Source: Bacteroidales bacterium (GTDB lineage Bacteria > Bacteroidota > Bacteroidia > Bacteroidales > UBA932). From it: a stretch of 64,000 nt of DNA. How positions within the stretch are numbered: the first letter of the stretch is position 1; every line of letters starts with the position of its first letter. The stretch spans positions 1 to 64,000 of the forward strand of contig JAFZQO010000053.1 of NCBI GenBank assembly GCA_017620335.1, written 5' to 3'. Positions 1 through 64,000 of the stretch are shown here, piece by piece. Made by a program: the position numbers and the translations under genes. The notes under the pieces were generated by a model, which was not told where the DNA came from, ran no database searches, and saw nothing but the letters and a program-made list of their open reading frames with translations.

Positions 1-750
<750 letters not shown>

Positions 751-1066
751 TCTGAATGAATCAATTTCGACTGTTGGACGTCACTTCCCAGTGACGCCTG
801 TCTCATGATTAAAACTCGTTTGCCTATTATGAAATTGCAGTCCTATTTTCCACAACTCGAAAAAACTCGAATTCTAAAATTTACAGACTTTTAATCTCTA
901 ACTTCTTTACCTCGTTGTAATCTCTCTCAGTATTGTCAATGAACTTGATTTCGTTTCGATTAAACATAGTTTCTTTCGAAACGGGCTGCAAAGATACGGA
1001 CTTTTTTGAATCCTGCAAATCTTTTTGCGGAAAAAATCGAAAAAACTTCACGCGCACGCGTAAAGG
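751..1066 (-). other. 23S leader and pepT-23S intergenic region
   Basis: This AT-rich stretch contains no gene. It holds the probable leader of the 23S transcript (about 755-983, minus strand), with a hairpin at roughly 779-797 formed by GACGTCACT and AGTGACG-type arms that could help rRNA processing. It also holds the 23S promoter (989-1019). Just after the pepT stop codon, a short GC-rich inverted repeat (1050-1061) is followed on the minus strand by T runs. That could be a weak terminator, but its stem is only 4-5 bp. Confidence 0.5.
989..1019 (-). promoter_or_regulatory. Promoter of the 23S rRNA gene
   Basis: On the minus strand, TTTG (1016-1019) is followed after 19 bases by TATCTTTG (989-996). 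This matches the Bacteroidota consensus of a -33 TTTG box and a -7 TANNTTTG box 19-21 bases apart. Transcription would start near 983 and run into the 23S gene about 230 bases downstream. Confidence 0.7.
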
Positions 1067-2287
1067 TCACTCGGCATACAGGGCTATTATATTGAGTATC
1101 ACCTTGGAAGCCGCCTCCATGCTCTCGAGAGGGACGAACTCCATCTTGCCGTGGAAGTTCAGTCCGCCTGCGAAAATGTTGGGGCAAGGCAGGCCCATGA
1201 ACGACAGGTTGGCGCCGTCGGTACCGCCCCTGATGGGCTGTATCCGTGGCTTGATGCCCTCCATCTCCATGGCCTTGACGGCCTTCTCCACCACATGGTA
1301 GTGAGGCTCCACCTGCGTACGCATGTTATAATATTGGTGACGGATGTTGGCGGTGGCCGTCCCCTCGCCGTATTTCTGGTTGATGAAATCCACGCACTGC
1401 TGCATCACGGCTTTCCTGTGCCCGTAGAGGGCCATGTCATGGTCCCTGATGATATAGGAGATGGTGGCTTCCTCGACCGTTCCGTTGAAGCCGATAAGAT
1501 GGAAGAAACCCTCGTAGCCTTCTGTGTATTCCGGTTTCTGCTCCACGGGGAGCAGGTCGTTGAGCTCCATGGCGATGCGCATGGCATTCTTCATCTTGCC
1601 CTTGGCATAGCCGGGATGGACGTTGCGCCCCTGGATGCGGATGGTAGCGGCGGCGGCGTTGAAGTTCTCGAACTCCAGCTCGCCGATGTCGCCTCCGTCC
1701 ATGGTATAGGCGTAGTCCGCATCGAACTTCTTCACGTCGAACTTCACCACGCCGCGGCCGATCTCCTCGTCGGGAGTGAAACCGATGCGGATCTCGCCGT
1801 GCTTGAACTCGGGATGCGTCATGATGAACTGCACCGCGTTCATGATCTCGGCCACGCCGGCCTTGTCGTCAGCGCCCAGGAGGGTGGTGCCGTCGGTCGT
1901 GATGAGGGTCTCGCCCTTGTGGGCGAGCATTTCCGGGAACTCGGAAGGCCTGAGGAAAAGCCCGGGGACACCCTTCAGGGCGATGTCTCCGCCGTCATAG
2001 TTCTCGATAATCTGCGGCTTGATGTCCGCTCCGGAAGCGTCCGGGGCGGTATCCACATGGGCGATGAAGCCCAGTTTCGGGACTGCCTTGCCGGTATTGG
2101 CCGGGATGCGGCCCATTACATATCCGTATTCGTCGAGGATCGCCTCGACTCCGAGGGCCAGGAGCTCGTCGCGGAGCATCGCCAGCAGCGTCAGCTGCTT
2201 CGCGCTGGACGGCTGGCTCTCCGACTCCTCGCAGGACTGCGTGTCAACTGCGACGTATCTGAGGAATCTGTCAAGGATCTTTTCCAT
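1067..2287 (-). CDS. pepT: Peptidase T (tripeptide aminopeptidase)
   Basis: This is a 406-residue cytosolic zinc peptidase of family M20B that removes N-terminal residues from tripeptides. The metal-site signatures are in place: HVDTAPD (His77), GADDKAG (Asp140/141), PDEEIGRG (catalytic Glu174 and Glu175), YTMDGGD (around Asp197) and a C-terminal NFHGKMEF histidine. Length and motif order are those of the full-length family. It is the last gene of a five-gene operon and starts 4 bases after the stop codon of an oligopeptide transporter gene. This suggests peptide uptake followed by intracellular hydrolysis. Confidence 0.96.
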   Translation of the reverse strand: MEKILDRFLRYVAVDTQSCEESESQPSSAKQLTLLAMLRDELLALGVEAILDEYGYVMGRIPANTGKAVPKLGFIAHVDTAPDASGADIKPQIIENYDGGDIALKGVPGLFLRPSEFPEMLAHKGETLITTDGTTLLGADDKAGVAEIMNAVQFIMTHPEFKHGEIRIGFTPDEEIGRGVVKFDVKKFDADYAYTMDGGDIGELEFENFNAAAATIRIQGRNVHPGYAKGKMKNAMRIAMELNDLLPVEQKPEYTEGYEGFFHLIGFNGTVEEATISYIIRDHDMALYGHRKAVMQQCVDFINQKYGEGTATANIRHQYYNMRTQVEPHYHVVEKAVKAMEMEGIKPRIQPIRGGTDGANLSFMGLPCPNIFAGGLNFHGKMEFVPLESMEAASKVILNIIALYAE

Positions 2288-2291
2288 ACTT

Positions 2292-4265
2292 CTATTTGTC
2301 TTTTTTCATCGATGCATAAATCATGTAAGCCACAAGGCAGAGGAACGGGATGATGGCCACGGCCTCGCCGAAGCGGCCGTTCCAGCCGTACATGAACCAG
2401 TCCACGTTGGCGAACTTGAGGATAGCGCTGACCACGCCCATAAGGGCGCCGCCCGCGATGAAACCGCTGGCGATGAGCGTGCCCTTCTCCTGGCGGGCGG
2501 CGTTGAGCGCCTTGTCCTTGGAGCGGGAACCGACGTACCAGGAAATCGCGCCGCCGATGAGCAGCGGGAGGTTGAGGTCGATCGGGATGAACATTCCGAG
2601 GCAGAAAGCCAGGGCCGGAACCTTGAAGACGGTGAGGAGGATGGCGATGAGCGCGCCGATGCCGTAAAGCAGCCAGGGAGCGCTTCCGCCGTTCATCATG
2701 GGCTGGATGACCGCCGCCATGGCATTGGCCTGAGGGGCCACGAGGGCCTTGTCACCCACGAAGCCATAGGTCTTGTTGAGTACCAGCATGACGCCCGCCA
2801 CAGTCACGGCTGCGACGAGGGTGCCGACGAACTTCCAGGTCTCCTGCTTCGCGGGAGTGGTACCGATCCAGTAACCAATCTTGAGGTCGGTGATGAAGGC
2901 GCCGGCCATGGAAAGGGCGGAGCAAACCACGCCGCCGATGAGCATCGCGGCGACCATTCCGGAATTGCCCTTCAGGCCCACGGCGACCAGCACGAGGGAG
3001 GTGATGATGAGCGTCATGATGGTCATGCCGCTGACAGGGTTGGAGCCCACGATGGCTATGGCGTTGGCGGCAACGGTCGTGAAGAGGAAGGAAATGACGG
3101 CCACGATGACCAGGCCGATGAGGGCCTGCCAGACATTGTGGACCACGCCGCCGAAGGCGAAGAAGGCGAAGACGGCCAGCAGGGCTATGATGATGCCAAA
3201 GATGACGGACTTCATGGAAATGTCCTTCTGGGTGCGTTCCACGGCAACGGCCGCCTCGCCCGGCTTGCGCCGGAATTCCCCGGCGGCCAGGCCCACGGCG
3301 GACTTGATGACGCCGGCAGAACGGATGATGCCTATGATTCCGGCCGTGGCGATGCCGCCGATGCCGATATGGCGCGCATAATCCTTGAATATCTGTTCGG
3401 GGGACATCTGGCTGATGGTGTCGACCACTCCGGTATGCATGAGGTCTATCACGCTGCCTCCCCAGAGCAGGTTCATCAGGGGGATGATGACCAGCCAGAC
3501 AAGGAACGATCCGCAGCAGATCACGAAGGCATATTTGAGCCCGATGATGTAACCGAGACCGAGAACCGCCGCTCCGGTATTGAGCTTGAGGACGACCTTG
3601 GCCTTGTCGGCGACGACCTGGCCCCAGTGCATGACCGTGGTGGTCACTGTCTCGCTCCATGCCCCGAAGGTGGCCACGATGAAGTCGTAAAGACCGCCTA
3701 TGAGGCCGCTGAAGAGCAGGGTCCTGGCTCCCTTTCCGCCTCCCTCGCCGTTGACGAGCACCTGGGTGGTCGCAGTGGCCTCGGGGAAAGGATACTTCCC
3801 GTGCATCTCCTTGACGAAATACTTGCGGAACGGGATGAGGAACAGGATGCCGAGCACGCCTCCGAGCAGGGACGAAAAGACCATCTGCCAGAAATTGACG
3901 TCCAGGCCCAGGATGTATATGGCCGGAAGGGTGAATATGGCGCCGGCCACTATGGATCCGGAGCAGGCTCCGATGGACTGGATGATGACGTTCTGGCCCA
4001 GGCCTCCCTTCTTGCCCAATGCGCCCGTCACGCCGACGGCTATGATGGCGATGGGAATCGCAGCCTCGAACACCTGGCCCACCTTCAGGCCCAGGTAAGC
4101 AGCTGCGGCCGAGAAGATTACGACCATGACAAGGCCCATTATCACCGAATAAGGGGTGACCTCCGGGAAAGACTTTTCGGGGCCGAGGATGGGTTTGTAC
4201 TCCTCTCCCGGCCCGAGCTCGCGATGGGCGTTCTCAGGCAACGAATAGTTCTTGTTCTCTTCCAT
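2292..4265 (-). CDS. OPT-family oligopeptide transporter
   Basis: This is a 657-residue polytopic inner-membrane protein with a short polar N-terminus and about 14-16 hydrophobic segments. It has the OPT-family stretches near residue 30 (EVTPYSVIMGLVM), residues 130-150 (FRKYFVKEMHGKYPFPEATA) and a C-terminal GxxIPIDLNLPLLIGG segment. OPT proteins of this bacterial type import oligopeptides, or in some cases metal-chelating peptides, using the proton gradient. It lies between the OstA-like gene (2-base gap) and pepT (4-base gap), so it is certainly co-transcribed with them. The tight link to pepT supports a peptide substrate. The exact substrate cannot be read from sequence. Confidence 0.92.
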   Translation of the reverse strand: MEENKNYSLPENAHRELGPGEEYKPILGPEKSFPEVTPYSVIMGLVMVVIFSAAAAYLGLKVGQVFEAAIPIAIIAVGVTGALGKKGGLGQNVIIQSIGACSGSIVAGAIFTLPAIYILGLDVNFWQMVFSSLLGGVLGILFLIPFRKYFVKEMHGKYPFPEATATTQVLVNGEGGGKGARTLLFSGLIGGLYDFIVATFGAWSETVTTTVMHWGQVVADKAKVVLKLNTGAAVLGLGYIIGLKYAFVICCGSFLVWLVIIPLMNLLWGGSVIDLMHTGVVDTISQMSPEQIFKDYARHIGIGGIATAGIIGIIRSAGVIKSAVGLAAGEFRRKPGEAAVAVERTQKDISMKSVIFGIIIALLAVFAFFAFGGVVHNVWQALIGLVIVAVISFLFTTVAANAIAIVGSNPVSGMTIMTLIITSLVLVAVGLKGNSGMVAAMLIGGVVCSALSMAGAFITDLKIGYWIGTTPAKQETWKFVGTLVAAVTVAGVMLVLNKTYGFVGDKALVAPQANAMAAVIQPMMNGGSAPWLLYGIGALIAILLTVFKVPALAFCLGMFIPIDLNLPLLIGGAISWYVGSRSKDKALNAARQEKGTLIASGFIAGGALMGVVSAILKFANVDWFMYGWNGRFGEAVAIIPFLCLVAYMIYASMKKDK

Positions 4266-4267
4266 GA

Positions 4268-6898
4268 CTATAGGGTTTCTTCTAGTGTATCCTTATCCTT
4301 CCTGCGGGCATCCTTCCGGGCCTTCTTCTTCTCGAACTTCCGGATGTACCTGTCAAGCTTCTTCTGGTCCCTTGCGGCCTCCTTCTCCGCAGCCAGGACA
4401 GCTTTCAATGTGGCCTTGCGCTTCTTCTCGAGGGCCTTTGCCTCCTTGGCGGCGGCCTTGGCGGCATCGCGCGCGTCAAGCTCCGCCCAGCGGGCCTCGC
4501 GCGCGTCTACGCGGGCCTGCCGCTTCGCCTCGGCTTCCTCCCTGCGGGCCGCCTTCAGCTCTTCCGCCGTCGGTACATGCACCGGTTCCACCGCCGCTGC
4601 GGCCCCGGGGCCTGCAGCCAGGCTGTCGGCCGGCTGGACGGCCCCTTCCTGACCGGTACGGGCCGCCAGGCTGTCCTTCGGTGCGGCAGGAGCCGCCAAA
4701 CTGTCCTTGGGAACGGCCAATGTTGAGTCGGCAGGAGCGGCGGCCAGAGAATCCTGTGCCGCCAATGCGGCCTCCTGCTCCGCCAACGCCTGGCGCTCAC
4801 GCGCCTCGGCGTGGCGGACCCGCCTCAAAGAGTCGGCCGCCGCGAGCTTCTTGGCTATGGACTTCATATGCCCCGGGAAGTACCTTTCAGTCTCGTTGAA
4901 GCGAGGCATGGACCTGGCGAGATAGCGGGTGCGTTCCGAACGGCGGAGCTCCAGCGGAGAAATATCCTTCCTGTCCTTCGGACGGCTCTCAGGCTGCCAG
5001 TGGAAACCTTTCATCTGCTTCTCCTCAGGCGGGAGCTGGACTACCGGATAAGCGTCGTTCTTGGGATTCTCGAAATAGAATATGCGGTCGATCTCCCCGT
5101 CCACGAAATTGGCGGAGATCATCTTCGCCTCCACCTTGTTCACGGTAGCGAACGCGTCATTCTCCTTGAGATAGAACAGCGCCGAAGAGCCTCCGAGGGC
5201 ATCGAAGCGCTCAAGTACGGTGGTGCTGTCGAAATAGGCGAGGATCTCGGCCCCCTTTATCTGGTCGAAGCAGATGCTGTCCTCCTGGATGATTATGAAA
5301 GCGTCGGACATCAGGTTAGCCTTGTCCATGCGCTGGTTCTTGATGGAGACGTAAAGGCTGTCAGACGTGTACTGTCGGTTCCCTTCGTTCCAGACTATCG
5401 GTGAGATAAAGAGCCGCGCCAGCGAATCGAGGTCACAGTACTCCAGCGAATCGCAGCGGGCCTGCATGTCGGACTTGAAGACACGGATATGCCCAAGGGC
5501 GGTCAGGAACCCTATCTCCGTGGTGTCACGGTTCTTCAGCGAATCCGCCACGAAAAGCGCACGCGCCTCAAGGGAGTCAAGGCGCTTCTTCTCCCTCAAT
5601 GCGACGGAATCGACCGGGGACATCTCCTTTAGGGCAAGGGAATCCAGGCCTTCCCTCTCAACGGGATCCAGCGACTCCATGTCTATCTTAAGGGAATCCA
5701 CCGGCGCCTCGGCTGCCCTTTCAGGGATGTCCTGCAGGGCTTCACCGTTCAACTCCATTCCGCCTTCCTCCAAGGAAACTCCCTGCTGCAAGCCTCCCCG
5801 CTGGATGCCGGCACCGTCCTGCGGCACCTCGGTAGCCGCCCTTGCGCGATACGCGGAAACGGCATCCACCTTGAGGTTCTGCAGGCGCTTTTCAGCCGTC
5901 TCCACGATATTCCCGTTTATGTCGCATTTGGGAACGGTATGATAAACCATCCTGTCGGCCGCCATGTAGATGGTGTCGATCTGCCCGCCCTGGTCGGTCT
6001 TGGCTATGACAGTGGCGTTGCGCTCCAACGTGACCTGAGAAAGCGTGTCGACATAGAACAGGCGCTCCGACAGGGCGGAAACGTTGCGCGTGGTGTCCAT
6101 CACCTGGATGTGACCGAACATCTCCAGGTTGTTGTGCGTACGGTCGAAATAAAGGGAATCAGACCAGCCTTCCTGGGTGTCGGACATCATATGGACGTTC
6201 TTCTTGAAGAAGAAGCGGTCGTTGGCCTTGTCATATGAACCGGACTCCGAAGAAAGCATGTTCTTTCCCTTCCAAGCGTCCAGTCCGCCGAAGAACTCCG
6301 CGAAATCGTAGTCGGTATGATACGCCAGGCTGGTGGTCTTGATGTAGACGGAATCCGTGTACATGTTCACGTTGTTGTCGAAGTAGAAAACCTTATTCTT
6401 CGACTCATAAGTACCGTCGGTACTCTCAATGATCTGGCCGTCCTTGTCGCGCATGGATGCGCCGCGCTGGAAGACGGCGACGCTGTCCTTGGTGTTGTAG
6501 TCAAGGAACCTGGTACGGAGAGTGTTGCCGTCCTTGTCCAGCAATTGGACCTGGGAGCCCCTGAACTGGGCCAGGTTTTCGTCGATCAGGTAGTCCAGAC
6601 TCTCGCTAGAAAGGACGGTGCGGTCCTGGATGATCTGGACATGCCCGTACGCGTTGATAATGCGCTGGTCGACGTTCCAAAGTGCGGAGTCGCAGACAAG
6701 GTAGGTATTGTTGTGTAGGAAACGGGCGTCGAGAGCCTTGCGGAAATGCTCCCCCTGCCCATTCTCGAACTGGTCCAGCCGCCTGGCATTCATGAGTACC
6801 ACGACACTGTCCGTCTGCCCCCTGCCGGACTGGGCGGACAGCGGCGTCAGCAATGCCGCTGACAGCAGCAATACGATGAATGGCTTGCGCAGGGACAT
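4268..6898 (-). CDS. OstA/LptA-like envelope protein with a charged C-terminal tail
   Basis: This is an 876-residue exported protein with a cleavable signal peptide ending near residue 22 (LLTPLSAQS). Residues about 30-340 and 460-640 carry repeated short beta-strand units of the OstA/LptA-type lipopolysaccharide-transport fold, such as YDKANDRFFFKKNVHM and VDGEIDRIFYFENP. In Bacteroidota, large OstA-like proteins are thought to take part in periplasmic lipopolysaccharide transport. The last ~170 residues are low-complexity and rich in Ala, Lys, Glu and Arg, including KKRKATLKAVLAAEKEAA, and are probably helical. Its position behind two SurA-type genes supports a role in outer-membrane biogenesis. 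The specific partner proteins are not visible here. Confidence 0.85.
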   Translation of the reverse strand: MSLRKPFIVLLLSAALLTPLSAQSGRGQTDSVVVLMNARRLDQFENGQGEHFRKALDARFLHNNTYLVCDSALWNVDQRIINAYGHVQIIQDRTVLSSESLDYLIDENLAQFRGSQVQLLDKDGNTLRTRFLDYNTKDSVAVFQRGASMRDKDGQIIESTDGTYESKNKVFYFDNNVNMYTDSVYIKTTSLAYHTDYDFAEFFGGLDAWKGKNMLSSESGSYDKANDRFFFKKNVHMMSDTQEGWSDSLYFDRTHNNLEMFGHIQVMDTTRNVSALSERLFYVDTLSQVTLERNATVIAKTDQGGQIDTIYMAADRMVYHTVPKCDINGNIVETAEKRLQNLKVDAVSAYRARAATEVPQDGAGIQRGGLQQGVSLEEGGMELNGEALQDIPERAAEAPVDSLKIDMESLDPVEREGLDSLALKEMSPVDSVALREKKRLDSLEARALFVADSLKNRDTTEIGFLTALGHIRVFKSDMQARCDSLEYCDLDSLARLFISPIVWNEGNRQYTSDSLYVSIKNQRMDKANLMSDAFIIIQEDSICFDQIKGAEILAYFDSTTVLERFDALGGSSALFYLKENDAFATVNKVEAKMISANFVDGEIDRIFYFENPKNDAYPVVQLPPEEKQMKGFHWQPESRPKDRKDISPLELRRSERTRYLARSMPRFNETERYFPGHMKSIAKKLAAADSLRRVRHAEARERQALAEQEAALAAQDSLAAAPADSTLAVPKDSLAAPAAPKDSLAARTGQEGAVQPADSLAAGPGAAAAVEPVHVPTAEELKAARREEAEAKRQARVDAREARWAELDARDAAKAAAKEAKALEKKRKATLKAVLAAEKEAARDQKKLDRYIRKFEKKKARKDARRKDKDTLEETL

Positions 6899-6907
6899 CT
6901 GGGGGGA

Positions 6908-8296
6908 CTACTCTTCGCGGAACTTGCCTGCCCACTCGCTGCGGTTGAACTCGCAGTCCTTGAACATGGGGTCGAGGACGATATAGGTCTCCTTTATCTT
7001 GCCGTCGATGAACTGGTCTATCACCTTCATCTGTTTCTCATACCTGACCTGGGCGGCGATATCCGTGAAATCGTTCTCGAAGGTGGCGGTATGGGCGGGA
7101 AGCACCTTGTCCAGGCGGATGATCTTGTACACGAGGTTGCCTTCACGGCCCTGGCTGAGGCCTTCGTTGTCGCGCGAGGCGATGGGTATGGAGATCTCTC
7201 CCTCCTGGAGGTCGCTGATGGCGGCATAGTCCTGAGGTTTGATCTGGTCTATCTCGAAATATGAGGATCCGGTATTGGGGTCGGCCATCTGGCCGCCGTT
7301 GGTACGGGTGGCGGGGTCCTCGGAATAGAAACGGGCGGCCAGCTCGAAGGTCACGGCCTTGTTCAGGATCTCGGTGCGCAGGGAATCCAGGGTCTTGAAG
7401 GCCTTGTCCTGGTCCTCCTGGGTGTACTGCGGCTTAAGGATGATGTGGCGGGCGTTGAACATGTCACCCTTCTTCTCAAGGACCTCGATGAGGTGGAATC
7501 CGTCCGGGGTCTCGACTATCTGGGAAATGGTGCCGGGCCTCAGGGCCATGGCGGCGTCGGAGAAAGCCGGCCAGTAGATCGTCCTGGAGGCCATGCCGAG
7601 CTCGCCTCCCCTCCTTGCGGCGCCGTCTTCGGAATAGATGCGTGCGAGGGTGGCGAACTTCTCGCCGTTTATGATGCGCTCACGAAGCTCGAGAAGGCGC
7701 TCCTTGACGGCCAGGGACGCAGCCTCACGGTCGGGATAGATGCATATCTGGCTCATCTGGTACTTGATCGGGACGACCGGAAGCCTGTTGACGTCGACGG
7801 TGTCAAGGTACTGCTTGACGTCGTACGGGGTCATCTCCGGGACAGTCTCGGCGATGTTGGACTGCTCCTGCTGGGTTAGGCTCATGTCCTCCAGCTGCTG
7901 GCGCCATTCCTCGCGAAGGCGGTACAGGGGCTTGCCGTAATACTCCTCAAGGCCCTCGTCGCCGCCCAGATAGGAGCGGTACTCGTCGATACGGCTGGAA
8001 AGCTGGTTCTCGACCATGTCGCTGTTGATGGACAGCGAGTCGATGCGGGCCTGCATCAGGAAGAGCTTGGACTCCAGCATCTGCTCCAGGATCTCGCAGC
8101 GCATGTTGCGGTCGGAGGACAGGCCCTGGGCGCGCATCATCTGCACCTGCGCCTCGATGTCGGCAAGCGAGATCATCTCGCCGCCCACGACGGCTACGAT
8201 CTTGTCTATCAGACCTCCGTTATATCTCTGTGCGAAAGCGGCGTTGCCGATGCATGACATGGCGGCGAGCGCCAGCACGATGAATGTCTTTCTCAT
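6908..8296 (-). CDS. SurA-type periplasmic chaperone/peptidyl-prolyl isomerase
   Basis: This 462-residue protein has an N-terminal signal peptide (cleavage after NAAFA, about residue 22). An N-terminal chaperone helix domain (IDKIVAVVGGEMISLADI) comes first. Two parvulin (PpiC) domains follow, near residues 170-275 and 280-390, marked by RRGGELGM and ARHIILKP in the first and second domain. This is the SurA layout, which escorts outer-membrane proteins across the periplasm. It overlaps the upstream lipoprotein gene by 4 bases and ends 9 bases before the OstA-like gene, so all three are translationally or transcriptionally coupled. Confidence 0.92.
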   Translation of the reverse strand: MRKTFIVLALAAMSCIGNAAFAQRYNGGLIDKIVAVVGGEMISLADIEAQVQMMRAQGLSSDRNMRCEILEQMLESKLFLMQARIDSLSINSDMVENQLSSRIDEYRSYLGGDEGLEEYYGKPLYRLREEWRQQLEDMSLTQQEQSNIAETVPEMTPYDVKQYLDTVDVNRLPVVPIKYQMSQICIYPDREAASLAVKERLLELRERIINGEKFATLARIYSEDGAARRGGELGMASRTIYWPAFSDAAMALRPGTISQIVETPDGFHLIEVLEKKGDMFNARHIILKPQYTQEDQDKAFKTLDSLRTEILNKAVTFELAARFYSEDPATRTNGGQMADPNTGSSYFEIDQIKPQDYAAISDLQEGEISIPIASRDNEGLSQGREGNLVYKIIRLDKVLPAHTATFENDFTDIAAQVRYEKQMKVIDQFIDGKIKETYIVLDPMFKDCEFNRSEWAGKFREE

Positions 8297-9156
8297 TTCT
8301 CAGAATAAATAATAAAATTCTCCTTGGACAGGGCATTGTCAAGCAAGTCTTGTTCCAAAGTGGCCAGGAGCTCGTGTTTCCTGTTGCTTATGATGATGTT
8401 CCGGATGCGGTCCTCGCAATATTCCAGCGGTGCGAGGGTCCCGGCCCGGCGGGTTTCCAGTACGTAAGCGACCTTGACGTCACCCCTGTCCTCGCGCATC
8501 TCGATGTACGAGCCGGAGAGCCTGGAGAGCATGGTGCCGTAGTCGGTGCCGAACTCCCTGGCCATGGTTACGGCGTCGATCCAGCGGTCCGACCAGTCCA
8601 CATAGCGAAGGGCCGAAGAGTAAGCCAGGCTGTCGGCCTCGACGATGTCCTCGTATTGGTTGGAGGACATCCTGCGGCGTATGGTCTCGTAATTGGGAGA
8701 GTCCTCCATGATGTCCAGAAAGCGCGCCTTGAGGATGGGGATGTCGAGCACGAAAAGGTCGTTGTGGGCATCGTAATACTCCTCGATGTCGGTGCGGGAG
8801 ACGGTAGTGTCGAGACGCTCGTTGACGTAACGCTGCTCATAGCGATAGCGCAGCAGGGAGTTCTTGTAGGCTTCCAGCTCCTTCGACACGTCCTTTTCTT
8901 CCTTGGAGAGCTGTTCGGAAGCCATGTCTAGGTAAAGCTGCTCCGCCGCCCAGGACCGGATGTACTGGTCCGCCAGGCGGGTGCTGTCCTCCGGGGCGGT
9001 CCCGTTGGGAATGAAAGCCTCAAGGTCGGTAAGGTACAGCTTGTGCTGCCCCACCTTGGCCACCACGTCCCCGTCATGCAGGAAATCCCCTATCGCGCGG
9101 CAGGAGAACAGCAGCACGGAAAGGGAGCACAGGAGTATGGTACGCAGTACTTTCAC
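8293..9156 (-). CDS. SurA N-domain-like lipoprotein chaperone
   Basis: This is a 287-residue lipoprotein (lipobox LLFSC, Cys19). Its start, VVAKVGQHKLYLTDLEAFIP, resembles the N-terminal segment of SurA/PpiC chaperones, and the remainder is mainly helical. No complete parvulin domain with its conserved residues is evident, so it is better called a SurA-like chaperone than an active isomerase. It is the first gene of the operon, is driven by a clear promoter at 9178-9207, and overlaps the SurA gene by 4 bases. Bacteroidota often have several such genes in a row ahead of an OstA-like gene. Confidence 0.8.
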   Translation of the reverse strand: MKVLRTILLCSLSVLLFSCRAIGDFLHDGDVVAKVGQHKLYLTDLEAFIPNGTAPEDSTRLADQYIRSWAAEQLYLDMASEQLSKEEKDVSKELEAYKNSLLRYRYEQRYVNERLDTTVSRTDIEEYYDAHNDLFVLDIPILKARFLDIMEDSPNYETIRRRMSSNQYEDIVEADSLAYSSALRYVDWSDRWIDAVTMAREFGTDYGTMLSRLSGSYIEMREDRGDVKVAYVLETRRAGTLAPLEYCEDRIRNIIISNRKHELLATLEQDLLDNALSKENFIIYSEK

Positions 9157-9177
9157 TTCATTTTACCTTGTAACTGG

Positions 9178-9207
9178 CAAATATAGGAATAATCTTCGTC
9201 AAACAAA
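9178..9207 (-). promoter_or_regulatory. Promoter of the SurA-OstA-OPT-pepT operon
   Basis: On the minus strand, TTTG (9204-9207) and TATATTTG (9178-9185) are separated by 18 bases. This is close to the Bacteroidota -33/-7 consensus. The start site would be near 9172, about 15 bases before the first ATG of the operon. The promoter overlaps the 3' end of the radical SAM gene. Confidence 0.65.
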
Positions 9208-10170
9208 AATCTGCGGGGCCAGAAGGGCCCCCTGGCGGGTGTCCCTGGCCTCCAGGCGCCCGTCCAGCATGTGCAGGATCTGGAAGTTGCGGATAAGGCC
9301 CCACTCCGTCTTTTCGACGAAGCGCGGGGGGACTTCGCCAGCCACCCTTTCGATGTACAAGTCGGGGCGCAGGCGCTCAAGGATATCCACAATGAGGTCC
9401 AGATACTCATCCAGGGTCCATTTGAGGAAGCGTTCGGAATGCTCGCGCGCTTCCGCCTCCATGCGTGTGCCCTTCACCAGCTGGAGCTGGTGGAACTTGA
9501 CGCTGTGAAGCGGGAGGGAGTTGATGACGGCGCACTGGTCCAGGAGCATCTGCCTCGTCTCCCCGGGAAGCCCGAGGATGAAGTGGGCGCCGACGTCGAA
9601 GCCGCGCGCGGCGGTGGTTTCGACGGCCCTGCGGGCGCAGTCGAAACCGTGGCCGCGCCCCACGTGCTCCAACGTCGCGTCATAGCACGACTCTATACCG
9701 TACTCCACCTGGATCACCGGGATCCGGAAAGGCGCTTCCTTCCCGGGCATCGGTGTGTCCCTAAGCCCTTCGAGAAGGTCCAGTTTAGCATCATCGATAC
9801 AATCCGGCCTAGTGCCGATAACGAGGCCGACGACCTGCGGGTGGGCCAAAGCCTCGCCGTATGCCTCCCTCAGCCGGTCCACGGAACCATAGGTGTTGCT
9901 ATATGACTGGAAATAAGCGAGATAATGGGAAGCTCCGCGGTAGCGGACCCTATGGAAGGAGATGCCCTCGTCCAATTGCTGCGCTATGCTCTTCCCCGGA
10001 GTGCTGTAGCCGGGATGGAAGGCTGCGTTGTCGCAGAACGAGCAGCCGCCCGTTCCGACGGTTCCGTCCCTGTTGGGACAGGTGAACCCGGCATCGACGA
10101 CAAGCTTCTGCAGCCTCTCGCCGTATTTCTCCCGGAAATACCCCGCGTATGAATTGTACCTCTTCTCCAT
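9199..10170 (-). CDS. Radical SAM protein of the YhcC family (TIGR01212 type)
   Basis: This is a 323-residue radical SAM protein. The iron-sulfur cluster region reads FTCPNRDGTVGTGGCSFC, and is followed by the family stretch YFQSYSNTYG and the SAM-region IGTRPDCI. These proteins are widespread, but their reaction is not established. The start is placed at the Met of MEKRYNSYAG, which matches the usual start of the family. An upstream ATG at 10182 lies inside the predicted -7 box and is unlikely to be used. The gene is divergent from the NlpC/P60 gene. Confidence 0.88.
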   Translation of the reverse strand: MEKRYNSYAGYFREKYGERLQKLVVDAGFTCPNRDGTVGTGGCSFCDNAAFHPGYSTPGKSIAQQLDEGISFHRVRYRGASHYLAYFQSYSNTYGSVDRLREAYGEALAHPQVVGLVIGTRPDCIDDAKLDLLEGLRDTPMPGKEAPFRIPVIQVEYGIESCYDATLEHVGRGHGFDCARRAVETTAARGFDVGAHFILGLPGETRQMLLDQCAVINSLPLHSVKFHQLQLVKGTRMEAEAREHSERFLKWTLDEYLDLIVDILERLRPDLYIERVAGEVPPRFVEKTEWGLIRNFQILHMLDGRLEARDTRQGALLAPQIFV

Positions 10171-10179
10171 ATAGCTCCG

Positions 10180-10187
10180 CAAAGTTA
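10180..10187 (-). promoter_or_regulatory. -7 box for the YhcC-type gene
   Basis: TAACTTTG on the minus strand matches TANNTTTG. A TTTG 23 bases further upstream (10211-10214) is at a longer spacing than usual. The predicted start site is only a few bases before the chosen ATG at 10170. Confidence 0.45.
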
Positions 10188-10199
10188 CTGGAAATTACC

Positions 10200-10207
10200 T
10201 ATATTTG
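10200..10207 (+). promoter_or_regulatory. -7 box for the NlpC/P60 gene
   Basis: TATATTTG is a perfect -7 box and is followed 18 bases later by the ATG at 10226. No good -33 TTTG is visible at the expected spacing. The box argues against the in-frame ATG candidates at or before 10214. Confidence 0.55.
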
Positions 10208-10225
10208 CATCAAATGACAGCTTGT

Positions 10226-11209
10226 ATGAAGACTTTCGTTACAGCGTTCTGCGCGATGGCCCTCTGCCTCGCGGCGGCCGCCCAGGTCCCGGGCGGCGAA
10301 GGCCGCCGCTGGGCGGTCACCGGCCTGTCGGCCGACTTCATGCGCGAGGCGCCGGACTACACCGCCGAGAACGGCGACCAGGCCCTGATGGGCACGGTTG
10401 TCGAGATCATCGGCGAAGAGGGCTACTGGCGGCGCATCGTCACTCCGGAACCCTACACTGCCTGGACCACGGACCTGGGCCTGACGGAGATGTCCGAAAC
10501 GCAGGTCAATGACTACATCGCCTCCGACAAATACATCTGCACCGCAGACATAACTTACATCTATTCCGAGCCTTCAGACAAATCTTTGAAAGTCAGCGAA
10601 TTCGTAATGGGAGGACTGGTCCGCACCGTGTCCGGTAGCAATGGAAAAACCCTGAAGAAAGGCCGTTTCCTCGCCTGCATGCTGCCCGACGGGCGGCAGG
10701 GCTGGGTGCGCAAGGGAGACGTTGAGGACTTCGCAGCTTGGGCTTCTTCACGCAGCCTGACCGGCGATAACGTCGTCTCGACCGCCCTGCGCTTCCTCGG
10801 GACCCCTTACATGTGGGGCGGAACATCCGTCAAGGAGGTGGACTGCAGCGGCCTGACGCGCTGCGTTTTCTTCATGAACGGGCTGCTGCTGCCGCGCAAC
10901 GCCTCGCAGCAGGCCCGCGTCGGCGCCCCGGCCCCACTCGATGCCCTCGAGCCCGGAGACCTGCTGTTCTTCGGCACTCCCGCAACGGACGAAAAGCCGG
11001 CGCGGGTGAACCATGTCGGCATATACATCGGCGACAGCCGCTTCATCCAGGCCTCGCATTACGTCCGCATCAGCTCCCTGGACCCCTCGGCGCCGGACCA
11101 TTACGAGCGCGACCCCCTCTTCGCCCGCCGCCTCATCGGCCACGAACTCGACGCCCCCGGCGTCACCAGCCTGTCGAAAAGCCCCTGGTACTTCATCCAA
11201 CCAGAATAA
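10226..11209 (+). CDS. SH3-NlpC/P60 cell-wall peptidase (gamma-D-glutamyl-diamino acid endopeptidase-like)
   Basis: This is a 327-residue exported protein with a signal peptide ending near Ala19. Two SH3-like segments (about residues 28-165) come before a C-terminal NlpC/P60 catalytic domain. The active site is Cys207 in VDCSGL, His263 in NHVGIYIG and His278 in ASHYV. This layout is that of YkfC-like enzymes, which cut muropeptides between D-Glu and the diamino acid during wall recycling. The start was set to the Met of MKTFVTAF because the promoter box ends at 10207. The gene stands alone on the plus strand. Confidence 0.9.
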   Translation: MKTFVTAFCAMALCLAAAAQVPGGEGRRWAVTGLSADFMREAPDYTAENGDQALMGTVVEIIGEEGYWRRIVTPEPYTAWTTDLGLTEMSETQVNDYIASDKYICTADITYIYSEPSDKSLKVSEFVMGGLVRTVSGSNGKTLKKGRFLACMLPDGRQGWVRKGDVEDFAAWASSRSLTGDNVVSTALRFLGTPYMWGGTSVKEVDCSGLTRCVFFMNGLLLPRNASQQARVGAPAPLDALEPGDLLFFGTPATDEKPARVNHVGIYIGDSRFIQASHYVRISSLDPSAPDHYERDPLFARRLIGHELDAPGVTSLSKSPWYFIQPE

Positions 11210-11214
11210 AAGGA

Positions 11215-11245
11215 TTGTATCTCTGATGCCTTTTTCCTATCTTTG
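11215..11245 (+). promoter_or_regulatory. Promoter of the ORF6N gene
   Basis: TTG (11215-11217), a 20-base spacer and TATCTTTG (11238-11245) fit the Bacteroidota promoter. The start site near 11252 leaves a leader of about 120 bases before the ORF6N start codon, longer than for other genes in the window. Confidence 0.6.
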
Positions 11246-11284
11246 CATCAGAAACAAGTCTGAACACCGTAGCGCTTAGAGTCT

Positions 11285-11324
11285 ACAATGCGAGCTAGGT
11301 CATATCGCGCCTGGCCCGCATTGT
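11285..11324 (+). repeat. Leader hairpin upstream of the ORF6N gene
   Basis: ACAATGCG (11285-11292) is exactly complementary to CGCATTGT (11317-11324), giving an 8-bp stem around a 24-base loop within the leader. It has no T run, so it is not an obvious terminator. It might be a translational control element or a scar of a mobile element. Confidence 0.4.
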
Positions 11325-11369
11325 CGTTTTATGTGGACGATGTCAGCGTAAAGGACTAATAATCAGAGT

Positions 11370-11981
11370 ATGGAAGAGGGTGATGCCATAAAAAGCAAGA
11401 TCTATCTTATTCGCGGTGAGCAGGTAATGCTTGACAGCGACCTCGCCGAGTTGTATGGCGTTGAAACAAAAAGACTGAATGAACAAGTCAGGAGAAATCA
11501 AGACAGATTCCCAAGTGATTTTATGTTCCAGCTGACTGCTCAGGAGTACAACAACTTGATATCGCAAAATGCGACTTCAAGTTGGGGCGGAAGGAGAAAA
11601 AATCCTTTGGTGTTTACGAGCCTGGGTATATCAATGCTGAGTAGCGTATTGACTTCAAATGTGGCAATTCAAGCCAACATCCGCATCATGCGGGCCTTCG
11701 TGGCTATGCGGAAACAGCTCTCTGAATTGTCGGTACAACAGATGCAAATCGAACGGTTGGAAATGAAGGTCGACAAGCTTAATGATTACGTCGAGACCAT
11801 CTTGCATGACCAGAATGAAATCAATGAAGAAACCGCAATGCAGCTTGAGCTTATTAACCAATCCATCGCACAGTTGAATACTTACCGAGAATCAGAAAAG
11901 CCAAGACCCAGAAAAGGAACTGCCCGGTTCAAACGGTCGTTCCGATCCAATGCCCTACGTACCGTCTCCATACTCTCATAG
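11370..11981 (+). CDS. ORF6N-domain DNA-binding protein
   Basis: This is a 203-residue protein whose first ~90 residues are the ORF6N domain, with IYLIRGEQVMLDSDLAELYG, ETKRLNEQVRRN and RFPSDFMFQLT. The domain is found in phage antirepressor-type proteins and in many Bacteroidales chromosomes, often near mobile DNA. The middle is a helical, probably coiled-coil stretch, and the C-terminus is basic (KPRPRKGTARFKR). Base composition is lower in GC than in its neighbours, which suggests acquisition. Its last 100 bases overlap the 3' end of the convergent kinase gene. The target is unknown. Confidence 0.82.
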   Translation: MEEGDAIKSKIYLIRGEQVMLDSDLAELYGVETKRLNEQVRRNQDRFPSDFMFQLTAQEYNNLISQNATSSWGGRRKNPLVFTSLGISMLSSVLTSNVAIQANIRIMRAFVAMRKQLSELSVQQMQIERLEMKVDKLNDYVETILHDQNEINEETAMQLELINQSIAQLNTYRESEKPRPRKGTARFKRSFRSNALRTVSILS

Positions 11982-12544
11982 CGTTTGTCCGGATCCTTAC
12001 GGGTACATTTGGCAGCAACAGCGCTATACCGATGCGGAAAGACCTGGCGAAGGATAAGCCCGAAGTCTATGATTTTCACATTGCCACCGTTGCGCGTCAC
12101 AAGTATATTTCCAGGCTTAAGGTCGCGGTGCAGTATCTGCTTGCTATGGATGTAGGCAAGTGCGTCGGCTAATTGGTCCACAACCCTCCGGCGGGCAGCT
12201 TTTGAGGGCTTGCCGGTCAGGAACGTGTCAAGCCGCACTCCATCGATGTATTCCATGACAATACAGGGACCGAGCGTATCGTTTACCTCCTTGGCGTAGG
12301 CCTTGACGATATTGGGATGGTCGAGCTGCACCATCAGCCCATACTCTTTCTTCAGTAGTTCCAGATAAACACCCTGGTCTTTGTACTCAGGCTTCAGGCC
12401 CTTCAGGATGAACCACCGTCCTTGCCTCTTGGCTTTCACCATGCGGTTGAAAGAGCGGCTGGGCATCTCTTCATAAGCGGTGCGGCTGTCGCTGTCCGAA
12501 AGGAACCGTCCGTTGATGGGACCTGATGTGCTGACGTCGTTCAT
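11882..12544 (-). CDS. Truncated Ser/Thr protein kinase lacking the activation segment
   Basis: This is a 220-residue Hanks-type kinase-like protein. It keeps the ATP-anchoring Lys48 (FILKGLK), the helix-C Glu near 67, the catalytic loop HRDLKPGN (Asp141, Asn146) and the DFG motif (Asp160). Directly after DFG it jumps to a sequence typical of the last helices (RYSAVAAKCTRKDPDKRYES). The activation loop, the APE motif and helices F-G, roughly 70-90 residues, are missing without a frame break. It may be an inactive relic or a pseudokinase. The start is the ATG of MNDVSTSG. It converges on the ORF6N gene and is divergent from the next gene. Confidence 0.7.
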   Translation of the reverse strand: MNDVSTSGPINGRFLSDSDSRTAYEEMPSRSFNRMVKAKRQGRWFILKGLKPEYKDQGVYLELLKKEYGLMVQLDHPNIVKAYAKEVNDTLGPCIVMEYIDGVRLDTFLTGKPSKAARRRVVDQLADALAYIHSKQILHRDLKPGNILVTRNGGNVKIIDFGLILRQVFPHRYSAVAAKCTRKDPDKRYESMETVRRALDRNDRLNRAVPFLGLGFSDSR

Positions 12545-12676
12545 TATTGAGCTTGATTCACCGTGTAAAGTTTCAACAAATCCCTCACAAAACTTCCCAG
12601 AAACCACAAAGGACCAAAATGGACCGGATAATTCGAGAAAATAAATGCATCTTTGTATCATCACTGAATGCCGATG

Positions 12677-13270
12677 AACATGAAAAAGACCAGCCCTGAG
12701 ATCCACGAGCTCAAGAAGCAGATCGAAGACCGTCTGAAAAGGAAAATGAAAACGCCCAATGATTTCATCTTCCTCAGCGGAGTCATCTGGGAACGCCCCC
12801 ATGAAACGATAAGTACGACCACATTGAAGAGGCTCTGGGGATATATAGATGGTGCCGACGAGACCCGTGGCAGTACCCTGGACATTCTTTCCACATCGCT
12901 CGGTTATCAAGACTGGGACGATTTCCTGGCTAAGATAGAAAAGGGAAGCGGGTCCGATCCTGTCGTTTCTTTCCATATCGGCATTGACAAACTGCAGGCC
13001 GGCGACCGGGTGTACGTGTCATGGAAACCGGACCGCCGCTGCACTTTCCGCTATCTCGGAGACGCAAAATTCATCGTAGAACAAGCTGAGAACTCGAAAC
13101 TCAGGGTGGGTGACACTTTCTATACCACACTCTTCATCCTTAATGAGCCGTTGTACATCAATAACCTTGTTCAAGGGAACAATCCTCCCACACCATTCGT
13201 CGTCGGCAACAGGGACGGCCTGTGTGAACTGGAATTGGTCCGCGATGAACTCAACCCTATCCGGAAATGA
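12677..13270 (+). CDS. Helix-turn-helix-like protein with a beta-rich C-terminal domain, function unknown
   Basis: This protein of about 197 residues is counted from the Met of MKKTSPEI (an ATG at 12668 is also possible). The N-terminal half contains ISTTTLKRLWGYI and STLDILSTSLGYQDWDDF. This is a pattern I recognise from Bacteroidales proteins of unknown function that looks like a DNA-binding helix-turn-helix unit. The C-terminal half is beta-rich (GDRVYVSW, VGDTFYTTLFILNEPLY) and could bind a ligand. It is transcribed away from the truncated kinase, and both share the region 12545-12676. No enzymatic motif is visible. Confidence 0.6.
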   Translation, partial: NMKKTSPEIHELKKQIEDRLKRKMKTPNDFIFLSGVIWERPHETISTTTLKRLWGYIDGADETRGSTLDILSTSLGYQDWDDFLAKIEKGSGSDPVVSFHIGIDKLQAGDRVYVSWKPDRRCTFRYLGDAKFIVEQAENSKLRVGDTFYTTLFILNEPLYINNLVQGNNPPTPFVVGNRDGLCELELVRDELNPIRK

Positions 13271-13271
13271 A

Positions 13272-13304
13272 TTGATGTGAAATAAAGAAAAAATGCTATC
13301 TTTG
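13272..13304 (+). promoter_or_regulatory. Promoter of the 92-residue conserved protein gene
   Basis: A perfect -7 box TATCTTTG (13297-13304) has a TTG (13272-13274) 22 bases upstream, slightly longer than the usual 19-21. The start codon at 13333 follows 28 bases after the box. Confidence 0.5.
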
Positions 13305-13332
13305 CAGCGACAATTCTAAACGATTGAGAAAA

Positions 13333-13611
13333 ATGAATCTTAGAGACATCAAAAAGGACATCGAGTTCGTGCTCAGCGCATTCGTGGATGACTGTTATTT
13401 CCTCGCCGCCTGCAATCCCGACATTTCGGATGAAGGGCTCTCCAACCTCCTCGACGAGGCCATCGACCTCTTCAACGACCTTAAGGACAAGGTCAGCGCC
13501 AAGGTCGAAGGCGGAAAGAAGGCCTATTACAATGGCCTGCGCAAGGAACTCCTCGAGAAGACCGACGGTCTTTACGACAAGCTCAGCAACCTCGTAAAGG
13601 ATACGAAATAA
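13333..13611 (+). CDS. Small conserved helical protein, function unknown
   Basis: This is a 92-residue acidic, all-helical protein starting at MNLRDIKKDIEF. An ATG 9 bases upstream is possible but less likely. It contains no signal peptide, membrane segment or cysteine cluster beyond the two isolated Cys near residues 22 and 28. Similar small proteins occur in Bacteroidales, to my recollection without assigned function. It has its own promoter and is followed by a strong hairpin, so it is a single-gene unit. Confidence 0.7.
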   Translation: MNLRDIKKDIEFVLSAFVDDCYFLAACNPDISDEGLSNLLDEAIDLFNDLKDKVSAKVEGGKKAYYNGLRKELLEKTDGLYDKLSNLVKDTK

Positions 13612-13630
13612 GTCTTACGGACAGAGATAA

Positions 13631-13665
13631 AAGGAGGGTGACCGGCAGTGCCGGTCACCCTCCTT
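13631..13665. terminator. Bidirectional terminator hairpin
   Basis: A perfect 16-bp stem (13631-13646 with 13650-13665, loop AGT) lies between the small-protein gene and radA, which converge on it. On the minus strand the stem is followed by a short T-rich stretch, so it fits radA best. Confidence 0.7.
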
Positions 13666-13781
13666 GTTACTATCAAAACCTTATTACCATTTATAACCAA
13701 CTGTCCTGAATGGACTTGAATCGTTATCTTGGACAGCGGGACGGGCGGATGGTTTAAAACAAAAGCGTATTTTTCAAACTT

Positions 13782-15149
13782 TTATTTGAACAGGGCCTTG
13801 ACGAGGGCGGGGACGTCCGCCACCTTCACCACCTGGATGCCCTCTGCAGACTTCTTGTCGAAGGAGGAGAACGAAGAGACGAATATCTTCCGGAAGCCGA
13901 GCCTGGCGGCCTCGGCGATGCGCCGGTCGGTCTGGCCGACCGGGCGGATCTCGCCGCTGAGGCCGACCTCCCCGGCGAAGCAGACGTCCGGCGGGATGGC
14001 GAAATCGAAATTGGACGAGAGTACGGCGCAGATGACGGCGAGGTCGCAGGCCGGATCGCTTACCTTCAGGCCGCCGGCCATGTTGAGGAAGACGTCCTTG
14101 GCGCTGAGATGGAAGCCTGCACGGCGCTCCAGCACGGCGAGGAGCATGTTGAGCCTGCGCACGTCGAAGCCCGTCGCCGAGCGCTGCGCCGTGCCGTACG
14201 CGGCTGAACTCACCAGGGCCTGGACCTCGAAGAGGAAGGGCCTGGTGCCGTCCAGCATGGCGGCTACGGCGGTGCCGCTGAGACCCTGCTCATGCATGGG
14301 AATCAGCAGTTCGGAGGGATTGGAAACTTCGCGGAGACCCTGGCCGGTCATCTCGAACACGGCCAGCTCGGAAGTGGAGCCGAAGCGGTTCTTGATGCTG
14401 CGGAGCAGCCTGTAGGAACCGCGGTTGTCGCCCTCGAACTGCAGCACGACGTCCACGATATGCTCCAGGATCTTCGGTCCTGCGATGAATCCGTCCTTCG
14501 TGATATGGCCGATCAGGATGACAGGCACGCCGGTCTCCTTGGCGAAGCGCAGCAACTGGGCCGCCACCTCCTTTATCTGCGACACGGAACCGGGAGCGGA
14601 GTCCAGGGCCTCGGTGAACATTGTCTGGACGGAGTCCACTATCATCAGCTGGGGCATCATGGTGCGGGCCTCCTCAAGGATGTTCTCCATCAGGGTCTCG
14701 CTGAAAATGAAGCACTGCCCGGCGTCGCCTCCAAGGCGTTGCGCCCTCATCTTCACTTGGTTGACGCTCTCCTCGCCGGTGACATAGAGGGTCTTGAGGC
14801 CCTCGCAGTGAAGGGGAATCTGCAGGGAAAGGGTGGACTTGCCTATTCCGGGCTCGCCGCCGATAAGCACCAGCGAACCGGGCACTATGCCGCCGCCGAG
14901 GATGCGGTCGAGCTCGCCGTTCTGAAGCGAGATTCGGCTCTCGCCGGAGGCGGAGATATCGCGCAGCTGAACGGGGCGGCGGCGCTCCCCTGCAGGGGCA
15001 GCCGCCCCGCCGGAAGCGGGCTTCCGGCTCTCGCGCGGCTGCTCGACCATGGTGTTCCACTCCCCACAGGCGGGGCAGCGCCCCATCCATTTCGGGCTTT
15101 CGTTCCCGCATGAAGTGCAGAACCAGACTGTTTTGACCTTATTCGCCAT
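13782..15149 (-). CDS. radA: DNA repair protein RadA
   Basis: This 455-residue RecA-like ATPase stimulates branch migration in recombination. It has the N-terminal four-Cys zinc finger (CTSCGN and CPACGEW), a Walker A motif GGEPGIGKST, the RadA-specific KNRFGST motif and a Lon-like C-terminal domain. All family landmarks are in order. The start is the Met of MANKVKTVWFC. It lies inside the last codons of dacB, so the two genes overlap by about 11 bases and are probably translationally coupled. Confidence 0.95.
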   Translation of the reverse strand: MANKVKTVWFCTSCGNESPKWMGRCPACGEWNTMVEQPRESRKPASGGAAAPAGERRRPVQLRDISASGESRISLQNGELDRILGGGIVPGSLVLIGGEPGIGKSTLSLQIPLHCEGLKTLYVTGEESVNQVKMRAQRLGGDAGQCFIFSETLMENILEEARTMMPQLMIVDSVQTMFTEALDSAPGSVSQIKEVAAQLLRFAKETGVPVILIGHITKDGFIAGPKILEHIVDVVLQFEGDNRGSYRLLRSIKNRFGSTSELAVFEMTGQGLREVSNPSELLIPMHEQGLSGTAVAAMLDGTRPFLFEVQALVSSAAYGTAQRSATGFDVRRLNMLLAVLERRAGFHLSAKDVFLNMAGGLKVSDPACDLAVICAVLSSNFDFAIPPDVCFAGEVGLSGEIRPVGQTDRRIAEAARLGFRKIFVSSFSSFDKKSAEGIQVVKVADVPALVKALFK

Positions 15150-16656
15150 TTTCCTCTGCAAGTAAAGTGATTATGCGATCCATGATGAAATTGATCCTCG
15201 AAGAGGGGACCACGGTATTGTTCGTCATTATCGAGAACACGATGGTGTTCTCAGGTTTCCCGTCCGAAGAAAGGATATATCCGCTGAAACAGCGCACGCC
15301 GTTCATGCTGCCGCTCTTAATGCGGACACGGGAACGGACGGACTCGGGCGCGCTGCGCAGGCGGCTGGCCAGCGTCCCGCTGCCAGCCTGCGGCAGTGAC
15401 GCCAGGAAGTCCTTGTAGGACTGCACCTTGGTCATCGCCGTCAGGAAGTTTGTCGTGAACTCCGGAGTTATGTAGTTCTTGCGGGCCAGGCCGCTGCCAT
15501 CGTAGAACTGCATGCGGTCGGCGCCTGACACGCCGAGCCTGCCGAAGGCGGCCTGGCGCGCCTCCTGGCAGGATTCGAAGCGGGCGGAGCCCGCCTTCTC
15601 CTTCGCCATGACGCGCAGCAGCGCCTCCGCGTAATAATTGTCACTGTGTCCGTTGGTCTGACGGACGATGTCCTTCAGCGCCGGCGACAGGCTCTCCCCG
15701 ATGAAATGCAGCGAATCCTGCACTTCAGCGAGCGCCATCCCCGCCCCGTCGCCGTCGAAGTCCCTCAGACGGCCTGAAGCGTCGATGTCCGCAGGCCCTT
15801 CGGAAACATCGATTCCCTGATTCTCAAGGTATCTGTAGAAATAGAACGCGCAGGTGAGGGCCCCGAAGGGGTTGTTGCAGGTTATGCGCTTTGAAGCGGT
15901 CCCCAGCGCCAGGGATCCCGTCATGGAAGCCACGGGTACCAGGTCGGTACAAGCATAAAATAACTGGTCTCCGGACTCGGCCGGCCCCGTGACGGCGGTG
16001 TGGGTCCACTCCATCCAGGGAGTGTCAGGGAATGTCGGCGTAATCTTCACCGGGTCCCCTATCCTGGCGCCCGGCGCCACTGTGAAGGCCTGGAGGCCGT
16101 CGCCGAAGCTCAGTCCGGACATGACCGCACCGTCGCCGTTGGCGGCGTCCTCGAGCTGCCAAGACACATTCTGGGGCTCGCAGTCAAGCCACCGGCCGTC
16201 GCCCACGACGTATCCTTCGACCGAGCGTATCCCTGCCGCGCGCACCAGCTTTTCCCATTCGGAAAAAGTCTTCTGCAGGGCGAAGGCCACGCTGTCCCTC
16301 GCTCCTATGGTCGGATCCCCGCCGCCGACGATGTAAAGGTCTCCCTTCAAGACGCCGTCCTCGATACTTCCGCTGTAAGCCAGCCTGGTCTTGAAACGGT
16401 AGTCCGGACCCAGTTCGTTGAGTGCAAGACCGGTTGTGAAAACCTTGACATTGGACGCCGGCATCATGCGGGTGCGGGAATTGTATTCCGTTACCCTGCC
16501 CCCGCCGGCTTTCACGGCGGAAATGCCCCAGACGGCCTCCTTGAGCTCGTCCGTGGTCTTCAACTGCTCGACATATTTCTGCGCGGCGCCCTGGCCCTGG
16601 GCCAGCACGGCGCAAAGCAGCGCCGCGACCGCCAAGAACATCCTTTTCATATCCAT
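15139..16656 (-). CDS. dacB: D-alanyl-D-alanine carboxypeptidase/endopeptidase (PBP4 type)
   Basis: This is a 505-residue family S13 penicillin-binding protein acting on peptidoglycan in the periplasm. The signal peptide ends near QGQG. Active-site motifs are SNVK (SxxK), SDN in HSDNYYAEA (SxN) and KSG in RIKSGSMNG. The -7 box ends only two bases before the first ATG. Translation may therefore begin at the second in-frame ATG (16650, MKRMFLAV), which gives a normal signal peptide. It precedes radA with an overlap. Confidence 0.92.
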   Translation of the reverse strand: MDMKRMFLAVAALLCAVLAQGQGAAQKYVEQLKTTDELKEAVWGISAVKAGGGRVTEYNSRTRMMPASNVKVFTTGLALNELGPDYRFKTRLAYSGSIEDGVLKGDLYIVGGGDPTIGARDSVAFALQKTFSEWEKLVRAAGIRSVEGYVVGDGRWLDCEPQNVSWQLEDAANGDGAVMSGLSFGDGLQAFTVAPGARIGDPVKITPTFPDTPWMEWTHTAVTGPAESGDQLFYACTDLVPVASMTGSLALGTASKRITCNNPFGALTCAFYFYRYLENQGIDVSEGPADIDASGRLRDFDGDGAGMALAEVQDSLHFIGESLSPALKDIVRQTNGHSDNYYAEALLRVMAKEKAGSARFESCQEARQAAFGRLGVSGADRMQFYDGSGLARKNYITPEFTTNFLTAMTKVQSYKDFLASLPQAGSGTLASRLRSAPESVRSRVRIKSGSMNGVRCFSGYILSSDGKPENTIVFSIMTNNTVVPSSRINFIMDRIITLLAEENGE

Positions 16657-16657
16657 A

Positions 16658-16665
16658 CAAATTTA
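16658..16665 (-). promoter_or_regulatory. -7 box of dacB
   Basis: TAAATTTG on the minus strand matches TANNTTTG. It is immediately next to the dacB start, predicting a leaderless or nearly leaderless mRNA. A -33 box is not clear. Confidence 0.4.
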
Positions 16666-16677
16666 GGCAATTATTCT

Positions 16678-16685
16678 TAACTTTG
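16678..16685 (+). promoter_or_regulatory. -7 box of galE
   Basis: TAACTTTG matches TANNTTTG and lies 22 bases before the galE start codon. No convincing -33 box is present at the usual spacing. Confidence 0.45.
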
Positions 16686-16707
16686 ACTGTTCAAGATTAG
16701 TTCGGTT

Positions 16708-17730
16708 ATGAAAAAGACGGTATTGGTTTCAGGAGGCGCCGGATTCATCGGCAGCCATGTGACGGTGGAGCTTGTAGAAGCCGGCTATGATGTCGTAGTG
16801 GCGGACAACATGTCCAATTGCGACATGACCTGCTTCGACGGAGTCACCAAAATCATCGGACGCAGGTTGCCGTTCATCCGGATGGATTTCTGTGACATGG
16901 AGGCGGTCGAGCGTCTTTTCTCCGACTATCAGATAGATGCAGTGATACATTTCGCGGCCTTCAAGGCCGTGGGAGAGTCCGTCGCCGAACCGATCCTTTA
17001 TTACCGCAACAACCTTTCTTCCTTCCTCAATGTCCTGGAGGCGGCCCGCTCCCACGGCGGATGCAACGTCCTTTTCTCCTCCTCCGCCACAGTATATGGC
17101 GAACCGGACGAAACGCCCGTCACCGAACGCTCCCCGCGCCAGCCCGCCACCTCGCCCTACGGAAACACCAAGCAGATGTGCGAGGATTTCCTGCGCGACG
17201 CCGTCAAGGCCTATCCGGAAATCAAGGGCATCGCCCTGCGCTACTTCAACCCCATCGGGGCGCATCCGTCAGCCCTGATCGGCGAACTGCCGCGCGGAGT
17301 TCCCAACAACCTCGTCCCCTTCATCACCCAGACCGCCATAGGCAAGCGCGAATGCCTCAACATCTTCGGCAACGACTACCCCACCCCGGACGGCACATGC
17401 CTGCGCGACTATATCGACATTGTGGACCTGGCCAAAGCACATGTCTGCGCTGTCGCCAGAATGTTGGATGGCAGGATGAAAGAGCCTTACGAGATATTCA
17501 ACATCGGCACCGGCCGCCCTGTTTCCGTCTTGGAACTGGTCAACGCCTTCGAAAAGGTGAACGGCGTGAAGGTCAACCACCGTTTTGCCCCGCGCCGGGC
17601 CGGCGACGTGACGGCCATCTGGGCCGACCCGTCGCTGGCCAACCGCGAGCTCGGCTGGAAGGCGGAGCGCAGCGTCGAAGACACCCTCGCCGCCGCCTGG
17701 GCCTGGGAGAAGCACCTCGCCGGAAAATAA
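16708..17730 (+). CDS. galE: UDP-glucose 4-epimerase
   Basis: This is a 340-residue short-chain dehydrogenase-type epimerase interconverting UDP-glucose and UDP-galactose. It has the NAD-binding motif GGAGFIGSH (residues 9-17), the catalytic Ser in FSSSATVYG (about 124-126) and the YxxxK pair Tyr151/Lys155 in SPYGNTK. Later conserved stretches are also present (LRYFNPIGAHPS, GDGTCLRDYIDV-like). It is full length for the family. It stands alone and supplies UDP-galactose for envelope glycans. Galactose catabolic genes are not adjacent. Confidence 0.95.
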   Translation: MKKTVLVSGGAGFIGSHVTVELVEAGYDVVVADNMSNCDMTCFDGVTKIIGRRLPFIRMDFCDMEAVERLFSDYQIDAVIHFAAFKAVGESVAEPILYYRNNLSSFLNVLEAARSHGGCNVLFSSSATVYGEPDETPVTERSPRQPATSPYGNTKQMCEDFLRDAVKAYPEIKGIALRYFNPIGAHPSALIGELPRGVPNNLVPFITQTAIGKRECLNIFGNDYPTPDGTCLRDYIDIVDLAKAHVCAVARMLDGRMKEPYEIFNIGTGRPVSVLELVNAFEKVNGVKVNHRFAPRRAGDVTAIWADPSLANRELGWKAERSVEDTLAAAWAWEKHLAGK

Positions 17731-17747
17731 TCCCCACACCCCCGCAT

Positions 17748-17876
17748 CCTTCTACCTCAGGTCGAAGGATAACGCCATTTTCGGCAAAAACCCCCACTTC
17801 CTTCTACCTCAGGTCGAAGGATAACGCCATTTTCGGCAAAAACCCCCACTTCCTTCTACCGCAGGTCGAAGGATGA
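17748..17876. repeat. Tandem 52-nt repeat, 2.5 copies
   Basis: Two full copies (17748-17799, 17800-17851) and a partial third (17852-17876) are nearly identical, with a period of exactly 52 bases. Each begins with an imperfect inverted repeat, CCTTCTACC followed by GGTCGAAGG. Spacer sequence (CGCCATTTTCGGC, then AAAAACCCCCAC) comes next. The third copy has small changes (ACCGCAGG, GGATGACG) and runs into the beginning of the radical SAM reading frame. It is not a CRISPR array because the spacers are identical. Confidence 0.9.
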
Positions 17877-17938
17877 CGAAAAAAAAGGGGGTTCATGCAG
17901 TATTTGAGACAGAAGGACGTTATTTAGTCGTGCAAGAG

Positions 17939-18619
17939 ATGATCAAGGCAGATATCTCGGCGGTTTCAAGGCTGAGGATAGTCGTAGACGGAGAGGGTGT
18001 CACCACCCTCACAGCCTTCATGTCATGCCCGCTCAGATGCCGCTACTGCCTTAATCCACAGACGCTTACACCGGAAGGACCCCACAGGGTCATGACTCCG
18101 GAGGAACTGTACGCCGAGGTAAGGAAGGACGAACTGTACTTCCTGGCGACGGGAGGGGGCGTGACCTTCGGCGGGGGCGAGCCGCTGCTGAGGCCGGATT
18201 TCATCCGGGCTTTCCGCAGCCTCTGCGGCCCCGCCTGGAAGCTCAACGCCGAAACCTCCCTCAACGTCCCGGAGGACGATGTCAAGGCCCTGATGCCGGT
18301 CATAGACCACTGGTTCATCGACATCAAGGACATGGACGGGGAGATATACCGGAGTTACACCGGGCGGGACAACGCCCGGGTCCGGGGCAACCTGCGGTTG
18401 CTCGCGGACGCGGGCCTCGCCGCCCGCTGCACCCTCCGCATCCCACACATCCCCGGGTACAACACCGACGCGAACCGGGACAGGAGCGTGAAAGAACTGG
18501 AAGCCATGGGCTTCAGCGTTTTTGACAGATTTGAATATAAAACGAGGATAAATGGAAAGAGGAAAGGAGATATGCCGGATTCTCAAGGAGATAAGAAGGC
18601 AGATAGCCAAGGCCAATGA
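17939..18619 (+). CDS. Radical SAM enzyme of the glycyl-radical-activase/peptide-maturase class
   Basis: This protein of about 226 residues has the cluster motif CPLRCRYC (Cys30, Cys34, Cys37), FGGGEPLL for SAM binding and WFIDIKDMDGEIY. The overall order resembles pyruvate formate-lyase activating enzymes. No glycyl-radical enzyme gene is nearby. Instead the gene overlaps by 68 bases the gene for a Cys-rich small protein, which suggests a peptide or protein substrate. The start is uncertain: an upstream in-frame ATG at 17873 would add 22 residues but begins within the tandem repeat. The C-terminal tail is basic and hydrophilic. Confidence 0.8.
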   Translation: MIKADISAVSRLRIVVDGEGVTTLTAFMSCPLRCRYCLNPQTLTPEGPHRVMTPEELYAEVRKDELYFLATGGGVTFGGGEPLLRPDFIRAFRSLCGPAWKLNAETSLNVPEDDVKALMPVIDHWFIDIKDMDGEIYRSYTGRDNARVRGNLRLLADAGLAARCTLRIPHIPGYNTDANRDRSVKELEAMGFSVFDRFEYKTRINGKRKGDMPDSQGDKKADSQGQ

Positions 18620-18911
18620 CATAGAGTTCGTCACTGCCGAATGCAAGCACAAGGGCGACTGCGCCGGCACCTGCCCGAAATGCGAGTCCGAGGTGGCATA
18701 CCTCGAGAAAGAGCTGGCGCGGCGCCGGAGGCTCGGCCTCACGACCCGCGTAGCGGGCCTGGCCCTCGGCCTCGCCGCCATCGCGCCCGCCACACTTGTA
18801 ACCTCCTGCACCAAGGGAGACATCGAGGAACCGGAAGAGGAACAGCTTCAGGGTGACCCGGCCCCTTCAAACTGGATGGGTATAGTAGGCCCGCCTAACG
18901 AGGATAATTGA
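18552..18911 (+). CDS. Cys-rich small protein with internal lipobox, possible radical SAM substrate
   Basis: This 119-residue protein has three parts. Residues 1-60 are hydrophilic, with the start MERGKEICRILKEIRRQIA and a C-x5-C-x3-C-x2-C cluster (Cys31, 37, 41, 44). Residues 57-86 resemble a lipoprotein signal peptide: basic RRRR, a hydrophobic core VAGLALGLAAIAPATLV and a lipobox VTSC (Cys86). Residues 86-119 are an acidic, Pro-rich tail. A signal peptide this far from the start is unusual. The layout of leader, cleavage signal and short product, together with the overlapping radical SAM gene, suggests a ribosomally made modified lipopeptide. This is inference. I recall similar Bacteroidales proteins of unknown function. 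Confidence 0.7.
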   Translation: MERGKEICRILKEIRRQIAKANDIEFVTAECKHKGDCAGTCPKCESEVAYLEKELARRRRLGLTTRVAGLALGLAAIAPATLVTSCTKGDIEEPEEEQLQGDPAPSNWMGIVGPPNEDN

Positions 18912-19386
18912 AGACTTCCATGTCGGAAATCTTTCCGTCTTCAATGCGGAAACGGAGTGCAGTGCGCACGAGGTGCCAGCCCTGGACGCCGGCCGCTCCA
19001 GGATTGATGGTCATCATGTCGTACTCCGTGTCCCTCATTACCTTGAGGATATGCGAATGCCCGCAGACGAATATCTGCGGACGCAACCTGTCAATCAAAG
19101 CCCTGGCCCTCAGGTCGTAATGCCCCGGATAGCCGCCGATGTGCATCATCAGGACCGACATCCCACCACACTCGAAGGATTGGTGATGAGGGTATTCCAG
19201 ACGGAGGTCCTGGCCGTCGCAGTTACCGTATACGCCGATGAGCGGCTTGAACGCCGCGATTTCATGCGCCGTCTCCACTCCCCCGCCGAAGTCCCCGGCA
19301 TGCCATATCTGGTACACCGGCTCCAGGAACTCCCGGAACGGCTCGTCAAAAACGCCGTGGGTATCTGAAATCAGTCCGATATACAT
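18895..19386 (-). CDS. YfcE/MJ0936-family metallophosphoesterase
   Basis: This 163-residue protein has the complete small phosphodiesterase signature set: SDTHG (Asp8, His10), HAGDFGG, YGNCD, a MMHIGG histidine and CGHSH. It would bind two metal ions and hydrolyse phosphodiesters. The natural substrate of this family is unclear. It follows rsmE with a 3-base gap, as last gene of a minus-strand run. Its 3' end overlaps the end of the Cys-rich protein gene by 17 bases. Confidence 0.9.
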   Translation of the reverse strand: MYIGLISDTHGVFDEPFREFLEPVYQIWHAGDFGGGVETAHEIAAFKPLIGVYGNCDGQDLRLEYPHHQSFECGGMSVLMMHIGGYPGHYDLRARALIDRLRPQIFVCGHSHILKVMRDTEYDMMTINPGAAGVQGWHLVRTALRFRIEDGKISDMEVFNYPR

Positions 19387-19389
19387 GGC

Positions 19390-20184
19390 CTAAATCCCTT
19401 TTTCGCCGCAGTAATGGAAATAGACGGCTGCCACGGCGGCCAATGCCGCAGTCTCGGTGCGGAGCCTCGACGGGCCCAGATGCACCGGCCGGAACCCGCA
19501 CTCGACCGCAAGCTCCACCTCCTCCCGCGAAAAGTCCCCTTCCGGGCCGATCAGTATCACTATCTCCGGTATACCGGCAGTAGCCATCTCCTCGGAGTAA
19601 TGCCATCCCTTTCCGTGCTCATACACAGGCTTTTCGAACGCCTTCAGCGCCTCCTCTATCGACACTCTCTTTTCCTCCCCCTCATAACAGCAGCATATCA
19701 GCTTCAAACAAGAAGAATCAGAATGTGATTTAATCAAATCTCGGAGGGGAAGGGGTTCGTCGACCTGGGGGACGGCTCCCTTGAGGGACTGCTTGGAGGC
19801 GGAGAGAAGGATACGTTTGAGGCGGTCGGTCTTGAAGACCTTGCGCTCGGAATGGTCGCCGATCACAGGCGTGATCACGTCCAGGCCGAACTCGGTGGCC
19901 TTTTCCGCGAACCACTCATAGCGGTCGGAGTTCTTCGTCGGGCAGACAGCCATGCGCAGGCGGTACGGATGCGCCCCCCAGTCGCGCTCGACGCCCGTCA
20001 CCTGCGCCTCCACCTCCTTCGGCGAAGCCGAAAGGATGCGGCAGGTGTAGAGCGTCCCCTCTCCGTCGATGACATGGATGTCATCGCCCTCGCGGTGCCG
20101 CAGCACCTTGACGCAATGCGCCGACTCGTCGGCGTCCAGACGGCAGACGGACCCGTCTATGTCCCTCGAGAAAAACAGTTCCAT
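19390..20184 (-). CDS. rsmE: 16S rRNA (uracil-1498-N3)-methyltransferase
   Basis: This 264-residue SPOUT-class methyltransferase modifies U1498 of 16S rRNA. An N-terminal PUA-like domain (HCVKVLRHREGDDIHVIDG) comes before the knotted catalytic domain, with ILIGPEGDFS and the C-terminal GPSRLRTETAALAA. These are the diagnostic SAM-binding stretches of RsmE. It sits between tsaC (3-base gap) and the phosphoesterase gene. Confidence 0.95.
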   Translation of the reverse strand: MELFFSRDIDGSVCRLDADESAHCVKVLRHREGDDIHVIDGEGTLYTCRILSASPKEVEAQVTGVERDWGAHPYRLRMAVCPTKNSDRYEWFAEKATEFGLDVITPVIGDHSERKVFKTDRLKRILLSASKQSLKGAVPQVDEPLPLRDLIKSHSDSSCLKLICCCYEGEEKRVSIEEALKAFEKPVYEHGKGWHYSEEMATAGIPEIVILIGPEGDFSREEVELAVECGFRPVHLGPSRLRTETAALAAVAAVYFHYCGEKGI

Positions 20185-20187
20185 GAG

Positions 20188-20814
20188 CTAGCGGCGTATT
20201 ATTTCGACCTCACCGTCCAGCCCCAGCTTGATGATCTGCGAGGCAAGGCCGGTCGACTCGCGCTCCAACTGAGGAGCAACGACGTAATCCACGGCGGAGC
20301 GTATCTCCTCCGGAATGTCTGCGAAAGCCTTCGGTGAAGGCTCGCCGGAAATGTTCGCCGAAGTGGACACCAGCGGCCGTCCCAGACGGCGCACAAGCTC
20401 CTTGCAGAAATCCATCATCGGGATTCGTATCCCGACGGAGCCGTCCTCCGCCACGGTATTATATGCCAGGTGCCAGCGGTCCTTCACGGCAGGCTCGCCC
20501 TCAGCCGGAGCCTTGGTGCAGACCGCCCCGGGATAGATTATGGTCATGGGCTTGTCATTGACATCCACAAGGTCTATCGCGATGTCCGGAATCTTCTGGA
20601 TATAGCGCGCCACCATGTCCAGGTCGCTGGCCAGCAGGACCAGCGACTTGGCGTCGGGGCGCCGCTTGATGCCGTACACCCTGCGCACCGCATCCGGGTC
20701 GGTCGCGTCGCACCCGATGCCCCAGATGGTATCGGTGGGATAAAGGATCACTCCCCCTTTCCGGAGGACATCCAACGCCTCGGAGAGAACGGAGGGGATA
20801 TCTGCCTTCTTCAT
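20188..20814 (-). CDS. tsaC: Threonylcarbamoyl-AMP synthase (TsaC/YrdC/Sua5 family)
   Basis: This 208-residue protein makes threonylcarbamoyl-AMP for the t6A tRNA modification. Its landmarks are GGVILYPTDTIWGIGCDA, the KRRPDAKSL motif and the late PLVSTSANISGEPSP. The start is the Met of MKKADIPSVL, 2 bases from the stop of the upstream gene. Longer upstream frames would read into that gene. Its pathway partner gene tsaE is also in this window, at 46.7 kb. Confidence 0.93.
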   Translation of the reverse strand: MKKADIPSVLSEALDVLRKGGVILYPTDTIWGIGCDATDPDAVRRVYGIKRRPDAKSLVLLASDLDMVARYIQKIPDIAIDLVDVNDKPMTIIYPGAVCTKAPAEGEPAVKDRWHLAYNTVAEDGSVGIRIPMMDFCKELVRRLGRPLVSTSANISGEPSPKAFADIPEEIRSAVDYVVAPQLERESTGLASQIIKLGLDGEVEIIRR

Positions 20815-20816
20815 TT

Positions 20817-21917
20817 TCAGTTGATTTTCAGCCTTGTGACTATGGGATAGTGGTCGGAGAACCTTTTCCTTTCCACTTTGTGGTACAACGCCTCGCACTT
20901 CTCGGGGAAAAGCACGTAGTCGATGCGGATGAACGGCCAGAGTCCGGAATAAGTGCCGCCCAGGCCCTTGCCGGCCTCGACGAACGAGTCCTTCTTCCCG
21001 CGCTTTAGCTGCTGGTAGGTATATGACATCGGAGTGTCGTTGAAATCACCGGTGACCATGGATTCCACCGGCGAATTGCGTATATCCTCCAGCACCGCGT
21101 CGACCTGGCGGGGCCTCCGGGTGATGGAGCTGCGCATCTTCTCCTCGGCTTCATGCATCTTTCCGTCCTCGCGGCTTGCAAGGGCCTTGACCAGACGTGG
21201 CAGGGAAAGGCTGTAGCTCTCGAAATGGCAATTATATACCCTTAGTACATCCCCATTGACGTCAAGGTCGGCATAAACGGCCAGGTTCGAACTCTCCTCG
21301 AATTCGAATTTCCCGCGGTCCATGACCGGAAAACGGCTGAGGATGACATTCCCGTAGGAACCGTGGGCGTTTACATGCGAATAATACTCGACCTCATACC
21401 CGGGCAGGCGTCCGGTAAAAAAGTCCCTGACCTCCACTCCCTTGGGTACATGGACCTCCTGAAGGCAGATTATGTCCGCATCCGCGCGGCGCAGGAAGTT
21501 GAACACCGAGTCCGCGCAAGCCTCCTCGCCGGAAATACGCGAATGCTCTGGATACATCACGAACTTGCCCACATTGTAGTCGACAAGGGTCACAGCATCT
21601 TCCGAGACCTCGTCCCTGCCTGAGAACTGGACGTACCGTCCTATAAGGAAGACCGAAGGCAGAAGCGCCAGCAGCGGAATTACGAAGGAGCCGGAGCGCC
21701 GGCGTACGGCCCAGAGCAGCAGGATCAGGTTCAGGACGAAGAAAACGATGAACAGCAGTCCGAATATGGTCATGAACCAGGCCTCGGCGGGATTGACATA
21801 CATCGAGAGGTAACTCAGTACCAGAACCCCGGCGATCACGAGCATGACCGTCCGGGCCGTAAATCCGAACAGGAAACGCCCCAGGCCCTTTTTCTTCTTC
21901 TGATTCTTCTGAGCCAT
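20817..21917 (-). CDS. Membrane-anchored endonuclease/exonuclease/phosphatase family protein
   Basis: This 366-residue protein has three hydrophobic helices near residues 17-105. A C-terminal EEP-fold domain follows, with VDYNVGKF, ICLQEVHVP, VYNCHFES, VTGDFNDTPMSYTY and SDHYPIV, matching the family's catalytic Glu, Asp, Asn and His positions. Members cut DNA, RNA or phosphate esters, and this one would act at the inner membrane. It lies 9 bases after the rhomboid gene and 2 bases before tsaC. The substrate is unknown. Confidence 0.85.
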   Translation of the reverse strand: MAQKNQKKKKGLGRFLFGFTARTVMLVIAGVLVLSYLSMYVNPAEAWFMTIFGLLFIVFFVLNLILLLWAVRRRSGSFVIPLLALLPSVFLIGRYVQFSGRDEVSEDAVTLVDYNVGKFVMYPEHSRISGEEACADSVFNFLRRADADIICLQEVHVPKGVEVRDFFTGRLPGYEVEYYSHVNAHGSYGNVILSRFPVMDRGKFEFEESSNLAVYADLDVNGDVLRVYNCHFESYSLSLPRLVKALASREDGKMHEAEEKMRSSITRRPRQVDAVLEDIRNSPVESMVTGDFNDTPMSYTYQQLKRGKKDSFVEAGKGLGGTYSGLWPFIRIDYVLFPEKCEALYHKVERKRFSDHYPIVTRLKIN

Positions 21918-21926
21918 GACAGGAGG

Positions 21927-22634
21927 TCAATTACGGTCGAAGAGCGTACCCTTCTTGCGCCAGTACATGATGAGCAGCCAGCCGAAGAGCATGCCGCCCA
22001 GATGGGCGAAATGGGCGATGCTCACCACCGACCCGGTGATGCCGAACAGGAGTTCGATGCCGGCGAAGATGATGACCATCCATTTGGCGCTCAGCGTTAC
22101 GGGCGGGAAGAGAAGCGTCAGTTTTGAATCCGGGAAAAGCATCGCATAGCCTATGATGACGCCGTAGATGGCGCCGGAAGCGCCGAGCACCGGGGAAGCC
22201 TTGAGCGCCGCATACGACTGCGCGGCCGTGGTCGAGCCTTCGGCCATGGCCTTCATGAGTCCCTGTACCTGCAGATACTCGACACCTGTGTGCAGCGCGG
22301 CCGCGCCCAGTCCGCAGATGAAGTAGAAGATGAGGAACTTCCTCTCCCCTATCATCCGTTCCAGCACGGAACCGAACATCCACAGGGTATACATGTTGAA
22401 CAGGATGTGCCAGAATCCCCCATGCATGAACATGTGCGTGATTATCTGCCAGACATGGAAATACTGGGACGTCGGGTAGAACATGGCGAAGGTCGCGTAC
22501 ATGAACTCCTTGTTGACCAGCGTCGCGATGAAAACGATGACGTTGATGATGATGAGGTTGCGCGTCACCTTGGGGACGGAGGCCATGAAGCCTCCGCCGC
22601 TGGAATTACCGTTATAATAGTAATAATCAGGCAT
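21927..22634 (-). CDS. Rhomboid-family intramembrane serine protease
   Basis: This 235-residue protein has about six membrane segments. It has the rhomboid signatures HGGFWHILFNMYTLW (residues 71-85, with His71, His76 and Asn80), the nucleophile Ser153 in GASGA and the catalytic histidine in IAHFAHLGG (His208 or His211). Such proteases cut membrane proteins within or next to a helix. It follows mutL by 4 bases in the same operon. The N-terminus is Tyr/Gly-rich and hydrophilic. Confidence 0.92.
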   Translation of the reverse strand: MPDYYYYNGNSSGGGFMASVPKVTRNLIIINVIVFIATLVNKEFMYATFAMFYPTSQYFHVWQIITHMFMHGGFWHILFNMYTLWMFGSVLERMIGERKFLIFYFICGLGAAALHTGVEYLQVQGLMKAMAEGSTTAAQSYAALKASPVLGASGAIYGVIIGYAMLFPDSKLTLLFPPVTLSAKWMVIIFAGIELLFGITGSVVSIAHFAHLGGMLFGWLLIMYWRKKGTLFDRN

Positions 22635-22638
22635 TTAC

Positions 22639-24453
22639 TTAAAATTTCTTGTCGATTTCACCGACTGGGATGATACTGATTATCCGGCGTCCGCGCGAGG
22701 TCAGCTCGGCGTTGTCGCAGGCGAAGAGCGAGTCTATCAGGCGCTGCGCCTCGAACGGCGAGGAAGGTACCTTTGCGGTGGAGGCGCCGAGGATGGCGAA
22801 CTTCTCCGCCAGGGAGGACTGGAGGGTCTCGGAAAGCGAAGTATGGCCTTCGGAGAGTATGAACATCAGGTCGGAGACCATGGCCTCGGCCTTGCCGCCT
22901 TCGCAGGAAAAGCCTTCAGGCACCCCGTTCACCACGACCGTGTCCGTACCGAAGGGGACGATGTCGAATCCCAGGGACTTCAGCAGGGCGGCGTTCTCGT
23001 CAAAAAGAAGGCGGTTCTCCACCCCCACCCTGACCTGCTCGGGGAAGAGCGAGGACTGCGAGACGTGCTCGCCCTTGGACAGGGCGCCCAGGAACCTCTC
23101 GAAGAGAATCCGTTCGAAGGCACGGCGGACGTTCACGACCATCAGGCCGGAGCGCGCCACGGTCACGATATACTTGTCCTGGACCGTGAGCACCTGCGTC
23201 GCAGGCAGGACCTTGGATTCGAAAAGCTTTCCATAGTCCTCGCGCTTCTCCACGTATTGCTGCGGGGCCGCCGGCTTGGGTTCACGGGACGGGGAATAAT
23301 TGGAGAAGTCGTAGTCGGACGCGACCGGCGAGGGCTCGAAGGGGTTGTAGTCCGGGTCGAAATCAACCTTGGGCGTGACTGAGGGCTTGTACTCGTCGAA
23401 GCCCTTTCCGATAACCGGCAGCTGGGCCGCCGCATCGTTGTCGAAGTCGATGCTTGCCCCGAAGGAATGCTTGCCCAGGGTCTCCCGCACGCAGGCGTAT
23501 AGGATGCGGAAGATGAGGTTGTCCTCCTCGAACTTAACCTCGGACTTGGTGGGGTGGATGTTGACGTCCACCGTATGGGGGTCGACTTCAAGGAAGATGA
23601 AGTATGAAGGGGTAAGCCCTTCGGGCACGAACTCCTCATATGCCTTCATCACGGCCTTGTGCAGGTAAGGGCTGCGGAAGAAGCGGCCGTTGACGAAGAG
23701 ATACTGGTTCCCCAGGGTCTTCTTCGCGGTGTCGGGACGGCCGACGAAGCCACTGACGCGCACCAGCGATGTCTCTGCGGAGATGTCCACGATGTCGTCC
23801 GCGACATTGCTGCCAAGCAGGTCCAGCACCCTGAATTTCAGGGATTTGGCCGGCTTCAGGACGAATACGTCACGGCCGTTGTGAGACAGGGTGAAGGCCA
23901 CGTCAGGCCTCGTGAGGGCCACGCGGGTGAACTCCTCTACTATGTGCTTGAACTCAACATTATCGGACTTGAGGAACTTGCGGCGGGCGGGGACGTTGTA
24001 GAAGAGGTTGCGCACGGCGAAGGAAGACCCGCGGGGCGCGGCGACCTCCTCCTGCGAGACGAGGCGCGAGCCGTCCACGACGACCTCGGTGCCGAGTTCG
24101 TCCCCGGCGCGACGCGTGCGCAGGGTCACCTCGGCCACGGCCGCTATCGAGGCCAGGGCCTCGCCGCGGAAACCGAAAGTGACTATGTTGTCCAGGTCCT
24201 CGGCCGTCTCAATCTTGGAGGTGGCGTGACGCTCGAAGCAGAGCACGGCGTCACCGGGAGACATGCCGCAGCCGTCGTCGATGACCTGGACGAGCGTGCG
24301 GCCGGAGTCCGTGACGACCACGGACACCGAGGCCGCCCCGGCGTCCAGGGCGTTCTCCATGAGTTCCTTGACCACTGACGCAGGCCGCTGTACGACCTCG
24401 CCGGCGGCGATCATGTTGGCTATGTTGCCCGGAAGGATCTTCAGTGCGGGCAT
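22639..24453 (-). CDS. mutL: DNA mismatch repair protein MutL
   Basis: This 604-residue protein has a GHKL ATPase domain, with KELMENALDAGA, DDGCGM, ATSKIETAEDL and GFRGEALASIA. The transducer domain follows, with LFYNVPARRKFLKSDN and DVNIHPTKSEVKF. A Pro/Ser-rich linker (about residues 345-405) leads to the C-terminal dimerisation domain. Where endonuclease-active MutL proteins have DQHAxxE, this one reads VVNVRRAFERILFE, so nicking activity is doubtful. The start overlaps the 102-residue protein gene by 1 base. Confidence 0.93.
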   Translation of the reverse strand: MPALKILPGNIANMIAAGEVVQRPASVVKELMENALDAGAASVSVVVTDSGRTLVQVIDDGCGMSPGDAVLCFERHATSKIETAEDLDNIVTFGFRGEALASIAAVAEVTLRTRRAGDELGTEVVVDGSRLVSQEEVAAPRGSSFAVRNLFYNVPARRKFLKSDNVEFKHIVEEFTRVALTRPDVAFTLSHNGRDVFVLKPAKSLKFRVLDLLGSNVADDIVDISAETSLVRVSGFVGRPDTAKKTLGNQYLFVNGRFFRSPYLHKAVMKAYEEFVPEGLTPSYFIFLEVDPHTVDVNIHPTKSEVKFEEDNLIFRILYACVRETLGKHSFGASIDFDNDAAAQLPVIGKGFDEYKPSVTPKVDFDPDYNPFEPSPVASDYDFSNYSPSREPKPAAPQQYVEKREDYGKLFESKVLPATQVLTVQDKYIVTVARSGLMVVNVRRAFERILFERFLGALSKGEHVSQSSLFPEQVRVGVENRLLFDENAALLKSLGFDIVPFGTDTVVVNGVPEGFSCEGGKAEAMVSDLMFILSEGHTSLSETLQSSLAEKFAILGASTAKVPSSPFEAQRLIDSLFACDNAELTSRGRRIISIIPVGEIDKKF

Positions 24454-24761
24454 TACAGGAGTGTGTAGAATTTGAGGATGCCTAAAAGGACCATCAGCAC
24501 GAGGGCGAGGCCGATGATGCCGATGATGTTCTGTGCCTTGTTTCCGGCGCGTTTGGTACGCTGGTAGGCCCCGTTGCGGAGCGAGCCCTGGATATAGGAT
24601 CCCGGGGCGTATTTCTCCTTCTTTTCCGCCATCTCCTTCTCCAGCGAGCCGTCGACATGGCCGAACATCTGACGGCGCTCGTCTTTCTCCTTGTCGTAGT
24701 AGATCGGCTTGTAGTCGAAGGTATTATGTTCCTGCTCTCCGAACCAGTTGAATATTCCCAT
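24453..24761 (-). CDS. Small single-pass membrane protein, function unknown
   Basis: This 102-residue protein begins with MGIFNWFGEQEHNTFDYKPI, continues with a charged middle (YDKEKDERRQMFGH) and ends with one membrane helix (IIGIIGLALVLMVLLGILKF, about residues 78-97). No catalytic motif is present. It is the first gene of the mutL operon and shares one base with mutL. It is divergent from guaB. The orientation of the hydrophilic part cannot be decided from sequence. Confidence 0.75.
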   Translation of the reverse strand: MGIFNWFGEQEHNTFDYKPIYYDKEKDERRQMFGHVDGSLEKEMAEKKEKYAPGSYIQGSLRNGAYQRTKRAGNKAQNIIGIIGLALVLMVLLGILKFYTLL

Positions 24762-24804
24762 AACAATGTACGTTTATGATTTACAAATTTAGTGATTTTA
24801 TTTG

Positions 24805-24812
24805 TAACTTTG
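24805..24812 (+). promoter_or_regulatory. -7 box of guaB
   Basis: TAACTTTG matches TANNTTTG, 21 bases before the guaB start codon. On the opposite strand TAAATTTG (24784-24791) could serve the divergent mutL operon. Neither has a convincing -33 TTTG. Confidence 0.45.
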
Positions 24813-24833
24813 CACATTCAAAAACATCCGCCT

Positions 24834-26309
24834 ATGTCTTTCATTGAACAAAGAGCAGTCCGCGAAGGGCTCACATTCGACGATGTCCTGCTCGTTCCGG
24901 CGTATTCCGAGGTCCTCCCGCGCGAGGTTAACCTCCTGAGCAGGTTCTCCCGCCACATCACCCTCAACATCCCCATCGTTTCAGCGGCCATGGATACGGT
25001 CACCGAGGCCCCGATGGCCATCGCCATCGCCAGGGAGGGAGGTATCGGCGTCATACACAAGAACATGTCCATCGCGCAGCAGGCCGACCAGGTCCGCCAT
25101 GTGAAGCGTGCCGAGAACGGCATGATCACCGATCCCGCCACCATCACCGCCGACAAGACCGTCGGAGACGCACTCGCCATGATGCGCGAGCTCAGGATAG
25201 GCGGCATCCCGGTAGTCGCCGAGGACAACACCCTCGTGGGCATCGTCACCAACAGGGACCTCCGCTTCCAGCAGGACTATTCGGTGAAGATCGCGGATGT
25301 GATGACCTCCAAGGGCCTCATCACCCTGCTCAACACCGAGTTCTCCACCGAGAAGATCAAATACACGCTGCTCGAGCACCGCATCGAGAAGCTCCCCATC
25401 GTCGACAAGGACTACAAGCTCGTCGGACTCGTGACGTACAAGGACATGGTCCGCCAGCAGAGCCATCCCAACGCATGCAAGGACGAGCGCGGAAGGCTCC
25501 GCGTCGCAGCAGGCATAGGCATTACCGCCAACGCGCTCGAGCGCGTTTCGGCACTTGTGGCTGAAGGAGTCGACGCCGTGGTGCTCGATTCCGCCCACGG
25601 CCACACGAAGGGCGTCATCGGCAAGCTCCAGGAGATCAAGGCGGCGTTCCCCGACCTCGACGTCATCGTGGGCAACATCGCCACCGCCAAGGCTGCTGAG
25701 GACCTCATCGCGGCCGGCGCCGACGGCCTCAAGGTAGGCATCGGCCCCGGTTCGATCTGCACCACCCGTATCGTAGCCGGCGTGGGTGTCCCGCAGCTTA
25801 CCGCCATCTTCGACGTGGCCGAGGTGGCCGCTAAATATGACATCCCCATCATCGCCGACGGCGGCCTCCGCTACTCCGGCGACATCGTCAAGGCCCTGGC
25901 CGCCGGAGGCGACTGCGTCATGTGCGGTTCCCTCTTCGCCGGCACCGAGGAGGCTCCCGGCGAGACCATCATCCTCAACGGCCGCAAGTTCAAGACCTAC
26001 CGCGGAATGGGCTCCATCGACGCCATGAAGGACGGTTCGTCCGACCGTTATTTCCAGGAAGGGGCCAACACCAACAAGCTCGTTCCCGAAGGCATCGTGG
26101 GCCGCGTCCCGTACAAGGGCACGCTCCAGGAGACCGTCTTCCAGCTCGTCGGAGGCATCCGCTCCGGCATGGGCTACTGCGGCGCGCACACCCTGGCGGA
26201 GCTCAAGAAGGCCGACTTTGTGCGCATCACCTCCAACGGCGTGGTTGAGAACCACCCGCACGACGTGACCATCACCAAGGAGACCCCCAATTACAGCAGA
26301 GGCGAATAA
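24834..26309 (+). CDS. guaB: Inosine-5'-monophosphate dehydrogenase
   Basis: This 491-residue enzyme oxidises IMP to XMP, the first step of GMP synthesis. It has a TIM barrel with two CBS domains (about residues 95-205) inserted. The catalytic Cys is in [11 protein letters not shown], the IMP-binding stretch is [11 protein letters not shown], and the flap region is [10 protein letters not shown]. The start [20 protein letters not shown] matches family starts. It is followed 26 bases later by the GMP synthase gene and then ispF, all without a visible terminator. Confidence 0.97.
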
Positions 26310-26335
26310 TCATTCAGAATCAAATATCCAACACC

Positions 26336-27319
26336 ATGACTACAGGAAACGTCCGTCCCGCCGACATGGAGCGTATCACCACTCCCGCCTTGGCGAAAAA
26401 ATACATCGAAGAACAGATTCAGGAACTGCGCGCCCAGATCGGCGACAAGAAGGTGTTGCTGGCCCTGTCGGGCGGTGTCGACTCCTCCGTCGTGGCGGCC
26501 CTGCTCATCAAGGCCGTCGGACAGCAGCTGGTCTCCGTCCACGTCAACCACGGCCTCCTCAGGAAGGGCGAGCCCGAGCAGGTGGTCCGCGTGTTCCGTG
26601 ACGAACTCCATTCGAACCTGATCTATGTCGATGCCGTGGACCGCTTCCTCGACAAGCTTGCCGGCGTGGCCGATCCCGAGCAGAAGCGCAAGATCATAGG
26701 CGCTGAATTCATCCGCGTATTCGAAGAGGAAGCCCGTAAACTGGACGGCATCAGCTTCCTGGCCCAGGGCACCATATACCCGGACATCATCGAATCCGGC
26801 CCCGTCAAGTCACACCACAACGTCGGCGGCCTGCCCGAAGACCTCCAGTTCGAGCTAGTGGAGCCCATCAAGCTCCTTTTCAAGGACGAAGTCCGCGTAG
26901 TAGGCAAGGAGCTTGGACTTCCTGACAGCATGGTCTTCCGCCAGCCGTTCCCCGGCCCCGGCCTGGGCGTCCGCTGCACGGGTGCGATCACGCGCGACAG
27001 GCTTGAAGCCCTTCGCGAGAGCGACGCCATCCTGCGCGAGGAATTCGCAAAGAACGGCCTGGAAGGCAAGGTATGGCAATATTTCACGATCGTTCCCGAC
27101 TATAAGTCCACGGGCGTGAAGGACAACAAGCGCAGCTGGGACTGGCCGGTCATCATCCGTGCCGTCAACACCCGCGACGCCATGACCGCCACCATCGAGG
27201 AGATTCCTTACGAACTTCTGCACAAGATTACGAAGCGCATCGTTACGGAGGTCCCGGGCGTCAACCGCGTCCTCTACGACCTCACCCCGAAGCCGACCGG
27301 CACGATAGAGTGGGAGTAA
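26336..27319 (+). CDS. GMP synthase, ATP-pyrophosphatase subunit only
   Basis: This 327-residue protein covers the ATP-PPase and dimerisation domains of GMP synthase, which aminate XMP. It has the PP-loop LALSGGVDSSV (about residues 43-53), VNHGLLRKGE, LAQGTIYPDIIESG, HHNVGGLP, RQPFPGPGLGVR and a C-terminal KPTGTIEWE. The N-terminal glutaminase (class I amidotransferase) domain of ordinary GuaA is entirely absent. The enzyme must use free ammonia or a separate glutaminase subunit, and none is encoded in this window. It sits directly behind guaB, so its role in GMP synthesis is secure. Confidence 0.92.
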   Translation: MTTGNVRPADMERITTPALAKKYIEEQIQELRAQIGDKKVLLALSGGVDSSVVAALLIKAVGQQLVSVHVNHGLLRKGEPEQVVRVFRDELHSNLIYVDAVDRFLDKLAGVADPEQKRKIIGAEFIRVFEEEARKLDGISFLAQGTIYPDIIESGPVKSHHNVGGLPEDLQFELVEPIKLLFKDEVRVVGKELGLPDSMVFRQPFPGPGLGVRCTGAITRDRLEALRESDAILREEFAKNGLEGKVWQYFTIVPDYKSTGVKDNKRSWDWPVIIRAVNTRDAMTATIEEIPYELLHKITKRIVTEVPGVNRVLYDLTPKPTGTIEWE

Positions 27320-27320
27320 A

Positions 27321-27803
27321 ATGAATTCCTTCCGCATAGGTCAGGGATATGACGTCCACCGCATTGCGGAGGGACTGCCCATGTGGCTGTGCGGGGTGCG
27401 CATCGAAAGCCCGGAGGGCTTCGTGGCGCACTCCGACGGCGATGTCGCCATACACGCGCTCTGCGACGCCCTGCTGGGCGCGCTGGCGCTGGGCGACATC
27501 GGCCATCACTTCCCCGACTCGTCGGACGAATTCAAAGGCATTGATTCCAAGATACTTCTCTCCAGGGTGATGGATATGGTCCGCGGCAAGGGATACTCCG
27601 TCGGCAACGTCGACATCACCATCGCCCTGCAGGCACCGAAGATAGGCGGCTGCGTGCCCGCGATGCGGGCGACGCTCGCCGTCCTGCTCGGCGTCCCCGA
27701 AGACTGCGTTAGCGTAAAGGCCACGACAACCGAACGCCTCGGCTTCGTGGGCCGGGGCGAAGGCTGCGAAGTCTGGGCCGTCTGCCTGCTGCAGCGAATC
27801 TGA
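27321..27803 (+). CDS. ispF: 2-C-methyl-D-erythritol 2,4-cyclodiphosphate synthase
   Basis: This 160-residue enzyme of the non-mevalonate isoprenoid pathway is full length. It has GYDVHR at the start for the metal site (Asp, His), AHSDGDVAIHALCDALLGA, GDIGHHFPD and the C-terminal TTTERLGFVGRGEG. It begins one base after the preceding stop codon. The grouping with guaBA is co-transcription without an obvious shared pathway. Confidence 0.96.
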   Translation: MNSFRIGQGYDVHRIAEGLPMWLCGVRIESPEGFVAHSDGDVAIHALCDALLGALALGDIGHHFPDSSDEFKGIDSKILLSRVMDMVRGKGYSVGNVDITIALQAPKIGGCVPAMRATLAVLLGVPEDCVSVKATTTERLGFVGRGEGCEVWAVCLLQRI

Positions 27804-27809
27804 AAAAAA

Positions 27810-27839
27810 AAGACCCTGCGGACTTCTCCGCAGGGTCTT
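27810..27839. terminator. Intrinsic terminator between ispF and the 3-keto-glycoside hydrolase gene
   Basis: A 13-bp perfect stem (27810-27822 with 27827-27839, loop CTTC) lies between convergent genes. On the minus strand it is followed by eight or more T residues, a textbook terminator for the minus-strand gene. It may also stop the plus-strand operon. Confidence 0.85.
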
Positions 27840-27844
27840 GTCAT

Positions 27845-28690
27845 TTAATCCATCAGCTTTATGCGGATGTTGCGGTACCATACGTCGTCTCCGTGGTCCT
27901 GCATGCCGATGTAGCCCTCGTGGGCGTCACCGCCGCAGTTGTTGAGGAGCTCGAAAGCGAGGGGCCATGCCGTCTCGCTGAACTTGCTGGCCTGCAGCAT
28001 GTCTGTCCACTGCTGGGTCCAGAGATGGTACTCGAGCACCTTGACGTCGTTCTGGAAATGCACGACGGTACCCTTGTACACCAGGATCTTGGCCTTGTTC
28101 CATTCACCGTAGGGGTTCTGGTTCTGCGGGACGGCCGGAATCATGTCATAGAGTGAGGCGGACTGGCGGTTGCCGTCGACGCCGAGCATGGCGTCCGGGT
28201 GGTTGGCATTGTCAAGAACCTGATACTCAGGGCATGAGATATAGATGGGCTCGTAGCGGTCGTTGCCGTTCTCGTCCATGGTCGTCACTTCCTTGGCCAG
28301 ATAGAAGATACCGGAATTGCCTCCCTTCGAAACCTTCCACTCGAGCTCCAAGGTGAAATTCTTGAACTGGTGCGCGAATATGACGTCGCCGCCCTCTGCT
28401 GTCTGGCCTTCGCCGGTGCCGGAGCCGCTGAACTTGAGGCATCCTTCCTCGATGCTCCAGCGGCCGGGCAGGCCGGCCTTGCCGTAACCGCGCCAGCCCT
28501 TGGTGGACGAGCCGTCGAAGAGGACGATATAGCCTTCGTCGTCAACGGGGAAATCAGCGAGGTCCACCTGGGCGGCCTCTACGACCTTGTATTCAGGGAC
28601 GGCCGAAACGGCCTTCTTGCCTTTGTTCCCGCAGGATACTGCGAGCAGTGTCAGTGCAGCCGCAGCTGCGATAATAAGGATCCTTTTCAT
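27845..28690 (-). CDS. DUF1080 lipoprotein (3-keto-glycoside hydrolase family)
   Basis: This 281-residue lipoprotein (lipobox LAVSC, Cys20) has the DUF1080 fold: YIVLFDGSSTKGWRGYG, the jelly-roll strands FTLELEWKVSKGGNSGIFY and the C-terminal GYIGMQDHGDDVWYRNIRIK. Members hydrolyse glycosides whose sugar has been oxidised at C3. The next gene upstream, 21 bases away, encodes an NAD-dependent oxidoreductase of the type that makes 3-keto sugars. The pair therefore probably forms an oxidise-then-cleave route for glycosides in the periplasm. The actual glycoside is unknown. Confidence 0.88.
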   Translation of the reverse strand: MKRILIIAAAAALTLLAVSCGNKGKKAVSAVPEYKVVEAAQVDLADFPVDDEGYIVLFDGSSTKGWRGYGKAGLPGRWSIEEGCLKFSGSGTGEGQTAEGGDVIFAHQFKNFTLELEWKVSKGGNSGIFYLAKEVTTMDENGNDRYEPIYISCPEYQVLDNANHPDAMLGVDGNRQSASLYDMIPAVPQNQNPYGEWNKAKILVYKGTVVHFQNDVKVLEYHLWTQQWTDMLQASKFSETAWPLAFELLNNCGGDAHEGYIGMQDHGDDVWYRNIRIKLMD

Positions 28691-28711
28691 CTATAGTTTG
28701 TGTTTTCGGGA

Positions 28712-30193
28712 TTATACTGGCATTTCGGGCAGTTTCCAGCCCTCGCGATATACGGGTTTGATGAGGCTCTCGGCGAACTCGTTGGCATCCACGGGATCAG
28801 TGTATACATTCTCGAAAGTGGGGTGACCGTCCGTGATGGAGAAGCCGTCGTGGATCATCGTGCGTATGGTCGCACCCTTGGGAATGTTGGTGAAACGCAT
28901 GTTCTCGCCGTCCCATTCCAGCTCCTGGTTCAGGCCCTGGAGACGCACCGCGAGCACGCCCATGGCGACCATTTCGTTGAACGGGCCGGCTTCCGCGAAG
29001 TCGGAGGCGCTGGGAGTGCGGTAGGCGGGATCCTCCTTGCAGGCACGGATCCAGTCCTGCTGGTGGTTGGTCTTGATCTCGCGCAGGACGTGCGGGACCT
29101 CGGGGTTGCGGCCTGAGAGGAGATAGGGATTGACTCCGTAGCAACCGCAGATAAGGGTGTCCTTCGTTCCGTAGAAGATGAGTGCACCGCCGGAGTCGTT
29201 GAGGCTCTTGCCGGCGGCCAGGCCCTCGGGACGGTCGGGCAGAATGCCGCCGTCGAACCAGTTGACGACCACCTCGGGCATCGCCACCTTGGGCATGTTG
29301 TCGCGGGCGGGGAAGACGAAGCGGATCTTCTGCGCATTGGGGCAGGAGTCGGTCAGGAGGGCGGTGGAACTGCCCTGCACCTTAGTGGGATAACCCAGCT
29401 TGAGGGCCTTGAATGCCGGATGGAGGATATGGCAGGCCATGTCACCCAGGGCACCGGTACCGAAGTCCCACCAGCCGCGGAAATTCCACGGGGTATAGAT
29501 GGAGTTGTAGGGGCGGAAGGGGGCGGGGCCGATGAAGGCGTCCCAGTTCATGGTCTTGGGAACCTTCTCCACCACGGTGGGACGCTCAAGGCCCTGGGGC
29601 CAGATCGGGCGGTCGGTGAAGGCGTCCACGCGGGTGATCTCACCTATCTCGCCGTTCCATATCCATTCGCAGATCTTGCGGACGCCTTCGTTGGAGGCGC
29701 CCTGGTTGCCCATCTGGGTGGCCACCTTATACTTGGCGGCAAGTTTGGTAAGAAGCCGCGATTCGTACACGGTGCGGGTAAGGGGTTTCTCGACATAGAC
29801 GTGCTTGCCGGCCATTATCGCCTCGGCGGCGATGATGGCGTGGGTGTGGTCAGCCGTGGCGACGATGACGGCGTCGGCCTCCGGAAGCAGTTCCTTGAAC
29901 ATCACCCGGTAGTCGTCGTACTTCTTGGCCTGGGGGTAGGTCTTGAACACATGGTCGGCGTACTTCCAGTCCACGTCGCAGAGGCCGATGATCTCCTCGG
30001 TCTTGGCGACCTCGGAGAGGACGGCCGCGCCGCGGCCGCCGATGCCGACGGCCAGGACCTTGAGCTTGCGGTCCAGCGGAGGAGGAGGGACGTCCTGTCC
30101 CTTGGCAAGAATGGATTTAGGCGCCACCGAAAGGCCGACTGCGGCCACGGCTCCCGCCTTGAGGAAAGATCTTCTTGACAGTTCTTTTGACAT
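28712..30193 (-). CDS. Tat-exported Gfo/Idh/MocA-family oxidoreductase
   Basis: This 493-residue protein starts with a twin-arginine signal (RRSFLKAGAVAAVGLSV), so it is exported folded, with its cofactor. The Rossmann segment KVLAVGIGGRGAAVL is followed by VIVATADHTHAIIA, KHVYVEKPLTRT and THMGNQGA-like stretches (here ATQMGNQGAS) typical of periplasmic sugar oxidoreductases. Partnered with the DUF1080 gene downstream, it may oxidise a glycosyl residue at C3. The cofactor is probably tightly bound NAD(H). The gene is divergent from the ECF sigma gene at 30.3 kb. Confidence 0.88.
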   Translation of the reverse strand: MSKELSRRSFLKAGAVAAVGLSVAPKSILAKGQDVPPPPLDRKLKVLAVGIGGRGAAVLSEVAKTEEIIGLCDVDWKYADHVFKTYPQAKKYDDYRVMFKELLPEADAVIVATADHTHAIIAAEAIMAGKHVYVEKPLTRTVYESRLLTKLAAKYKVATQMGNQGASNEGVRKICEWIWNGEIGEITRVDAFTDRPIWPQGLERPTVVEKVPKTMNWDAFIGPAPFRPYNSIYTPWNFRGWWDFGTGALGDMACHILHPAFKALKLGYPTKVQGSSTALLTDSCPNAQKIRFVFPARDNMPKVAMPEVVVNWFDGGILPDRPEGLAAGKSLNDSGGALIFYGTKDTLICGCYGVNPYLLSGRNPEVPHVLREIKTNHQQDWIRACKEDPAYRTPSASDFAEAGPFNEMVAMGVLAVRLQGLNQELEWDGENMRFTNIPKGATIRTMIHDGFSITDGHPTFENVYTDPVDANEFAESLIKPVYREGWKLPEMPV

Positions 30194-30270
30194 AGTTCAG
30201 TGTATTTGATTATATGGATTAGCGTTATTGTGAGCAATTTAGGAAAAATACGCGAAGAACACAAATTATT

Positions 30271-30286
30271 TGCGCCCCCGGGCGCA
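30271..30286. promoter_or_regulatory. Inverted repeat upstream of the ECF sigma gene
   Basis: TGCGCCC (30271-30277), a 2-base spacer and GGGCGCA (30280-30286) form a perfect 7-bp inverted repeat. It lies 22 bases before the -7 box of the sigma gene, in the divergent region with the oxidoreductase gene. It could be an operator. Confidence 0.35.
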
Positions 30287-30307
30287 GGATTTCCGGGCAG
30301 GAGGAGT

Positions 30308-30315
30308 TATATTTG
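30308..30315 (+). promoter_or_regulatory. -7 box of the first ECF sigma gene
   Basis: TATATTTG is a perfect TANNTTTG box and is only 3 bases before the ATG at 30319, predicting a leaderless mRNA. There is no housekeeping -33 TTTG at 19-21 bases, which would allow recognition by another sigma factor. Confidence 0.5.
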
Positions 30316-30318
30316 TGC

Positions 30319-30873
30319 ATGAACGAAACAGACCTGGTCAGGCGTTGCGCGCAAGGAGACCTCAAAGCACGCGAGGAGCTATACAATGTATTTAGTCCCC
30401 GCATACTGGCTCTGTGCCTTCGCTACGCTCAGGACCGGAGTTCCGCAGAAGACCTGATGCACGATGCGTTCATCAAGATCTTCAAGGTCATACGCAAGTT
30501 CAGGTGGGAGAGGCAGGGGTCGCTGTATTCGTGGATGGCCCGGGTGACGCTGAACCTGTGTTTCGACAGCGTGAAGAAACGGAGGAAACTCGCCGCGATG
30601 CTCGCGGACAGCGGAGGGCTGGAACGGATACCGGAGGAGCCGCCGGACTATGAAGAGGCCGCGGCGATCCCGGCCGAAAGGCTCCGGAAGATGGTGGAAG
30701 AGCTGCCGGAAGGCTACCGGACCGTATTCAAGCTGCACTGCCTGGAAGGGCTTTCGCACAAGGAGATAGCCTCGCTGCTCGGCATAAAGGAAAACAGCGC
30801 GTCATCTAACCTGGCAAGGGCCAGGATCATATTGTCGAACAAGATCAAAGCATACTGGGATGAAGACCGATAA
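30319..30873 (+). CDS. ECF RNA polymerase sigma factor (pair A)
   Basis: This 184-residue ECF sigma factor has region 2 (FSPRILALCLRYAQDRSSAEDLMHDAFIKIF split over residues ~27-57) and region 4 (ELPEGYRTVFKLHCLEGLSHKEIASLLG). They are joined by an acidic linker. The start is the Met of MNETDLVRRCAQGD. It overlaps by 14 bases the next gene, which encodes a dual-membrane anti-sigma-like protein. The two are therefore translationally coupled, the normal arrangement for sigma and anti-sigma. Confidence 0.93.
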   Translation: MNETDLVRRCAQGDLKAREELYNVFSPRILALCLRYAQDRSSAEDLMHDAFIKIFKVIRKFRWERQGSLYSWMARVTLNLCFDSVKKRRKLAAMLADSGGLERIPEEPPDYEEAAAIPAERLRKMVEELPEGYRTVFKLHCLEGLSHKEIASLLGIKENSASSNLARARIILSNKIKAYWDEDR

Positions 30874-32044
30874 CCATAACGACTGGGCCGACGCCTTCCG
30901 GGAGAGTTTCCCGGAGGAGGTGAGGCCTGAGGCAGGCGGCTGGGAGACCGTCGCCGGCCGGATGCGGCGGGCCGCGGCTCGGCGCCGTGCCGTCGTCGCG
31001 GCTGCGGTCCTCGCCCTGCCCGTCGCCGCCGGCATCCTCTTCCTCCCCTCCCGCCCCGACACTAACGATAACGGAATCGCCGTTGTCGAGACCCCTGCAC
31101 CCGCTGCCCTTACGCCCGGCTCCGACCCGGAATCCGCCTCATCCAACCTCATTGCCGAAGTCTCGTCTACGATGGAAGAAGATTCCTTCGTCGGGCTCCG
31201 CCCTCCTCGGAATGACAACAAAGGGACTCCATCTCGGAATGTCATTCCGAGCGAAGTATCTGTCATTCCGAGCGAAGCGAAGGAATCCATCCCCCCAGCA
31301 CTGGCTCCAACAAACACCGATACTGTCAAGCACGTTCATGAGGCAGCCATGCCAAGCGATAACACGGCATCCCTCATTCAAGGCGATCTGCCCGAACTCT
31401 TCGAGGAAGACGCGGAAGAGCCGGCGCGCGCGCGCCGCCTGGCCGTAGGCATCGGCGGCGGCGCCACCGCCGGCGGCACCCCCACGACCGTCACCACGAC
31501 CACATTGGCCTCCGGCTTCATGACCAAGGCTCCGATGGCAACCGCATCCAACAACTTCTTCAACAACACCTCAGGCACCATCCTCCAGCACAGGTACGTC
31601 CATGACCTCCCCGTCAGCCTCGGCCTCTCAGCACGCTACGGCATCACCGACCGCCTCTGGCTGGAAAGCGGCCTGGAGTTCACCAGGATGCACTCCCGCC
31701 TCGAAGACCTCAACACCGTCATGCTCTTCGCAGGCATCCCCCTGAGGGTTGACTACACCCTATTCTCCTCCAGGTCCTTCGAGGCCTACGCCGGCATCGG
31801 CGGCAAGGCCGAGAAATGCCTCAAGGCCACCCTCGGCGGCATGAAGGTCTCTGAACCCAAGCTGCAATGGTCCGCCTCCGCGCTGGCGGGCGCCCAGATG
31901 CGGCTTACAGGAAACGCCTGGCTTTTCCTCCAGCCGGACCTCACCTACTATTTCACGAAGACCTCCCTTCTGTCATACCGCACGGAAAACCGCCTGGGCC
32001 TCACCTTCCATGCCGGTCTGCGCTTCGACATAACAAGACATTAG
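30860..32044 (+). CDS. Dual membrane-spanning anti-sigma-like protein with C-terminal beta-barrel (pair A)
   Basis: This 394-residue protein has a short cytoplasmic start (DWADAFRESFPEEVRPEAGG, the candidate sigma-binding part), then one membrane helix (about residues 44-62). A long low-complexity linker (63-200) and a C-terminal outer-membrane beta-barrel of about 190 residues follow, with alternating aromatic strands such as LWLESGLEFTRM and WLFLQPDLTYYF. This is the architecture of the dual membrane-spanning anti-sigma factors (Dma) reported in Bacteroides thetaiotaomicron. Residues 108-143 (DSFVGLRPPRNDN to VIPSEAKES) are encoded by a dispersed palindromic repeat. Functional assignment rests on architecture and position. 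Confidence 0.82.
   Translation: MKTDNHNDWADAFRESFPEEVRPEAGGWETVAGRMRRAAARRRAVVAAAVLALPVAAGILFLPSRPDTNDNGIAVVETPAPAALTPGSDPESASSNLIAEVSSTMEEDSFVGLRPPRNDNKGTPSRNVIPSEVSVIPSEAKESIPPALAPTNTDTVKHVHEAAMPSDNTASLIQGDLPELFEEDAEEPARARRLAVGIGGGATAGGTPTTVTTTTLASGFMTKAPMATASNNFFNNTSGTILQHRYVHDLPVSLGLSARYGITDRLWLESGLEFTRMHSRLEDLNTVMLFAGIPLRVDYTLFSSRSFEAYAGIGGKAEKCLKATLGGMKVSEPKLQWSASALAGAQMRLTGNAWLFLQPDLTYYFTKTSLLSYRTENRLGLTFHAGLRFDITRH
31181..31288. repeat. Dispersed palindromic repeat inside the coding linker of pair A
   Basis: The element contains the arm GATTCCTTCG...CTCGGAATGACA (31181-31216) and two copies of the opposite arm beginning TGTCATTCCGAGCG (31240-31256 partial, 31261-31288 full, ending in GAAGGAATCC). 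The copies can pair with each other. CTCGGAATG/CATTCCGAG at 31233-31251 is a perfect local palindrome. The same sequence occurs between genes at 33430-33457 and in another gene at 58010-58170. The reading frame stays open through it. Confidence 0.9.
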
Positions 32045-32047
32045 CCT

Positions 32048-32767
32048 ATGAAGAAGATCGGTCTGATACTGCTCTCAGCGTTGATGCTCGCCGGATGCAT
32101 GAAGGACTTCGGCGAAGACATCACTGTCATTGACAACCATTGGGCGGAGGTCGCCCAGGGTGATGAAGACGAACCCATCGTGTTCCCTTCCGAGGTCTTC
32201 CCTGAGACCTGGGTACATGTCGGCGACCTCGAAACCCGTTTCCGGATCTGCAATGTCCCCACCGGCATCCTTGGCATGAAGAAGACCCGTGCCCTGGGGC
32301 AGTCCATCCTCCATTATCCGATGAACTACCTCATCCTCACCTACAATTATTACGACGTTCCCGTCAAGATGGTTTATGAGCGCAGCAACCTTCACCGCGA
32401 ACTGGCCGTCAGGCCGGACGCAGCGGAAGAACTTATAAGGATCTTCGACGAGACCAGGATCGACATCAGCATAAACAACTCGACCGGCTACAGTGACATC
32501 ACCCTTCAGGACGAGTTGTTCCTGGAGCTTTTCCTCGGTACCGGGCTGGTCCCGGGCCTGGACACAGGCACGAACAAGGGGAAACTCAAGGCCATAGTGG
32601 AAAGGAAAAAAGATGAACGCCTCGCCAACAAAGAGACGTTCTCCGACCTGGCCCTCATCCCGCTGGCCTACATGAACGAAAGGCTCGGTCTCGGGCTCAA
32701 GTTCGACAACGACATAGTCAACACCATGCACTCATTCACCATGGGCGACAAATTGTTCGGAAAATAA
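32048..32767 (+). CDS. Lipoprotein of unknown function
   Basis: This 239-residue protein has a lipoprotein signal (LMLAGC, Cys17). The mature part is mixed alpha/beta without motifs I recognise. It lacks repeats and has an acidic N-terminal segment (VAQGDEDEPIVF). It begins 3 bases after the stop of the dual-membrane anti-sigma gene, so it belongs to the same operon. It may be part of the envelope process the sigma factor controls, which is inference. Confidence 0.75.
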   Translation: MKKIGLILLSALMLAGCMKDFGEDITVIDNHWAEVAQGDEDEPIVFPSEVFPETWVHVGDLETRFRICNVPTGILGMKKTRALGQSILHYPMNYLILTYNYYDVPVKMVYERSNLHRELAVRPDAAEELIRIFDETRIDISINNSTGYSDITLQDELFLELFLGTGLVPGLDTGTNKGKLKAIVERKKDERLANKETFSDLALIPLAYMNERLGLGLKFDNDIVNTMHSFTMGDKLFGK

Positions 32768-32784
32768 TCATTATCTTTACAGTC

Positions 32785-33279
32785 ATGAGAAGAAAAGCGT
32801 TCTTATTCCCAATACTTTGCCTGGCGTTCCTTACGATGGCATCATGTTCCAAGGACTCACTTCAGAGCGTGTCCGGAGACCTGCCTTTCACCGTGACCAC
32901 GCCAGAAACCAAAGTGTCCATAGACAACACGGACCAGGACATCATCTACGTACACTTCATTTCCCCTTCCGACATCGACGGCTGCGTCTTTTTCTGCTTA
33001 AATTTCAAGGGTCTGGATCCCGCGCTCTTTTTCTATCTCAAGGAGAAAAGCATGAAAGCCGGAGCAGAGCCGGAGATAGAAAGGCTTGATTTCGGGATTT
33101 TCTATTCCAGCGATTCACGCAATTATTCTTCTGTGATACAGAAAGGACATATCTACGTAAAAGAGCGGGAGCGGGACAGGATCGTCCTGCGTTTCAAGAA
33201 CGTATGCTTCAAGATCGGCGCCGGAGAGTTTATATACAACGGCGATGTCACCTTCCCCCGCCACAGTGGAGAGTACTAG
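32785..33279 (+). CDS. Small lipoprotein of unknown function
   Basis: This 164-residue protein has a lipoprotein signal (FLTMASC, Cys21). The mature domain is predicted to be beta-rich (TDQDIIYVHFISPSDIDGC, RIVLRFKNVCFKIGAGEFIY). No family is recognised. It starts 17 bases after the preceding lipoprotein gene and is the last gene of the sigma operon, followed by a strong hairpin. Confidence 0.72.
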   Translation: MRRKAFLFPILCLAFLTMASCSKDSLQSVSGDLPFTVTTPETKVSIDNTDQDIIYVHFISPSDIDGCVFFCLNFKGLDPALFFYLKEKSMKAGAEPEIERLDFGIFYSSDSRNYSSVIQKGHIYVKERERDRIVLRFKNVCFKIGAGEFIYNGDVTFPRHSGEY

Positions 33280-33281
33280 AT

Positions 33282-33318
33282 GGAAAATGGCGCAGGCATT
33301 TGACCTGCGCCATTTTCC
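33282..33318. terminator. Terminator hairpin between the lipoprotein operon and tRNA-Pro
   Basis: A perfect 15-bp stem (33282-33296 with 33304-33318, loop CATTTGA) lies between a plus-strand operon and the convergent tRNA gene. There is no long T run on either side beyond the TTTT within the stem. It could act in both directions. Confidence 0.65.
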
Positions 33319-33321
33319 GTG

Positions 33322-33395
33322 TCGGGGTGATGTGACTCGAACACACGACCCTCTGGTCCCAAACCAGATGCGCTAGCCAACTGCGCCACACCCCG
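33322..33395 (-). tRNA. tRNA-Pro (anticodon TGG)
   Basis: The minus strand folds into a complete cloverleaf of about 74 bases. The acceptor stem is CGGGGTG/CACCCCG, the D stem GCGC/GCGC, and the anticodon stem TCTGG/CCAGA with loop TTTGGGA (anticodon TGG). The T arm has the loop TTCGAGT. The CCA end is not encoded. A TATATTTG box lies just upstream at 33410-33417. Confidence 0.95.
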
Positions 33396-33409
33396 GTTTT
33401 TTCGGATTG

Positions 33410-33417
33410 CAAATATA
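33410..33417 (-). promoter_or_regulatory. -7 box of the tRNA-Pro gene
   Basis: TATATTTG on the minus strand matches TANNTTTG and lies 14 bases before the tRNA 5' end. The region where a -33 box would be is occupied by the dispersed repeat at 33430-33457. Confidence 0.5.
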
Positions 33418-33429
33418 CGGAAAAAGAAC

Positions 33430-33457
33430 GGATTCCTTCGCTTCGCTCGGAATGACA
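33430..33457. repeat. Intergenic copy of the dispersed repeat
   Basis: This reads GGATTCCTTCG followed by CTTCGCTCGGAATGACA, one complete arm of the element also found inside two anti-sigma-like genes. It ends 1 base before the stop codon of the lolD-like gene. It lies between that gene and the tRNA promoter, showing that the element exists outside coding sequence. Confidence 0.9.
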
Positions 33458-33458
33458 T

Positions 33459-34130
33459 TTATTTCGTGAGGTAGTCCTCGACGAACTGGCCGTCACGCAT
33501 GAAGAGGGTACGGTCGCACATGCGGGCGAGCTCCGGATCGTGCGTGACTATGACGATGGTCTGCCCGAACCTTTCCCGGAGGGAGAAGAACAAATTGTGT
33601 ATCTCGTCCTTGGTGCGGGTGTCGAGGTTGCCGGAAGGTTCGTCGGCGAAGAGGATGGCGGGGCTGTTCACCAGCGCACGGGCTATCGCCACGCGCTGCT
33701 GCTCGCCGCCGGACAGTTCGGAGGGCTTGTGGCCTTCCCTTTCGGAAAGGCCCATGACCCCGAGCAGTTCTCGAGCCTCGGAGCGCGCCTGCTTCTCGCC
33801 CTTCCCGGCGATCAGCGCCGGAATCATCACGTTCTCAAGCGAAGTGAACTCCGGAAGCAGGTGATGGAACTGGAACACGAAGCCCAGCCTCAGGTTGCGG
33901 AAGACCGAAAGCTCCTTGCTCCCGAGCGCCAGCACGTCATGCCCGTCGATGACGAGCCGGCCGGCGTCGGGCGTGGAAAGCGTGCCAAGGATCTGAAGCA
34001 ATGTGGACTTGCCCGCCCCCGACGCGCCCATGATGGAGACTATCTCGCCTTGGGACGCCTCGAAACTGACTCCCTTCAGCACCTTCAGCGTACCGAAGGA
34101 CTTCTCTATGTTCTCTGCCTGGATGATCAT
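33459..34130 (-). CDS. lolD: ABC transporter ATPase of the LolD/MacB type
   Basis: This 223-residue ATPase has Walker [10 protein letters not shown], the signature [15 protein letters not shown] and Walker [13 protein letters not shown], with a His switch in VTHDPELA. The LolD-like segment ([24 protein letters not shown]) is characteristic of the lipoprotein-release ATPase that drives LolCE. No permease gene is adjacent, which is common in Bacteroidota. The start is the Met of [22 protein letters not shown] box 4 bases upstream supports this and excludes the longer upstream frame. Confidence 0.87.
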
Positions 34131-34134
34131 GGCC

Positions 34135-34142
34135 CAAAGGTA
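34135..34142 (-). promoter_or_regulatory. -7 box of the lolD-like gene
   Basis: TACCTTTG on the minus strand matches TANNTTTG and ends 4 bases before the ATG, predicting a leaderless mRNA. It lies directly after the T run of the upstream terminator. Confidence 0.5.
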
Positions 34143-34150
34143 TGAAAAAA

Positions 34151-34175
34151 AAGGGACACTTGCCATAAGTGTCCC
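34151..34175 (-). terminator. Intrinsic terminator of the Spy-like operon
   Basis: GGGACACTT (34153-34161) pairs with AAGTGTCCC (34167-34175). On the minus strand the stem is followed by a run of eight T residues. It ends the sigma/anti-sigma/Spy-like operon just upstream of the lolD-like gene. Confidence 0.8.
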
Positions 34176-34199
34176 CTTTTCATACAATTCCAATTATAA

Positions 34200-34757
34200 T
34201 TAATTATTACCTCTCTGCTGGTTTCCTCTCTGCTGGGAGCGGTTGTTGTTCGGTGCGGGGAACCCTCCGCCCGGCTGCCCGCCCATGGGCTGGCGCAGCC
34301 TGTTGATCTGCGACTGGCGGAACTTCTCCTCGCCTATGTACAACTTGCCCACCTTCTCCGCCGGGAGGACATTGAGATACTCCTTGAGGTACTTGGCCGA
34401 CACGTTCTGGTCGTCGACGGCCTTGGTGTACTTCTCCAGGAGGGCGTTGATCTCGCGGCCGGTCTTGCCGTCACGGAGCGCCTTGTCAAGCTCCGCGAAG
34501 GCCTTCATCGACGCTTCGATGGCTTCACGCTGCTCCTTCTGGGCCTGGTTGTAAAGGGGCCAGAAGGTCTGCGCCTCCTTCGGGGTGAGGGACATCTCGT
34601 TGGTGAGGAAGGCTATCTTCTCGCTCTCGAGCCTCTCCTGCCACTGCTTGGCGAAATCGCCCATGCCGTTCCTGTTCTGATTCTGGTTCTGGCCGGATGC
34701 CGAAGCCGTAAGGACTAGAAGGGCCGAGAACAATATGGCGCGTATCAAAGTTTTCAT
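34200..34757 (-). CDS. Spy/CpxP-like periplasmic protein associated with an ECF sigma operon
   Basis: This 185-residue exported protein has a signal peptide ending near ASASG. The mature part is helical, with IAFLTNEMSLTPKEAQTFWP, a motif typical of Bacteroidota periplasmic proteins linked to ECF sigma factors and distantly like Spy/CpxP. The C-terminus is a disordered, Gln/Asn/Gly-rich tail (FPAPNNNRSQQRGNQQRG). It follows the anti-sigma gene by 3 bases. It is a likely envelope-stress sensor or chaperone for this sigma system. Confidence 0.78.
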   Translation of the reverse strand: MKTLIRAILFSALLVLTASASGQNQNQNRNGMGDFAKQWQERLESEKIAFLTNEMSLTPKEAQTFWPLYNQAQKEQREAIEASMKAFAELDKALRDGKTGREINALLEKYTKAVDDQNVSAKYLKEYLNVLPAEKVGKLYIGEEKFRQSQINRLRQPMGGQPGGGFPAPNNNRSQQRGNQQRGNN

Positions 34758-34760
34758 AAC

Positions 34761-35192
34761 TTATTGATTTAGAAGGTAAGCGATATAATCTACGGAAGTG
34801 CCGGAAGAGAGCAGGTACTCAACTACGTCGTCCTCGGAGCTGCTCTCAGGGGTATAAAGGTCCATCGGAGCGTCATCATAGATGGCGTAAGGATTCGTCA
34901 TCGGGATGAGTTCAGCCATATAGTAGTATTCCGGGTAGGCAAACTCCGCGTCGGCGGGAGCATGGTTCCTTCCCAGGAAGAAATTGCCCACGGCAAAAGC
35001 CATCAGCATGCAGGCCGCGAGGGCGACATACGGCCTTACCCGGGTCCAGAACGGCACCGTGACAACGGGCGCCGGAGCGGCCAGGGGATGCTCGGAAGGA
35101 ATGGCTTCGAGACGCTTCTGGAGCGAATCGAAATACCCTTCCGGTACCTTGAATGTGTTCTTCATCTCTTTCATAACCGAAACCTTAGACAT
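34761..35192 (-). CDS. Single-pass anti-sigma factor-like protein
   Basis: This 143-residue protein starts with a short cytoplasmic domain containing FKVPEGYFDSLQKRLEAIP, a pattern common at the start of Bacteroidota anti-sigma proteins. One membrane helix follows (about residues 52-72, VALAACMLMAFAVGNFFL) and then an acidic periplasmic tail (DLYTPESSSEDDVVEYLL). It lies between the sigma gene and the Spy-like gene. The start could also be the Met at 35174. Unlike the three dual-membrane proteins in this window it has no beta-barrel, so this operon is the conventional form. Confidence 0.78.
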   Translation of the reverse strand: MSKVSVMKEMKNTFKVPEGYFDSLQKRLEAIPSEHPLAAPAPVVTVPFWTRVRPYVALAACMLMAFAVGNFFLGRNHAPADAEFAYPEYYYMAELIPMTNPYAIYDDAPMDLYTPESSSEDDVVEYLLSSGTSVDYIAYLLNQ

Positions 35193-35209
35193 TGAAGGGC
35201 GGTACAGGT

Positions 35210-35761
35210 TTAAAGCCCGTCGTTAAAATTCTCCTTCAATTCCTTCTTTATCTTCTCATAGGCAAAGTGATACGAGGCCTTGAGCGCTCCGACGGACGAT
35301 CCCATGATCTCGGAGATCTCCTCGTACGACAGTTCCTGATAGTACCGTAGGCAGAAAACCGCCTTCTGTTTCTGCGGCAGTTTCTGGATGGCCTTGCTCA
35401 ACTGGAGCTCGAGTTCGTCCCCGTTGAACCAGGGGTCGTCCTCGACCTTCTTCACCTGATTGTCCGCGAGGCTCTCGAAAGAGAGGGCCGAGCGGACCTT
35501 CTGCTTGCCGAGGAAGTTCAGGGCGACGTTGGTGGCGATGCGATACAGCCATGTATAGAACTGCGCTTCCCCCCGGAAGGAAGGGAGCGCAGTCCATACT
35601 TTCACGAAAATGTCCTGCAGGAGATCGTCGGTATCCTCATGGGAGCAGACCAGGGAGCGGACGTGCCAGTAGAGCCGCTCGCTATAGTTCTTGACGATTT
35701 CGTTGAACGCCCTCTGCTGCTGCCCGTCGCGGTACAGTTCGAGGATCTCCTTGTCGGTCAT
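35210..35761 (-). CDS. ECF RNA polymerase sigma factor (conventional operon)
   Basis: This 183-residue protein has sigma region 2 (LVCSHEDTDDLLQDIFVKVW, YTWLYRIATNVALNFL) and region 4 (LPQKQKAVFCLRYYQELSYEEISEIMG). It belongs to the RpoE-like ECF group. Its start codon follows the transketolase stop codon with no base between, so it may be co-transcribed with or translationally coupled to that gene. Downstream are its probable anti-sigma gene and a Spy-like gene. Confidence 0.93.
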   Translation of the reverse strand: MTDKEILELYRDGQQQRAFNEIVKNYSERLYWHVRSLVCSHEDTDDLLQDIFVKVWTALPSFRGEAQFYTWLYRIATNVALNFLGKQKVRSALSFESLADNQVKKVEDDPWFNGDELELQLSKAIQKLPQKQKAVFCLRYYQELSYEEISEIMGSSVGALKASYHFAYEKIKKELKENFNDGL

Positions 35762-36715
35762 TTACTTCCTTGCAATCGCTTTCTTGGCGGCCTCCACGAT
35801 GTGGTCGGCATCAAGGCCATAAGCCTTCATGAGCTCGGCCGGCGATCCGGACTGTCCGAACTTGTCGCCGCCGTTGACGAACTCCATCGGGGTGGGAGCC
35901 TTGCGGGCGAGGACGCCGGCGATGAGCTCGCCGAGGCCTCCGTGCATGCTGTGCTCCTCGGCCACCACCACTGCCTTCGTCTTCAAAGCTGATGCCAGGA
36001 CGGCCTCTTCGTCGAGGGGCTTGATGGTCGCGATGTCGATGATCTCGGCGCTGATGCCCTGCTCCTCGAGGGCCTTGCAGGCCTGGAGGGCCTCCCACAC
36101 GAGGTGTCCGGTAGCGAAAATGGTGACGTCGGTGCCCTCCTCTAAGACGATGGCCTTGCCGATCTCGAACTTCTGGTCGGCGGGGGTGAAGATGGGGACG
36201 GAAGGACGGCCGAAACGGAGATAGACGGGGCCGACATACTCGGCGGCGGCGATGGTCGCGGCCTTGGTCTGGTTGTAATCGCAGGGGTTGATGACCACCA
36301 TGCCGGGAAGGGCGCGCATAAGGGCGACGTCCTCCATGGTCTGGTGCGTGGCGCCGTCCTCGCCAAGGGTGATGCCGGCGTGCGAAGAAGCGATCTTCAC
36401 GTTGGTATGGCCGTAGGCGACCTCCTGGCGGACCTGGTCATAGACGCGGCCGGTGACGAACTCGGCGAACGAGCCGATGAACGGGATCTTGCCGGTGAGC
36501 GAGAGGCCGGCGGCGGCGCCGACCATGTTGGCCTCGGCGATGCCGCACTCAACGAAGCGCTCGGGGAACTCGGCGGCGAATTTCTCCATCTTGAGGGAAG
36601 GGAGCAGGTCGGCGGTCATGGCGACGACGGCGGGATTCTGCTTTCCGGCCTCGTAGAGACCGTCTCCGAATCCGCTGCGGGTATCCTTCTTTCCAGTGAC
36701 AATATATTCTTTCAT
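35762..36715 (-). CDS. Transketolase, C-terminal subunit
   Basis: This 317-residue protein matches the C-terminal half of transketolase, with the pyrimidine-binding and regulatory domains. Landmarks are CGIAEANMVGAAAGLSLTG, the ITLGEDGATHQTMEDVALMR stretch, VINPCDYNQTKAA and a C-terminal VAEEHSMHGGLGE. It works with the N-terminal half encoded 19 bases upstream in the pentose phosphate pathway. Its stop codon directly abuts the sigma gene. Confidence 0.93.
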   Translation of the reverse strand: MKEYIVTGKKDTRSGFGDGLYEAGKQNPAVVAMTADLLPSLKMEKFAAEFPERFVECGIAEANMVGAAAGLSLTGKIPFIGSFAEFVTGRVYDQVRQEVAYGHTNVKIASSHAGITLGEDGATHQTMEDVALMRALPGMVVINPCDYNQTKAATIAAAEYVGPVYLRFGRPSVPIFTPADQKFEIGKAIVLEEGTDVTIFATGHLVWEALQACKALEEQGISAEIIDIATIKPLDEEAVLASALKTKAVVVAEEHSMHGGLGELIAGVLARKAPTPMEFVNGGDKFGQSGSPAELMKAYGLDADHIVEAAKKAIARK

Positions 36716-36734
36716 GGTAATGTCGTTTTAAGGA

Positions 36735-37577
36735 TTAATAATCACCGAGGGTCTCCTCGAGCTGGGCGAGGGCGGCGTCGCGCTGCTCAGCGGACGGGGC
36801 CTTGCCGTGCCACTTGTGCGTACCGGCCATGAAGTCGACTCCGTGGCCCATCTCGGTCTTGAGAAGGATCATCGAGGGCTTGCCCACGGAAGCCTTCGCT
36901 ATATCGAAAGCGGCGAGGATCTTCTCGAAATCATGTCCGTCGTCGACTACGATGACGTTCCAGCCGAAAGCGCTCCACTTGTCGGCGAGGTCGCCCAGTC
37001 CGCCGACGTTCTCGACGGCGCCGTCGATCTGCTGGCCGTTCCAGTCGGTGAAGGCGATGAGGTTGTCCAGCTTGTGGTGGGCGGCGAAGATGGCCGCCTC
37101 CCAGATCTGTCCTTCTTCGCTCTCGCCGTCGCCAAGGAGGCTGAAGACATAGTTCTTCTCACCGTCCATCTTCTTGCCAAGGGCGAAGCCGATGGCGGCG
37201 GACAGGCCCTGTCCGAGGGAACCTGAAGGCTGGAATACTCCCGGAAGGCCGGTCTCCACGCAGGGGTGTCCCTGGAGGCGGGTGCCGAACTTGCGGAGGG
37301 TGCCGAGCTCTGCCGGCGGGAAATAACCCGCCCTGGAAAGGGTGGCGTAATAAACGGGGGCCAGGTGGCCGGCGGAGAGGACGAATACGTCGGCGTCCTT
37401 GCCGCTGCGGCTCCAGTTGGCCGGATCATGCTTCATCACGTGGAAATAGAGAGCCGTCATCACATCGGTGCTGCTGAGCGATCCGCCGGGATGGCCGGAC
37501 CCTGCCTCACAAACCATCCGGACGATGTCGCGCCGGATCTGGGATGCGGTTCTGGTCAGTTCTTGTACAGTGGACAT
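36735..37577 (-). CDS. Transketolase, N-terminal subunit
   Basis: This 280-residue protein carries the thiamine-diphosphate-binding half, with CEAGSGHPGGSLSSTDVMTAL at the start and GDGESEEGQIWEAAIFAAHH for cofactor and metal binding. IAFTDWNGQQIDG also fits. Together with the next gene it makes a split transketolase, which transfers two-carbon units between sugar phosphates. A TAACTTTG box upstream (37611-37618) is the likely promoter of the operon. Confidence 0.93.
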   Translation of the reverse strand: MSTVQELTRTASQIRRDIVRMVCEAGSGHPGGSLSSTDVMTALYFHVMKHDPANWSRSGKDADVFVLSAGHLAPVYYATLSRAGYFPPAELGTLRKFGTRLQGHPCVETGLPGVFQPSGSLGQGLSAAIGFALGKKMDGEKNYVFSLLGDGESEEGQIWEAAIFAAHHKLDNLIAFTDWNGQQIDGAVENVGGLGDLADKWSAFGWNVIVVDDGHDFEKILAAFDIAKASVGKPSMILLKTEMGHGVDFMAGTHKWHGKAPSAEQRDAALAQLEETLGDY

Positions 37578-37610
37578 ATCGTTAAATTGATTAAGATGAT
37601 TTCAAACATA

Positions 37611-37618
37611 CAAAGTTA
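37611..37618 (-). promoter_or_regulatory. -7 box of the transketolase operon
   Basis: TAACTTTG on the minus strand matches TANNTTTG, about 33 bases before the start codon. No clear -33 TTTG is seen. Confidence 0.45.
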
Positions 37619-37632
37619 ACATTATTTTAGAT

Positions 37633-37640
37633 TATATTTG
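37633..37640 (+). promoter_or_regulatory. -7 box of lepA
   Basis: TATATTTG is a perfect TANNTTTG box 21 bases before the lepA start. The -33 region does not contain a good TTTG. Confidence 0.5.
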
Positions 37641-37661
37641 CACAGAAATTGACCCCTTGCG

Positions 37662-39452
<1,791 letters not shown>

Positions 39453-39468
39453 TCCCCCGGGGCAAAAC

Positions 39469-39495
39469 GGGAATGAAAAAGGCTTTTTCATTCCC
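39469..39495 (+). terminator. Terminator hairpin of lepA
   Basis: A perfect 12-bp stem (39469-39480 with 39484-39495, loop GGC) comes 16 bases after the lepA stop codon. The T run is inside the descending arm. Confidence 0.65.
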
Positions 39496-39513
39496 ATTCG
39501 GCTGAAAAAACGA

Positions 39514-39550
39514 AAAACGGGAATAGAAAAGACGATTCTATTCCCGTTTT
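39514..39550 (-). terminator. Terminator of the second sigma/dual-membrane operon
   Basis: A perfect 15-bp stem (39514-39528 with 39536-39550, loop AAGACGA) is followed on the minus strand by a short T run. It sits 17 bases beyond the stop codon of the dual-membrane anti-sigma-like gene. It shares the arm GGGAAT(G/A) with the neighbouring lepA hairpin. Confidence 0.7.
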
Positions 39551-39567
39551 GTGATTCTGTAGCGTTG

Positions 39568-40839
39568 CTAGAGGTTGAACCGGACGCCGACTTCGTAGTT
39601 CAGCATGAAGGGATGCTTGGTGCGGATGCTGGAAGGCTGTCCGCAGTCGAAGTAATAACGCGCGCTCGGGTCGAGATACAGGCCGAGATGCTTTCCGACA
39701 AGGAACTCGAGGCCCAAGCCGCCCGCCGCCGACCACTGGATGCCGCTGATATCCTCCTTGTAGAAGATGTCGCCGGCGTCGCTCTTGATGCGGTAGCGGT
39801 TGGAGATGCCGCGCTCGGCCGTACCGCCTCCCCAGGCATAGAAATGGAGGTTCCCGCTGTTGAGGATGTTGAAATAGACGTTGACCGGTATGCCGATGTA
39901 ATGGATGTCGTGGACTATCTCGGAATTGATGGAGCGGATCATGTCGGACTCGACCTCGGTGTAGGTGCCGTTGAAGGTATTGGAGAGGAGCGACCAGTTG
40001 AGGCCGGTGCCGACCGACCAGCGGTCGGTAAGGTTGAATCTGACGCTTGCTCCGACGGTCAGGGGGATGGCGTAGGAGGACGAGCCCTTCTCCTCGATGC
40101 CCGTGCGGCTCTTGATGCCGGAGGCGGGAGAGCGGAGCTGGCGGATACTGGTGCCGTTGAAGTCGTTGGTCATGGCATTGCCGGAAAGACCGAACGACAT
40201 GCGGTCGGTCAGCGACGGAGCGGTCTCCTCCTCATACTCCCACGCGAACGGGTCGGCGGGATTGAAGGTGGTGACGGGCTTCTCCTGACGGGTATTGTCC
40301 TTATTCTCAACTACTTTGACTTCCTGCTCGGCGGCAGCCACAGCTGCCTCGGGAGCCGCTTCAACCTCTTCAGGAACGACTTCGGAGGCTTCCGCGGCTT
40401 CCTCCTCAACGGGAACGAAGCTGTCTGAGGGCGTCACGGCCGAAGGGACGGAGGCAGTGGCGGCGGGACGCCGCACGGCCTGCTCCGGGACGGAGGCCAG
40501 GGCCGCGCCGGACGACGCCGCGATCTGCTCCTCGATGTCCGGGACGGCCTCCGCCTCGGGAACGTCCGCCTTGCGGACCTCCTCGACGACCTCGGCGGTA
40601 CGGACGGGCTCCAGCGCCTTCTCGCGGCCGGTGAAGATGAAGATGCCGGACAGCACGGCCGCGACTGCAGCCACACAGGCGGCGGCCCGCCACCACCCGA
40701 GGGTGACGACCTTCCTGCGATCCCTGCGGTCGAGCTCTCCGCTCACTGCATCCCAAACACGCGAAGGAACAGCTTCCTCCGCATCCTGGAGCATCCGCTT
40801 CAGTTCGAGATCGAAATCCGTGTATTTGTCGTTCTGCAT
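39568..40839 (-). CDS. Dual membrane-spanning anti-sigma-like protein with C-terminal beta-barrel (pair C)
   Basis: This 423-residue protein has a cytoplasmic start (FDLELKRMLQDAEEAVPSRV, then WDAVSGELDRR) and one membrane helix (about residues 50-70). The linker of about 140 residues is rich in Glu, Ala, Val and Pro. A C-terminal outer-membrane beta-barrel (about 215-423) ends in a Phe-x-Leu type strand (YEVGVRFNL). The linker here carries no dispersed repeat, unlike its two paralogues. It follows its sigma gene with a 1-base gap. The architecture fits the Dma family of Bacteroides. Confidence 0.82.
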   Translation of the reverse strand: MQNDKYTDFDLELKRMLQDAEEAVPSRVWDAVSGELDRRDRRKVVTLGWWRAAACVAAVAAVLSGIFIFTGREKALEPVRTAEVVEEVRKADVPEAEAVPDIEEQIAASSGAALASVPEQAVRRPAATASVPSAVTPSDSFVPVEEEAAEASEVVPEEVEAAPEAAVAAAEQEVKVVENKDNTRQEKPVTTFNPADPFAWEYEEETAPSLTDRMSFGLSGNAMTNDFNGTSIRQLRSPASGIKSRTGIEEKGSSSYAIPLTVGASVRFNLTDRWSVGTGLNWSLLSNTFNGTYTEVESDMIRSINSEIVHDIHYIGIPVNVYFNILNSGNLHFYAWGGGTAERGISNRYRIKSDAGDIFYKEDISGIQWSAAGGLGLEFLVGKHLGLYLDPSARYYFDCGQPSSIRTKHPFMLNYEVGVRFNL

Positions 40840-40840
40840 C

Positions 40841-41446
40841 TTACTTATACTTCTTTATCCTGTTCTGCAACATGACCCTTGCGCGCTGCAACTGCGAGCG
40901 GGAGGTGGCTTCGGATATGCCGAGCATGCGGCTGATCTCCTTGTGCGAGTATCCTTCCACCAGCGCGAGGTTCAAGACCGTCCTGAACCCGGGCGGGAGT
41001 TCCGCGACCATTCCCATCAGCTCCTTGTACGAAATGCTCTGCAGGGCTGAAACATCACCGCCGGATATGCTTCTGGCGCTCTCGATGTCCTCGCTCTGCT
41101 TCATCACGTCGTTCCTGCGCAGAGTCATGAGTGCAGTATTGACAAAGATCTTCCGGGCCCAGCCTTCGAAGGAACCCTCCCCCGAATAACTGTCCAGCTT
41201 CGAAAACAGGGAGATGAACCCCTCCTGGAGCACATCCTCTGCCGCCTCCCTGCCCCCCATGTAGCGTATGCACAAAGGGAACATCTTGGAAGACAACGAA
41301 TCGAACAACGCCTTCTGGGCAGCCCTGTCACCCTTCTTGCACCGGGCGATGATCTGCTGCTCGTTTAGGGTCGTCACGTCTTTCGAAGTCTGGTTCTGGG
41401 TTATTTCCCGTGTGTTAAGATGCGTTTTGTTTCCAAAATGTTGCAT
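40841..41446 (-). CDS. ECF RNA polymerase sigma factor (pair C)
   Basis: This protein of up to 201 residues has sigma region 2 (FPLCIRYMGGREAAEDVLQE, FEGWARKIFVNTALMTL) and region 4 (LPPGFRTVLNLALVEGYSHK, EISRMLGISEATSRSQLQRA). The region 2-4 linker is short. The start is uncertain because the first ~28 residues (up to TTLNEQQIIARC) are not conserved sigma sequence and may be untranslated. It is coupled to the dual-membrane protein gene downstream. Confidence 0.9.
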   Translation of the reverse strand: MQHFGNKTHLNTREITQNQTSKDVTTLNEQQIIARCKKGDRAAQKALFDSLSSKMFPLCIRYMGGREAAEDVLQEGFISLFSKLDSYSGEGSFEGWARKIFVNTALMTLRRNDVMKQSEDIESARSISGGDVSALQSISYKELMGMVAELPPGFRTVLNLALVEGYSHKEISRMLGISEATSRSQLQRARVMLQNRIKKYK

Positions 41447-41528
41447 GACACACTGACAATTTTTGCAAACCCGGTACGAAATTAGTTAAAATATCAGAAA
41501 CAAGCCTCAGCGAAACGAAATAAAGTAG

Positions 41529-41536
41529 TATTTTTG
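41529..41536 (+). promoter_or_regulatory. -7 box of the TPR-envC operon
   Basis: TATTTTTG matches TANNTTTG and ends 4 bases before the ATG at 41541, another near-leaderless start. No -33 TTTG is seen at 19-21 bases. Confidence 0.45.
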
Positions 41537-41540
41537 TATC

Positions 41541-43262
41541 ATGAACAAGACCGCGCTTATTCTATATATTCTTATGGTCCTTACCCTTTCCGCGCCTTTT
41601 TCAAGGGCGCAGGGAAGGGTTTCCTCCTTAAAGGATACGGCTGAATCGCTGCTCGTGGACGCCGTCCAGGAATATGACGCCGGAAACACCGAAGCCGCCC
41701 TGGCCCGCCTCTCGGTCATCACCGAAGCCTTCCCGGACAACGACGCGGCGCATTATTACACGGCCCTCTGCCGCATCAGGCAGAATGATGCCGGAGCGGC
41801 GGTGAAGGAACTCGTCGAAGCCTCGCGCCTCGACCCGGCCAACTATTGGTACAAGGACCGCCTTGCCACCCTCTATGCCATGACCGGACAGGACGACGCG
41901 GCCGTGGAGGTCTATGAGTCGCTCCTGAAGGACCACCCCCGCAAGACCGAACTGTATTATTCCCTCGTCAACCTGTATGCGCGCCAGAACCGTCTGGAAA
42001 AGGTAATCGAGACGCTGGACGAGATAGAGACGATGATGGGTCGCGACGAGCAGACTGCCCTCGCCCGCTACGACATCCTGATGCATCAGGACAAGGCTGA
42101 GGAAGCATTCAAGGTCCTGGAGGATCTCAATGAAGAGATGCCTTCGCCGCAGACACTGACCATGATGGGCGACGCCAGTATCGCCGGACCCGACGATTCG
42201 CTGGCCATGGCTTATTACGACCAGGCGCTTGCCCTGGATTCGGAGTACGCCCCGGCCCTGCTCGGCAAGTCCGAGATATACCGCATGCGCCGTTCGTTCG
42301 GTGGATTCTTCGAAACTCTCAGCCGCTTCGTCGGCAGCCCTTCCGTCCCCGCCCGCATGAAGAGCCAGTACCTGACCGAACTCACCGACCGCATGGACGG
42401 GCGCTTCTTCCAGAATTACCGTCCACAGCTGGACACCCTCTTCGAGACGGGTGTCCGTACCCATCCGGCAGACTCCTCCATGCTGCTCGCCGCGGGCACA
42501 TATTACTACAGGTCGGACCGCAGGGACCGCGGCATCGGGTTCTTCAAGGCCAACAGCGACAATTATCCGGACGATTTCAACGCCAGGGCGATGTACATCC
42601 AGTCGCTGAGCTACAATGAAGACTGGGACACGCTTCTCACAGCCTCCGAGGAGGCGTACAAGGCCTTCCCGGACGAACCGGCCTTCCTCAACATGAGGGT
42701 GATGGCCTATTACAACATGGAAGACCTTCCCGCCGTCATCGCGGAATGCACCCGCATGGCCGAAGCCTTCAAGGGCAATCCCGACGTGGTGGTGCAGGCA
42801 CTGTCCACTATAGGCGACTGCTATCATCAGATGGACAATGAGAAGGAGGCCTTCAAGGCCTATGAGAAGGCACTCAGGATCAATCCGAATTACGCTCCGG
42901 TCCTTAACAATTACGCCTATTTCCTGTGCATCACGGGCAGGAAGCTTGCAAAGGCTGCGGCAATGAGCAAGCTTACGGTGGAGCAGGAACCGGACAACGC
43001 CACGTATCTGGACACATACGGCTGGATACTCCATCTCCAGAAGAAATCGCAGGAGGCCAAGCCGTATTTCAAGCATGCGATGCTCTACGGCGGCAAGGAC
43101 AGCGCCACCATCCTCGACCATTACGCGGAGGTCCTGTATGCCCTCGGCGAGTATGACCTGGCCAAGGTGTACTGGGACCATGCCCTGAAGAAGGATACCG
43201 AAAACGAGATTCCCGACCTCGCACAGCGTTCGGGAGAAAAACTTAAGGCTGTCGGAAAATGA
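41541..43262 (+). CDS. Exported tetratricopeptide-repeat protein
   Basis: This 573-residue protein has a signal peptide ending near FSRAQ. The rest is about a dozen TPR-type helical repeats, clearest in AVQEYDAGNTEAALARLSVI, KELVEASRLDPANYWYKDRL and KEAFKAYEKALRINPNYAPV. TPR proteins serve as assembly platforms. This one overlaps by 4 bases the gene of an EnvC-type murein hydrolase activator. A role in cell-wall remodelling or division is likely but not proven. Confidence 0.88.
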   Translation: MNKTALILYILMVLTLSAPFSRAQGRVSSLKDTAESLLVDAVQEYDAGNTEAALARLSVITEAFPDNDAAHYYTALCRIRQNDAGAAVKELVEASRLDPANYWYKDRLATLYAMTGQDDAAVEVYESLLKDHPRKTELYYSLVNLYARQNRLEKVIETLDEIETMMGRDEQTALARYDILMHQDKAEEAFKVLEDLNEEMPSPQTLTMMGDASIAGPDDSLAMAYYDQALALDSEYAPALLGKSEIYRMRRSFGGFFETLSRFVGSPSVPARMKSQYLTELTDRMDGRFFQNYRPQLDTLFETGVRTHPADSSMLLAAGTYYYRSDRRDRGIGFFKANSDNYPDDFNARAMYIQSLSYNEDWDTLLTASEEAYKAFPDEPAFLNMRVMAYYNMEDLPAVIAECTRMAEAFKGNPDVVVQALSTIGDCYHQMDNEKEAFKAYEKALRINPNYAPVLNNYAYFLCITGRKLAKAAAMSKLTVEQEPDNATYLDTYGWILHLQKKSQEAKPYFKHAMLYGGKDSATILDHYAEVLYALGEYDLAKVYWDHALKKDTENEIPDLAQRSGEKLKAVGK

Positions 43263-44476
43263 GGCGTCTGGCTGCATACATCCTCATACCCCTGCTGCTT
43301 TCCGTCTCCCTGGCGGCCGGCGCCCAGGACACGTCCGCACAGAAGTCGCGCCGCGACCGCCTCGAACAGGAGATCGCCATCATCGACGGCCAGCTCCGCG
43401 AAAATGCCACCCGCAACTCCAACGCACTCAACACCCTGGCGCTGGTCCAGCAGAAGATCGAACTCCGCAGGGGCCTGATCAGGGAAGGCGAACAGGAGAT
43501 AGCAAGGCTGGACGGCGAGATACGCCGCAAGCAGATGCGCATAGACAGCCTCCAGGTCAGGCTCGACACGATGACCTATTACTATAACAAGCTGGTCAAG
43601 GGCGCGTACAAGAACCGCGACGCCCGGGTTTGGTATATGTACATCCTCGCCAGCGAAAACCTCGCACAAGGCCTGCGCCGCTATTCCTTCCTGAAGAACC
43701 TCTCCCGCGAGATGAACACCCAGGGTGTGAAGATCAAGGAGGCCAAGGCCGTGCTCGAGGACGAGAGGGAGCAGCTCGGCGCGCTTCGCAGCGAAGCTGC
43801 CGAACTCCAGCGGGAGCGCGTGGCCGAGCTGGAGCGCCTCAAGCGCGAGGAGGCTACCGCACAGCAGACCATCCAGGTGCTGAAGAAAGAGAAGAACCGG
43901 TACCAGAGCCAGCTCAACTCCAAGCGGAAGGAGGTGGAGGCCCTCAACAAGGAGATAGCCCGCATCATCGCGGAGGCAATGAAATCCTCGGCCTCGACCG
44001 CAAGCTCCAAGAAGAACACCAAGACCTCCAATGCCAAGAAGGCCGAGCCGATAGATTATACCCTGGCCAACGAGTTCGCCGCCAACAAGGGCAAACTCCC
44101 CTGGCCGGCCGAAGGCCCCGTTGTGGAGAAGTTCGGAGCCCAGTACCATCCTGTATACACCCAGCTCAAGCTCCCTGACAACGAAGGCATTTCCATCGCC
44201 CTTACCAGCGGCACCCAGGTCAAGGCGGTGTTCGACGGCGTGGTCAAGAGCGTCATCGTACAGCCGGGATACAACAAGTGCGTGCTGGTCCAGCACGGCG
44301 ACTACTTCACTTTCTACTGCAAGCTGGGGACGGTGTCCGTGAAGGCCGGAGACAAGGTCACCACGGGACAGGTGCTTGGCGCGGTCGAGCCCATCGGCGG
44401 CTCGACGCAGCTGCACTTCCAGCTTTGGTCCTCGAAGGGGCCGCAGGATCCCGCCCCCTGGCTGAGGCCGCGGTAA
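43259..44476 (+). CDS. EnvC-type murein hydrolase activator
   Basis: This 405-residue protein has a signal peptide ending near AAGAQ and a long coiled coil (about residues 28-255). The linker is Ser/Thr/Lys-rich (SSASTASSKKNTKTS). The C-terminal LytM (M23-like) domain begins at KGKLPWPAEGPVVEKFG. The zinc ligands of active M23 enzymes are incomplete: the HxxxD segment is replaced by NEGISIALTSG and the final HxH by LHFQLW. As in E. coli EnvC, it probably activates amidases rather than cutting peptidoglycan itself. It is followed by a strong hairpin. Confidence 0.9.
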   Translation: MRRLAAYILIPLLLSVSLAAGAQDTSAQKSRRDRLEQEIAIIDGQLRENATRNSNALNTLALVQQKIELRRGLIREGEQEIARLDGEIRRKQMRIDSLQVRLDTMTYYYNKLVKGAYKNRDARVWYMYILASENLAQGLRRYSFLKNLSREMNTQGVKIKEAKAVLEDEREQLGALRSEAAELQRERVAELERLKREEATAQQTIQVLKKEKNRYQSQLNSKRKEVEALNKEIARIIAEAMKSSASTASSKKNTKTSNAKKAEPIDYTLANEFAANKGKLPWPAEGPVVEKFGAQYHPVYTQLKLPDNEGISIALTSGTQVKAVFDGVVKSVIVQPGYNKCVLVQHGDYFTFYCKLGTVSVKAGDKVTTGQVLGAVEPIGGSTQLHFQLWSSKGPQDPAPWLRPR

Positions 44477-44484
44477 AAAAAATA

Positions 44485-44506
44485 GGCGCGGACTGATGTC
44501 CGCGCC
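44485..44506 (+). terminator. Terminator hairpin of the TPR-envC operon
   Basis: GGCGCGGAC (44485-44493) and GTCCGCGCC (44498-44506) form a 9-bp GC-rich stem with loop TGAT just after the stop codon. A T run is lacking on the plus strand. On the minus strand the A-rich upstream stretch would provide one. Confidence 0.65.
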
Positions 44507-44515
44507 CTGACAAAG

Positions 44516-44591
44516 TGAAAAAAGCGTATCGTCAAATTGAACAACACGATCTTTCAATATTGTAGTTTTCTCTTCTCCTGATACAAATATA
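44516..44591 (-). ncRNA. Possible short minus-strand transcript
   Basis: A TATATTTG box (44584-44591, minus strand) is followed by about 65 bases without an open reading frame. A weak hairpin (ATCGT/ACGAT arms) follows, and then six T residues near 44516. This could be a small RNA. There is no -33 box and the stem is only 5 bp, so the evidence is thin. Confidence 0.2.
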
Positions 44592-44650
44592 GGGTTTTCC
44601 GCCGTGATTGGCCCCCATGAAAGGGAAAAAGTTATCAACAATGAAAAAAC

Positions 44651-44680
44651 AAAGCTGTTAACTATCTGGTTAACAGCTTT
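44651..44680. terminator. Terminator of the phosphopantetheinyl transferase gene
   Basis: AAAGCTGTTAAC (44651-44662) and GTTAACAGCTTT (44669-44680) form a perfect 12-bp stem with loop TATCTG. T runs follow on both strands, the longer on the minus strand. The stop codon of the minus-strand gene is 5 bases away. Confidence 0.8.
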
Positions 44681-44684
44681 TTGA

Positions 44685-45326
44685 TTACTCGCGGACCCAG
44701 ACCAGGACGTGCCGGTCGAAGGTGATGTATTCGAGTTCCAGCTCCTCTTCGTACCCGTCCTTGTGGATGAAGGTCGCTTCAAGTTCGCCTTCTCCCTTCG
44801 AGCGGAAGCGCTCGATCTCGATCTGCTCCACGAAATCGACGTTGTACTGCGACATCTTCTTGAAGATGGCTTCCTTGGCGCACCAGTAGATGGCGAGTTG
44901 CTCGTTCTTCTCCTCGCGGTCGTCCTCCAGGTCGTCGATCTCGTCCTCGGAGAGGGCCTTCTTCTCCACGACGGAGAAGTCGCGGTCCAGTGATTCGATG
45001 TCGATGCCGACCTCGTCGTTCTGGTCGAGGATCACTGCCACATATTTCTCGGTATGGGTGATGCTCAGGTTGATGGAATCGTTCTCTATGTAAGGCTTGC
45101 CGTTGTCGTGGTGGGCGAGGTAAACCTTGTCGTCGAAGAGCTCGTTGAGCAGGGCCCGCACCGCCAGGCGCTGCTTGCGGAGGGACTCGCTCTTGATGAA
45201 CGATATCTCCTCCATCTCGTCGGCGGGGGTGGAACTCAGCTCGCGCAACTCCTCCTCCGTCTCGGTGATCTGCCAGACGGCGACTTTGGCGGTGTTGTCA
45301 AGCTCTTTCAGTAAATAAAGTGCCAT
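44685..45326 (-). CDS. 4'-phosphopantetheinyl transferase superfamily protein
   Basis: This 213-residue protein transfers phosphopantetheine from CoA to carrier proteins. The Sfp-type motifs are present: NLSITHTEKYVAVI, the magnesium site VGIDIE and WCAKEAIFK. It stands alone, without fatty-acid or polyketide genes nearby, so its carrier-protein partner is not shown. It is preceded by an unusually long leader (45327-45500) with long-range complementarity. Confidence 0.92.
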   Translation of the reverse strand: MALYLLKELDNTAKVAVWQITETEEELRELSSTPADEMEEISFIKSESLRKQRLAVRALLNELFDDKVYLAHHDNGKPYIENDSINLSITHTEKYVAVILDQNDEVGIDIESLDRDFSVVEKKALSEDEIDDLEDDREEKNEQLAIYWCAKEAIFKKMSQYNVDFVEQIEIERFRSKGEGELEATFIHKDGYEEELELEYITFDRHVLVWVRE

Positions 45327-45500
45327 AAAGTTCAGTTTGTGACACGACGGAGCGGCCGGAGACTATCGTCCCGACTGGTTCAAATCGTATGTCTGTACAT
45401 GAAGTATGTCAACGGGTCCTCAGAGGCTGGGTCCGCTTGCATGCCGGTGTCTGTAAGAGTACAACTGGGAGGCTCCATACTAAGTGTCAAGTGTTCAACG
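45327..45500 (-). ncRNA. Long structured leader or separate rod-like RNA
   Basis: About 170 bases lie between a -7-type box and the phosphopantetheinyl transferase start, without coding potential. Complementary segments are nested in order: 45340-45345 with 45484-45489, 45349-45353 with 45472-45476, 45369-45372 with 45467-45470, and 45394-45398 with 45459-45463. This would give a rod-shaped RNA. The duplicated GGGTCC motif near the tip is also notable. It could be a leader controlling the downstream gene or a separate RNA of 6S-like shape. No known family was recognised. Confidence 0.35.
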
Positions 45501-45503
45501 TTG

Positions 45504-45511
45504 CAAATATA
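45504..45511 (-). promoter_or_regulatory. -7 box of the leader/phosphopantetheinyl transferase transcript
   Basis: TATATTTG on the minus strand is a perfect TANNTTTG box. TTTG at 45528-45531 is 16 bases upstream, shorter than the usual 19-21. Confidence 0.45.
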
Positions 45512-45564
45512 ACGTTTTTTTTGATTTCAAAGAAATACACACCGCTTTTGTCATATATTTTGAG

Positions 45565-45572
45565 TATATTTG
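45565..45572 (+). promoter_or_regulatory. -7 box of mdh
   Basis: TATATTTG lies 40 bases before the mdh start codon. The nearest TTTG (45547-45550) is 14 bases upstream, closer than usual. Confidence 0.5.
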
Positions 45573-45612
45573 CGTCCTCAAAACGAGTTATTGATTTATT
45601 AAATAGTTTATT

Positions 45613-46605
45613 ATGAAATTCTTGACTGACGAAAAATTGCTCATTGTCGGCGCCGGCGGCATGATCGGCTCCAACATGGCCCAGACCGCCATGATGCTCG
45701 GTCTCACCCCGAACATCTGTCTTTATGACATCTACGAGCCCGGTGTGCATGGCGTTGCGGAAGAAATGTATCACTGCGCCTTCCCCGAGGCCAACATCAC
45801 ATGGACCGTCGACCCCGAGGTCGCGTTCAAGGATGCCAAGTACATCATCTCCTCCGGCGGCGCCCCGCGCAAGGAAGGCATGACCCGCGAGGACCTGCTC
45901 AAGGGCAACTGCCAGATCGCCGCCGAGTTCGGTGAGCTCATCGAGAAGTACTGCCCTGACGTGAAGCACGTTGTCGTCATCTTCAACCCCGCCGATGTCA
46001 CGGCCCTCACCGCCCTCATCCGCTCGGGCCTGAAGCCCAACCAGCTGACTTCCCTCGCCGCCCTCGACTCCACCCGTCTGCAGGAGGCCCTCGCGGCCGA
46101 GTGCGGCGTCCAGCAGTGCAAGGTGACCAACGCCTACACCTACGGCGGTCACGGAGAGGCCATGGCAGTCTTCGCCTCCGAGGCCCTCATCGACGGCAAG
46201 CCCATTTCCGAGTACAACATCTCCGAGGAGCGCTGGGCAGAGATCAAGCACACCACAATCCAGGGCGGTTCCAACATCATCAAGCTCCGCGGCCGCAGCT
46301 CCTTCCAGAGCCCTGCCTACCAGGCCGTCAAGATGATCGAGGCCGCCATGGGAGGCGAGAAGTTCACCTGGCCCGCCGGCTGCTATGTCAACTGCGACAA
46401 AATCGGCTTCAAGAACGTCATGATGGCCATGCCGACCGTCATCGACGCCGACGGCGTCCACTACACCGCTCCGAAGGGCACTCCCGAGGAGATGGCCGCC
46501 CTCCAGGCGTCCTACGAGCACCTCTGCAAGATGCGCGACGAGATTGTCTCCCTCGGCATCGTCCCCCCTGTCGCCGAGTGGTACAAGGAGAATCCAAACC
46601 TTTAG
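45613..46605 (+). CDS. mdh: Malate dehydrogenase
   Basis: This 330-residue protein of the lactate/malate dehydrogenase family has the NAD motif IVGAGGMIGSNMAQ near residue 13. It also has the Asp of the ICLYDIYEPG segment for NAD preference, SSGGAPRKEGMTREDLL around the mobile loop, and VVIFNPADV and YGGHGEAMAVF for the catalytic His region. Residue order fits the malate dehydrogenase group usual in Bacteroidales. The substrate assignment is by family, since malate and lactate enzymes are similar. It interconverts malate and oxaloacetate in fumarate fermentation. Confidence 0.9.
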   Translation: MKFLTDEKLLIVGAGGMIGSNMAQTAMMLGLTPNICLYDIYEPGVHGVAEEMYHCAFPEANITWTVDPEVAFKDAKYIISSGGAPRKEGMTREDLLKGNCQIAAEFGELIEKYCPDVKHVVVIFNPADVTALTALIRSGLKPNQLTSLAALDSTRLQEALAAECGVQQCKVTNAYTYGGHGEAMAVFASEALIDGKPISEYNISEERWAEIKHTTIQGGSNIIKLRGRSSFQSPAYQAVKMIEAAMGGEKFTWPAGCYVNCDKIGFKNVMMAMPTVIDADGVHYTAPKGTPEEMAALQASYEHLCKMRDEIVSLGIVPPVAEWYKENPNL

Positions 46606-46634
46606 TCAGCCATCGCGACCCGCGACAATCGTTC

Positions 46635-46669
46635 AATTGCCCTGCCCTCGCTTCGAAGGCGGGGCAATT
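46635..46669 (+). terminator. Hairpin after mdh
   Basis: AATTGCCC (46635-46642) pairs with GGGCAATT (46662-46669), with further partial pairing inside. It is followed only by ATCC and then the tsaE start, so termination may be partial. Confidence 0.45.
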
Positions 46670-46680
46670 ATCCTCAAGAG

Positions 46681-47106
46681 ATGGAGCATAAGATAGTCAT
46701 ACCGGACATAAGCGCGCTGGATGGGGCGGCGAGGGAGTTCCTCGGACAGATCGGGGACAATAAGCTCGTTGCATTCTACGCCCCGATGGGGGCGGGAAAG
46801 ACGACGTTCACCACGGCGGTGTGCAGGGCGCTGGGCGTCGAGGGCGACGCCGTCAGCAGCCCGACCTTCTCCATCGTCAACGAATACCGCACCAAGGACG
46901 GGGAATCCGTCTTCCACTTTGATTTCTACCGCATCAACAAGGTCTCCGAGGCTCTCGACATAGGTTTCTACGACTATATCGACAGCGGCTGCCTCTGTCT
47001 CATGGAATGGCCGGAGAACATAGAGGATATCATACCCGACGAAACCGTCCGGGTCCGCATAAGCGTGGACCCGGACGGAACGAGGGTGCTCTCCTGGGAG
47101 GACTAG
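46681..47106 (+). CDS. tsaE: tRNA threonylcarbamoyladenosine biosynthesis ATPase TsaE
   Basis: This 141-residue P-loop ATPase is needed for t6A modification. It has Walker A APMGAGKTTF, SSPTFSIVNEYR, FHFDFYRI and CLMEWPENI, all diagnostic. Its pathway partner tsaC is at 20.2-20.8 kb. The gene converges on a GH3 gene and their stop codons share four bases, CTAG at 47103-47106. Confidence 0.94.
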   Translation: MEHKIVIPDISALDGAAREFLGQIGDNKLVAFYAPMGAGKTTFTTAVCRALGVEGDAVSSPTFSIVNEYRTKDGESVFHFDFYRINKVSEALDIGFYDYIDSGCLCLMEWPENIEDIIPDETVRVRISVDPDGTRVLSWED

Positions 47107-49388
47107 AACTTGTAACTTACGGATTTGAGGTCTGCGGAGGCTGAACTGCCGCCGCAGAGGAGTTCGTACTGTCCGCGGACCGGGACCATGTCCTGGTCTT
47201 TTTCAGACCACCACAGGAATGTCTCCTTGTCGAGCGGGATGCTGACCCTGACGGTCTGTCCGGCGGGGACGCTCACGCGGCGGAAAGCCCTGAGGGTCTT
47301 GACCGGACCGGCGGTGTCGTCCGGCTTGCGGACGTAAAGCTGGACCACCTCGGTGCCGTCGACGGAGCCGGTGTTGGTAAGGTCGAACTCCACCTTCTTC
47401 CCCTTGACCCTGGGTTCACCGTAAACGAAGCTGGTGTAGCTCAGGCCGTAGCCGAAGGGATAGAGCGGATCGCCGCGGAAATAGCGGTATGTGTGCCCCT
47501 CCATGTTATAGTCCTCGACATCAGGAAGCTGGTCCACATTCTTGTAGAAGGTGACGGGAAGCTTGCCTGAAGGATTGACGTCGCCGAAAAGGACGTCGGC
47601 GATGGCGGTGCCGCCCTCCTGGCCGGGATACCAGGCCTGAAGTATGGCGTCGCAGCTACCGGTCTCGGGGACGAGGCCGATGGCGCAGCCGGAGAAGTTG
47701 ACCAGGACGACCTTCTTGCCCGCGTCATGCAGGGCCTTGAGCAGGCGGCGCTGCACGCCGGGCAGCTCGATGTCCGTGCGGTCGCCGCCGGAGAATCCGG
47801 GGAGCTGGACGCGCATCTCCTCGCCTTCGAAACGAGGGGAGATGCCACCGGCGAATACCACCACGTCGACGCCTTCAAGTTTCTTGAGGACGGCGGCCTC
47901 GTCGAGCGCCGGCAGGAAACTGCGGCGCTGCTCCTCGTCGCGGCGGATATAGTTCCTTATGTCATCCACGCTCACGGCATAACGCCTGGCCGCAGCCTCC
48001 AGCTGAGCCTCGCTCGCGCCGATGAGGTTGGCGTAAGCCGAACCCTGGGGCGCATATTCGGCGTCTATGATGCCGCAGGCACGGTCGTACACCAGGTCAG
48101 GAACGCGGGCCTGCATGGCCTGCAGAAGGGTAATCGTACTCTTCGGTACGGGATTGTAATTGCCCCACTGCATCTGTGCGTCATCAGCATTCGGTCCGAT
48201 GAGGGCTATTTTCTGGCCGGCCTTCAAAGGCAGCACTCCGTTGTTCTGCAGGAGGACCATGGTCTCGTGGGCGATGTCAAGCGACAGGGCCCGGTGCTCC
48301 GGACCCTCCACGATGGCGGGGTCGAGGCCGTCCCAGGGGGACTCACCGTCCATCTCTCCCAGGCGGAAGCGCTCGGTCAGCACGCGCAGGAGGTTGCGGT
48401 CGAGGTCCTCCTCCTTCAGGAGGTCCTGGCTGACGGCGGCCGGAATCTTGGAGAAGGTCGAGCCGCATTCCACGTCGAGGCCGTTGGCCACGGCCAGCGC
48501 GGCGGCCTCCTCGCCCGTAGCCACGAAGCCGTGGCGGCCGGGCTCGAAGAAGTCGGGAATGGCCCAGCAGTCGGACACCACAAGGCCCTTGTAACCCCAT
48601 TCCTCACGCAGGATCTTCTGCACCAGATACTCGGAAGCGGCGCAGGGATAACCCCTGAAGCGGTTGTAGGCGGTCATCACCTCCTTCACGCCGGCCTTGG
48701 TCACAAGGTCCTTGAAGGCGGGAAGATAAGTCTCGCGGAGATCCCTCTCGCTCACCTGGGCGTCGAAGCGGTGGCGGTTGCTCTCCAGTCCGGAGTGCAC
48801 CGCGTAGTGCTTCGCACAGGCATGCGCCTTGAGAACGTCGGCGTCAGGGTCGCCCTGTAAGCCACGCACGACGGCCATGCCGAGCTGGCCCATCAGATAG
48901 GGGTCCTCACCGTATGTCTCCATGCCGCGGCCCCAGCGCGGGTCGCGGAAGATGTTGAGGTTGGGGGTCCAGAAAGAAAGGCCGGCGTACTGGTAAACCC
49001 GCCCGTTCTCAGCGGCGATGCGGTTCTTGACACGGGCCTCGTCGGAAACGGCAGTAAAGACGGTCTCTATCTTGTCCGCATCGAAGGATGCCGCCATGCC
49101 TATCGGCTGGGGGAAAACGGTGGCGCTGCCGTTGCGGGCCACGCCGTGCAGGGCCTCGCTCCACCAGTTGTAGGCCTTGATGCCCAGCCTCTCGACGGCC
49201 GGGGAATTGTACTGGACCAGGCCGGCCTTCTCCTCAAGGGTGAGCTTGGAGAGCAGGTCCTTGGCCCGAACCTCGGCGGGCAGGCTCTTGTCGGTGTAGG
49301 AAATCTCCTTGGGAGAACAGGCCGCGAAGGCGGCCAGGACGCATGCCGCAGCGATGGCGGCCTTGAAGCATTTTCTAAGGTTTATCAT
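47103..49388 (-). CDS. GH3 family lipoprotein (beta-glucosidase/beta-xylosidase type)
   Basis: This 761-residue GH3 enzyme has a lipoprotein signal (AFAAC, Cys24). The N-terminal (beta/alpha)8 domain carries FWTPNLNIFRDPRWGRGMET, KHYAVHSG and the nucleophile Asp273 in GLVVSDCW. The C-terminal sandwich (IALIGPNADDAQMQWGNYNP) and a fibronectin III-like domain (GTEVVQLYVRKPDD) follow. It cleaves terminal beta-linked sugars outside the inner membrane. It shares its stop codon bases with tsaE and has a clear promoter. Confidence 0.94.
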   Translation of the reverse strand: MINLRKCFKAAIAAACVLAAFAACSPKEISYTDKSLPAEVRAKDLLSKLTLEEKAGLVQYNSPAVERLGIKAYNWWSEALHGVARNGSATVFPQPIGMAASFDADKIETVFTAVSDEARVKNRIAAENGRVYQYAGLSFWTPNLNIFRDPRWGRGMETYGEDPYLMGQLGMAVVRGLQGDPDADVLKAHACAKHYAVHSGLESNRHRFDAQVSERDLRETYLPAFKDLVTKAGVKEVMTAYNRFRGYPCAASEYLVQKILREEWGYKGLVVSDCWAIPDFFEPGRHGFVATGEEAAALAVANGLDVECGSTFSKIPAAVSQDLLKEEDLDRNLLRVLTERFRLGEMDGESPWDGLDPAIVEGPEHRALSLDIAHETMVLLQNNGVLPLKAGQKIALIGPNADDAQMQWGNYNPVPKSTITLLQAMQARVPDLVYDRACGIIDAEYAPQGSAYANLIGASEAQLEAAARRYAVSVDDIRNYIRRDEEQRRSFLPALDEAAVLKKLEGVDVVVFAGGISPRFEGEEMRVQLPGFSGGDRTDIELPGVQRRLLKALHDAGKKVVLVNFSGCAIGLVPETGSCDAILQAWYPGQEGGTAIADVLFGDVNPSGKLPVTFYKNVDQLPDVEDYNMEGHTYRYFRGDPLYPFGYGLSYTSFVYGEPRVKGKKVEFDLTNTGSVDGTEVVQLYVRKPDDTAGPVKTLRAFRRVSVPAGQTVRVSIPLDKETFLWWSEKDQDMVPVRGQYELLCGGSSASADLKSVSYKF

Positions 49389-49418
49389 CTCGTTTTGGTT
49401 GTTGGATGCAACTTTCCT

Positions 49419-50531
49419 TCAAAAATAATGAAAGTCCGTTGCAATTCCAACTGTCCCCTGCTCTTTGTCTCCGGCCCGGGCGGATTCTTCCACGAGCGAA
49501 ACCTCGGTCACGAAACCGTTGAGGTCCAGGCTGAACATGGTCTCCCCGTCCAGCCACAGGAAAGGCCGCTCATCCGCTGAAAAGGGATTCAAGGCCATGT
49601 ACAGATGTCTGCCGGACACGCATGCGTTGCGGAAAGACAGGAACAGCATCGGCCGGCTTATGTACACGGAGGTGGGCCAAAGAGGGGAATAGACGGTGAT
49701 ACGGCCCTCCTTAGAGACGGCTACCACGGTCTTCCATGAGCCGTCCCAATATGTATAAACACCTATGGAAGAAGTCTTTACCAGGGTGATATCGGGCGCG
49801 CCGTCCCGGATGCGGATGTCATACATCCGCCCGTCCGGGACGGCCACGCGCGACTCCGTCCCGTCCTCCACGACATACCACACCTTATCGTCGCCGGAGG
49901 GTTCCCAATAACTGAAATACATGTGTCCCCCTTCACGGTACAGGGCCCCCGTGGGATAGTCGGGACGGGCGGAGATGTGTGCGGCTATACCGCCGTCCGG
50001 ACGGGAGAACAGTTCCTCTCCATTTCGGCGGAGGGAGAAGCCCTTCCCGCTGCGGCTCCGTCCCAGGGTGTAGACGTCCGTCCCTTCCACCAGAAGACCG
50101 CACAGAAGTTCACGTCCAGGATAGGAGAAGAGCCCCTCCCCGTCCCTGCCTATGACGGTTTCGTCTCCGGAGCAGGATTCGGTATAAATGTGCCCGCCGG
50201 AGAAATGGTGCAAGTCCGGGTCAAGGCCGGCCAGGCATCCGGGGCCGGCCGGTATCTCCATCACCCGGACACTGTCCCGGTACAGGATTATCTTTCCGTT
50301 CACCTCCCCGAATGAAGTGTCACGGCGCCAGTCGTAACCCTCCGGGAATTCCACCGCGGTCATATATATGACGGTATCCTTCTCCGCCTCCGTGCGTACC
50401 GGGACTCCCCCTCCCCTGACGCTCTCGACGAAACGGTCGCTGAAAGCGTCCGACTTATGCAGGCCTCCGCCCTCACGTACGCAGCCTTGCAATACTGACA
50501 GGATCAGTATCATTTTCAACAGGTTTTTCAT
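49419..50531 (-). CDS. Lipoprotein of unknown function
   Basis: This 370-residue protein has a lipoprotein signal (VLQGC, Cys17). The mature part contains repeated short beta units with Tyr/Trp-Gly patterns (VYTLGRSRSGKGFSL, MYFSYWEPSGDDKVWYVVED, VYTYWDGSWKTVV). This could be a beta-propeller, but I do not recognise a family. It is 30 bases upstream of the GH3 gene on the same strand, and the GH3 promoter lies within its 3' end. It is preceded by comM (12 bases). Confidence 0.7.
   Translation of the reverse strand: MKNLLKMILILSVLQGCVREGGGLHKSDAFSDRFVESVRGGGVPVRTEAEKDTVIYMTAVEFPEGYDWRRDTSFGEVNGKIILYRDSVRVMEIPAGPGCLAGLDPDLHHFSGGHIYTESCSGDETVIGRDGEGLFSYPGRELLCGLLVEGTDVYTLGRSRSGKGFSLRRNGEELFSRPDGGIAAHISARPDYPTGALYREGGHMYFSYWEPSGDDKVWYVVEDGTESRVAVPDGRMYDIRIRDGAPDITLVKTSSIGVYTYWDGSWKTVVAVSKEGRITVYSPLWPTSVYISRPMLFLSFRNACVSGRHLYMALNPFSADERPFLWLDGETMFSLDLNGFVTEVSLVEESARAGDKEQGTVGIATDFHYF
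49420..49450 (-). promoter_or_regulatory. Promoter of the GH3 lipoprotein gene
   Basis: On the minus strand, TTG (49448-49450), 20 bases, then TATTTTTG (49420-49427) match the Bacteroidota consensus. The start site near 49414 leaves a leader of about 26 bases. Confidence 0.6.
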
Positions 50532-50543
50532 AGTCGTATTGTT

Positions 50544-52109
50544 TTATTGTCCAAGGTTCTGGCGGTCGAGGAAACGGTATCCGGCCGCCTCTATGATGTG
50601 TCCGGGAAGGATTTCCTCCGCTCCATCGATGTCGGCTATTGTCCGGGCCACGCGGATGATGCGGTAGAAGGCACGCATGGACAGGTTCATCCTTTCCATT
50701 ATCTTGGACATGGCCTCACGGCAGGTTTCCGACAGGACGCAGTACTTCTCTATCTGCTTGTTGTTCATCTCGGCGTTGGTAAAGATAGGCTCCTGGGCGA
50801 AGCGGTGCTTCTGCGCGATGCGCGCCTTAAGCACGCGCGCCGCCACGTCGGCGCTCGGCTCGCCGCGCCGCGCCGCCAGCATCCGCTGCGAATCAAGGGG
50901 ATGGAGCCAGAGATGTATGTCTATGCGGTCCAGGATCGGGCCGCTGAGCTTAGAGAGATAGGATATGCGCTGCGAGGGGGTGCAGGTGCATTTGTCCCCC
51001 TCGCCGTAATAGCCGCAGGGGCAGGGGTTTGAAGCGGCGACGAGCATGAATGAGGCCGGGTAGCTCACCTTGGCCTTGAGCCGCGAGACCGTTACCGTGC
51101 GGTCCTCCAGCGGGCCTCGCAGGGCCTCGATGACCGAGCGCGGCATCTGGTTGAACTCGTCGAGAAAAAGGACCCCGCCGTGCGCCAGGGTGATCTCTCC
51201 GGGGATGATGTTGTCCCCCGCCCCGCCGCCGACGATGGCCGGCAGCGAAGCGCTGTAGTGCGGCGTGCGAAAAGGGCGGGTGCGGATCAGGCCGGGGGCC
51301 TGCCCGCCCAGCCCGGCGACGGAATATATCTTGCTCGTCACCACGGACTCTTCGTGCGTCATGGGCGGCAGTATGCCGGACATGGCCTTCGCAAGCGAAC
51401 TCTTGCCGCTGCCCGGCGGGCCCATCATTATGAGATTGTGCCCGCCCGCGGCGGCTATCTCCACGCCGCGCTTGGCCCCCTCCTGCCCGATGATGTCGGC
51501 AAAATCCATTACCCCGGACGTTTCGGGGCGGACATGCTGCCGGGCGCGCTGGAGTTTCCTCCAGGTGCGGGTGTTGCGGATAAGGAGCTCCTGACAGTCC
51601 TCCACGCCCTTCAGGATGCGGACGCATTCGGCAAGCGTCTCCACGCCATAAATGTCAATGTCCGTGAACTCCGCCGCCTCGACGGCGGAGTGCAAGGGCA
51701 GGATGCAGGCCTTCATCCCGCGGGCGCGGGCCATGTCCGCGACGGGCAGGGCGCCCGCTATGTCGCGGACGGCCCCGTCCAGTCCGAGCTCCCCCATGAC
51801 CAGGAAGTCGCACAGGGCGGGGAATTCCCCCTGCCCGGAAGCGGCTATGATGCCCACGGCTATGGGCAGGTCGTAGCCGCTCCCGCTCTTGTGCAGGTCC
51901 GCCGGGGCGAGGTTGATGACTATCTTACGGCCGGGGATATGGTACTCCAGGGCCTGAAGGGCGGTGATGGTCCTCAGGAGGCTTTCCTTGACGGCGGTGT
52001 CCGCCAGGCCGACCAGATGGATCCCGATACCGGGGACCACGTCCACCTCCACGGTGACGGGGACTGCGTCTATGCCGATGCACTTCGCTCCGATGATGTT
52101 TACAAGCAT
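50544..52109 (-). CDS. comM: YifB/ComM-family magnesium-chelatase-like AAA+ ATPase
   Basis: This 521-residue protein has an N-terminal Lon-protease-like fold (VDVVPGIGIHLVGLADTAVK) and an AAA+ domain with Walker A MGPPGSGKSSLAKAM and Walker B GGVLFLDEFNQ. A C-terminal Mg-chelatase-type region contains CPCGYYGEGDKCTC and the late LSMRAFYRIIRVARTIAD. ComM is a branch-migration helicase that helps integrate DNA during natural transformation. It is the first gene of a minus-strand run. Confidence 0.93.
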   Translation of the reverse strand: MLVNIIGAKCIGIDAVPVTVEVDVVPGIGIHLVGLADTAVKESLLRTITALQALEYHIPGRKIVINLAPADLHKSGSGYDLPIAVGIIAASGQGEFPALCDFLVMGELGLDGAVRDIAGALPVADMARARGMKACILPLHSAVEAAEFTDIDIYGVETLAECVRILKGVEDCQELLIRNTRTWRKLQRARQHVRPETSGVMDFADIIGQEGAKRGVEIAAAGGHNLIMMGPPGSGKSSLAKAMSGILPPMTHEESVVTSKIYSVAGLGGQAPGLIRTRPFRTPHYSASLPAIVGGGAGDNIIPGEITLAHGGVLFLDEFNQMPRSVIEALRGPLEDRTVTVSRLKAKVSYPASFMLVAASNPCPCGYYGEGDKCTCTPSQRISYLSKLSGPILDRIDIHLWLHPLDSQRMLAARRGEPSADVAARVLKARIAQKHRFAQEPIFTNAEMNNKQIEKYCVLSETCREAMSKIMERMNLSMRAFYRIIRVARTIADIDGAEEILPGHIIEAAGYRFLDRQNLGQ

Positions 52110-52271
52110 GTCGAAAAATGTTTTTCGCTAATATGGCCCGCAAAAAGATAATTTTCCGACAAAAAGATAAATCTGAAGACGGAATATGTGTTTTTGATAT
52201 ATTTCCGGAAGTTTGAATCACCATTTGACGGAATTGACGGGTTTTTAAATGAGTCTTGGCGCATTTCTGCC

Positions 52272-52279
52272 TAATTTTG
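52272..52279 (+). promoter_or_regulatory. -7 box of the secreted protein/GH43 operon
   Basis: TAATTTTG matches TANNTTTG, 31 bases before the ATG at 52311. No -33 TTTG lies at the usual spacing. The divergent stretch 52110-52310 otherwise shows no gene. Confidence 0.45.
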
Positions 52280-52310
52280 TGACAGAACTAAAAAACCAAT
52301 ATCATACGAC

Positions 52311-53102
52311 ATGAACACCAGATCAATCCTGCGCATCGCGCTTGTTTCCGCCCTCGTCCTGCTGTCGTGCACAGCGGTCTCCGGCCAGAAAAAGAACAAG
52401 AAGATCGACATCGCCGAAGCCCTCTCGGGCTATTTCACCCCGGCGACCGACGAACCCGCCACCCCGGACACGAAGGGCTTCATCCGGAGATGGCTTCTCC
52501 TGGAGCCCATCAGCAAGCCCAACCGCTCCAACACCGTCTTCACCGACAGCTACATCCGTGAGGCATTCGCCAACGAGCCTTACGAGGGCATGTTCACCAC
52601 CCTCCCCACCGACGGACAGAAGGTGAAGGTGATGATCGAGAAGCAGGCCCCCGTCAACCTCACGGCCGGAAGGCCGATGATGCCGACGGCGCCCGCCGAG
52701 CCGGTCTTCGAGAAGGCCACGCTCGTATGGCACGCCCTTGACAGCAAGCTCTTCAACGTCAAGCTCTTCCGCTTCGCCACCGGTCTTGACAAGGAGCGCT
52801 ATGGCGCCATCTTCGAGGCTTACACCGTCGTCGAGTGCGACGAGGATATCGAGAACGTCCGCATGGCCGTCGGTTCCAACTCCGCCTCCATGTGGTGGCT
52901 GAACGGCGAAGAGGCCGTCATCCTCTCCGGCGACAGGCGCATGGTCATGGACGACTGCATGTCCAAGCGCCTCACCCTCAAGAAGGGCCGCAACATCATC
53001 CGCGGCTCGGTCATCAACGGCCCGGGCATGAGCGACTTCTGCCTCCGCTTCATCGACGAAGCCGGCAAACCCGTCAGGAACATCAAGATCAGCTGCAAGT
53101 AA
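52311..53102 (+). CDS. Exported protein with a carbohydrate-binding-like jelly-roll, linked to GH43
   Basis: This 263-residue protein has a signal peptide; LLSC near residue 19 could be a lipobox, though TAVSGQ nearby also fits ordinary cleavage. The C-terminal third (ASMWWLNGEEAVILSGDRRM, RLTLKKGRNIIRGSVING) resembles galactose-binding-like jelly-roll domains that often accompany glycosidases. The N-terminal part is unassigned. It is followed 23 bases later by a GH43 gene. A role in binding the same glycan is inferred. Confidence 0.72.
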   Translation: MNTRSILRIALVSALVLLSCTAVSGQKKNKKIDIAEALSGYFTPATDEPATPDTKGFIRRWLLLEPISKPNRSNTVFTDSYIREAFANEPYEGMFTTLPTDGQKVKVMIEKQAPVNLTAGRPMMPTAPAEPVFEKATLVWHALDSKLFNVKLFRFATGLDKERYGAIFEAYTVVECDEDIENVRMAVGSNSASMWWLNGEEAVILSGDRRMVMDDCMSKRLTLKKGRNIIRGSVINGPGMSDFCLRFIDEAGKPVRNIKISCK

Positions 53103-53125
53103 AACCTTAAATCGACATCAATATC

Positions 53126-54577
53126 ATGAAAAAGATACTCCTTACGGGCGCTGTCGCCCTCCTTTCCCTCTTCGCTTCAAAGACTGTCCTCGCACAGGTC
53201 GGAGCACCCTTTATCCATGACCCGTCCACCATCATGGAGTGCGACGGCAAGTACTACACCTTCGGCACCGGCGGCGGCGGCCTCATTTCCGAGGACGGCT
53301 GGGTATGGAACAGCGGTGCAGTCCGCCCCGGCGGCGGCGCAGCCCCTGACGCAGTCAAGATCGGTGACAGGTACCTCGTCGGCTACAGCGCCACCGGCGG
53401 CGGTCTCGGAGGCGGACACGCAGGCCGCATCCTGACCATGTGGAACAAGACCCTCGATCCCGATTCCCCCGATTTCGAGTACACCGAGGCCGTGGAAGTG
53501 GCTTCATCGCTCGTTGACGAGGACTGCGACGCCATCGACGTCGGCTTCCTCCTCGACCCCAGCACCGGCCGTCTCTTCTGCACCTACGGCACCTATTTCG
53601 GATTCATCCGCATGGTCGAGCTCGACCCCAAGACCGGCTATCGCCTTGAGGGCAACGAGGCCATCGACGTGGCCATCGACTGCGAGGCTTCCGTGATGAT
53701 GTACAACAACGGCTGGTACTACCTGCTCGGCACCCACGGCACCTGCTGCGACGGCGTGAACTCCACCTACAATATCGTCTGCGGCCGTTCCAAGAGCCCT
53801 ACCGGACCGTTCATCGACAATGTCGGCCGTACCATGATCGAGGGCGGCGGCAAGATGGTCGCGGCTCCCGAGGAGAGGCGTTTCGGCGCCGGCCACTTCG
53901 GCAGGATCGTCCTTGAGGAAGGCGTCGAGAAGGCTTCCTTCCACTGGGAGGCAGACCTCGACCTCAGCGGCAGGAGCACCCTCGCCATCCGTCCCCTTCT
54001 CTGGAAGAACGACTGGCCGGAGGTCGGCGAGCTTGTCGCCGAAGGCACCTATGAGATCGAGTCCGTCCGCAGGGGCTACGCCCTCGAGCTGTCCGTGGAC
54101 TTCGTCCGCGCACAGGGCGGCATGAGAGGCTTCGGCCGCGGCGGCGACCAGCCCAACGTGGTCATCGAGAACCAGAAGCTTGAGGAGGTCGCCGGCGACT
54201 GGCCGGAGAAGACCCCCATCCGCATCAGCGACTACATGAACCGTCCTCACCAGAAGTGGTCGTTCGTGGCAGTCCCCGAGGCCGGCGGCTATCTCGGCGG
54301 TCCTTACTTCAAGATCGTCATCGAGGGTACCGACAGGGCCCTGACCGCCACCGCCGACTGCGAGCTTGAGAGCGCCCCGTTCGAGGGCACCGACGCCCAG
54401 CTCTGGAGAGTGGACCAGCTCACCGACGGTACCTACCGCATCATGCCGAAGGCCGTCCCCGGCTGCGACCAGCCCCTCTGCCTGGTCTCCGTCGCCGACT
54501 CCACCCCGACGCTCGCGAAGTTCAACTTCAACAGCGACAACTGCAAGTGGAACCTCAAGCACTACAAGGGCCTTTAA
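53126..54577 (+). CDS. GH43 family glycosidase with C-terminal lectin-like domain
   Basis: This 483-residue exported protein (signal ends near VLAQ) has a five-bladed propeller of clan GH-F. Probable catalytic residues are Asp32 in IHDPST, Asp138 in DAIDVGF and Glu187 in DCEASVMMY. GH43 enzymes act on arabinan, xylan or related sugars. Residues from about 330 form a beta-rich, ricin-type-lectin-like domain (HQKWSFVAV, DAQLWRVDQL) likely to bind carbohydrate. A Gly/Arg-rich loop near residue 335 (GGMRGFGRGGDQ) is unusual. Confidence 0.87.
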   Translation: MKKILLTGAVALLSLFASKTVLAQVGAPFIHDPSTIMECDGKYYTFGTGGGGLISEDGWVWNSGAVRPGGGAAPDAVKIGDRYLVGYSATGGGLGGGHAGRILTMWNKTLDPDSPDFEYTEAVEVASSLVDEDCDAIDVGFLLDPSTGRLFCTYGTYFGFIRMVELDPKTGYRLEGNEAIDVAIDCEASVMMYNNGWYYLLGTHGTCCDGVNSTYNIVCGRSKSPTGPFIDNVGRTMIEGGGKMVAAPEERRFGAGHFGRIVLEEGVEKASFHWEADLDLSGRSTLAIRPLLWKNDWPEVGELVAEGTYEIESVRRGYALELSVDFVRAQGGMRGFGRGGDQPNVVIENQKLEEVAGDWPEKTPIRISDYMNRPHQKWSFVAVPEAGGYLGGPYFKIVIEGTDRALTATADCELESAPFEGTDAQLWRVDQLTDGTYRIMPKAVPGCDQPLCLVSVADSTPTLAKFNFNSDNCKWNLKHYKGL

Positions 54578-54621
54578 TTAGAGAAAGTCCGAAAGGCACT
54601 TCGCTCCACAAATCATTTTTG

Positions 54622-54651
54622 AGACGGCCCCGCACGGGCCGTCTTTTTTTT
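54622..54651 (+). terminator. Intrinsic terminator of the GH43 operon
   Basis: AGACGGCCC (54622-54630) and GGGCCGTCT (54636-54644) form a 9-bp GC-rich stem (loop CGCAC) followed by eight T residues. This is a strong terminator 44 bases after the stop codon. Confidence 0.9.
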
Positions 54652-54666
54652 GCCCGTCTTTTGCAG

Positions 54667-54674
54667 TATTTTTG
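54667..54674 (+). promoter_or_regulatory. -7 box of the serpin operon
   Basis: TATTTTTG matches TANNTTTG, 42 bases before the first serpin start. The expected -33 position lies inside the T run of the preceding terminator. Confidence 0.45.
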
Positions 54675-54716
54675 CAATGCGTCCGTTTATGGGGTAGTTA
54701 TTAAAATGAACTGATT

Positions 54717-55955
54717 ATGAAAAGAACAGCTTTCATACTTTTCTTCAGCCTCCTGGCGCTGGTTTCACTCAGCGCCTGCGGCAAGCAGGGGCCCGACGAC
54801 CCGGAACCGGAACCGGACAAGGAATTCGTACCCATCGAGCTTACGAAGGCCGAGGAAGAACTCAACCAGGCTTCGAACCATTTCGGATTCGACATCTACC
54901 ATCAGATATATGAAGGCAAGGACATGCTCGTTTCTCCCCTGAGCCTGTCCCTCGCACTTTCCATGGCCGCCAACGGCGCCGAAAAGACGACGGCTAAGGA
55001 GATGCTGGCCACCCTGGGCTTCGCAGGCAAGGACAAGGAGACCATGAACACCTATTATCAGAAGATGATCGAAGGCCTGCTCGGAGCAGACTCCAAGACC
55101 ACGTTCGAGGTCGCGAACTCCATATGGGCGGATGAGAAGATAGGCGTGAAGAAGTCCTTCACCGACGCCACTAAGAAATATTATTCGTCGGAAGTGTATT
55201 CCGCCGACTTCAAGACGCAGGCCACGGTGAACGCCATCAACAAATGGTGCTCGGACAAGACCCACGGGAAAATCACGTCCATCATGGACGAACCTGACCC
55301 CCGTCTGGTCATGGCGCTTATCAACGCCCTTTATTTCAAGGGTGAATGGGCTTTCGACTTCAATGAGAAGACCAGGAAGGAAGACTTCACCAACCTGGGC
55401 GGCAGCAAGTCCAAGGTAGACATGATGAGCGCCGAGGAGAAGCTCCTTTATTCCGAGAACGGCGGGTTCAGCATGGTGCAGCTGCCCTATGGCAACGGAG
55501 CGTTCAGCATGAACGTCATCCTTCCTCCCAAGGGAGAGGACTTCGACAAGGCCGTGGCGCGCTTCAACGCCGACATCTTCGACGGACTCGTCCGCAACAG
55601 GTCACAAGCCATCGTGAACCTCAAGCTCCCGAAGTTCACTTTCGAGTACAATACTTCGCTCGTCAGCGCCCTCGAAGCCCTGGGGATGAAGCAGGCGTTC
55701 ACCGACGACGCCGATTTCTCCGCGATGACGGAGAAGTCCGTCAAGATCTCGATGGTCAAGCAGAAGACCTTCATCGACGTCAACGAGAAGGGCACCGAGG
55801 CCGCGGCGATAACCTTCATCGGAGTGGTGGCCACCTCAATCGGGCCCGCGCCCGAACCCAGAAGGGTGGATTTCTTCGCGGACAGGCCCTTCCTGTTCAT
55901 GATCCGCGAGAACAGCACTGGGGCTATCCTTTTCATAGGTCAGAAAGTTAAATAG
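54717..55955 (+). CDS. Serpin (serine protease inhibitor) lipoprotein 1
   Basis: This 412-residue serpin has a lipoprotein signal (LSAC, Cys21). It has the serpin core stretches FDIYHQIYEG, MLVSPLSLSLALSMAANGA, ALINALYFKGEW and FFADRPFLFMIREN. The reactive loop has the inhibitory-type hinge GTEAAAIT (residues 359-366). By alignment with alpha-1-antitrypsin the cut bond is about Thr373-Ser374, which suggests elastase-like or broader proteases as targets. It is lipid-anchored, so it probably protects the cell surface or periplasm. A second serpin gene follows 6 bases downstream. Confidence 0.93.
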   Translation: MKRTAFILFFSLLALVSLSACGKQGPDDPEPEPDKEFVPIELTKAEEELNQASNHFGFDIYHQIYEGKDMLVSPLSLSLALSMAANGAEKTTAKEMLATLGFAGKDKETMNTYYQKMIEGLLGADSKTTFEVANSIWADEKIGVKKSFTDATKKYYSSEVYSADFKTQATVNAINKWCSDKTHGKITSIMDEPDPRLVMALINALYFKGEWAFDFNEKTRKEDFTNLGGSKSKVDMMSAEEKLLYSENGGFSMVQLPYGNGAFSMNVILPPKGEDFDKAVARFNADIFDGLVRNRSQAIVNLKLPKFTFEYNTSLVSALEALGMKQAFTDDADFSAMTEKSVKISMVKQKTFIDVNEKGTEAAAITFIGVVATSIGPAPEPRRVDFFADRPFLFMIRENSTGAILFIGQKVK

Positions 55956-55961
55956 CATATC

Positions 55962-57170
55962 ATGAAAACAGGTCTGTTATTGGCAGCCGCTGCCGCATGT
56001 ATCCTCGCTGCTTCCTGCGAGGAGCAGGGACCGGAGTATCCCGGCGAGCCCATCCCCCTCACCAAGGCCGAGGAAGGCATCAACGCCTCCGCCAACAACT
56101 TCGGCTTCGAGGTGTTCCATGAACTCTACGAGGAAGGGCAGGTGCTGTTCTCCCCCCTCAGCGCCTCGCTGGCCCTCTCAATGACCGCCACCGGCTCGGA
56201 CGGCAATACCGCGAAGCAGATGACCAAGGTCCTCGGTTTCGACGGATTCACGACGGACGAGGTCAACGGTTATTACAAGAAGATGGTCTCCGCGCTGCTC
56301 ACGGCCGATCCAAAGACAGTCTTCGAGATCGCGAACTCCATCTGGATCAGCGATCGGATCACTGTCAAGAAACCTTTCATCGACGACTGCGAAAAGTATT
56401 ATTCTTCCGAGGTCTTCCCCGGTGCCGATTTCGGCTCCATGGACACCATCGACAAGGTCAACAAATGGTGTTCCGACAAGACGCACGGCAAGATAAAGAG
56501 CATCCTTGAGGAACCCAACCCGCTGCTTGTGATGGCGCTGATGAACGCCCTGTACTTCAAAGGGACATGGAAATACCCCTTCCCGAACCTGTTCAAGGAA
56601 AAGTTCAACACAATATCGGGCAAGGCCGTGGACATGGACTATATGCATACGCAAGCAGAGCTTTTATACTCAGAATACGACGGCTTCAGGATGGTTGACC
56701 TCCCCTACGGCAACGGAGCCTTCAGCATGAAGGTCATCCTTCCCGGAGAGAAGGAAGACTTTGGAAAGGCCGCCAATCGCTTCGATTCCAAAACGCTGGA
56801 CAAGCTCAACGGGAAGGCCGCCACGAAAACAGTCTCCGTGATCATGCCCAAATTCACGTTCGACTATACGGGAGACCTCTCGGAAGTTCTCGTCGCACTG
56901 GGTATGGCAGATGCGTTCAGCCCGGCCAAGGCCGACTTCTCGAAGATGAGCGACGACGGCCTGTTTATCAGTTTCGTCAAGCAGAAGACCTTCATCGACG
57001 TCAATGAAAAAGGCACGGAGGCCGCCGCGGTCACCATCGTCGGGATGGAAAAGAACTCCGCCGGACCGGAGCCGGAAGTAATATTTTTCACGGCGGACAG
57101 GCCGTTCCTGTTCGTCATACAGGAAAACAGCACCGGAGCTGTGCTGTTCATAGGGCAGAAAGTCAGTTGA
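55962..57170 (+). CDS. Serpin (serine protease inhibitor) lipoprotein 2
   Basis: This 402-residue paralogue of the preceding gene has a lipobox (LAASC, Cys19) and the same core motifs (SPLSASLALSMTATGS, FTADRPFLFVIQEN). The hinge is GTEAAAVT (residues 351-358). The reactive centre reads GMEKNSAG, placing the cut near Asn365-Ser366 or after Lys364. The specificity differs from serpin 1. The stop codon overlaps the ATG of the next gene, an ECF sigma factor, by one base, so serpin and sigma expression are linked. Confidence 0.93.
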   Translation: MKTGLLLAAAAACILAASCEEQGPEYPGEPIPLTKAEEGINASANNFGFEVFHELYEEGQVLFSPLSASLALSMTATGSDGNTAKQMTKVLGFDGFTTDEVNGYYKKMVSALLTADPKTVFEIANSIWISDRITVKKPFIDDCEKYYSSEVFPGADFGSMDTIDKVNKWCSDKTHGKIKSILEEPNPLLVMALMNALYFKGTWKYPFPNLFKEKFNTISGKAVDMDYMHTQAELLYSEYDGFRMVDLPYGNGAFSMKVILPGEKEDFGKAANRFDSKTLDKLNGKAATKTVSVIMPKFTFDYTGDLSEVLVALGMADAFSPAKADFSKMSDDGLFISFVKQKTFIDVNEKGTEAAAVTIVGMEKNSAGPEPEVIFFTADRPFLFVIQENSTGAVLFIGQKVS

Positions 57171-57718
57171 TGGAGGAAAGACGGCTCGCAGAGAGATGTG
57201 CGAACGGCGAAAGGCCGGCATGCAGGGAGTTGTATGACTCCTTTGCCGGCAGGCTCCTTGCCCTGAGCGCAAGGTACACAGGCTCCCGCGAAGCCGCGGA
57301 AGACGTCCTCCAAGACTCCTTCATCAAGATTTTTGCGTCGATAGGCTCTTTCAGATACCGCGGGGAAGGATCGCTGTACGCATGGTTGCAGCGCATCGTG
57401 GTCAACCGCAGCGTGGACTGGCTCAGGGAGCGCAAGCGGAACGGGACACTCAGCCTCGAGGAGGCGCGGACGGCGTCCGACACCGATATCGGCCGTTCCG
57501 ACGTAGAGGCTATACCGGAAGACGTGCTGTCAGGGATGATAGAAAGCCTCCCAGACGGATACAGGACGGTATTCAACCTCTTCGCCATCGACGGATACTC
57601 CCACAGGGAGATAGGCAGGATGCTGGGCATCAAGGAGAAATCCTCCTCATCACAATATTTCAGGGCAAGGGCCCTGCTGGCAGACAAGATCAAGGAATAC
57701 ATAAAGTTCAATGGCTAA
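57170..57718 (+). CDS. ECF RNA polymerase sigma factor (pair B)
   Basis: This 182-residue ECF sigma factor has region 2 (LLALSARYTGSREAAEDVLQ, LYAWLQRIVVNRSVDWLRE) and region 4 (SLPDGYRTVFNLFAIDGYSH, REIGRMLGIKEKSSSSQYFR). The start is the ATG overlapping the serpin stop codon. A TTG three bases earlier is also in frame. It overlaps the next gene by 8 bases. The unusual feature is its place behind two protease-inhibitor genes in one operon. Confidence 0.93.
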   Translation: MEERRLAERCANGERPACRELYDSFAGRLLALSARYTGSREAAEDVLQDSFIKIFASIGSFRYRGEGSLYAWLQRIVVNRSVDWLRERKRNGTLSLEEARTASDTDIGRSDVEAIPEDVLSGMIESLPDGYRTVFNLFAIDGYSHREIGRMLGIKEKSSSSQYFRARALLADKIKEYIKFNG

Positions 57719-59033
57719 AAAGATAAATAATGATTGGACCGGATCGGTGCGCGACCGGCTCGAAAAGCGGGAGCTGAAGCCCTCCGATACGCTCTGGGAG
57801 CGCATCGGGGAGGCGCTGCCGCATACGGCGGAACCGCACAGGGTGCGACGGCTGCCGTGGGGCGCCGCCCTCGGCGCCGCCGCGGCCGCCGCCCTCGCGG
57901 CCGTGCTGTTCCTGCGCCCCTCCGGGGCTCCGGAACCCGGCCGGATCGAAGTCGTCACCTCCCCCGCCGCCGCTCCCGTCGCGATGGCAGAAGAGGCGCC
58001 CGAAGATTCTGTCATTCCGAACCCCGTTACCGCTGTCATTCCGAGCTCCGCTACCGCTGTCATTCCGAGCGCAGCTACTGCTGTCATTCCGAGCGCAGCG
58101 AAGGAATCTGTCCCGACCGGAACTCCAGAAGATTCCTTCGTCGGCTTCCAGCCTCCTCGGAATGACAACAATGTCGCCACGGCCGGAACTGACAATACCG
58201 CAAAGGCCAATTCCATCACAAAAAAGACGGACGACGTCCGGAGCATGAGCATGGAGGAATTCATCGACATGGAAGAAACGGCGAAAAGACGCCACCGCAG
58301 CCTTTCCGCGGCCGTTTTCGCCTCCGGAGTTCCTTCGGCTTCAGGATTAGGCAAGATCATCCCCGACATTGCTGACTTGTCGTTCGACAAGATGAGTTCC
58401 AGGACCAATGACGGCTCGCTGATTCCAGCGGATTCCCAATTTCCCTCGGAAAGCATGGCCAACAGCGCAAACAGCGGGAAGCAAGACGGAAACCAGGCCG
58501 GCTACACCAACAACCCCGAGTCCCAGGACGGTTTCAATCCTGTAAAATACACGGAAGACCCGTACAATATCAATGGCACCAGGATGAACCACTCCAGGCC
58601 AATCAGCGCCGGACTTGCCCTGACCGTGCCGCTGGGCGGACGGCTCTTCGCCGAAAGCGGAGTATATTGGTCCTGGCTCCGTTCCACCTCGGCCATGGTC
58701 TCGGACCAGTCGCTCCACTCCGTCGGCATCCCCCTGAAACTCGGATACGACTTCGGAGGGCCCGGGCGCATCTCATTCTCCGTCAGCGCCGGCGGCAAGG
58801 CCGAGAAGGTCGTCTATGCCGTCCGTGCCGGTACGAAATACAAGGAGCCCGGCATCCAGCTGGCCGCCGTCGGCAATGCCGCAGTACAGTTCAACATCAC
58901 CCGCAACCTGGGCATATTCCTCGCCCCTGAGCTTTCGTACTGGTTCACCCAGACCGCACTGCCCACCTACAACACCGAGAACCCGCTCAACCTCTCACTG
59001 AGGGCGGGACTCAACTTGAAGCTTGGGGATTGA
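57711..59033 (+). CDS. Dual membrane-spanning anti-sigma-like protein with C-terminal beta-barrel (pair B)
   Basis: This 440-residue protein has a cytoplasmic start (DWTGSVRDRLEKRELKPSDT, then LWERIGEAL), one membrane helix (about residues 51-68) and a long linker. A C-terminal outer-membrane beta-barrel follows (about 290-440, for example LFAESGVYWSWL and LGIFLAPELSYWF). Residues 100-153 are encoded by the dispersed repeat. They contain four near-identical 8-residue units of the form AVIPSxAT and end in EDSFVGFQPPRNDN, almost the same as in pair A. The architecture fits the Dma family of Bacteroides. Its stop codon abuts that of the convergent aspartate kinase gene. Confidence 0.82.
   Translation: MAKKINNDWTGSVRDRLEKRELKPSDTLWERIGEALPHTAEPHRVRRLPWGAALGAAAAAALAAVLFLRPSGAPEPGRIEVVTSPAAAPVAMAEEAPEDSVIPNPVTAVIPSSATAVIPSAATAVIPSAAKESVPTGTPEDSFVGFQPPRNDNNVATAGTDNTAKANSITKKTDDVRSMSMEEFIDMEETAKRRHRSLSAAVFASGVPSASGLGKIIPDIADLSFDKMSSRTNDGSLIPADSQFPSESMANSANSGKQDGNQAGYTNNPESQDGFNPVKYTEDPYNINGTRMNHSRPISAGLALTVPLGGRLFAESGVYWSWLRSTSAMVSDQSLHSVGIPLKLGYDFGGPGRISFSVSAGGKAEKVVYAVRAGTKYKEPGIQLAAVGNAAVQFNITRNLGIFLAPELSYWFTQTALPTYNTENPLNLSLRAGLNLKLGD
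58010..58170. repeat. Dispersed repeat with 24-nt tandem expansion in the coding linker of pair B
   Basis: TGTCATTCCGA begins at 58010, 58034, 58058 and 58082, an exact 24-base period. The last copy continues into GCGAAGGAATC. The opposite arm GATTCCTTCG...CTCGGAATGACA follows at 58131-58166. The same two arms occur in pair A (31181-31288), and one occurs alone at 33430-33457. The frame remains open, and each period adds eight residues. Confidence 0.9.
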
Positions 59034-60347
59034 CTATAAGAGGACGGGCTCCAGGACGTACTGGAGCGTGCTGCGGCTGCTCTGCCTGACAATGATCCTT
59101 TTCCTTTCCAGGAAGGCCTCCTCCGTCGGAGTGGGGCCTTCCTGCAGGTAATGGCGCACCGTGAACAGCTGGAGGCCGAGATTGTACTTGACGCTGAAGC
59201 GGTCCGAGAGTCTGGACAGGAGTCCCTTGAGCTTGGCCTCGTCGTAGTCGAAGCAGATGGAGAGCATGAGGGCCGAGGTCTGCATCATGTTGGCATGGAT
59301 GTGCAGCTCGTCGCATGTCGCGAAGATGATCTGGAGGTTGTGCTCGTTCATGAAGGAATAGTCCCTGGGCGAGATGGAGACAAGCGTCTGGTGGTCCTTG
59401 ACGATGTACGAAGGGACCGCGGCGTCGCGCGAAAGGCTCCTCGCGTCCTCGCTCCCGTCGATGACGGTGGGATCTGACGAAGGGTCCAGGAATGACTGGA
59501 CCTTCAGGCGTATCCCCTTGTTCTGCAAGGGCTTGATGGTCTTGGGATGGATGATGGTGGCTCCGTAGAAGGCGAGCTCGATGGCCTCGGAATAGGAGAT
59601 GCGCGGGATCTTCACCGTCTCGGAGAAGCGTTTAGGATCCGCGTTCAGAAGGCCGCTGACGTCCTTCCAGATCGTCACCTCCTCCGCATCCAGGCAGTTG
59701 GCGAAGATGGCCGCCGTGTAGTCGGAGCCTTCGCGACCCAGCGTCGTGGAGTCGAGGCCGTCGGCCGTTCCGCCGATGAATCCCTGCACCACGAATACCT
59801 TCCCCGGCTCGAAACGGGCGTTGAGGGGGCGGATGCGGCGCGCCGTTTCCTCCCAGTCCACCAGGGCCGCCCTGTAGCAGCGGTCCGTAACCACAAGTCT
59901 CCTGGCGTCCAGCCACTCCGAGTGGATTCCCCGGGCCGAAAGGTAAGCGCTGACTATGGCCGTGGAAATCAATTCCCCGTAACATACGGTCCGGTCGTAG
60001 TGCCGGTCATAGTCCGGCTCGTCTTCCTCCAGATGCGAGCGAAGCTCGTCGAAAAGCCCCGCGACCGCGGCATACACCGGATGGGACCGGTCAGGGAAAA
60101 GTACCGACATGATGCCGTCGTGATATTCCATGACAGCGCGCAACGGCGCGCCTTCAGGCCTTCTGCCGCCGGCACGGTACGCGGCCAACACCTTCTCCAG
60201 CATGTTGGTGGTCTTGCCCATGGCAGAGACGACCAGCATGATGTTATCCCCTACCCTTTCGGAAACGATGTCCGCGAGATTGCGGACGGCTGCCGCGTCC
60301 TTCACGGACGCTCCTCCGAACTTGAAAACCTTCTGGATTCCGGACAT
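59034..60347 (-). CDS. Aspartate kinase
   Basis: This 437-residue monofunctional aspartate kinase starts the aspartate family pathway. It has KFGGASVKD at the start, GFIGGTADGLDSTTLGREGSD, IWKDVSGLLNADP and IHPKTIKPLQNKGI. Two ACT-like regulatory segments follow in the last ~130 residues (LVSISPRDYSFMNEHNLQII), so feedback regulation by an amino acid is likely. It is not fused to homoserine dehydrogenase. The stop codon touches that of the convergent gene with no base between. Confidence 0.93.
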   Translation of the reverse strand: MSGIQKVFKFGGASVKDAAAVRNLADIVSERVGDNIMLVVSAMGKTTNMLEKVLAAYRAGGRRPEGAPLRAVMEYHDGIMSVLFPDRSHPVYAAVAGLFDELRSHLEEDEPDYDRHYDRTVCYGELISTAIVSAYLSARGIHSEWLDARRLVVTDRCYRAALVDWEETARRIRPLNARFEPGKVFVVQGFIGGTADGLDSTTLGREGSDYTAAIFANCLDAEEVTIWKDVSGLLNADPKRFSETVKIPRISYSEAIELAFYGATIIHPKTIKPLQNKGIRLKVQSFLDPSSDPTVIDGSEDARSLSRDAAVPSYIVKDHQTLVSISPRDYSFMNEHNLQIIFATCDELHIHANMMQTSALMLSICFDYDEAKLKGLLSRLSDRFSVKYNLGLQLFTVRHYLQEGPTPTEEAFLERKRIIVRQSSRSTLQYVLEPVLL

Positions 60348-60372
60348 ATTACGGTTTATTGCACATTCTGTG

Positions 60373-60380
60373 CAAAAGTA
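60373..60380 (-). promoter_or_regulatory. -7 box of the aspartate kinase gene
   Basis: TACTTTTG on the minus strand matches TANNTTTG, 25 bases before the start codon. No clear -33 TTTG is seen. Confidence 0.45.
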
Positions 60381-60412
60381 ACATTTTTTTCATTCACTCC
60401 CGAAACGGCTGA

Positions 60413-60444
60413 TTTGTTTAATTCAAATTTGATTGTCATATTTG
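60413..60444 (+). promoter_or_regulatory. Promoter of the phospholipid gene pair
   Basis: TTTG (60413-60416), a 20-base spacer and CATATTTG (60437-60444, one mismatch to TANNTTTG) fit the Bacteroidota promoter. The ATG at 60448 is only 3 bases further on, giving a near-leaderless mRNA. Confidence 0.6.
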
Positions 60445-60447
60445 CAT

Positions 60448-61125
60448 ATGATGGAAAGGAGACAAGCCACACGCATACAGACGTCCGTCCTGAACTCCCT
60501 GGAGCACAGGCTCCTGGTGTGGCTCGCCGCACGCATGCCCAAATGGGTCAATTCCGACATGCTCACCATAGTAGGCACGCTGGGAGCATTCCTCATCGGC
60601 CTGGGTTACGCCCTTACCGCGAAAAACGTGAACTGGCTCTGGCTATCCACCTTCGGCCTCCTCGTCAACTGGTACGGAGACTCTCTGGACGGCAACCTTG
60701 CCCGCTATCGCCACAAGCAGCGCCCAGTTTACGGCTATTACCTGGACCATACCATGGACGTGATCAACGAGTCCATGATGTTCTTCGGAGCCGGCCTGGC
60801 ACCATTCTTCGACATGAGGCTGACCCTGTCCGCCTTCGTGCTCTACCTCCTCATGACGCTGAACGTAAGCATGAACGCCCATCTCAGGAGCGAATTCAAG
60901 CTTTCGTACTTCAAGCTCGGCCCAACTGAGTTCCGCATCATCGTCGCAGTGGCCAACACAGTCATGCTCTGCTTCGGGGAAAAGCTTCTCAGCTCGAGGA
61001 TTCCGAACTGCTTCATCGGCTTGATAGTATTGATGCTCGGCATCATCTACATCCGCACGGTCATAGCCGACATCAAATACTACTCCGACATCGACCCCAT
61101 GCCCAAGGACGATGAACAGGAGTGA
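60448..61125 (+). CDS. CDP-alcohol phosphatidyltransferase family protein
   Basis: This 225-residue membrane enzyme has about six hydrophobic segments. The family signature is complete: DSLDGNLAR, eight residues, then GYYLDHTMD, supplying the Asp residues that bind two metal ions. It would transfer a phosphoalcohol from CDP-diacylglycerol or CDP-alcohol to make a phospholipid headgroup. The substrate is not clear from sequence. The start is 60448 or the adjacent ATG at 60451. It overlaps by 14 bases an acyltransferase gene, which suggests a shared lipid pathway. Confidence 0.9.
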   Translation: MMERRQATRIQTSVLNSLEHRLLVWLAARMPKWVNSDMLTIVGTLGAFLIGLGYALTAKNVNWLWLSTFGLLVNWYGDSLDGNLARYRHKQRPVYGYYLDHTMDVINESMMFFGAGLAPFFDMRLTLSAFVLYLLMTLNVSMNAHLRSEFKLSYFKLGPTEFRIIVAVANTVMLCFGEKLLSSRIPNCFIGLIVLMLGIIYIRTVIADIKYYSDIDPMPKDDEQE

Positions 61126-61837
61126 ACCCAAGGAACTGCACCGGCTTCCCGACAGCCGCCTGACACGCTTCATCGCCTCCATTCTGAGGCTTTTCTACAG
61201 GAGGAAGGTAAGCGGCAGGGAGAATATCGACACCTCCGAAGCATCCGTATTCGTATGCAACCACGGCAGGGTTTCCGGCCCCATAACCGCCGTCCTGCAC
61301 CTCCCCGTGCGCTTCAGGCCATGGATAAACGGCTGCATGCTCGACCGTGAAGAGGCGACGGATGTCATGATGGGGACGTTCCGGGACAAGTTCACCTTCC
61401 TGAAACCCAAGGCAAAGAGACGGTTGCTGCACGGGGTTTCGCGGCTTGTCTGCCACGTCCTGAACTCCTTCGACCCCGTCCCTGTCTATAAAGGCGACCC
61501 CAGAAAGTCCGTCGAGACCATCATCCGAAGCGTCGAGGCCCTTGAGCGGGGCGAGAACCTGCTGATATTCCCGGAAAAGCCCGCCGACCGCTACGATGAA
61601 GAATCCTATAAAGAGTTCCACACCGGTTTCGCCGCTCTGGGCAGGGCCTATCACAAGCACACCGGCCGAAACCTCAGGTTCTATCCGGTCTTCTCAGACC
61701 CCGGGTCCCGCCGCCTGGTCATCGGGGAGCCCGTCGTCTTCGACCCTTCCGAAGAGTCGAGGGAAGGAAAACTCCGCATCACGTCGGAGCTCCAATCCCG
61801 AATGATCGGGCTCAAATCCCTCTGTCAGGAACAATAG
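61112..61837 (+). CDS. PlsC-like acyltransferase with altered HX4D motif
   Basis: This 241-residue protein resembles 1-acylglycerol-3-phosphate acyltransferases. It has FVCNHGRVSGP where active enzymes have NHxxxxD, VPVYKGDPRKSV near the second block and LLIFPEKPADRY for the FPEG block. The Asp of the HX4D catalytic dyad is not present at the expected position. It might use another residue or act on an unusual acceptor. It overlaps the CDP-alcohol transferase gene, so the two probably act on the same lipid. Confidence 0.75.
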   Translation: MNRSEPKELHRLPDSRLTRFIASILRLFYRRKVSGRENIDTSEASVFVCNHGRVSGPITAVLHLPVRFRPWINGCMLDREEATDVMMGTFRDKFTFLKPKAKRRLLHGVSRLVCHVLNSFDPVPVYKGDPRKSVETIIRSVEALERGENLLIFPEKPADRYDEESYKEFHTGFAALGRAYHKHTGRNLRFYPVFSDPGSRRLVIGEPVVFDPSEESREGKLRITSELQSRMIGLKSLCQEQ

Positions 61838-61962
61838 CCCCCGGAAAGTGTCCATTCCTCCCGTCCCACCCTAATCTACAACCATTTCGACTAGCCGGGA
61901 CTTCCTTTTTTGGAGTTTATTTTCGAAATTTGTAGAAGGAAATACCACAAATCGAGAATACC

Positions 61963-64000
61963 ATGAGAACAAGAACGATTGCCGGCATCCTGCTGGCTGC
62001 GATCTGCCTTCTGGGCGGTTGCAAGAAGTACGAGTATCCTTTCCAGAATCCGCGCCTTTCGGTGGACAAGAGGGTTGACAACCTGGTCTCCCTCCTCACC
62101 CCGGAGGAGAAGATCGGCCTGATGATGAACGGCTCCGTATCCGTCGACAGGCTGGGGATTCCGGCATACAACTGGTGGAACGAGGCCTGCCACGGCATCT
62201 GCTACGACGACGTGACGGTATTCCCGCAGGTCATCGCCCTCGGTGCGACCTTCGACTCCGACCAGCAGCTGGAGATCTACACGGCAGTTTCCGACGAGGC
62301 CCGCGCCGTGTGGAACACCACGGACCACAACGTCATGGGAGTGACGGAACCCAACGGCAACATCTGGCACCAGGGCCTTTCATTCTGGTGCCCGAACGTC
62401 AACATTTTCCGCGACCCCAGGTGGGGACGCGGGCAGGAGACCCCGGGAGAGGACCCCTACCTCAACGCCGTGATGGGCTCGCAGACGGTAAGGGGCATGC
62501 AGGGCAATGACAAGAAGTATTTCAAGCTGCACTCCTGCGCCAAGCACTACGCCGTGCACAGCGGTCCCGAGCCGCTCAGGCACAGCTTCGACGTGAGCGT
62601 GTCCATGCGCGATCTCTGGGAGACCTACCTCCCGGCCTTCCGCTCCATCGTCAAGGACGCCCATGTCCAGGAGGTCATGTGCGCCTACCAGAGGTATGAG
62701 AACGAGCCCTGCTGCGCCAGCGACAGGCTCCTGCAGGAGATCCTGCGCGACAAGTGGGGATTCGACGGCATCGTCGTTTCGGACTGCGGCGCCGTCTCCG
62801 ACTTCTACCGCTCTCACCACACCCATGAGGATGTCGCAAGCGCCTCCGCAGACGCTGTTCTTTCCGGCACCGACGTCGAGTGCGGCACCAACTACAAGTC
62901 GCTCACCGACGCCATCTCGAGGGGCCTCATCACCGAGGAGGACATCGACGTGAACATCCGCCGCATCCTCGCATCGCGCATCAAGCTCGGCATGTTCGAC
63001 CCGGCCGAGAAGCTGCCCTGGGCGCATCTCGGACTCTCCGACCTCAGCAGCCCCGCCCACACCGCGCTGGCCGAGAAGGCCGCCCGCGAGGCCATCGTCC
63101 TCCTGAAGAATGAAAACAACATCCTGCCCCTGCGCAAGGACAACATCACCATCGCGGTGGTCGGTCCGAACGCCGACGACGCCCGCGTGATCCTGGGCAA
63201 CTACAATGGCTATCCCACCAAGGAGAACACCCGCACCATCCTCGACGCCATCCGTGAGGCCGCCCCTGCCGCGAACATCATCTATGACAAGGGCTGCGAC
63301 CTGACCGACCCTTACATCACCACGCACTACGTCTCCCGCCTCAACGACGGCAAGGGCCTCCATGCCGAATATTTCAACGACACCGAGTTCGGCGGCGGCG
63401 CAGTGGCCCAGGCCGATTATGACGAGCCCCTGAGCCTCAACACCACCTCCCCGGCCCTCGCACACGAGGACTGCGCATGGGTTGAGGGACTCAACCTCAC
63501 CGGTTTCTCCGCACGCTACAACGGCTCGTTCACGGCCGATTACACCGGCGACATGGTCTACACCGTGCGCGGCAGCAGCAAGTATACCTTCAAGGTCAAC
63601 GGCGAGACCGTGTCCGAGCAGGCCGGAAACGCCGGCGGACGTTTCTTCGGCGGTTTCGGAGGCTTCGGCAGGGGCTTCGCCCCGACCACCTTCCCCGTTG
63701 AGGAAGGCAAGACCTACGACATCTCCATCGAGCTTTCACAGCCCGAGGCCAGGTCGGCTTCGTTCTCCTTCGACATCTACAGCCGCAAGCCCGCCGACGT
63801 GGCCGCGGTGGCTGAGAACGTCAAGGGCGCCGACGTCATCGTCATGGTCAGCGGCATCTCCTCCGACGTGGAGGGAGAGGGCCACGACCGCTCCTCCATC
63901 GAGCTCCCTGAGATCCAACAGCAGCTGCTTGCCGCCCTCGACGCGACCGGCAAGCCGGTGGTCATAATCAACGTCTCCGGCAGCGCCATCGGCTTCGGCA
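61963..64000 (+). CDS. GH3 family lipoprotein with PA14-type insert (5' part, runs off the window)
   Basis: The open frame continues past the end of the window, with 679 codons visible. A lipoprotein signal (LLGGC, Cys20) comes first. The GH3 barrel follows, with FWCPNVNIFRDPRWGRGQET, KHYAVHSG and nucleophile Asp274 in IVVSDCG. A PA14-like domain (about residues 465-605, starting GLHAEYFNDTEFGGG) is inserted into the C-terminal sandwich domain, as in several gut beta-glucosidases. It contains a Gly/Phe-rich loop (GGRFFGGFGGFGRGFAP). The short intergenic stretch 61838-61962 shows no other gene and only a poor promoter match (TATTTTTC near 61917). Confidence 0.93.
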   Translation, partial: MRTRTIAGILLAAICLLGGCKKYEYPFQNPRLSVDKRVDNLVSLLTPEEKIGLMMNGSVSVDRLGIPAYNWWNEACHGICYDDVTVFPQVIALGATFDSDQQLEIYTAVSDEARAVWNTTDHNVMGVTEPNGNIWHQGLSFWCPNVNIFRDPRWGRGQETPGEDPYLNAVMGSQTVRGMQGNDKKYFKLHSCAKHYAVHSGPEPLRHSFDVSVSMRDLWETYLPAFRSIVKDAHVQEVMCAYQRYENEPCCASDRLLQEILRDKWGFDGIVVSDCGAVSDFYRSHHTHEDVASASADAVLSGTDVECGTNYKSLTDAISRGLITEEDIDVNIRRILASRIKLGMFDPAEKLPWAHLGLSDLSSPAHTALAEKAAREAIVLLKNENNILPLRKDNITIAVVGPNADDARVILGNYNGYPTKENTRTILDAIREAAPAANIIYDKGCDLTDPYITTHYVSRLNDGKGLHAEYFNDTEFGGGAVAQADYDEPLSLNTTSPALAHEDCAWVEGLNLTGFSARYNGSFTADYTGDMVYTVRGSSKYTFKVNGETVSEQAGNAGGRFFGGFGGFGRGFAPTTFPVEEGKTYDISIELSQPEARSASFSFDIYSRKPADVAAVAENVKGADVIVMVSGISSDVEGEGHDRSSIELPEIQQQLLAALDATGKPVVIINVSGSAIGFG

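Follow-up and report, generated by a model that had tools for sequence, protein, structure and literature searches.

The window analysed here is a stretch of 64,000 nucleotides (positions 1 to 64,000 of contig JAFZQO010000053.1, assembly GCA_017620335.1) from a Bacteroidales bacterium, and two overlapping genes on its forward strand are the subject of this study. The first gene, at 17939..18619, encodes a 226-residue radical SAM protein resembling the pyruvate formate-lyase activases (PFL-AE). The second, at 18552..18911, encodes a 119-residue protein with a Cys domain, an internal lipoprotein signal and an acidic tail, which we propose to be the substrate of the enzyme. The two genes share 68 bases (18552..18619), ending with the stop codon of the radical SAM gene at 18619. 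An overlap of this size with a PflA-like radical SAM gene had been reported in the initial annotation, and according to the coordinates it is identical in the two closest relatives, loci L036 and L037. The radical SAM frame is readable from 17873. However, the ATG at 17873 lies inside a tandem repeat that both of these relatives lack, and their start codons align with the ATG at 17939, so we consider 17939 the probable start of the gene on the basis of this alignment. The repeat, which has a 52-base unit in 2.7 copies (17738-17878), separates the radical SAM gene from an upstream gene named by eye as sugar-epimerase-like; its 30-base core occurs twice, at this spot alone within the window (up to three mismatches). 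The source genome (2.76 Mb, 54 contigs, 96.6% complete) matches the small protein once and the enzyme once in full, and has an additional weak radical SAM match on another contig (1e-6, 29% identity).

The window enzyme matches PF04055 (1e-19) and carries the CX3CX2C cluster-binding motif as CPLRCRYC (18026..18049). Its best NCBIfam model is TIGR02494, with a score of 125.8 bits against a cut-off of 174.35, and TIGR02493 gave 94.7 bits against a cut-off of 231.75; none of its 25 best scores reached a curated NCBIfam cut-off. An alignment of 47 enzymes, taken from 75 distinct frames, was used to build the enzyme profile A3. All 47 match models of glycyl-radical enzyme (GRE) activases, the best TIGR02494 E-value of any member being 1.1e-43, and the closest solved structures are PFL activases (3c8f, 3.4e-27, profile positions 15-201 of 206). 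The similarity to PFL-AE extends over nearly the whole enzyme and includes the D-G-x-G stretch with Asp16, Asn38, GGE and D-x-K. In the window enzyme the first of these is D-G-E-G (17987..17998), whose Asp aligns with Asp16 and whose D, G and G are invariant in all 47 sequences, as is the Asn aligned with Asn38 (18053..18055). Asp16 and Asn38 of PFL-AE bind the target glycine Gly734 according to excerpts of a modelling study (PMC9326890). The retention of the two residues could also reflect inheritance without function. In contrast to PFL-AE, where the cluster is followed by CHN, these enzymes have CLN or CIN at this position. They also form a branch of their own: in the tree, 50 enzymes including the fused forms described below were separated by one fork (support 93/100) from six other activase-like proteins. 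The aligned enzymes are mostly 202-213 residues long and end near the end of the barrel as aligned to PFL-AE. Their only invariant cysteines are the three of CX3CX2C; two other cysteines are found in 35/47 and 20/47 sequences, and no SPASM-type auxiliary-cluster cysteines in a C-terminal domain were found among the 47. A looser search of the family-level sample (1e-20) added three genomes (G033, G044 and G051), whose matches group apart from the enzyme branch and have scores like those of GRE activases. Next to an intact substrate gene at L039 and at L079, the frame of the enzyme is split in two; both loci were searched in this state.

An activase of this lineage would be expected to have a GRE as its partner, and a scan with the Gly_radical model (PF01228) was performed on 17 enzyme-bearing genomes. 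A radical SAM gene adjoining a GRE in relatives had been named beforehand as evidence against the proposed system, but no match adjoined the enzyme in any of these genomes, in agreement with the earlier observation that no GRE lies near the pair in the window. PF01228 was absent from six of the 17 genomes, including the source genome, which gave 0 matches. The other 11 contained 14 matches, nine of them weak (E 5e-6 or worse), and the sole match sharing a contig with the enzyme, in genome G034, is about 155 kb away from it. At two of four GRE loci examined, another activase-like gene stands alongside the GRE. Based on these scans, the sub-cut-off scores and the presence of other activase-like genes at two of the four GRE loci, we rejected the assignment of the enzyme as a GRE activase.

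The small protein has the anatomy that had been read from its sequence, with a Cys cluster (C31-x5-C37-x3-C41-x2-C44), RRRR at residues 57-60, a hydrophobic core, the lipobox V83-T-S-C86 and an acidic tail of 34 residues all present. The N-terminal Cys domain spans residues 1-62 (18552..18737) and is the proposed docking leader; the internal signal runs from RRRR to the lipobox (18720..18809, with the lipobox Cys at 18807-18809), and the tail, residues 86-119 (18807..18908), is predicted to be exported. Alignment of 82 intact members (A5: the window protein, the protein of L005 and 80 of 109 non-redundant proteins) revealed a fifth conserved cysteine, C8, beyond the four described initially. 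All five are invariant, and the full set of invariant positions is G4, C8, L11, K12, R15, N22, I24, C31, G35, C37, G39, T40, C41, C44 and E47. The fused forms at L022-L024 (in which the five cysteines are present), the cut-off L116 protein and a copy at L026 without the Cys cluster were left out of A5; the L026 copy (116-628, or 134-628 in the form left out) has lost the cluster and has a TonB_C-like tail. No Pfam or NCBIfam model covers the N-terminal 62 or so residues of any of the 82 members. At 1e-3 they match five Pfam families, none of them PqqD-like, and a search of the PDB with a profile of three small proteins returned a single, non-significant match, RnfB (E 0.32).

Behind the conserved Cys domain, a hydrophobic stretch is found in 103 of 110 non-redundant members. 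By sequence pattern, with no dedicated predictor involved, a lipobox-like site was assigned to 77 of the 110 and a signal-peptidase-I-like site to 20; of the 13 without either, six are stand-alone, fused or cut-off Cys domains. The tails that follow are of unrelated types and include short acidic tails, TonB_C domains (30/82) and carboxypeptidase-regulatory-like domains (8/82). The order of the domains supports the earlier suggestion that the Cys-rich part is placed as a leader before the internal signal. The companion suggestion, that the tail becomes a lipopeptide, suits the shortest members and fails as a general description, since 71 of 109 non-redundant proteins exceed 180 residues, 30/82 contain TonB_C and one tail, at L063, is more than 500 residues long.

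The two genes occur together. In a family-level sample, the small protein was detected in 3/149 genomes, with the enzyme as its neighbour in all three. Across 393 genomes of the order, the Cys domain (profile of three small proteins) was found in 15, the source genome included, and the enzyme (profile of 47, cut-off 1e-45) in the same 15 with one match each, a co-occurrence with a Fisher's exact test value of 2e-27 that ignores kinship and in which part of the enzyme profile came from genes next to the small protein, some in these same 15 genomes, and the cut-off was chosen by us. Each enzyme is accompanied by one to four Cys-domain proteins in these genomes. A search of a wider genome collection yielded 278 matching stretches and 210 confirmed relatives, of which the best 80 were analysed; these are from metagenome-assembled genomes titled Bacteroidales, Prevotella, Muribaculaceae and alike, plus Clostridia, many of them from rumen or gut. 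Among these best 80 of 210, the enzyme lies within the locus in 53, the nearest pair always being on the same strand, and in 48 of the 53 this pair overlaps or is separated by no more than 13 bases when measured on stop-to-stop frames, which overstate overlap. At least two substrate copies occur at 18 of the 80 loci, in a row at some of them.

The remaining 27 of the 80 loci, from 19 genomes, have no enzyme in the stretch examined. A small protein occurring without the enzyme had been named beforehand as evidence against a joint system; such cases are confined to two of the 19 genomes, G540 and G541, in which substrates were found and the enzyme was not (metagenome-assembled genomes, completeness not given). 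In the other 17 the enzyme is encoded elsewhere, once in 16 genomes and twice in G554, which indicates that several substrates can share a single enzyme, even in trans. The presence of both components in the same 15 of 393 genomes bears out the view that the two genes form one system, and the pair in the window is one locus of a large, real and so far unnamed two-part system.

In Segatella copri HDE06, a human isolate, the system is carried by a 93-kb plasmid (NZ_CP137558.1, L180), where two Cys-domain proteins annotated as 'energy transducer TonB' lie beside a 'radical SAM protein'; transposase, integrase and relaxase genes are found near this locus. Two human faecal contigs that lack annotation and are filed as phage carry it too, and the 152 pattern matches in viral contigs included one relative (L116, cut off by the contig end). 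Four of the loci assigned to Clostridia are flanked by Era-RecO-MutS2 (L094), FliB (L110), DegV (L078) and MgtE (L115), genes that point to Clostridia, so that simple mis-binning of these four loci is less likely.

Several rearranged forms are informative about how the parts relate. In three genomes of one genus (L022-L024), enzyme and Cys domain form a single protein, with the Cys domain at the C-terminal end and all five cysteines kept, and the next gene encodes a signal-less peptide of 71, 76 or 74 residues with [ET]G[IL][IL] repeats and an L[IV]GDI site. The tail-less Cys protein of G034 is accompanied by an enzyme that has LMGDL at its own C-terminus. Fused and split forms of this kind are as expected if the Cys domain and the glycine motif both have to come together with the enzyme. 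A poor fit is G380 (L021), where the enzyme and a lone Cys protein have no small motif peptide beside them and, over the 13 kb read, single motif matches occur solely in a few larger frames. The stretch of this genome with the lone Cys domain and the enzyme (L118) also encodes a MobC-like protein and a 1250-residue protein (names given by eye).

A short glycine motif recurs across the tail types. It gives the best indication of what the enzyme targets, and the initial annotation did not mention it. The motif [LMAVIFQ].?G[DE][VIP] is present in 95 of 114 non-redundant tails, whereas over 200 shuffles the number averaged 24 and never exceeded 37; these tails were drawn from 150 proteins, of which 143 combined the Cys pattern with a tail of 20 residues or more, before removal of similar sequences brought the set to 114. 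The stricter form [LMVIFAQ].G[DE][VIP] was found in 78 of 109 non-redundant proteins, a set that leaves out loci L001-L009 and proteins of more than 500 residues, and is spread over all types of tail (TonB-like 33/48, other long 17/23, short 28/38). It is absent in 31, five of which are fused, stand-alone or cut-off Cys domains. In a set of 110 proteins obtained with slightly different filters, the strict motif occurs 118 times after residue 62 and never before it. L-x-G-D-[VIP] was counted 67 times in the 18,111 residues after the Cys domain of 112 proteins (3.70 per 1000 residues) versus 18 times in 226,770 residues of 673 other reading frames at the same loci (0.08 per 1000); 82 other lipoprotein-like frames at these loci (27,501 residues) contained six. 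A comparison of TonB_C proteins within the same genomes (81 matches yielding 30 loci, 28 of them readable; L146 and L162 gave no frame) revealed the strict motif in 4/5 proteins with the Cys domain versus 3/23 without it (Fisher 0.008). Since the pattern was devised after inspecting the tails, which are partly related to each other, these enrichments describe a concentration of the motif and are not independent tests.

Around the glycine, L is preferred at -2, D/E at +1 and V/I/P at +2, the last two preferences being part of the pattern, and looser sites such as MGIV, RGKV and EGLI keep the glycine constant. The window protein has two sites, L-Q-G-D-P (Gly101, 18846..18860) and M-G-I-V (Gly110, 18876..18887); the latter is M-G-I-V in L036 and M-G-F-V in L037. 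K-G-D-I (18813..18824), kept in both relatives, is a possible further site. The motif probably marks what the enzyme alters. A meaning as a lipoprotein export signal was set aside because the motif is also seen at a long distance from the lipid Cys, in tails with a signal-peptidase-I-like site and in the signal-less peptides. Four carboxypeptidase-regulatory-like tails (L026, L077, L099 and L181) end with LLGDVVFVG, LMGEVVVVG, LMGEVIVG and ILGEVIAG, respectively, resembling LxEVVVVG, a stretch familiar from SusC proteins. Compared with that stretch, they seem from their sequences to have gained a glycine, as if the motif had been inserted into it.

We therefore favour, with some confidence, a model in which an activase-lineage enzyme acts on exported proteins before they leave the cytoplasm. 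The enzyme lineage, that of pyruvate formate-lyase activase, would have been re-purposed from activating GREs to maturing exported proteins. Judging from conservation, the Cys domain of the substrate would dock on the enzyme in the cytoplasm, and the enzyme would then abstract a hydrogen from the C-alpha of the glycine in L-x-G-[DE]-[VIP]-like motifs while the tail is still unexported, leaving a glycyl-derived modification on the tail. The internal signal is predicted to direct export subsequently, with signal peptidase II or I removing the Cys domain to release a modified lipoprotein or periplasmic protein. A glycyl radical exposed on a flexible tail would be short-lived, which calls for an additional step; the outcome is more plausibly a quenched product, a cross-link or a cut than a lasting radical.

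It is also conceivable, if rather unlikely, that the maturation system is as described and the modified residue is not glycine, the enzyme instead epimerising or cross-linking, for instance, the Asp/Glu, Val/Ile or Leu of the motif, or that the Cys domain serves as an auxiliary carrier of a metal cluster. The preferences of the motif at -2, +1 and +2 would suit a target other than glycine, but it is the glycine that stays constant among the looser sites, and the enzyme has kept the residues that hold the glycine in PFL-AE. A carrier role would be consistent with the five invariant cysteines of the Cys domain, which suffice for a cluster, and with an enzyme whose only invariant cysteines are the three of its SAM cluster.

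We consider it improbable that the Cys domain is itself the target or a redox partner of the enzyme, with the proteins staying in the inner membrane, the Cys domain in the cytoplasm as in TonB-like transducers, and the motif having another role in the envelope. Such an arrangement could accommodate TonB_C in 30/82 substrates and the lone, tail-less Cys domains of G034 and G380. However, by sequence pattern the hydrophobic stretch is followed by a cleavage-like site in most members (77/110 lipobox-like and 20/110 signal-peptidase-I-like), and the three fusion genomes keep a separate signal-less motif peptide.

The initial annotation, which proposed a modified-lipopeptide system, is partly supported by the results above. 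In the form of a secreted lipopeptide or a bacteriocin-like RiPP, we judge this proposal very unlikely, as 71/109 proteins exceed 180 residues and 30/82 carry TonB_C, and as no exporter or peptidase gene was evident next to the pair in those gene neighbourhoods that were inspected by eye, despite the short tails of the window's closest relatives, the substrate copies in a row at some loci and the copies on a plasmid and on two faecal contigs filed as phage. An ordinary GRE activase with its partner elsewhere, adjoining an unrelated lipoprotein, is scarcely credible even though GRE-activase models are the best matches of the enzymes, given the lack of PF01228 in the source genome and five further of 17 genomes, the other activase-like gene at 2/4 GRE loci, the 25 NCBIfam scores under cut-off and the co-occurrence with the Cys domain.

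The proposed modification of exported glycine-motif proteins can be placed beside three known systems. Apart from the sequence differences described above, the present enzyme differs from PFL-AE in having no PF01228 match beside it in the 17 genomes scanned and, as its partner, a Cys-domain protein with an export signal. The TIGR04134 (lipo_with_rSAM) system also pairs a radical SAM gene with lipoprotein genes in Bacteroidales. However, its lipoproteins have the signal near the N-terminus and no Cys domain, and its radical SAM protein is longer, at 359 residues, and SPASM-like by eye. The window protein gave no match to TIGR04134 up to E 1, and this model is absent from the 13 NCBIfam families matched by the 82 members at 1e-3; the two systems are separate. 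A TIGR04134 system with two lipoproteins and the 359-residue radical SAM protein is found on another contig of the source genome (C1:22737-23650, L174), so that radical SAM proteins are paired with lipoproteins in two different ways in this genome. Radical SAM RiPP pathways (sactipeptides, ranthipeptides and epipeptides) likewise combine a leader with a modified region and can use one enzyme for several precursors. Excerpts of a review describe SPASM-type auxiliary clusters in many RiPP maturases (PMC5682303). In the system described here, by contrast, the three cluster cysteines alone are invariant, a Cys domain followed by an export signal takes the place of the leader, and envelope proteins would make up many of the products. 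The domain order and the internal signals, as read from the sequences, fit a leader that is removed after modification.

TonB and lipoproteins are not mentioned in the sections of PMC10352776 consulted. A search of the open-access literature, a scope outside which most subscription papers fall, found no description of the system. To our knowledge, activases of the PFL lineage have been tied to GREs; one clade of activases now appears to be linked to lipoproteins and TonB-like proteins that carry a short glycine motif. The novelty lies in this tie between an activase-lineage enzyme and exported, motif-bearing proteins. More tentatively, C-alpha radicals or their products may be formed on glycines of exported envelope proteins outside any GRE, specified by a removable Cys tag and a five-residue motif, in a general system of gut and rumen Bacteroidota and Clostridia that possibly cuts or senses once the tail encounters oxygen. 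The system can be tested directly, being present on the plasmid of the human isolate S. copri HDE06, where one of the two Cys-domain proteins has a strict motif (ALGEV) and the other only looser sites such as LEGAI. If the proposal is true, it would add a protein modification to gut-bacterial envelope proteins whose present annotation is plain 'energy transducer TonB'.
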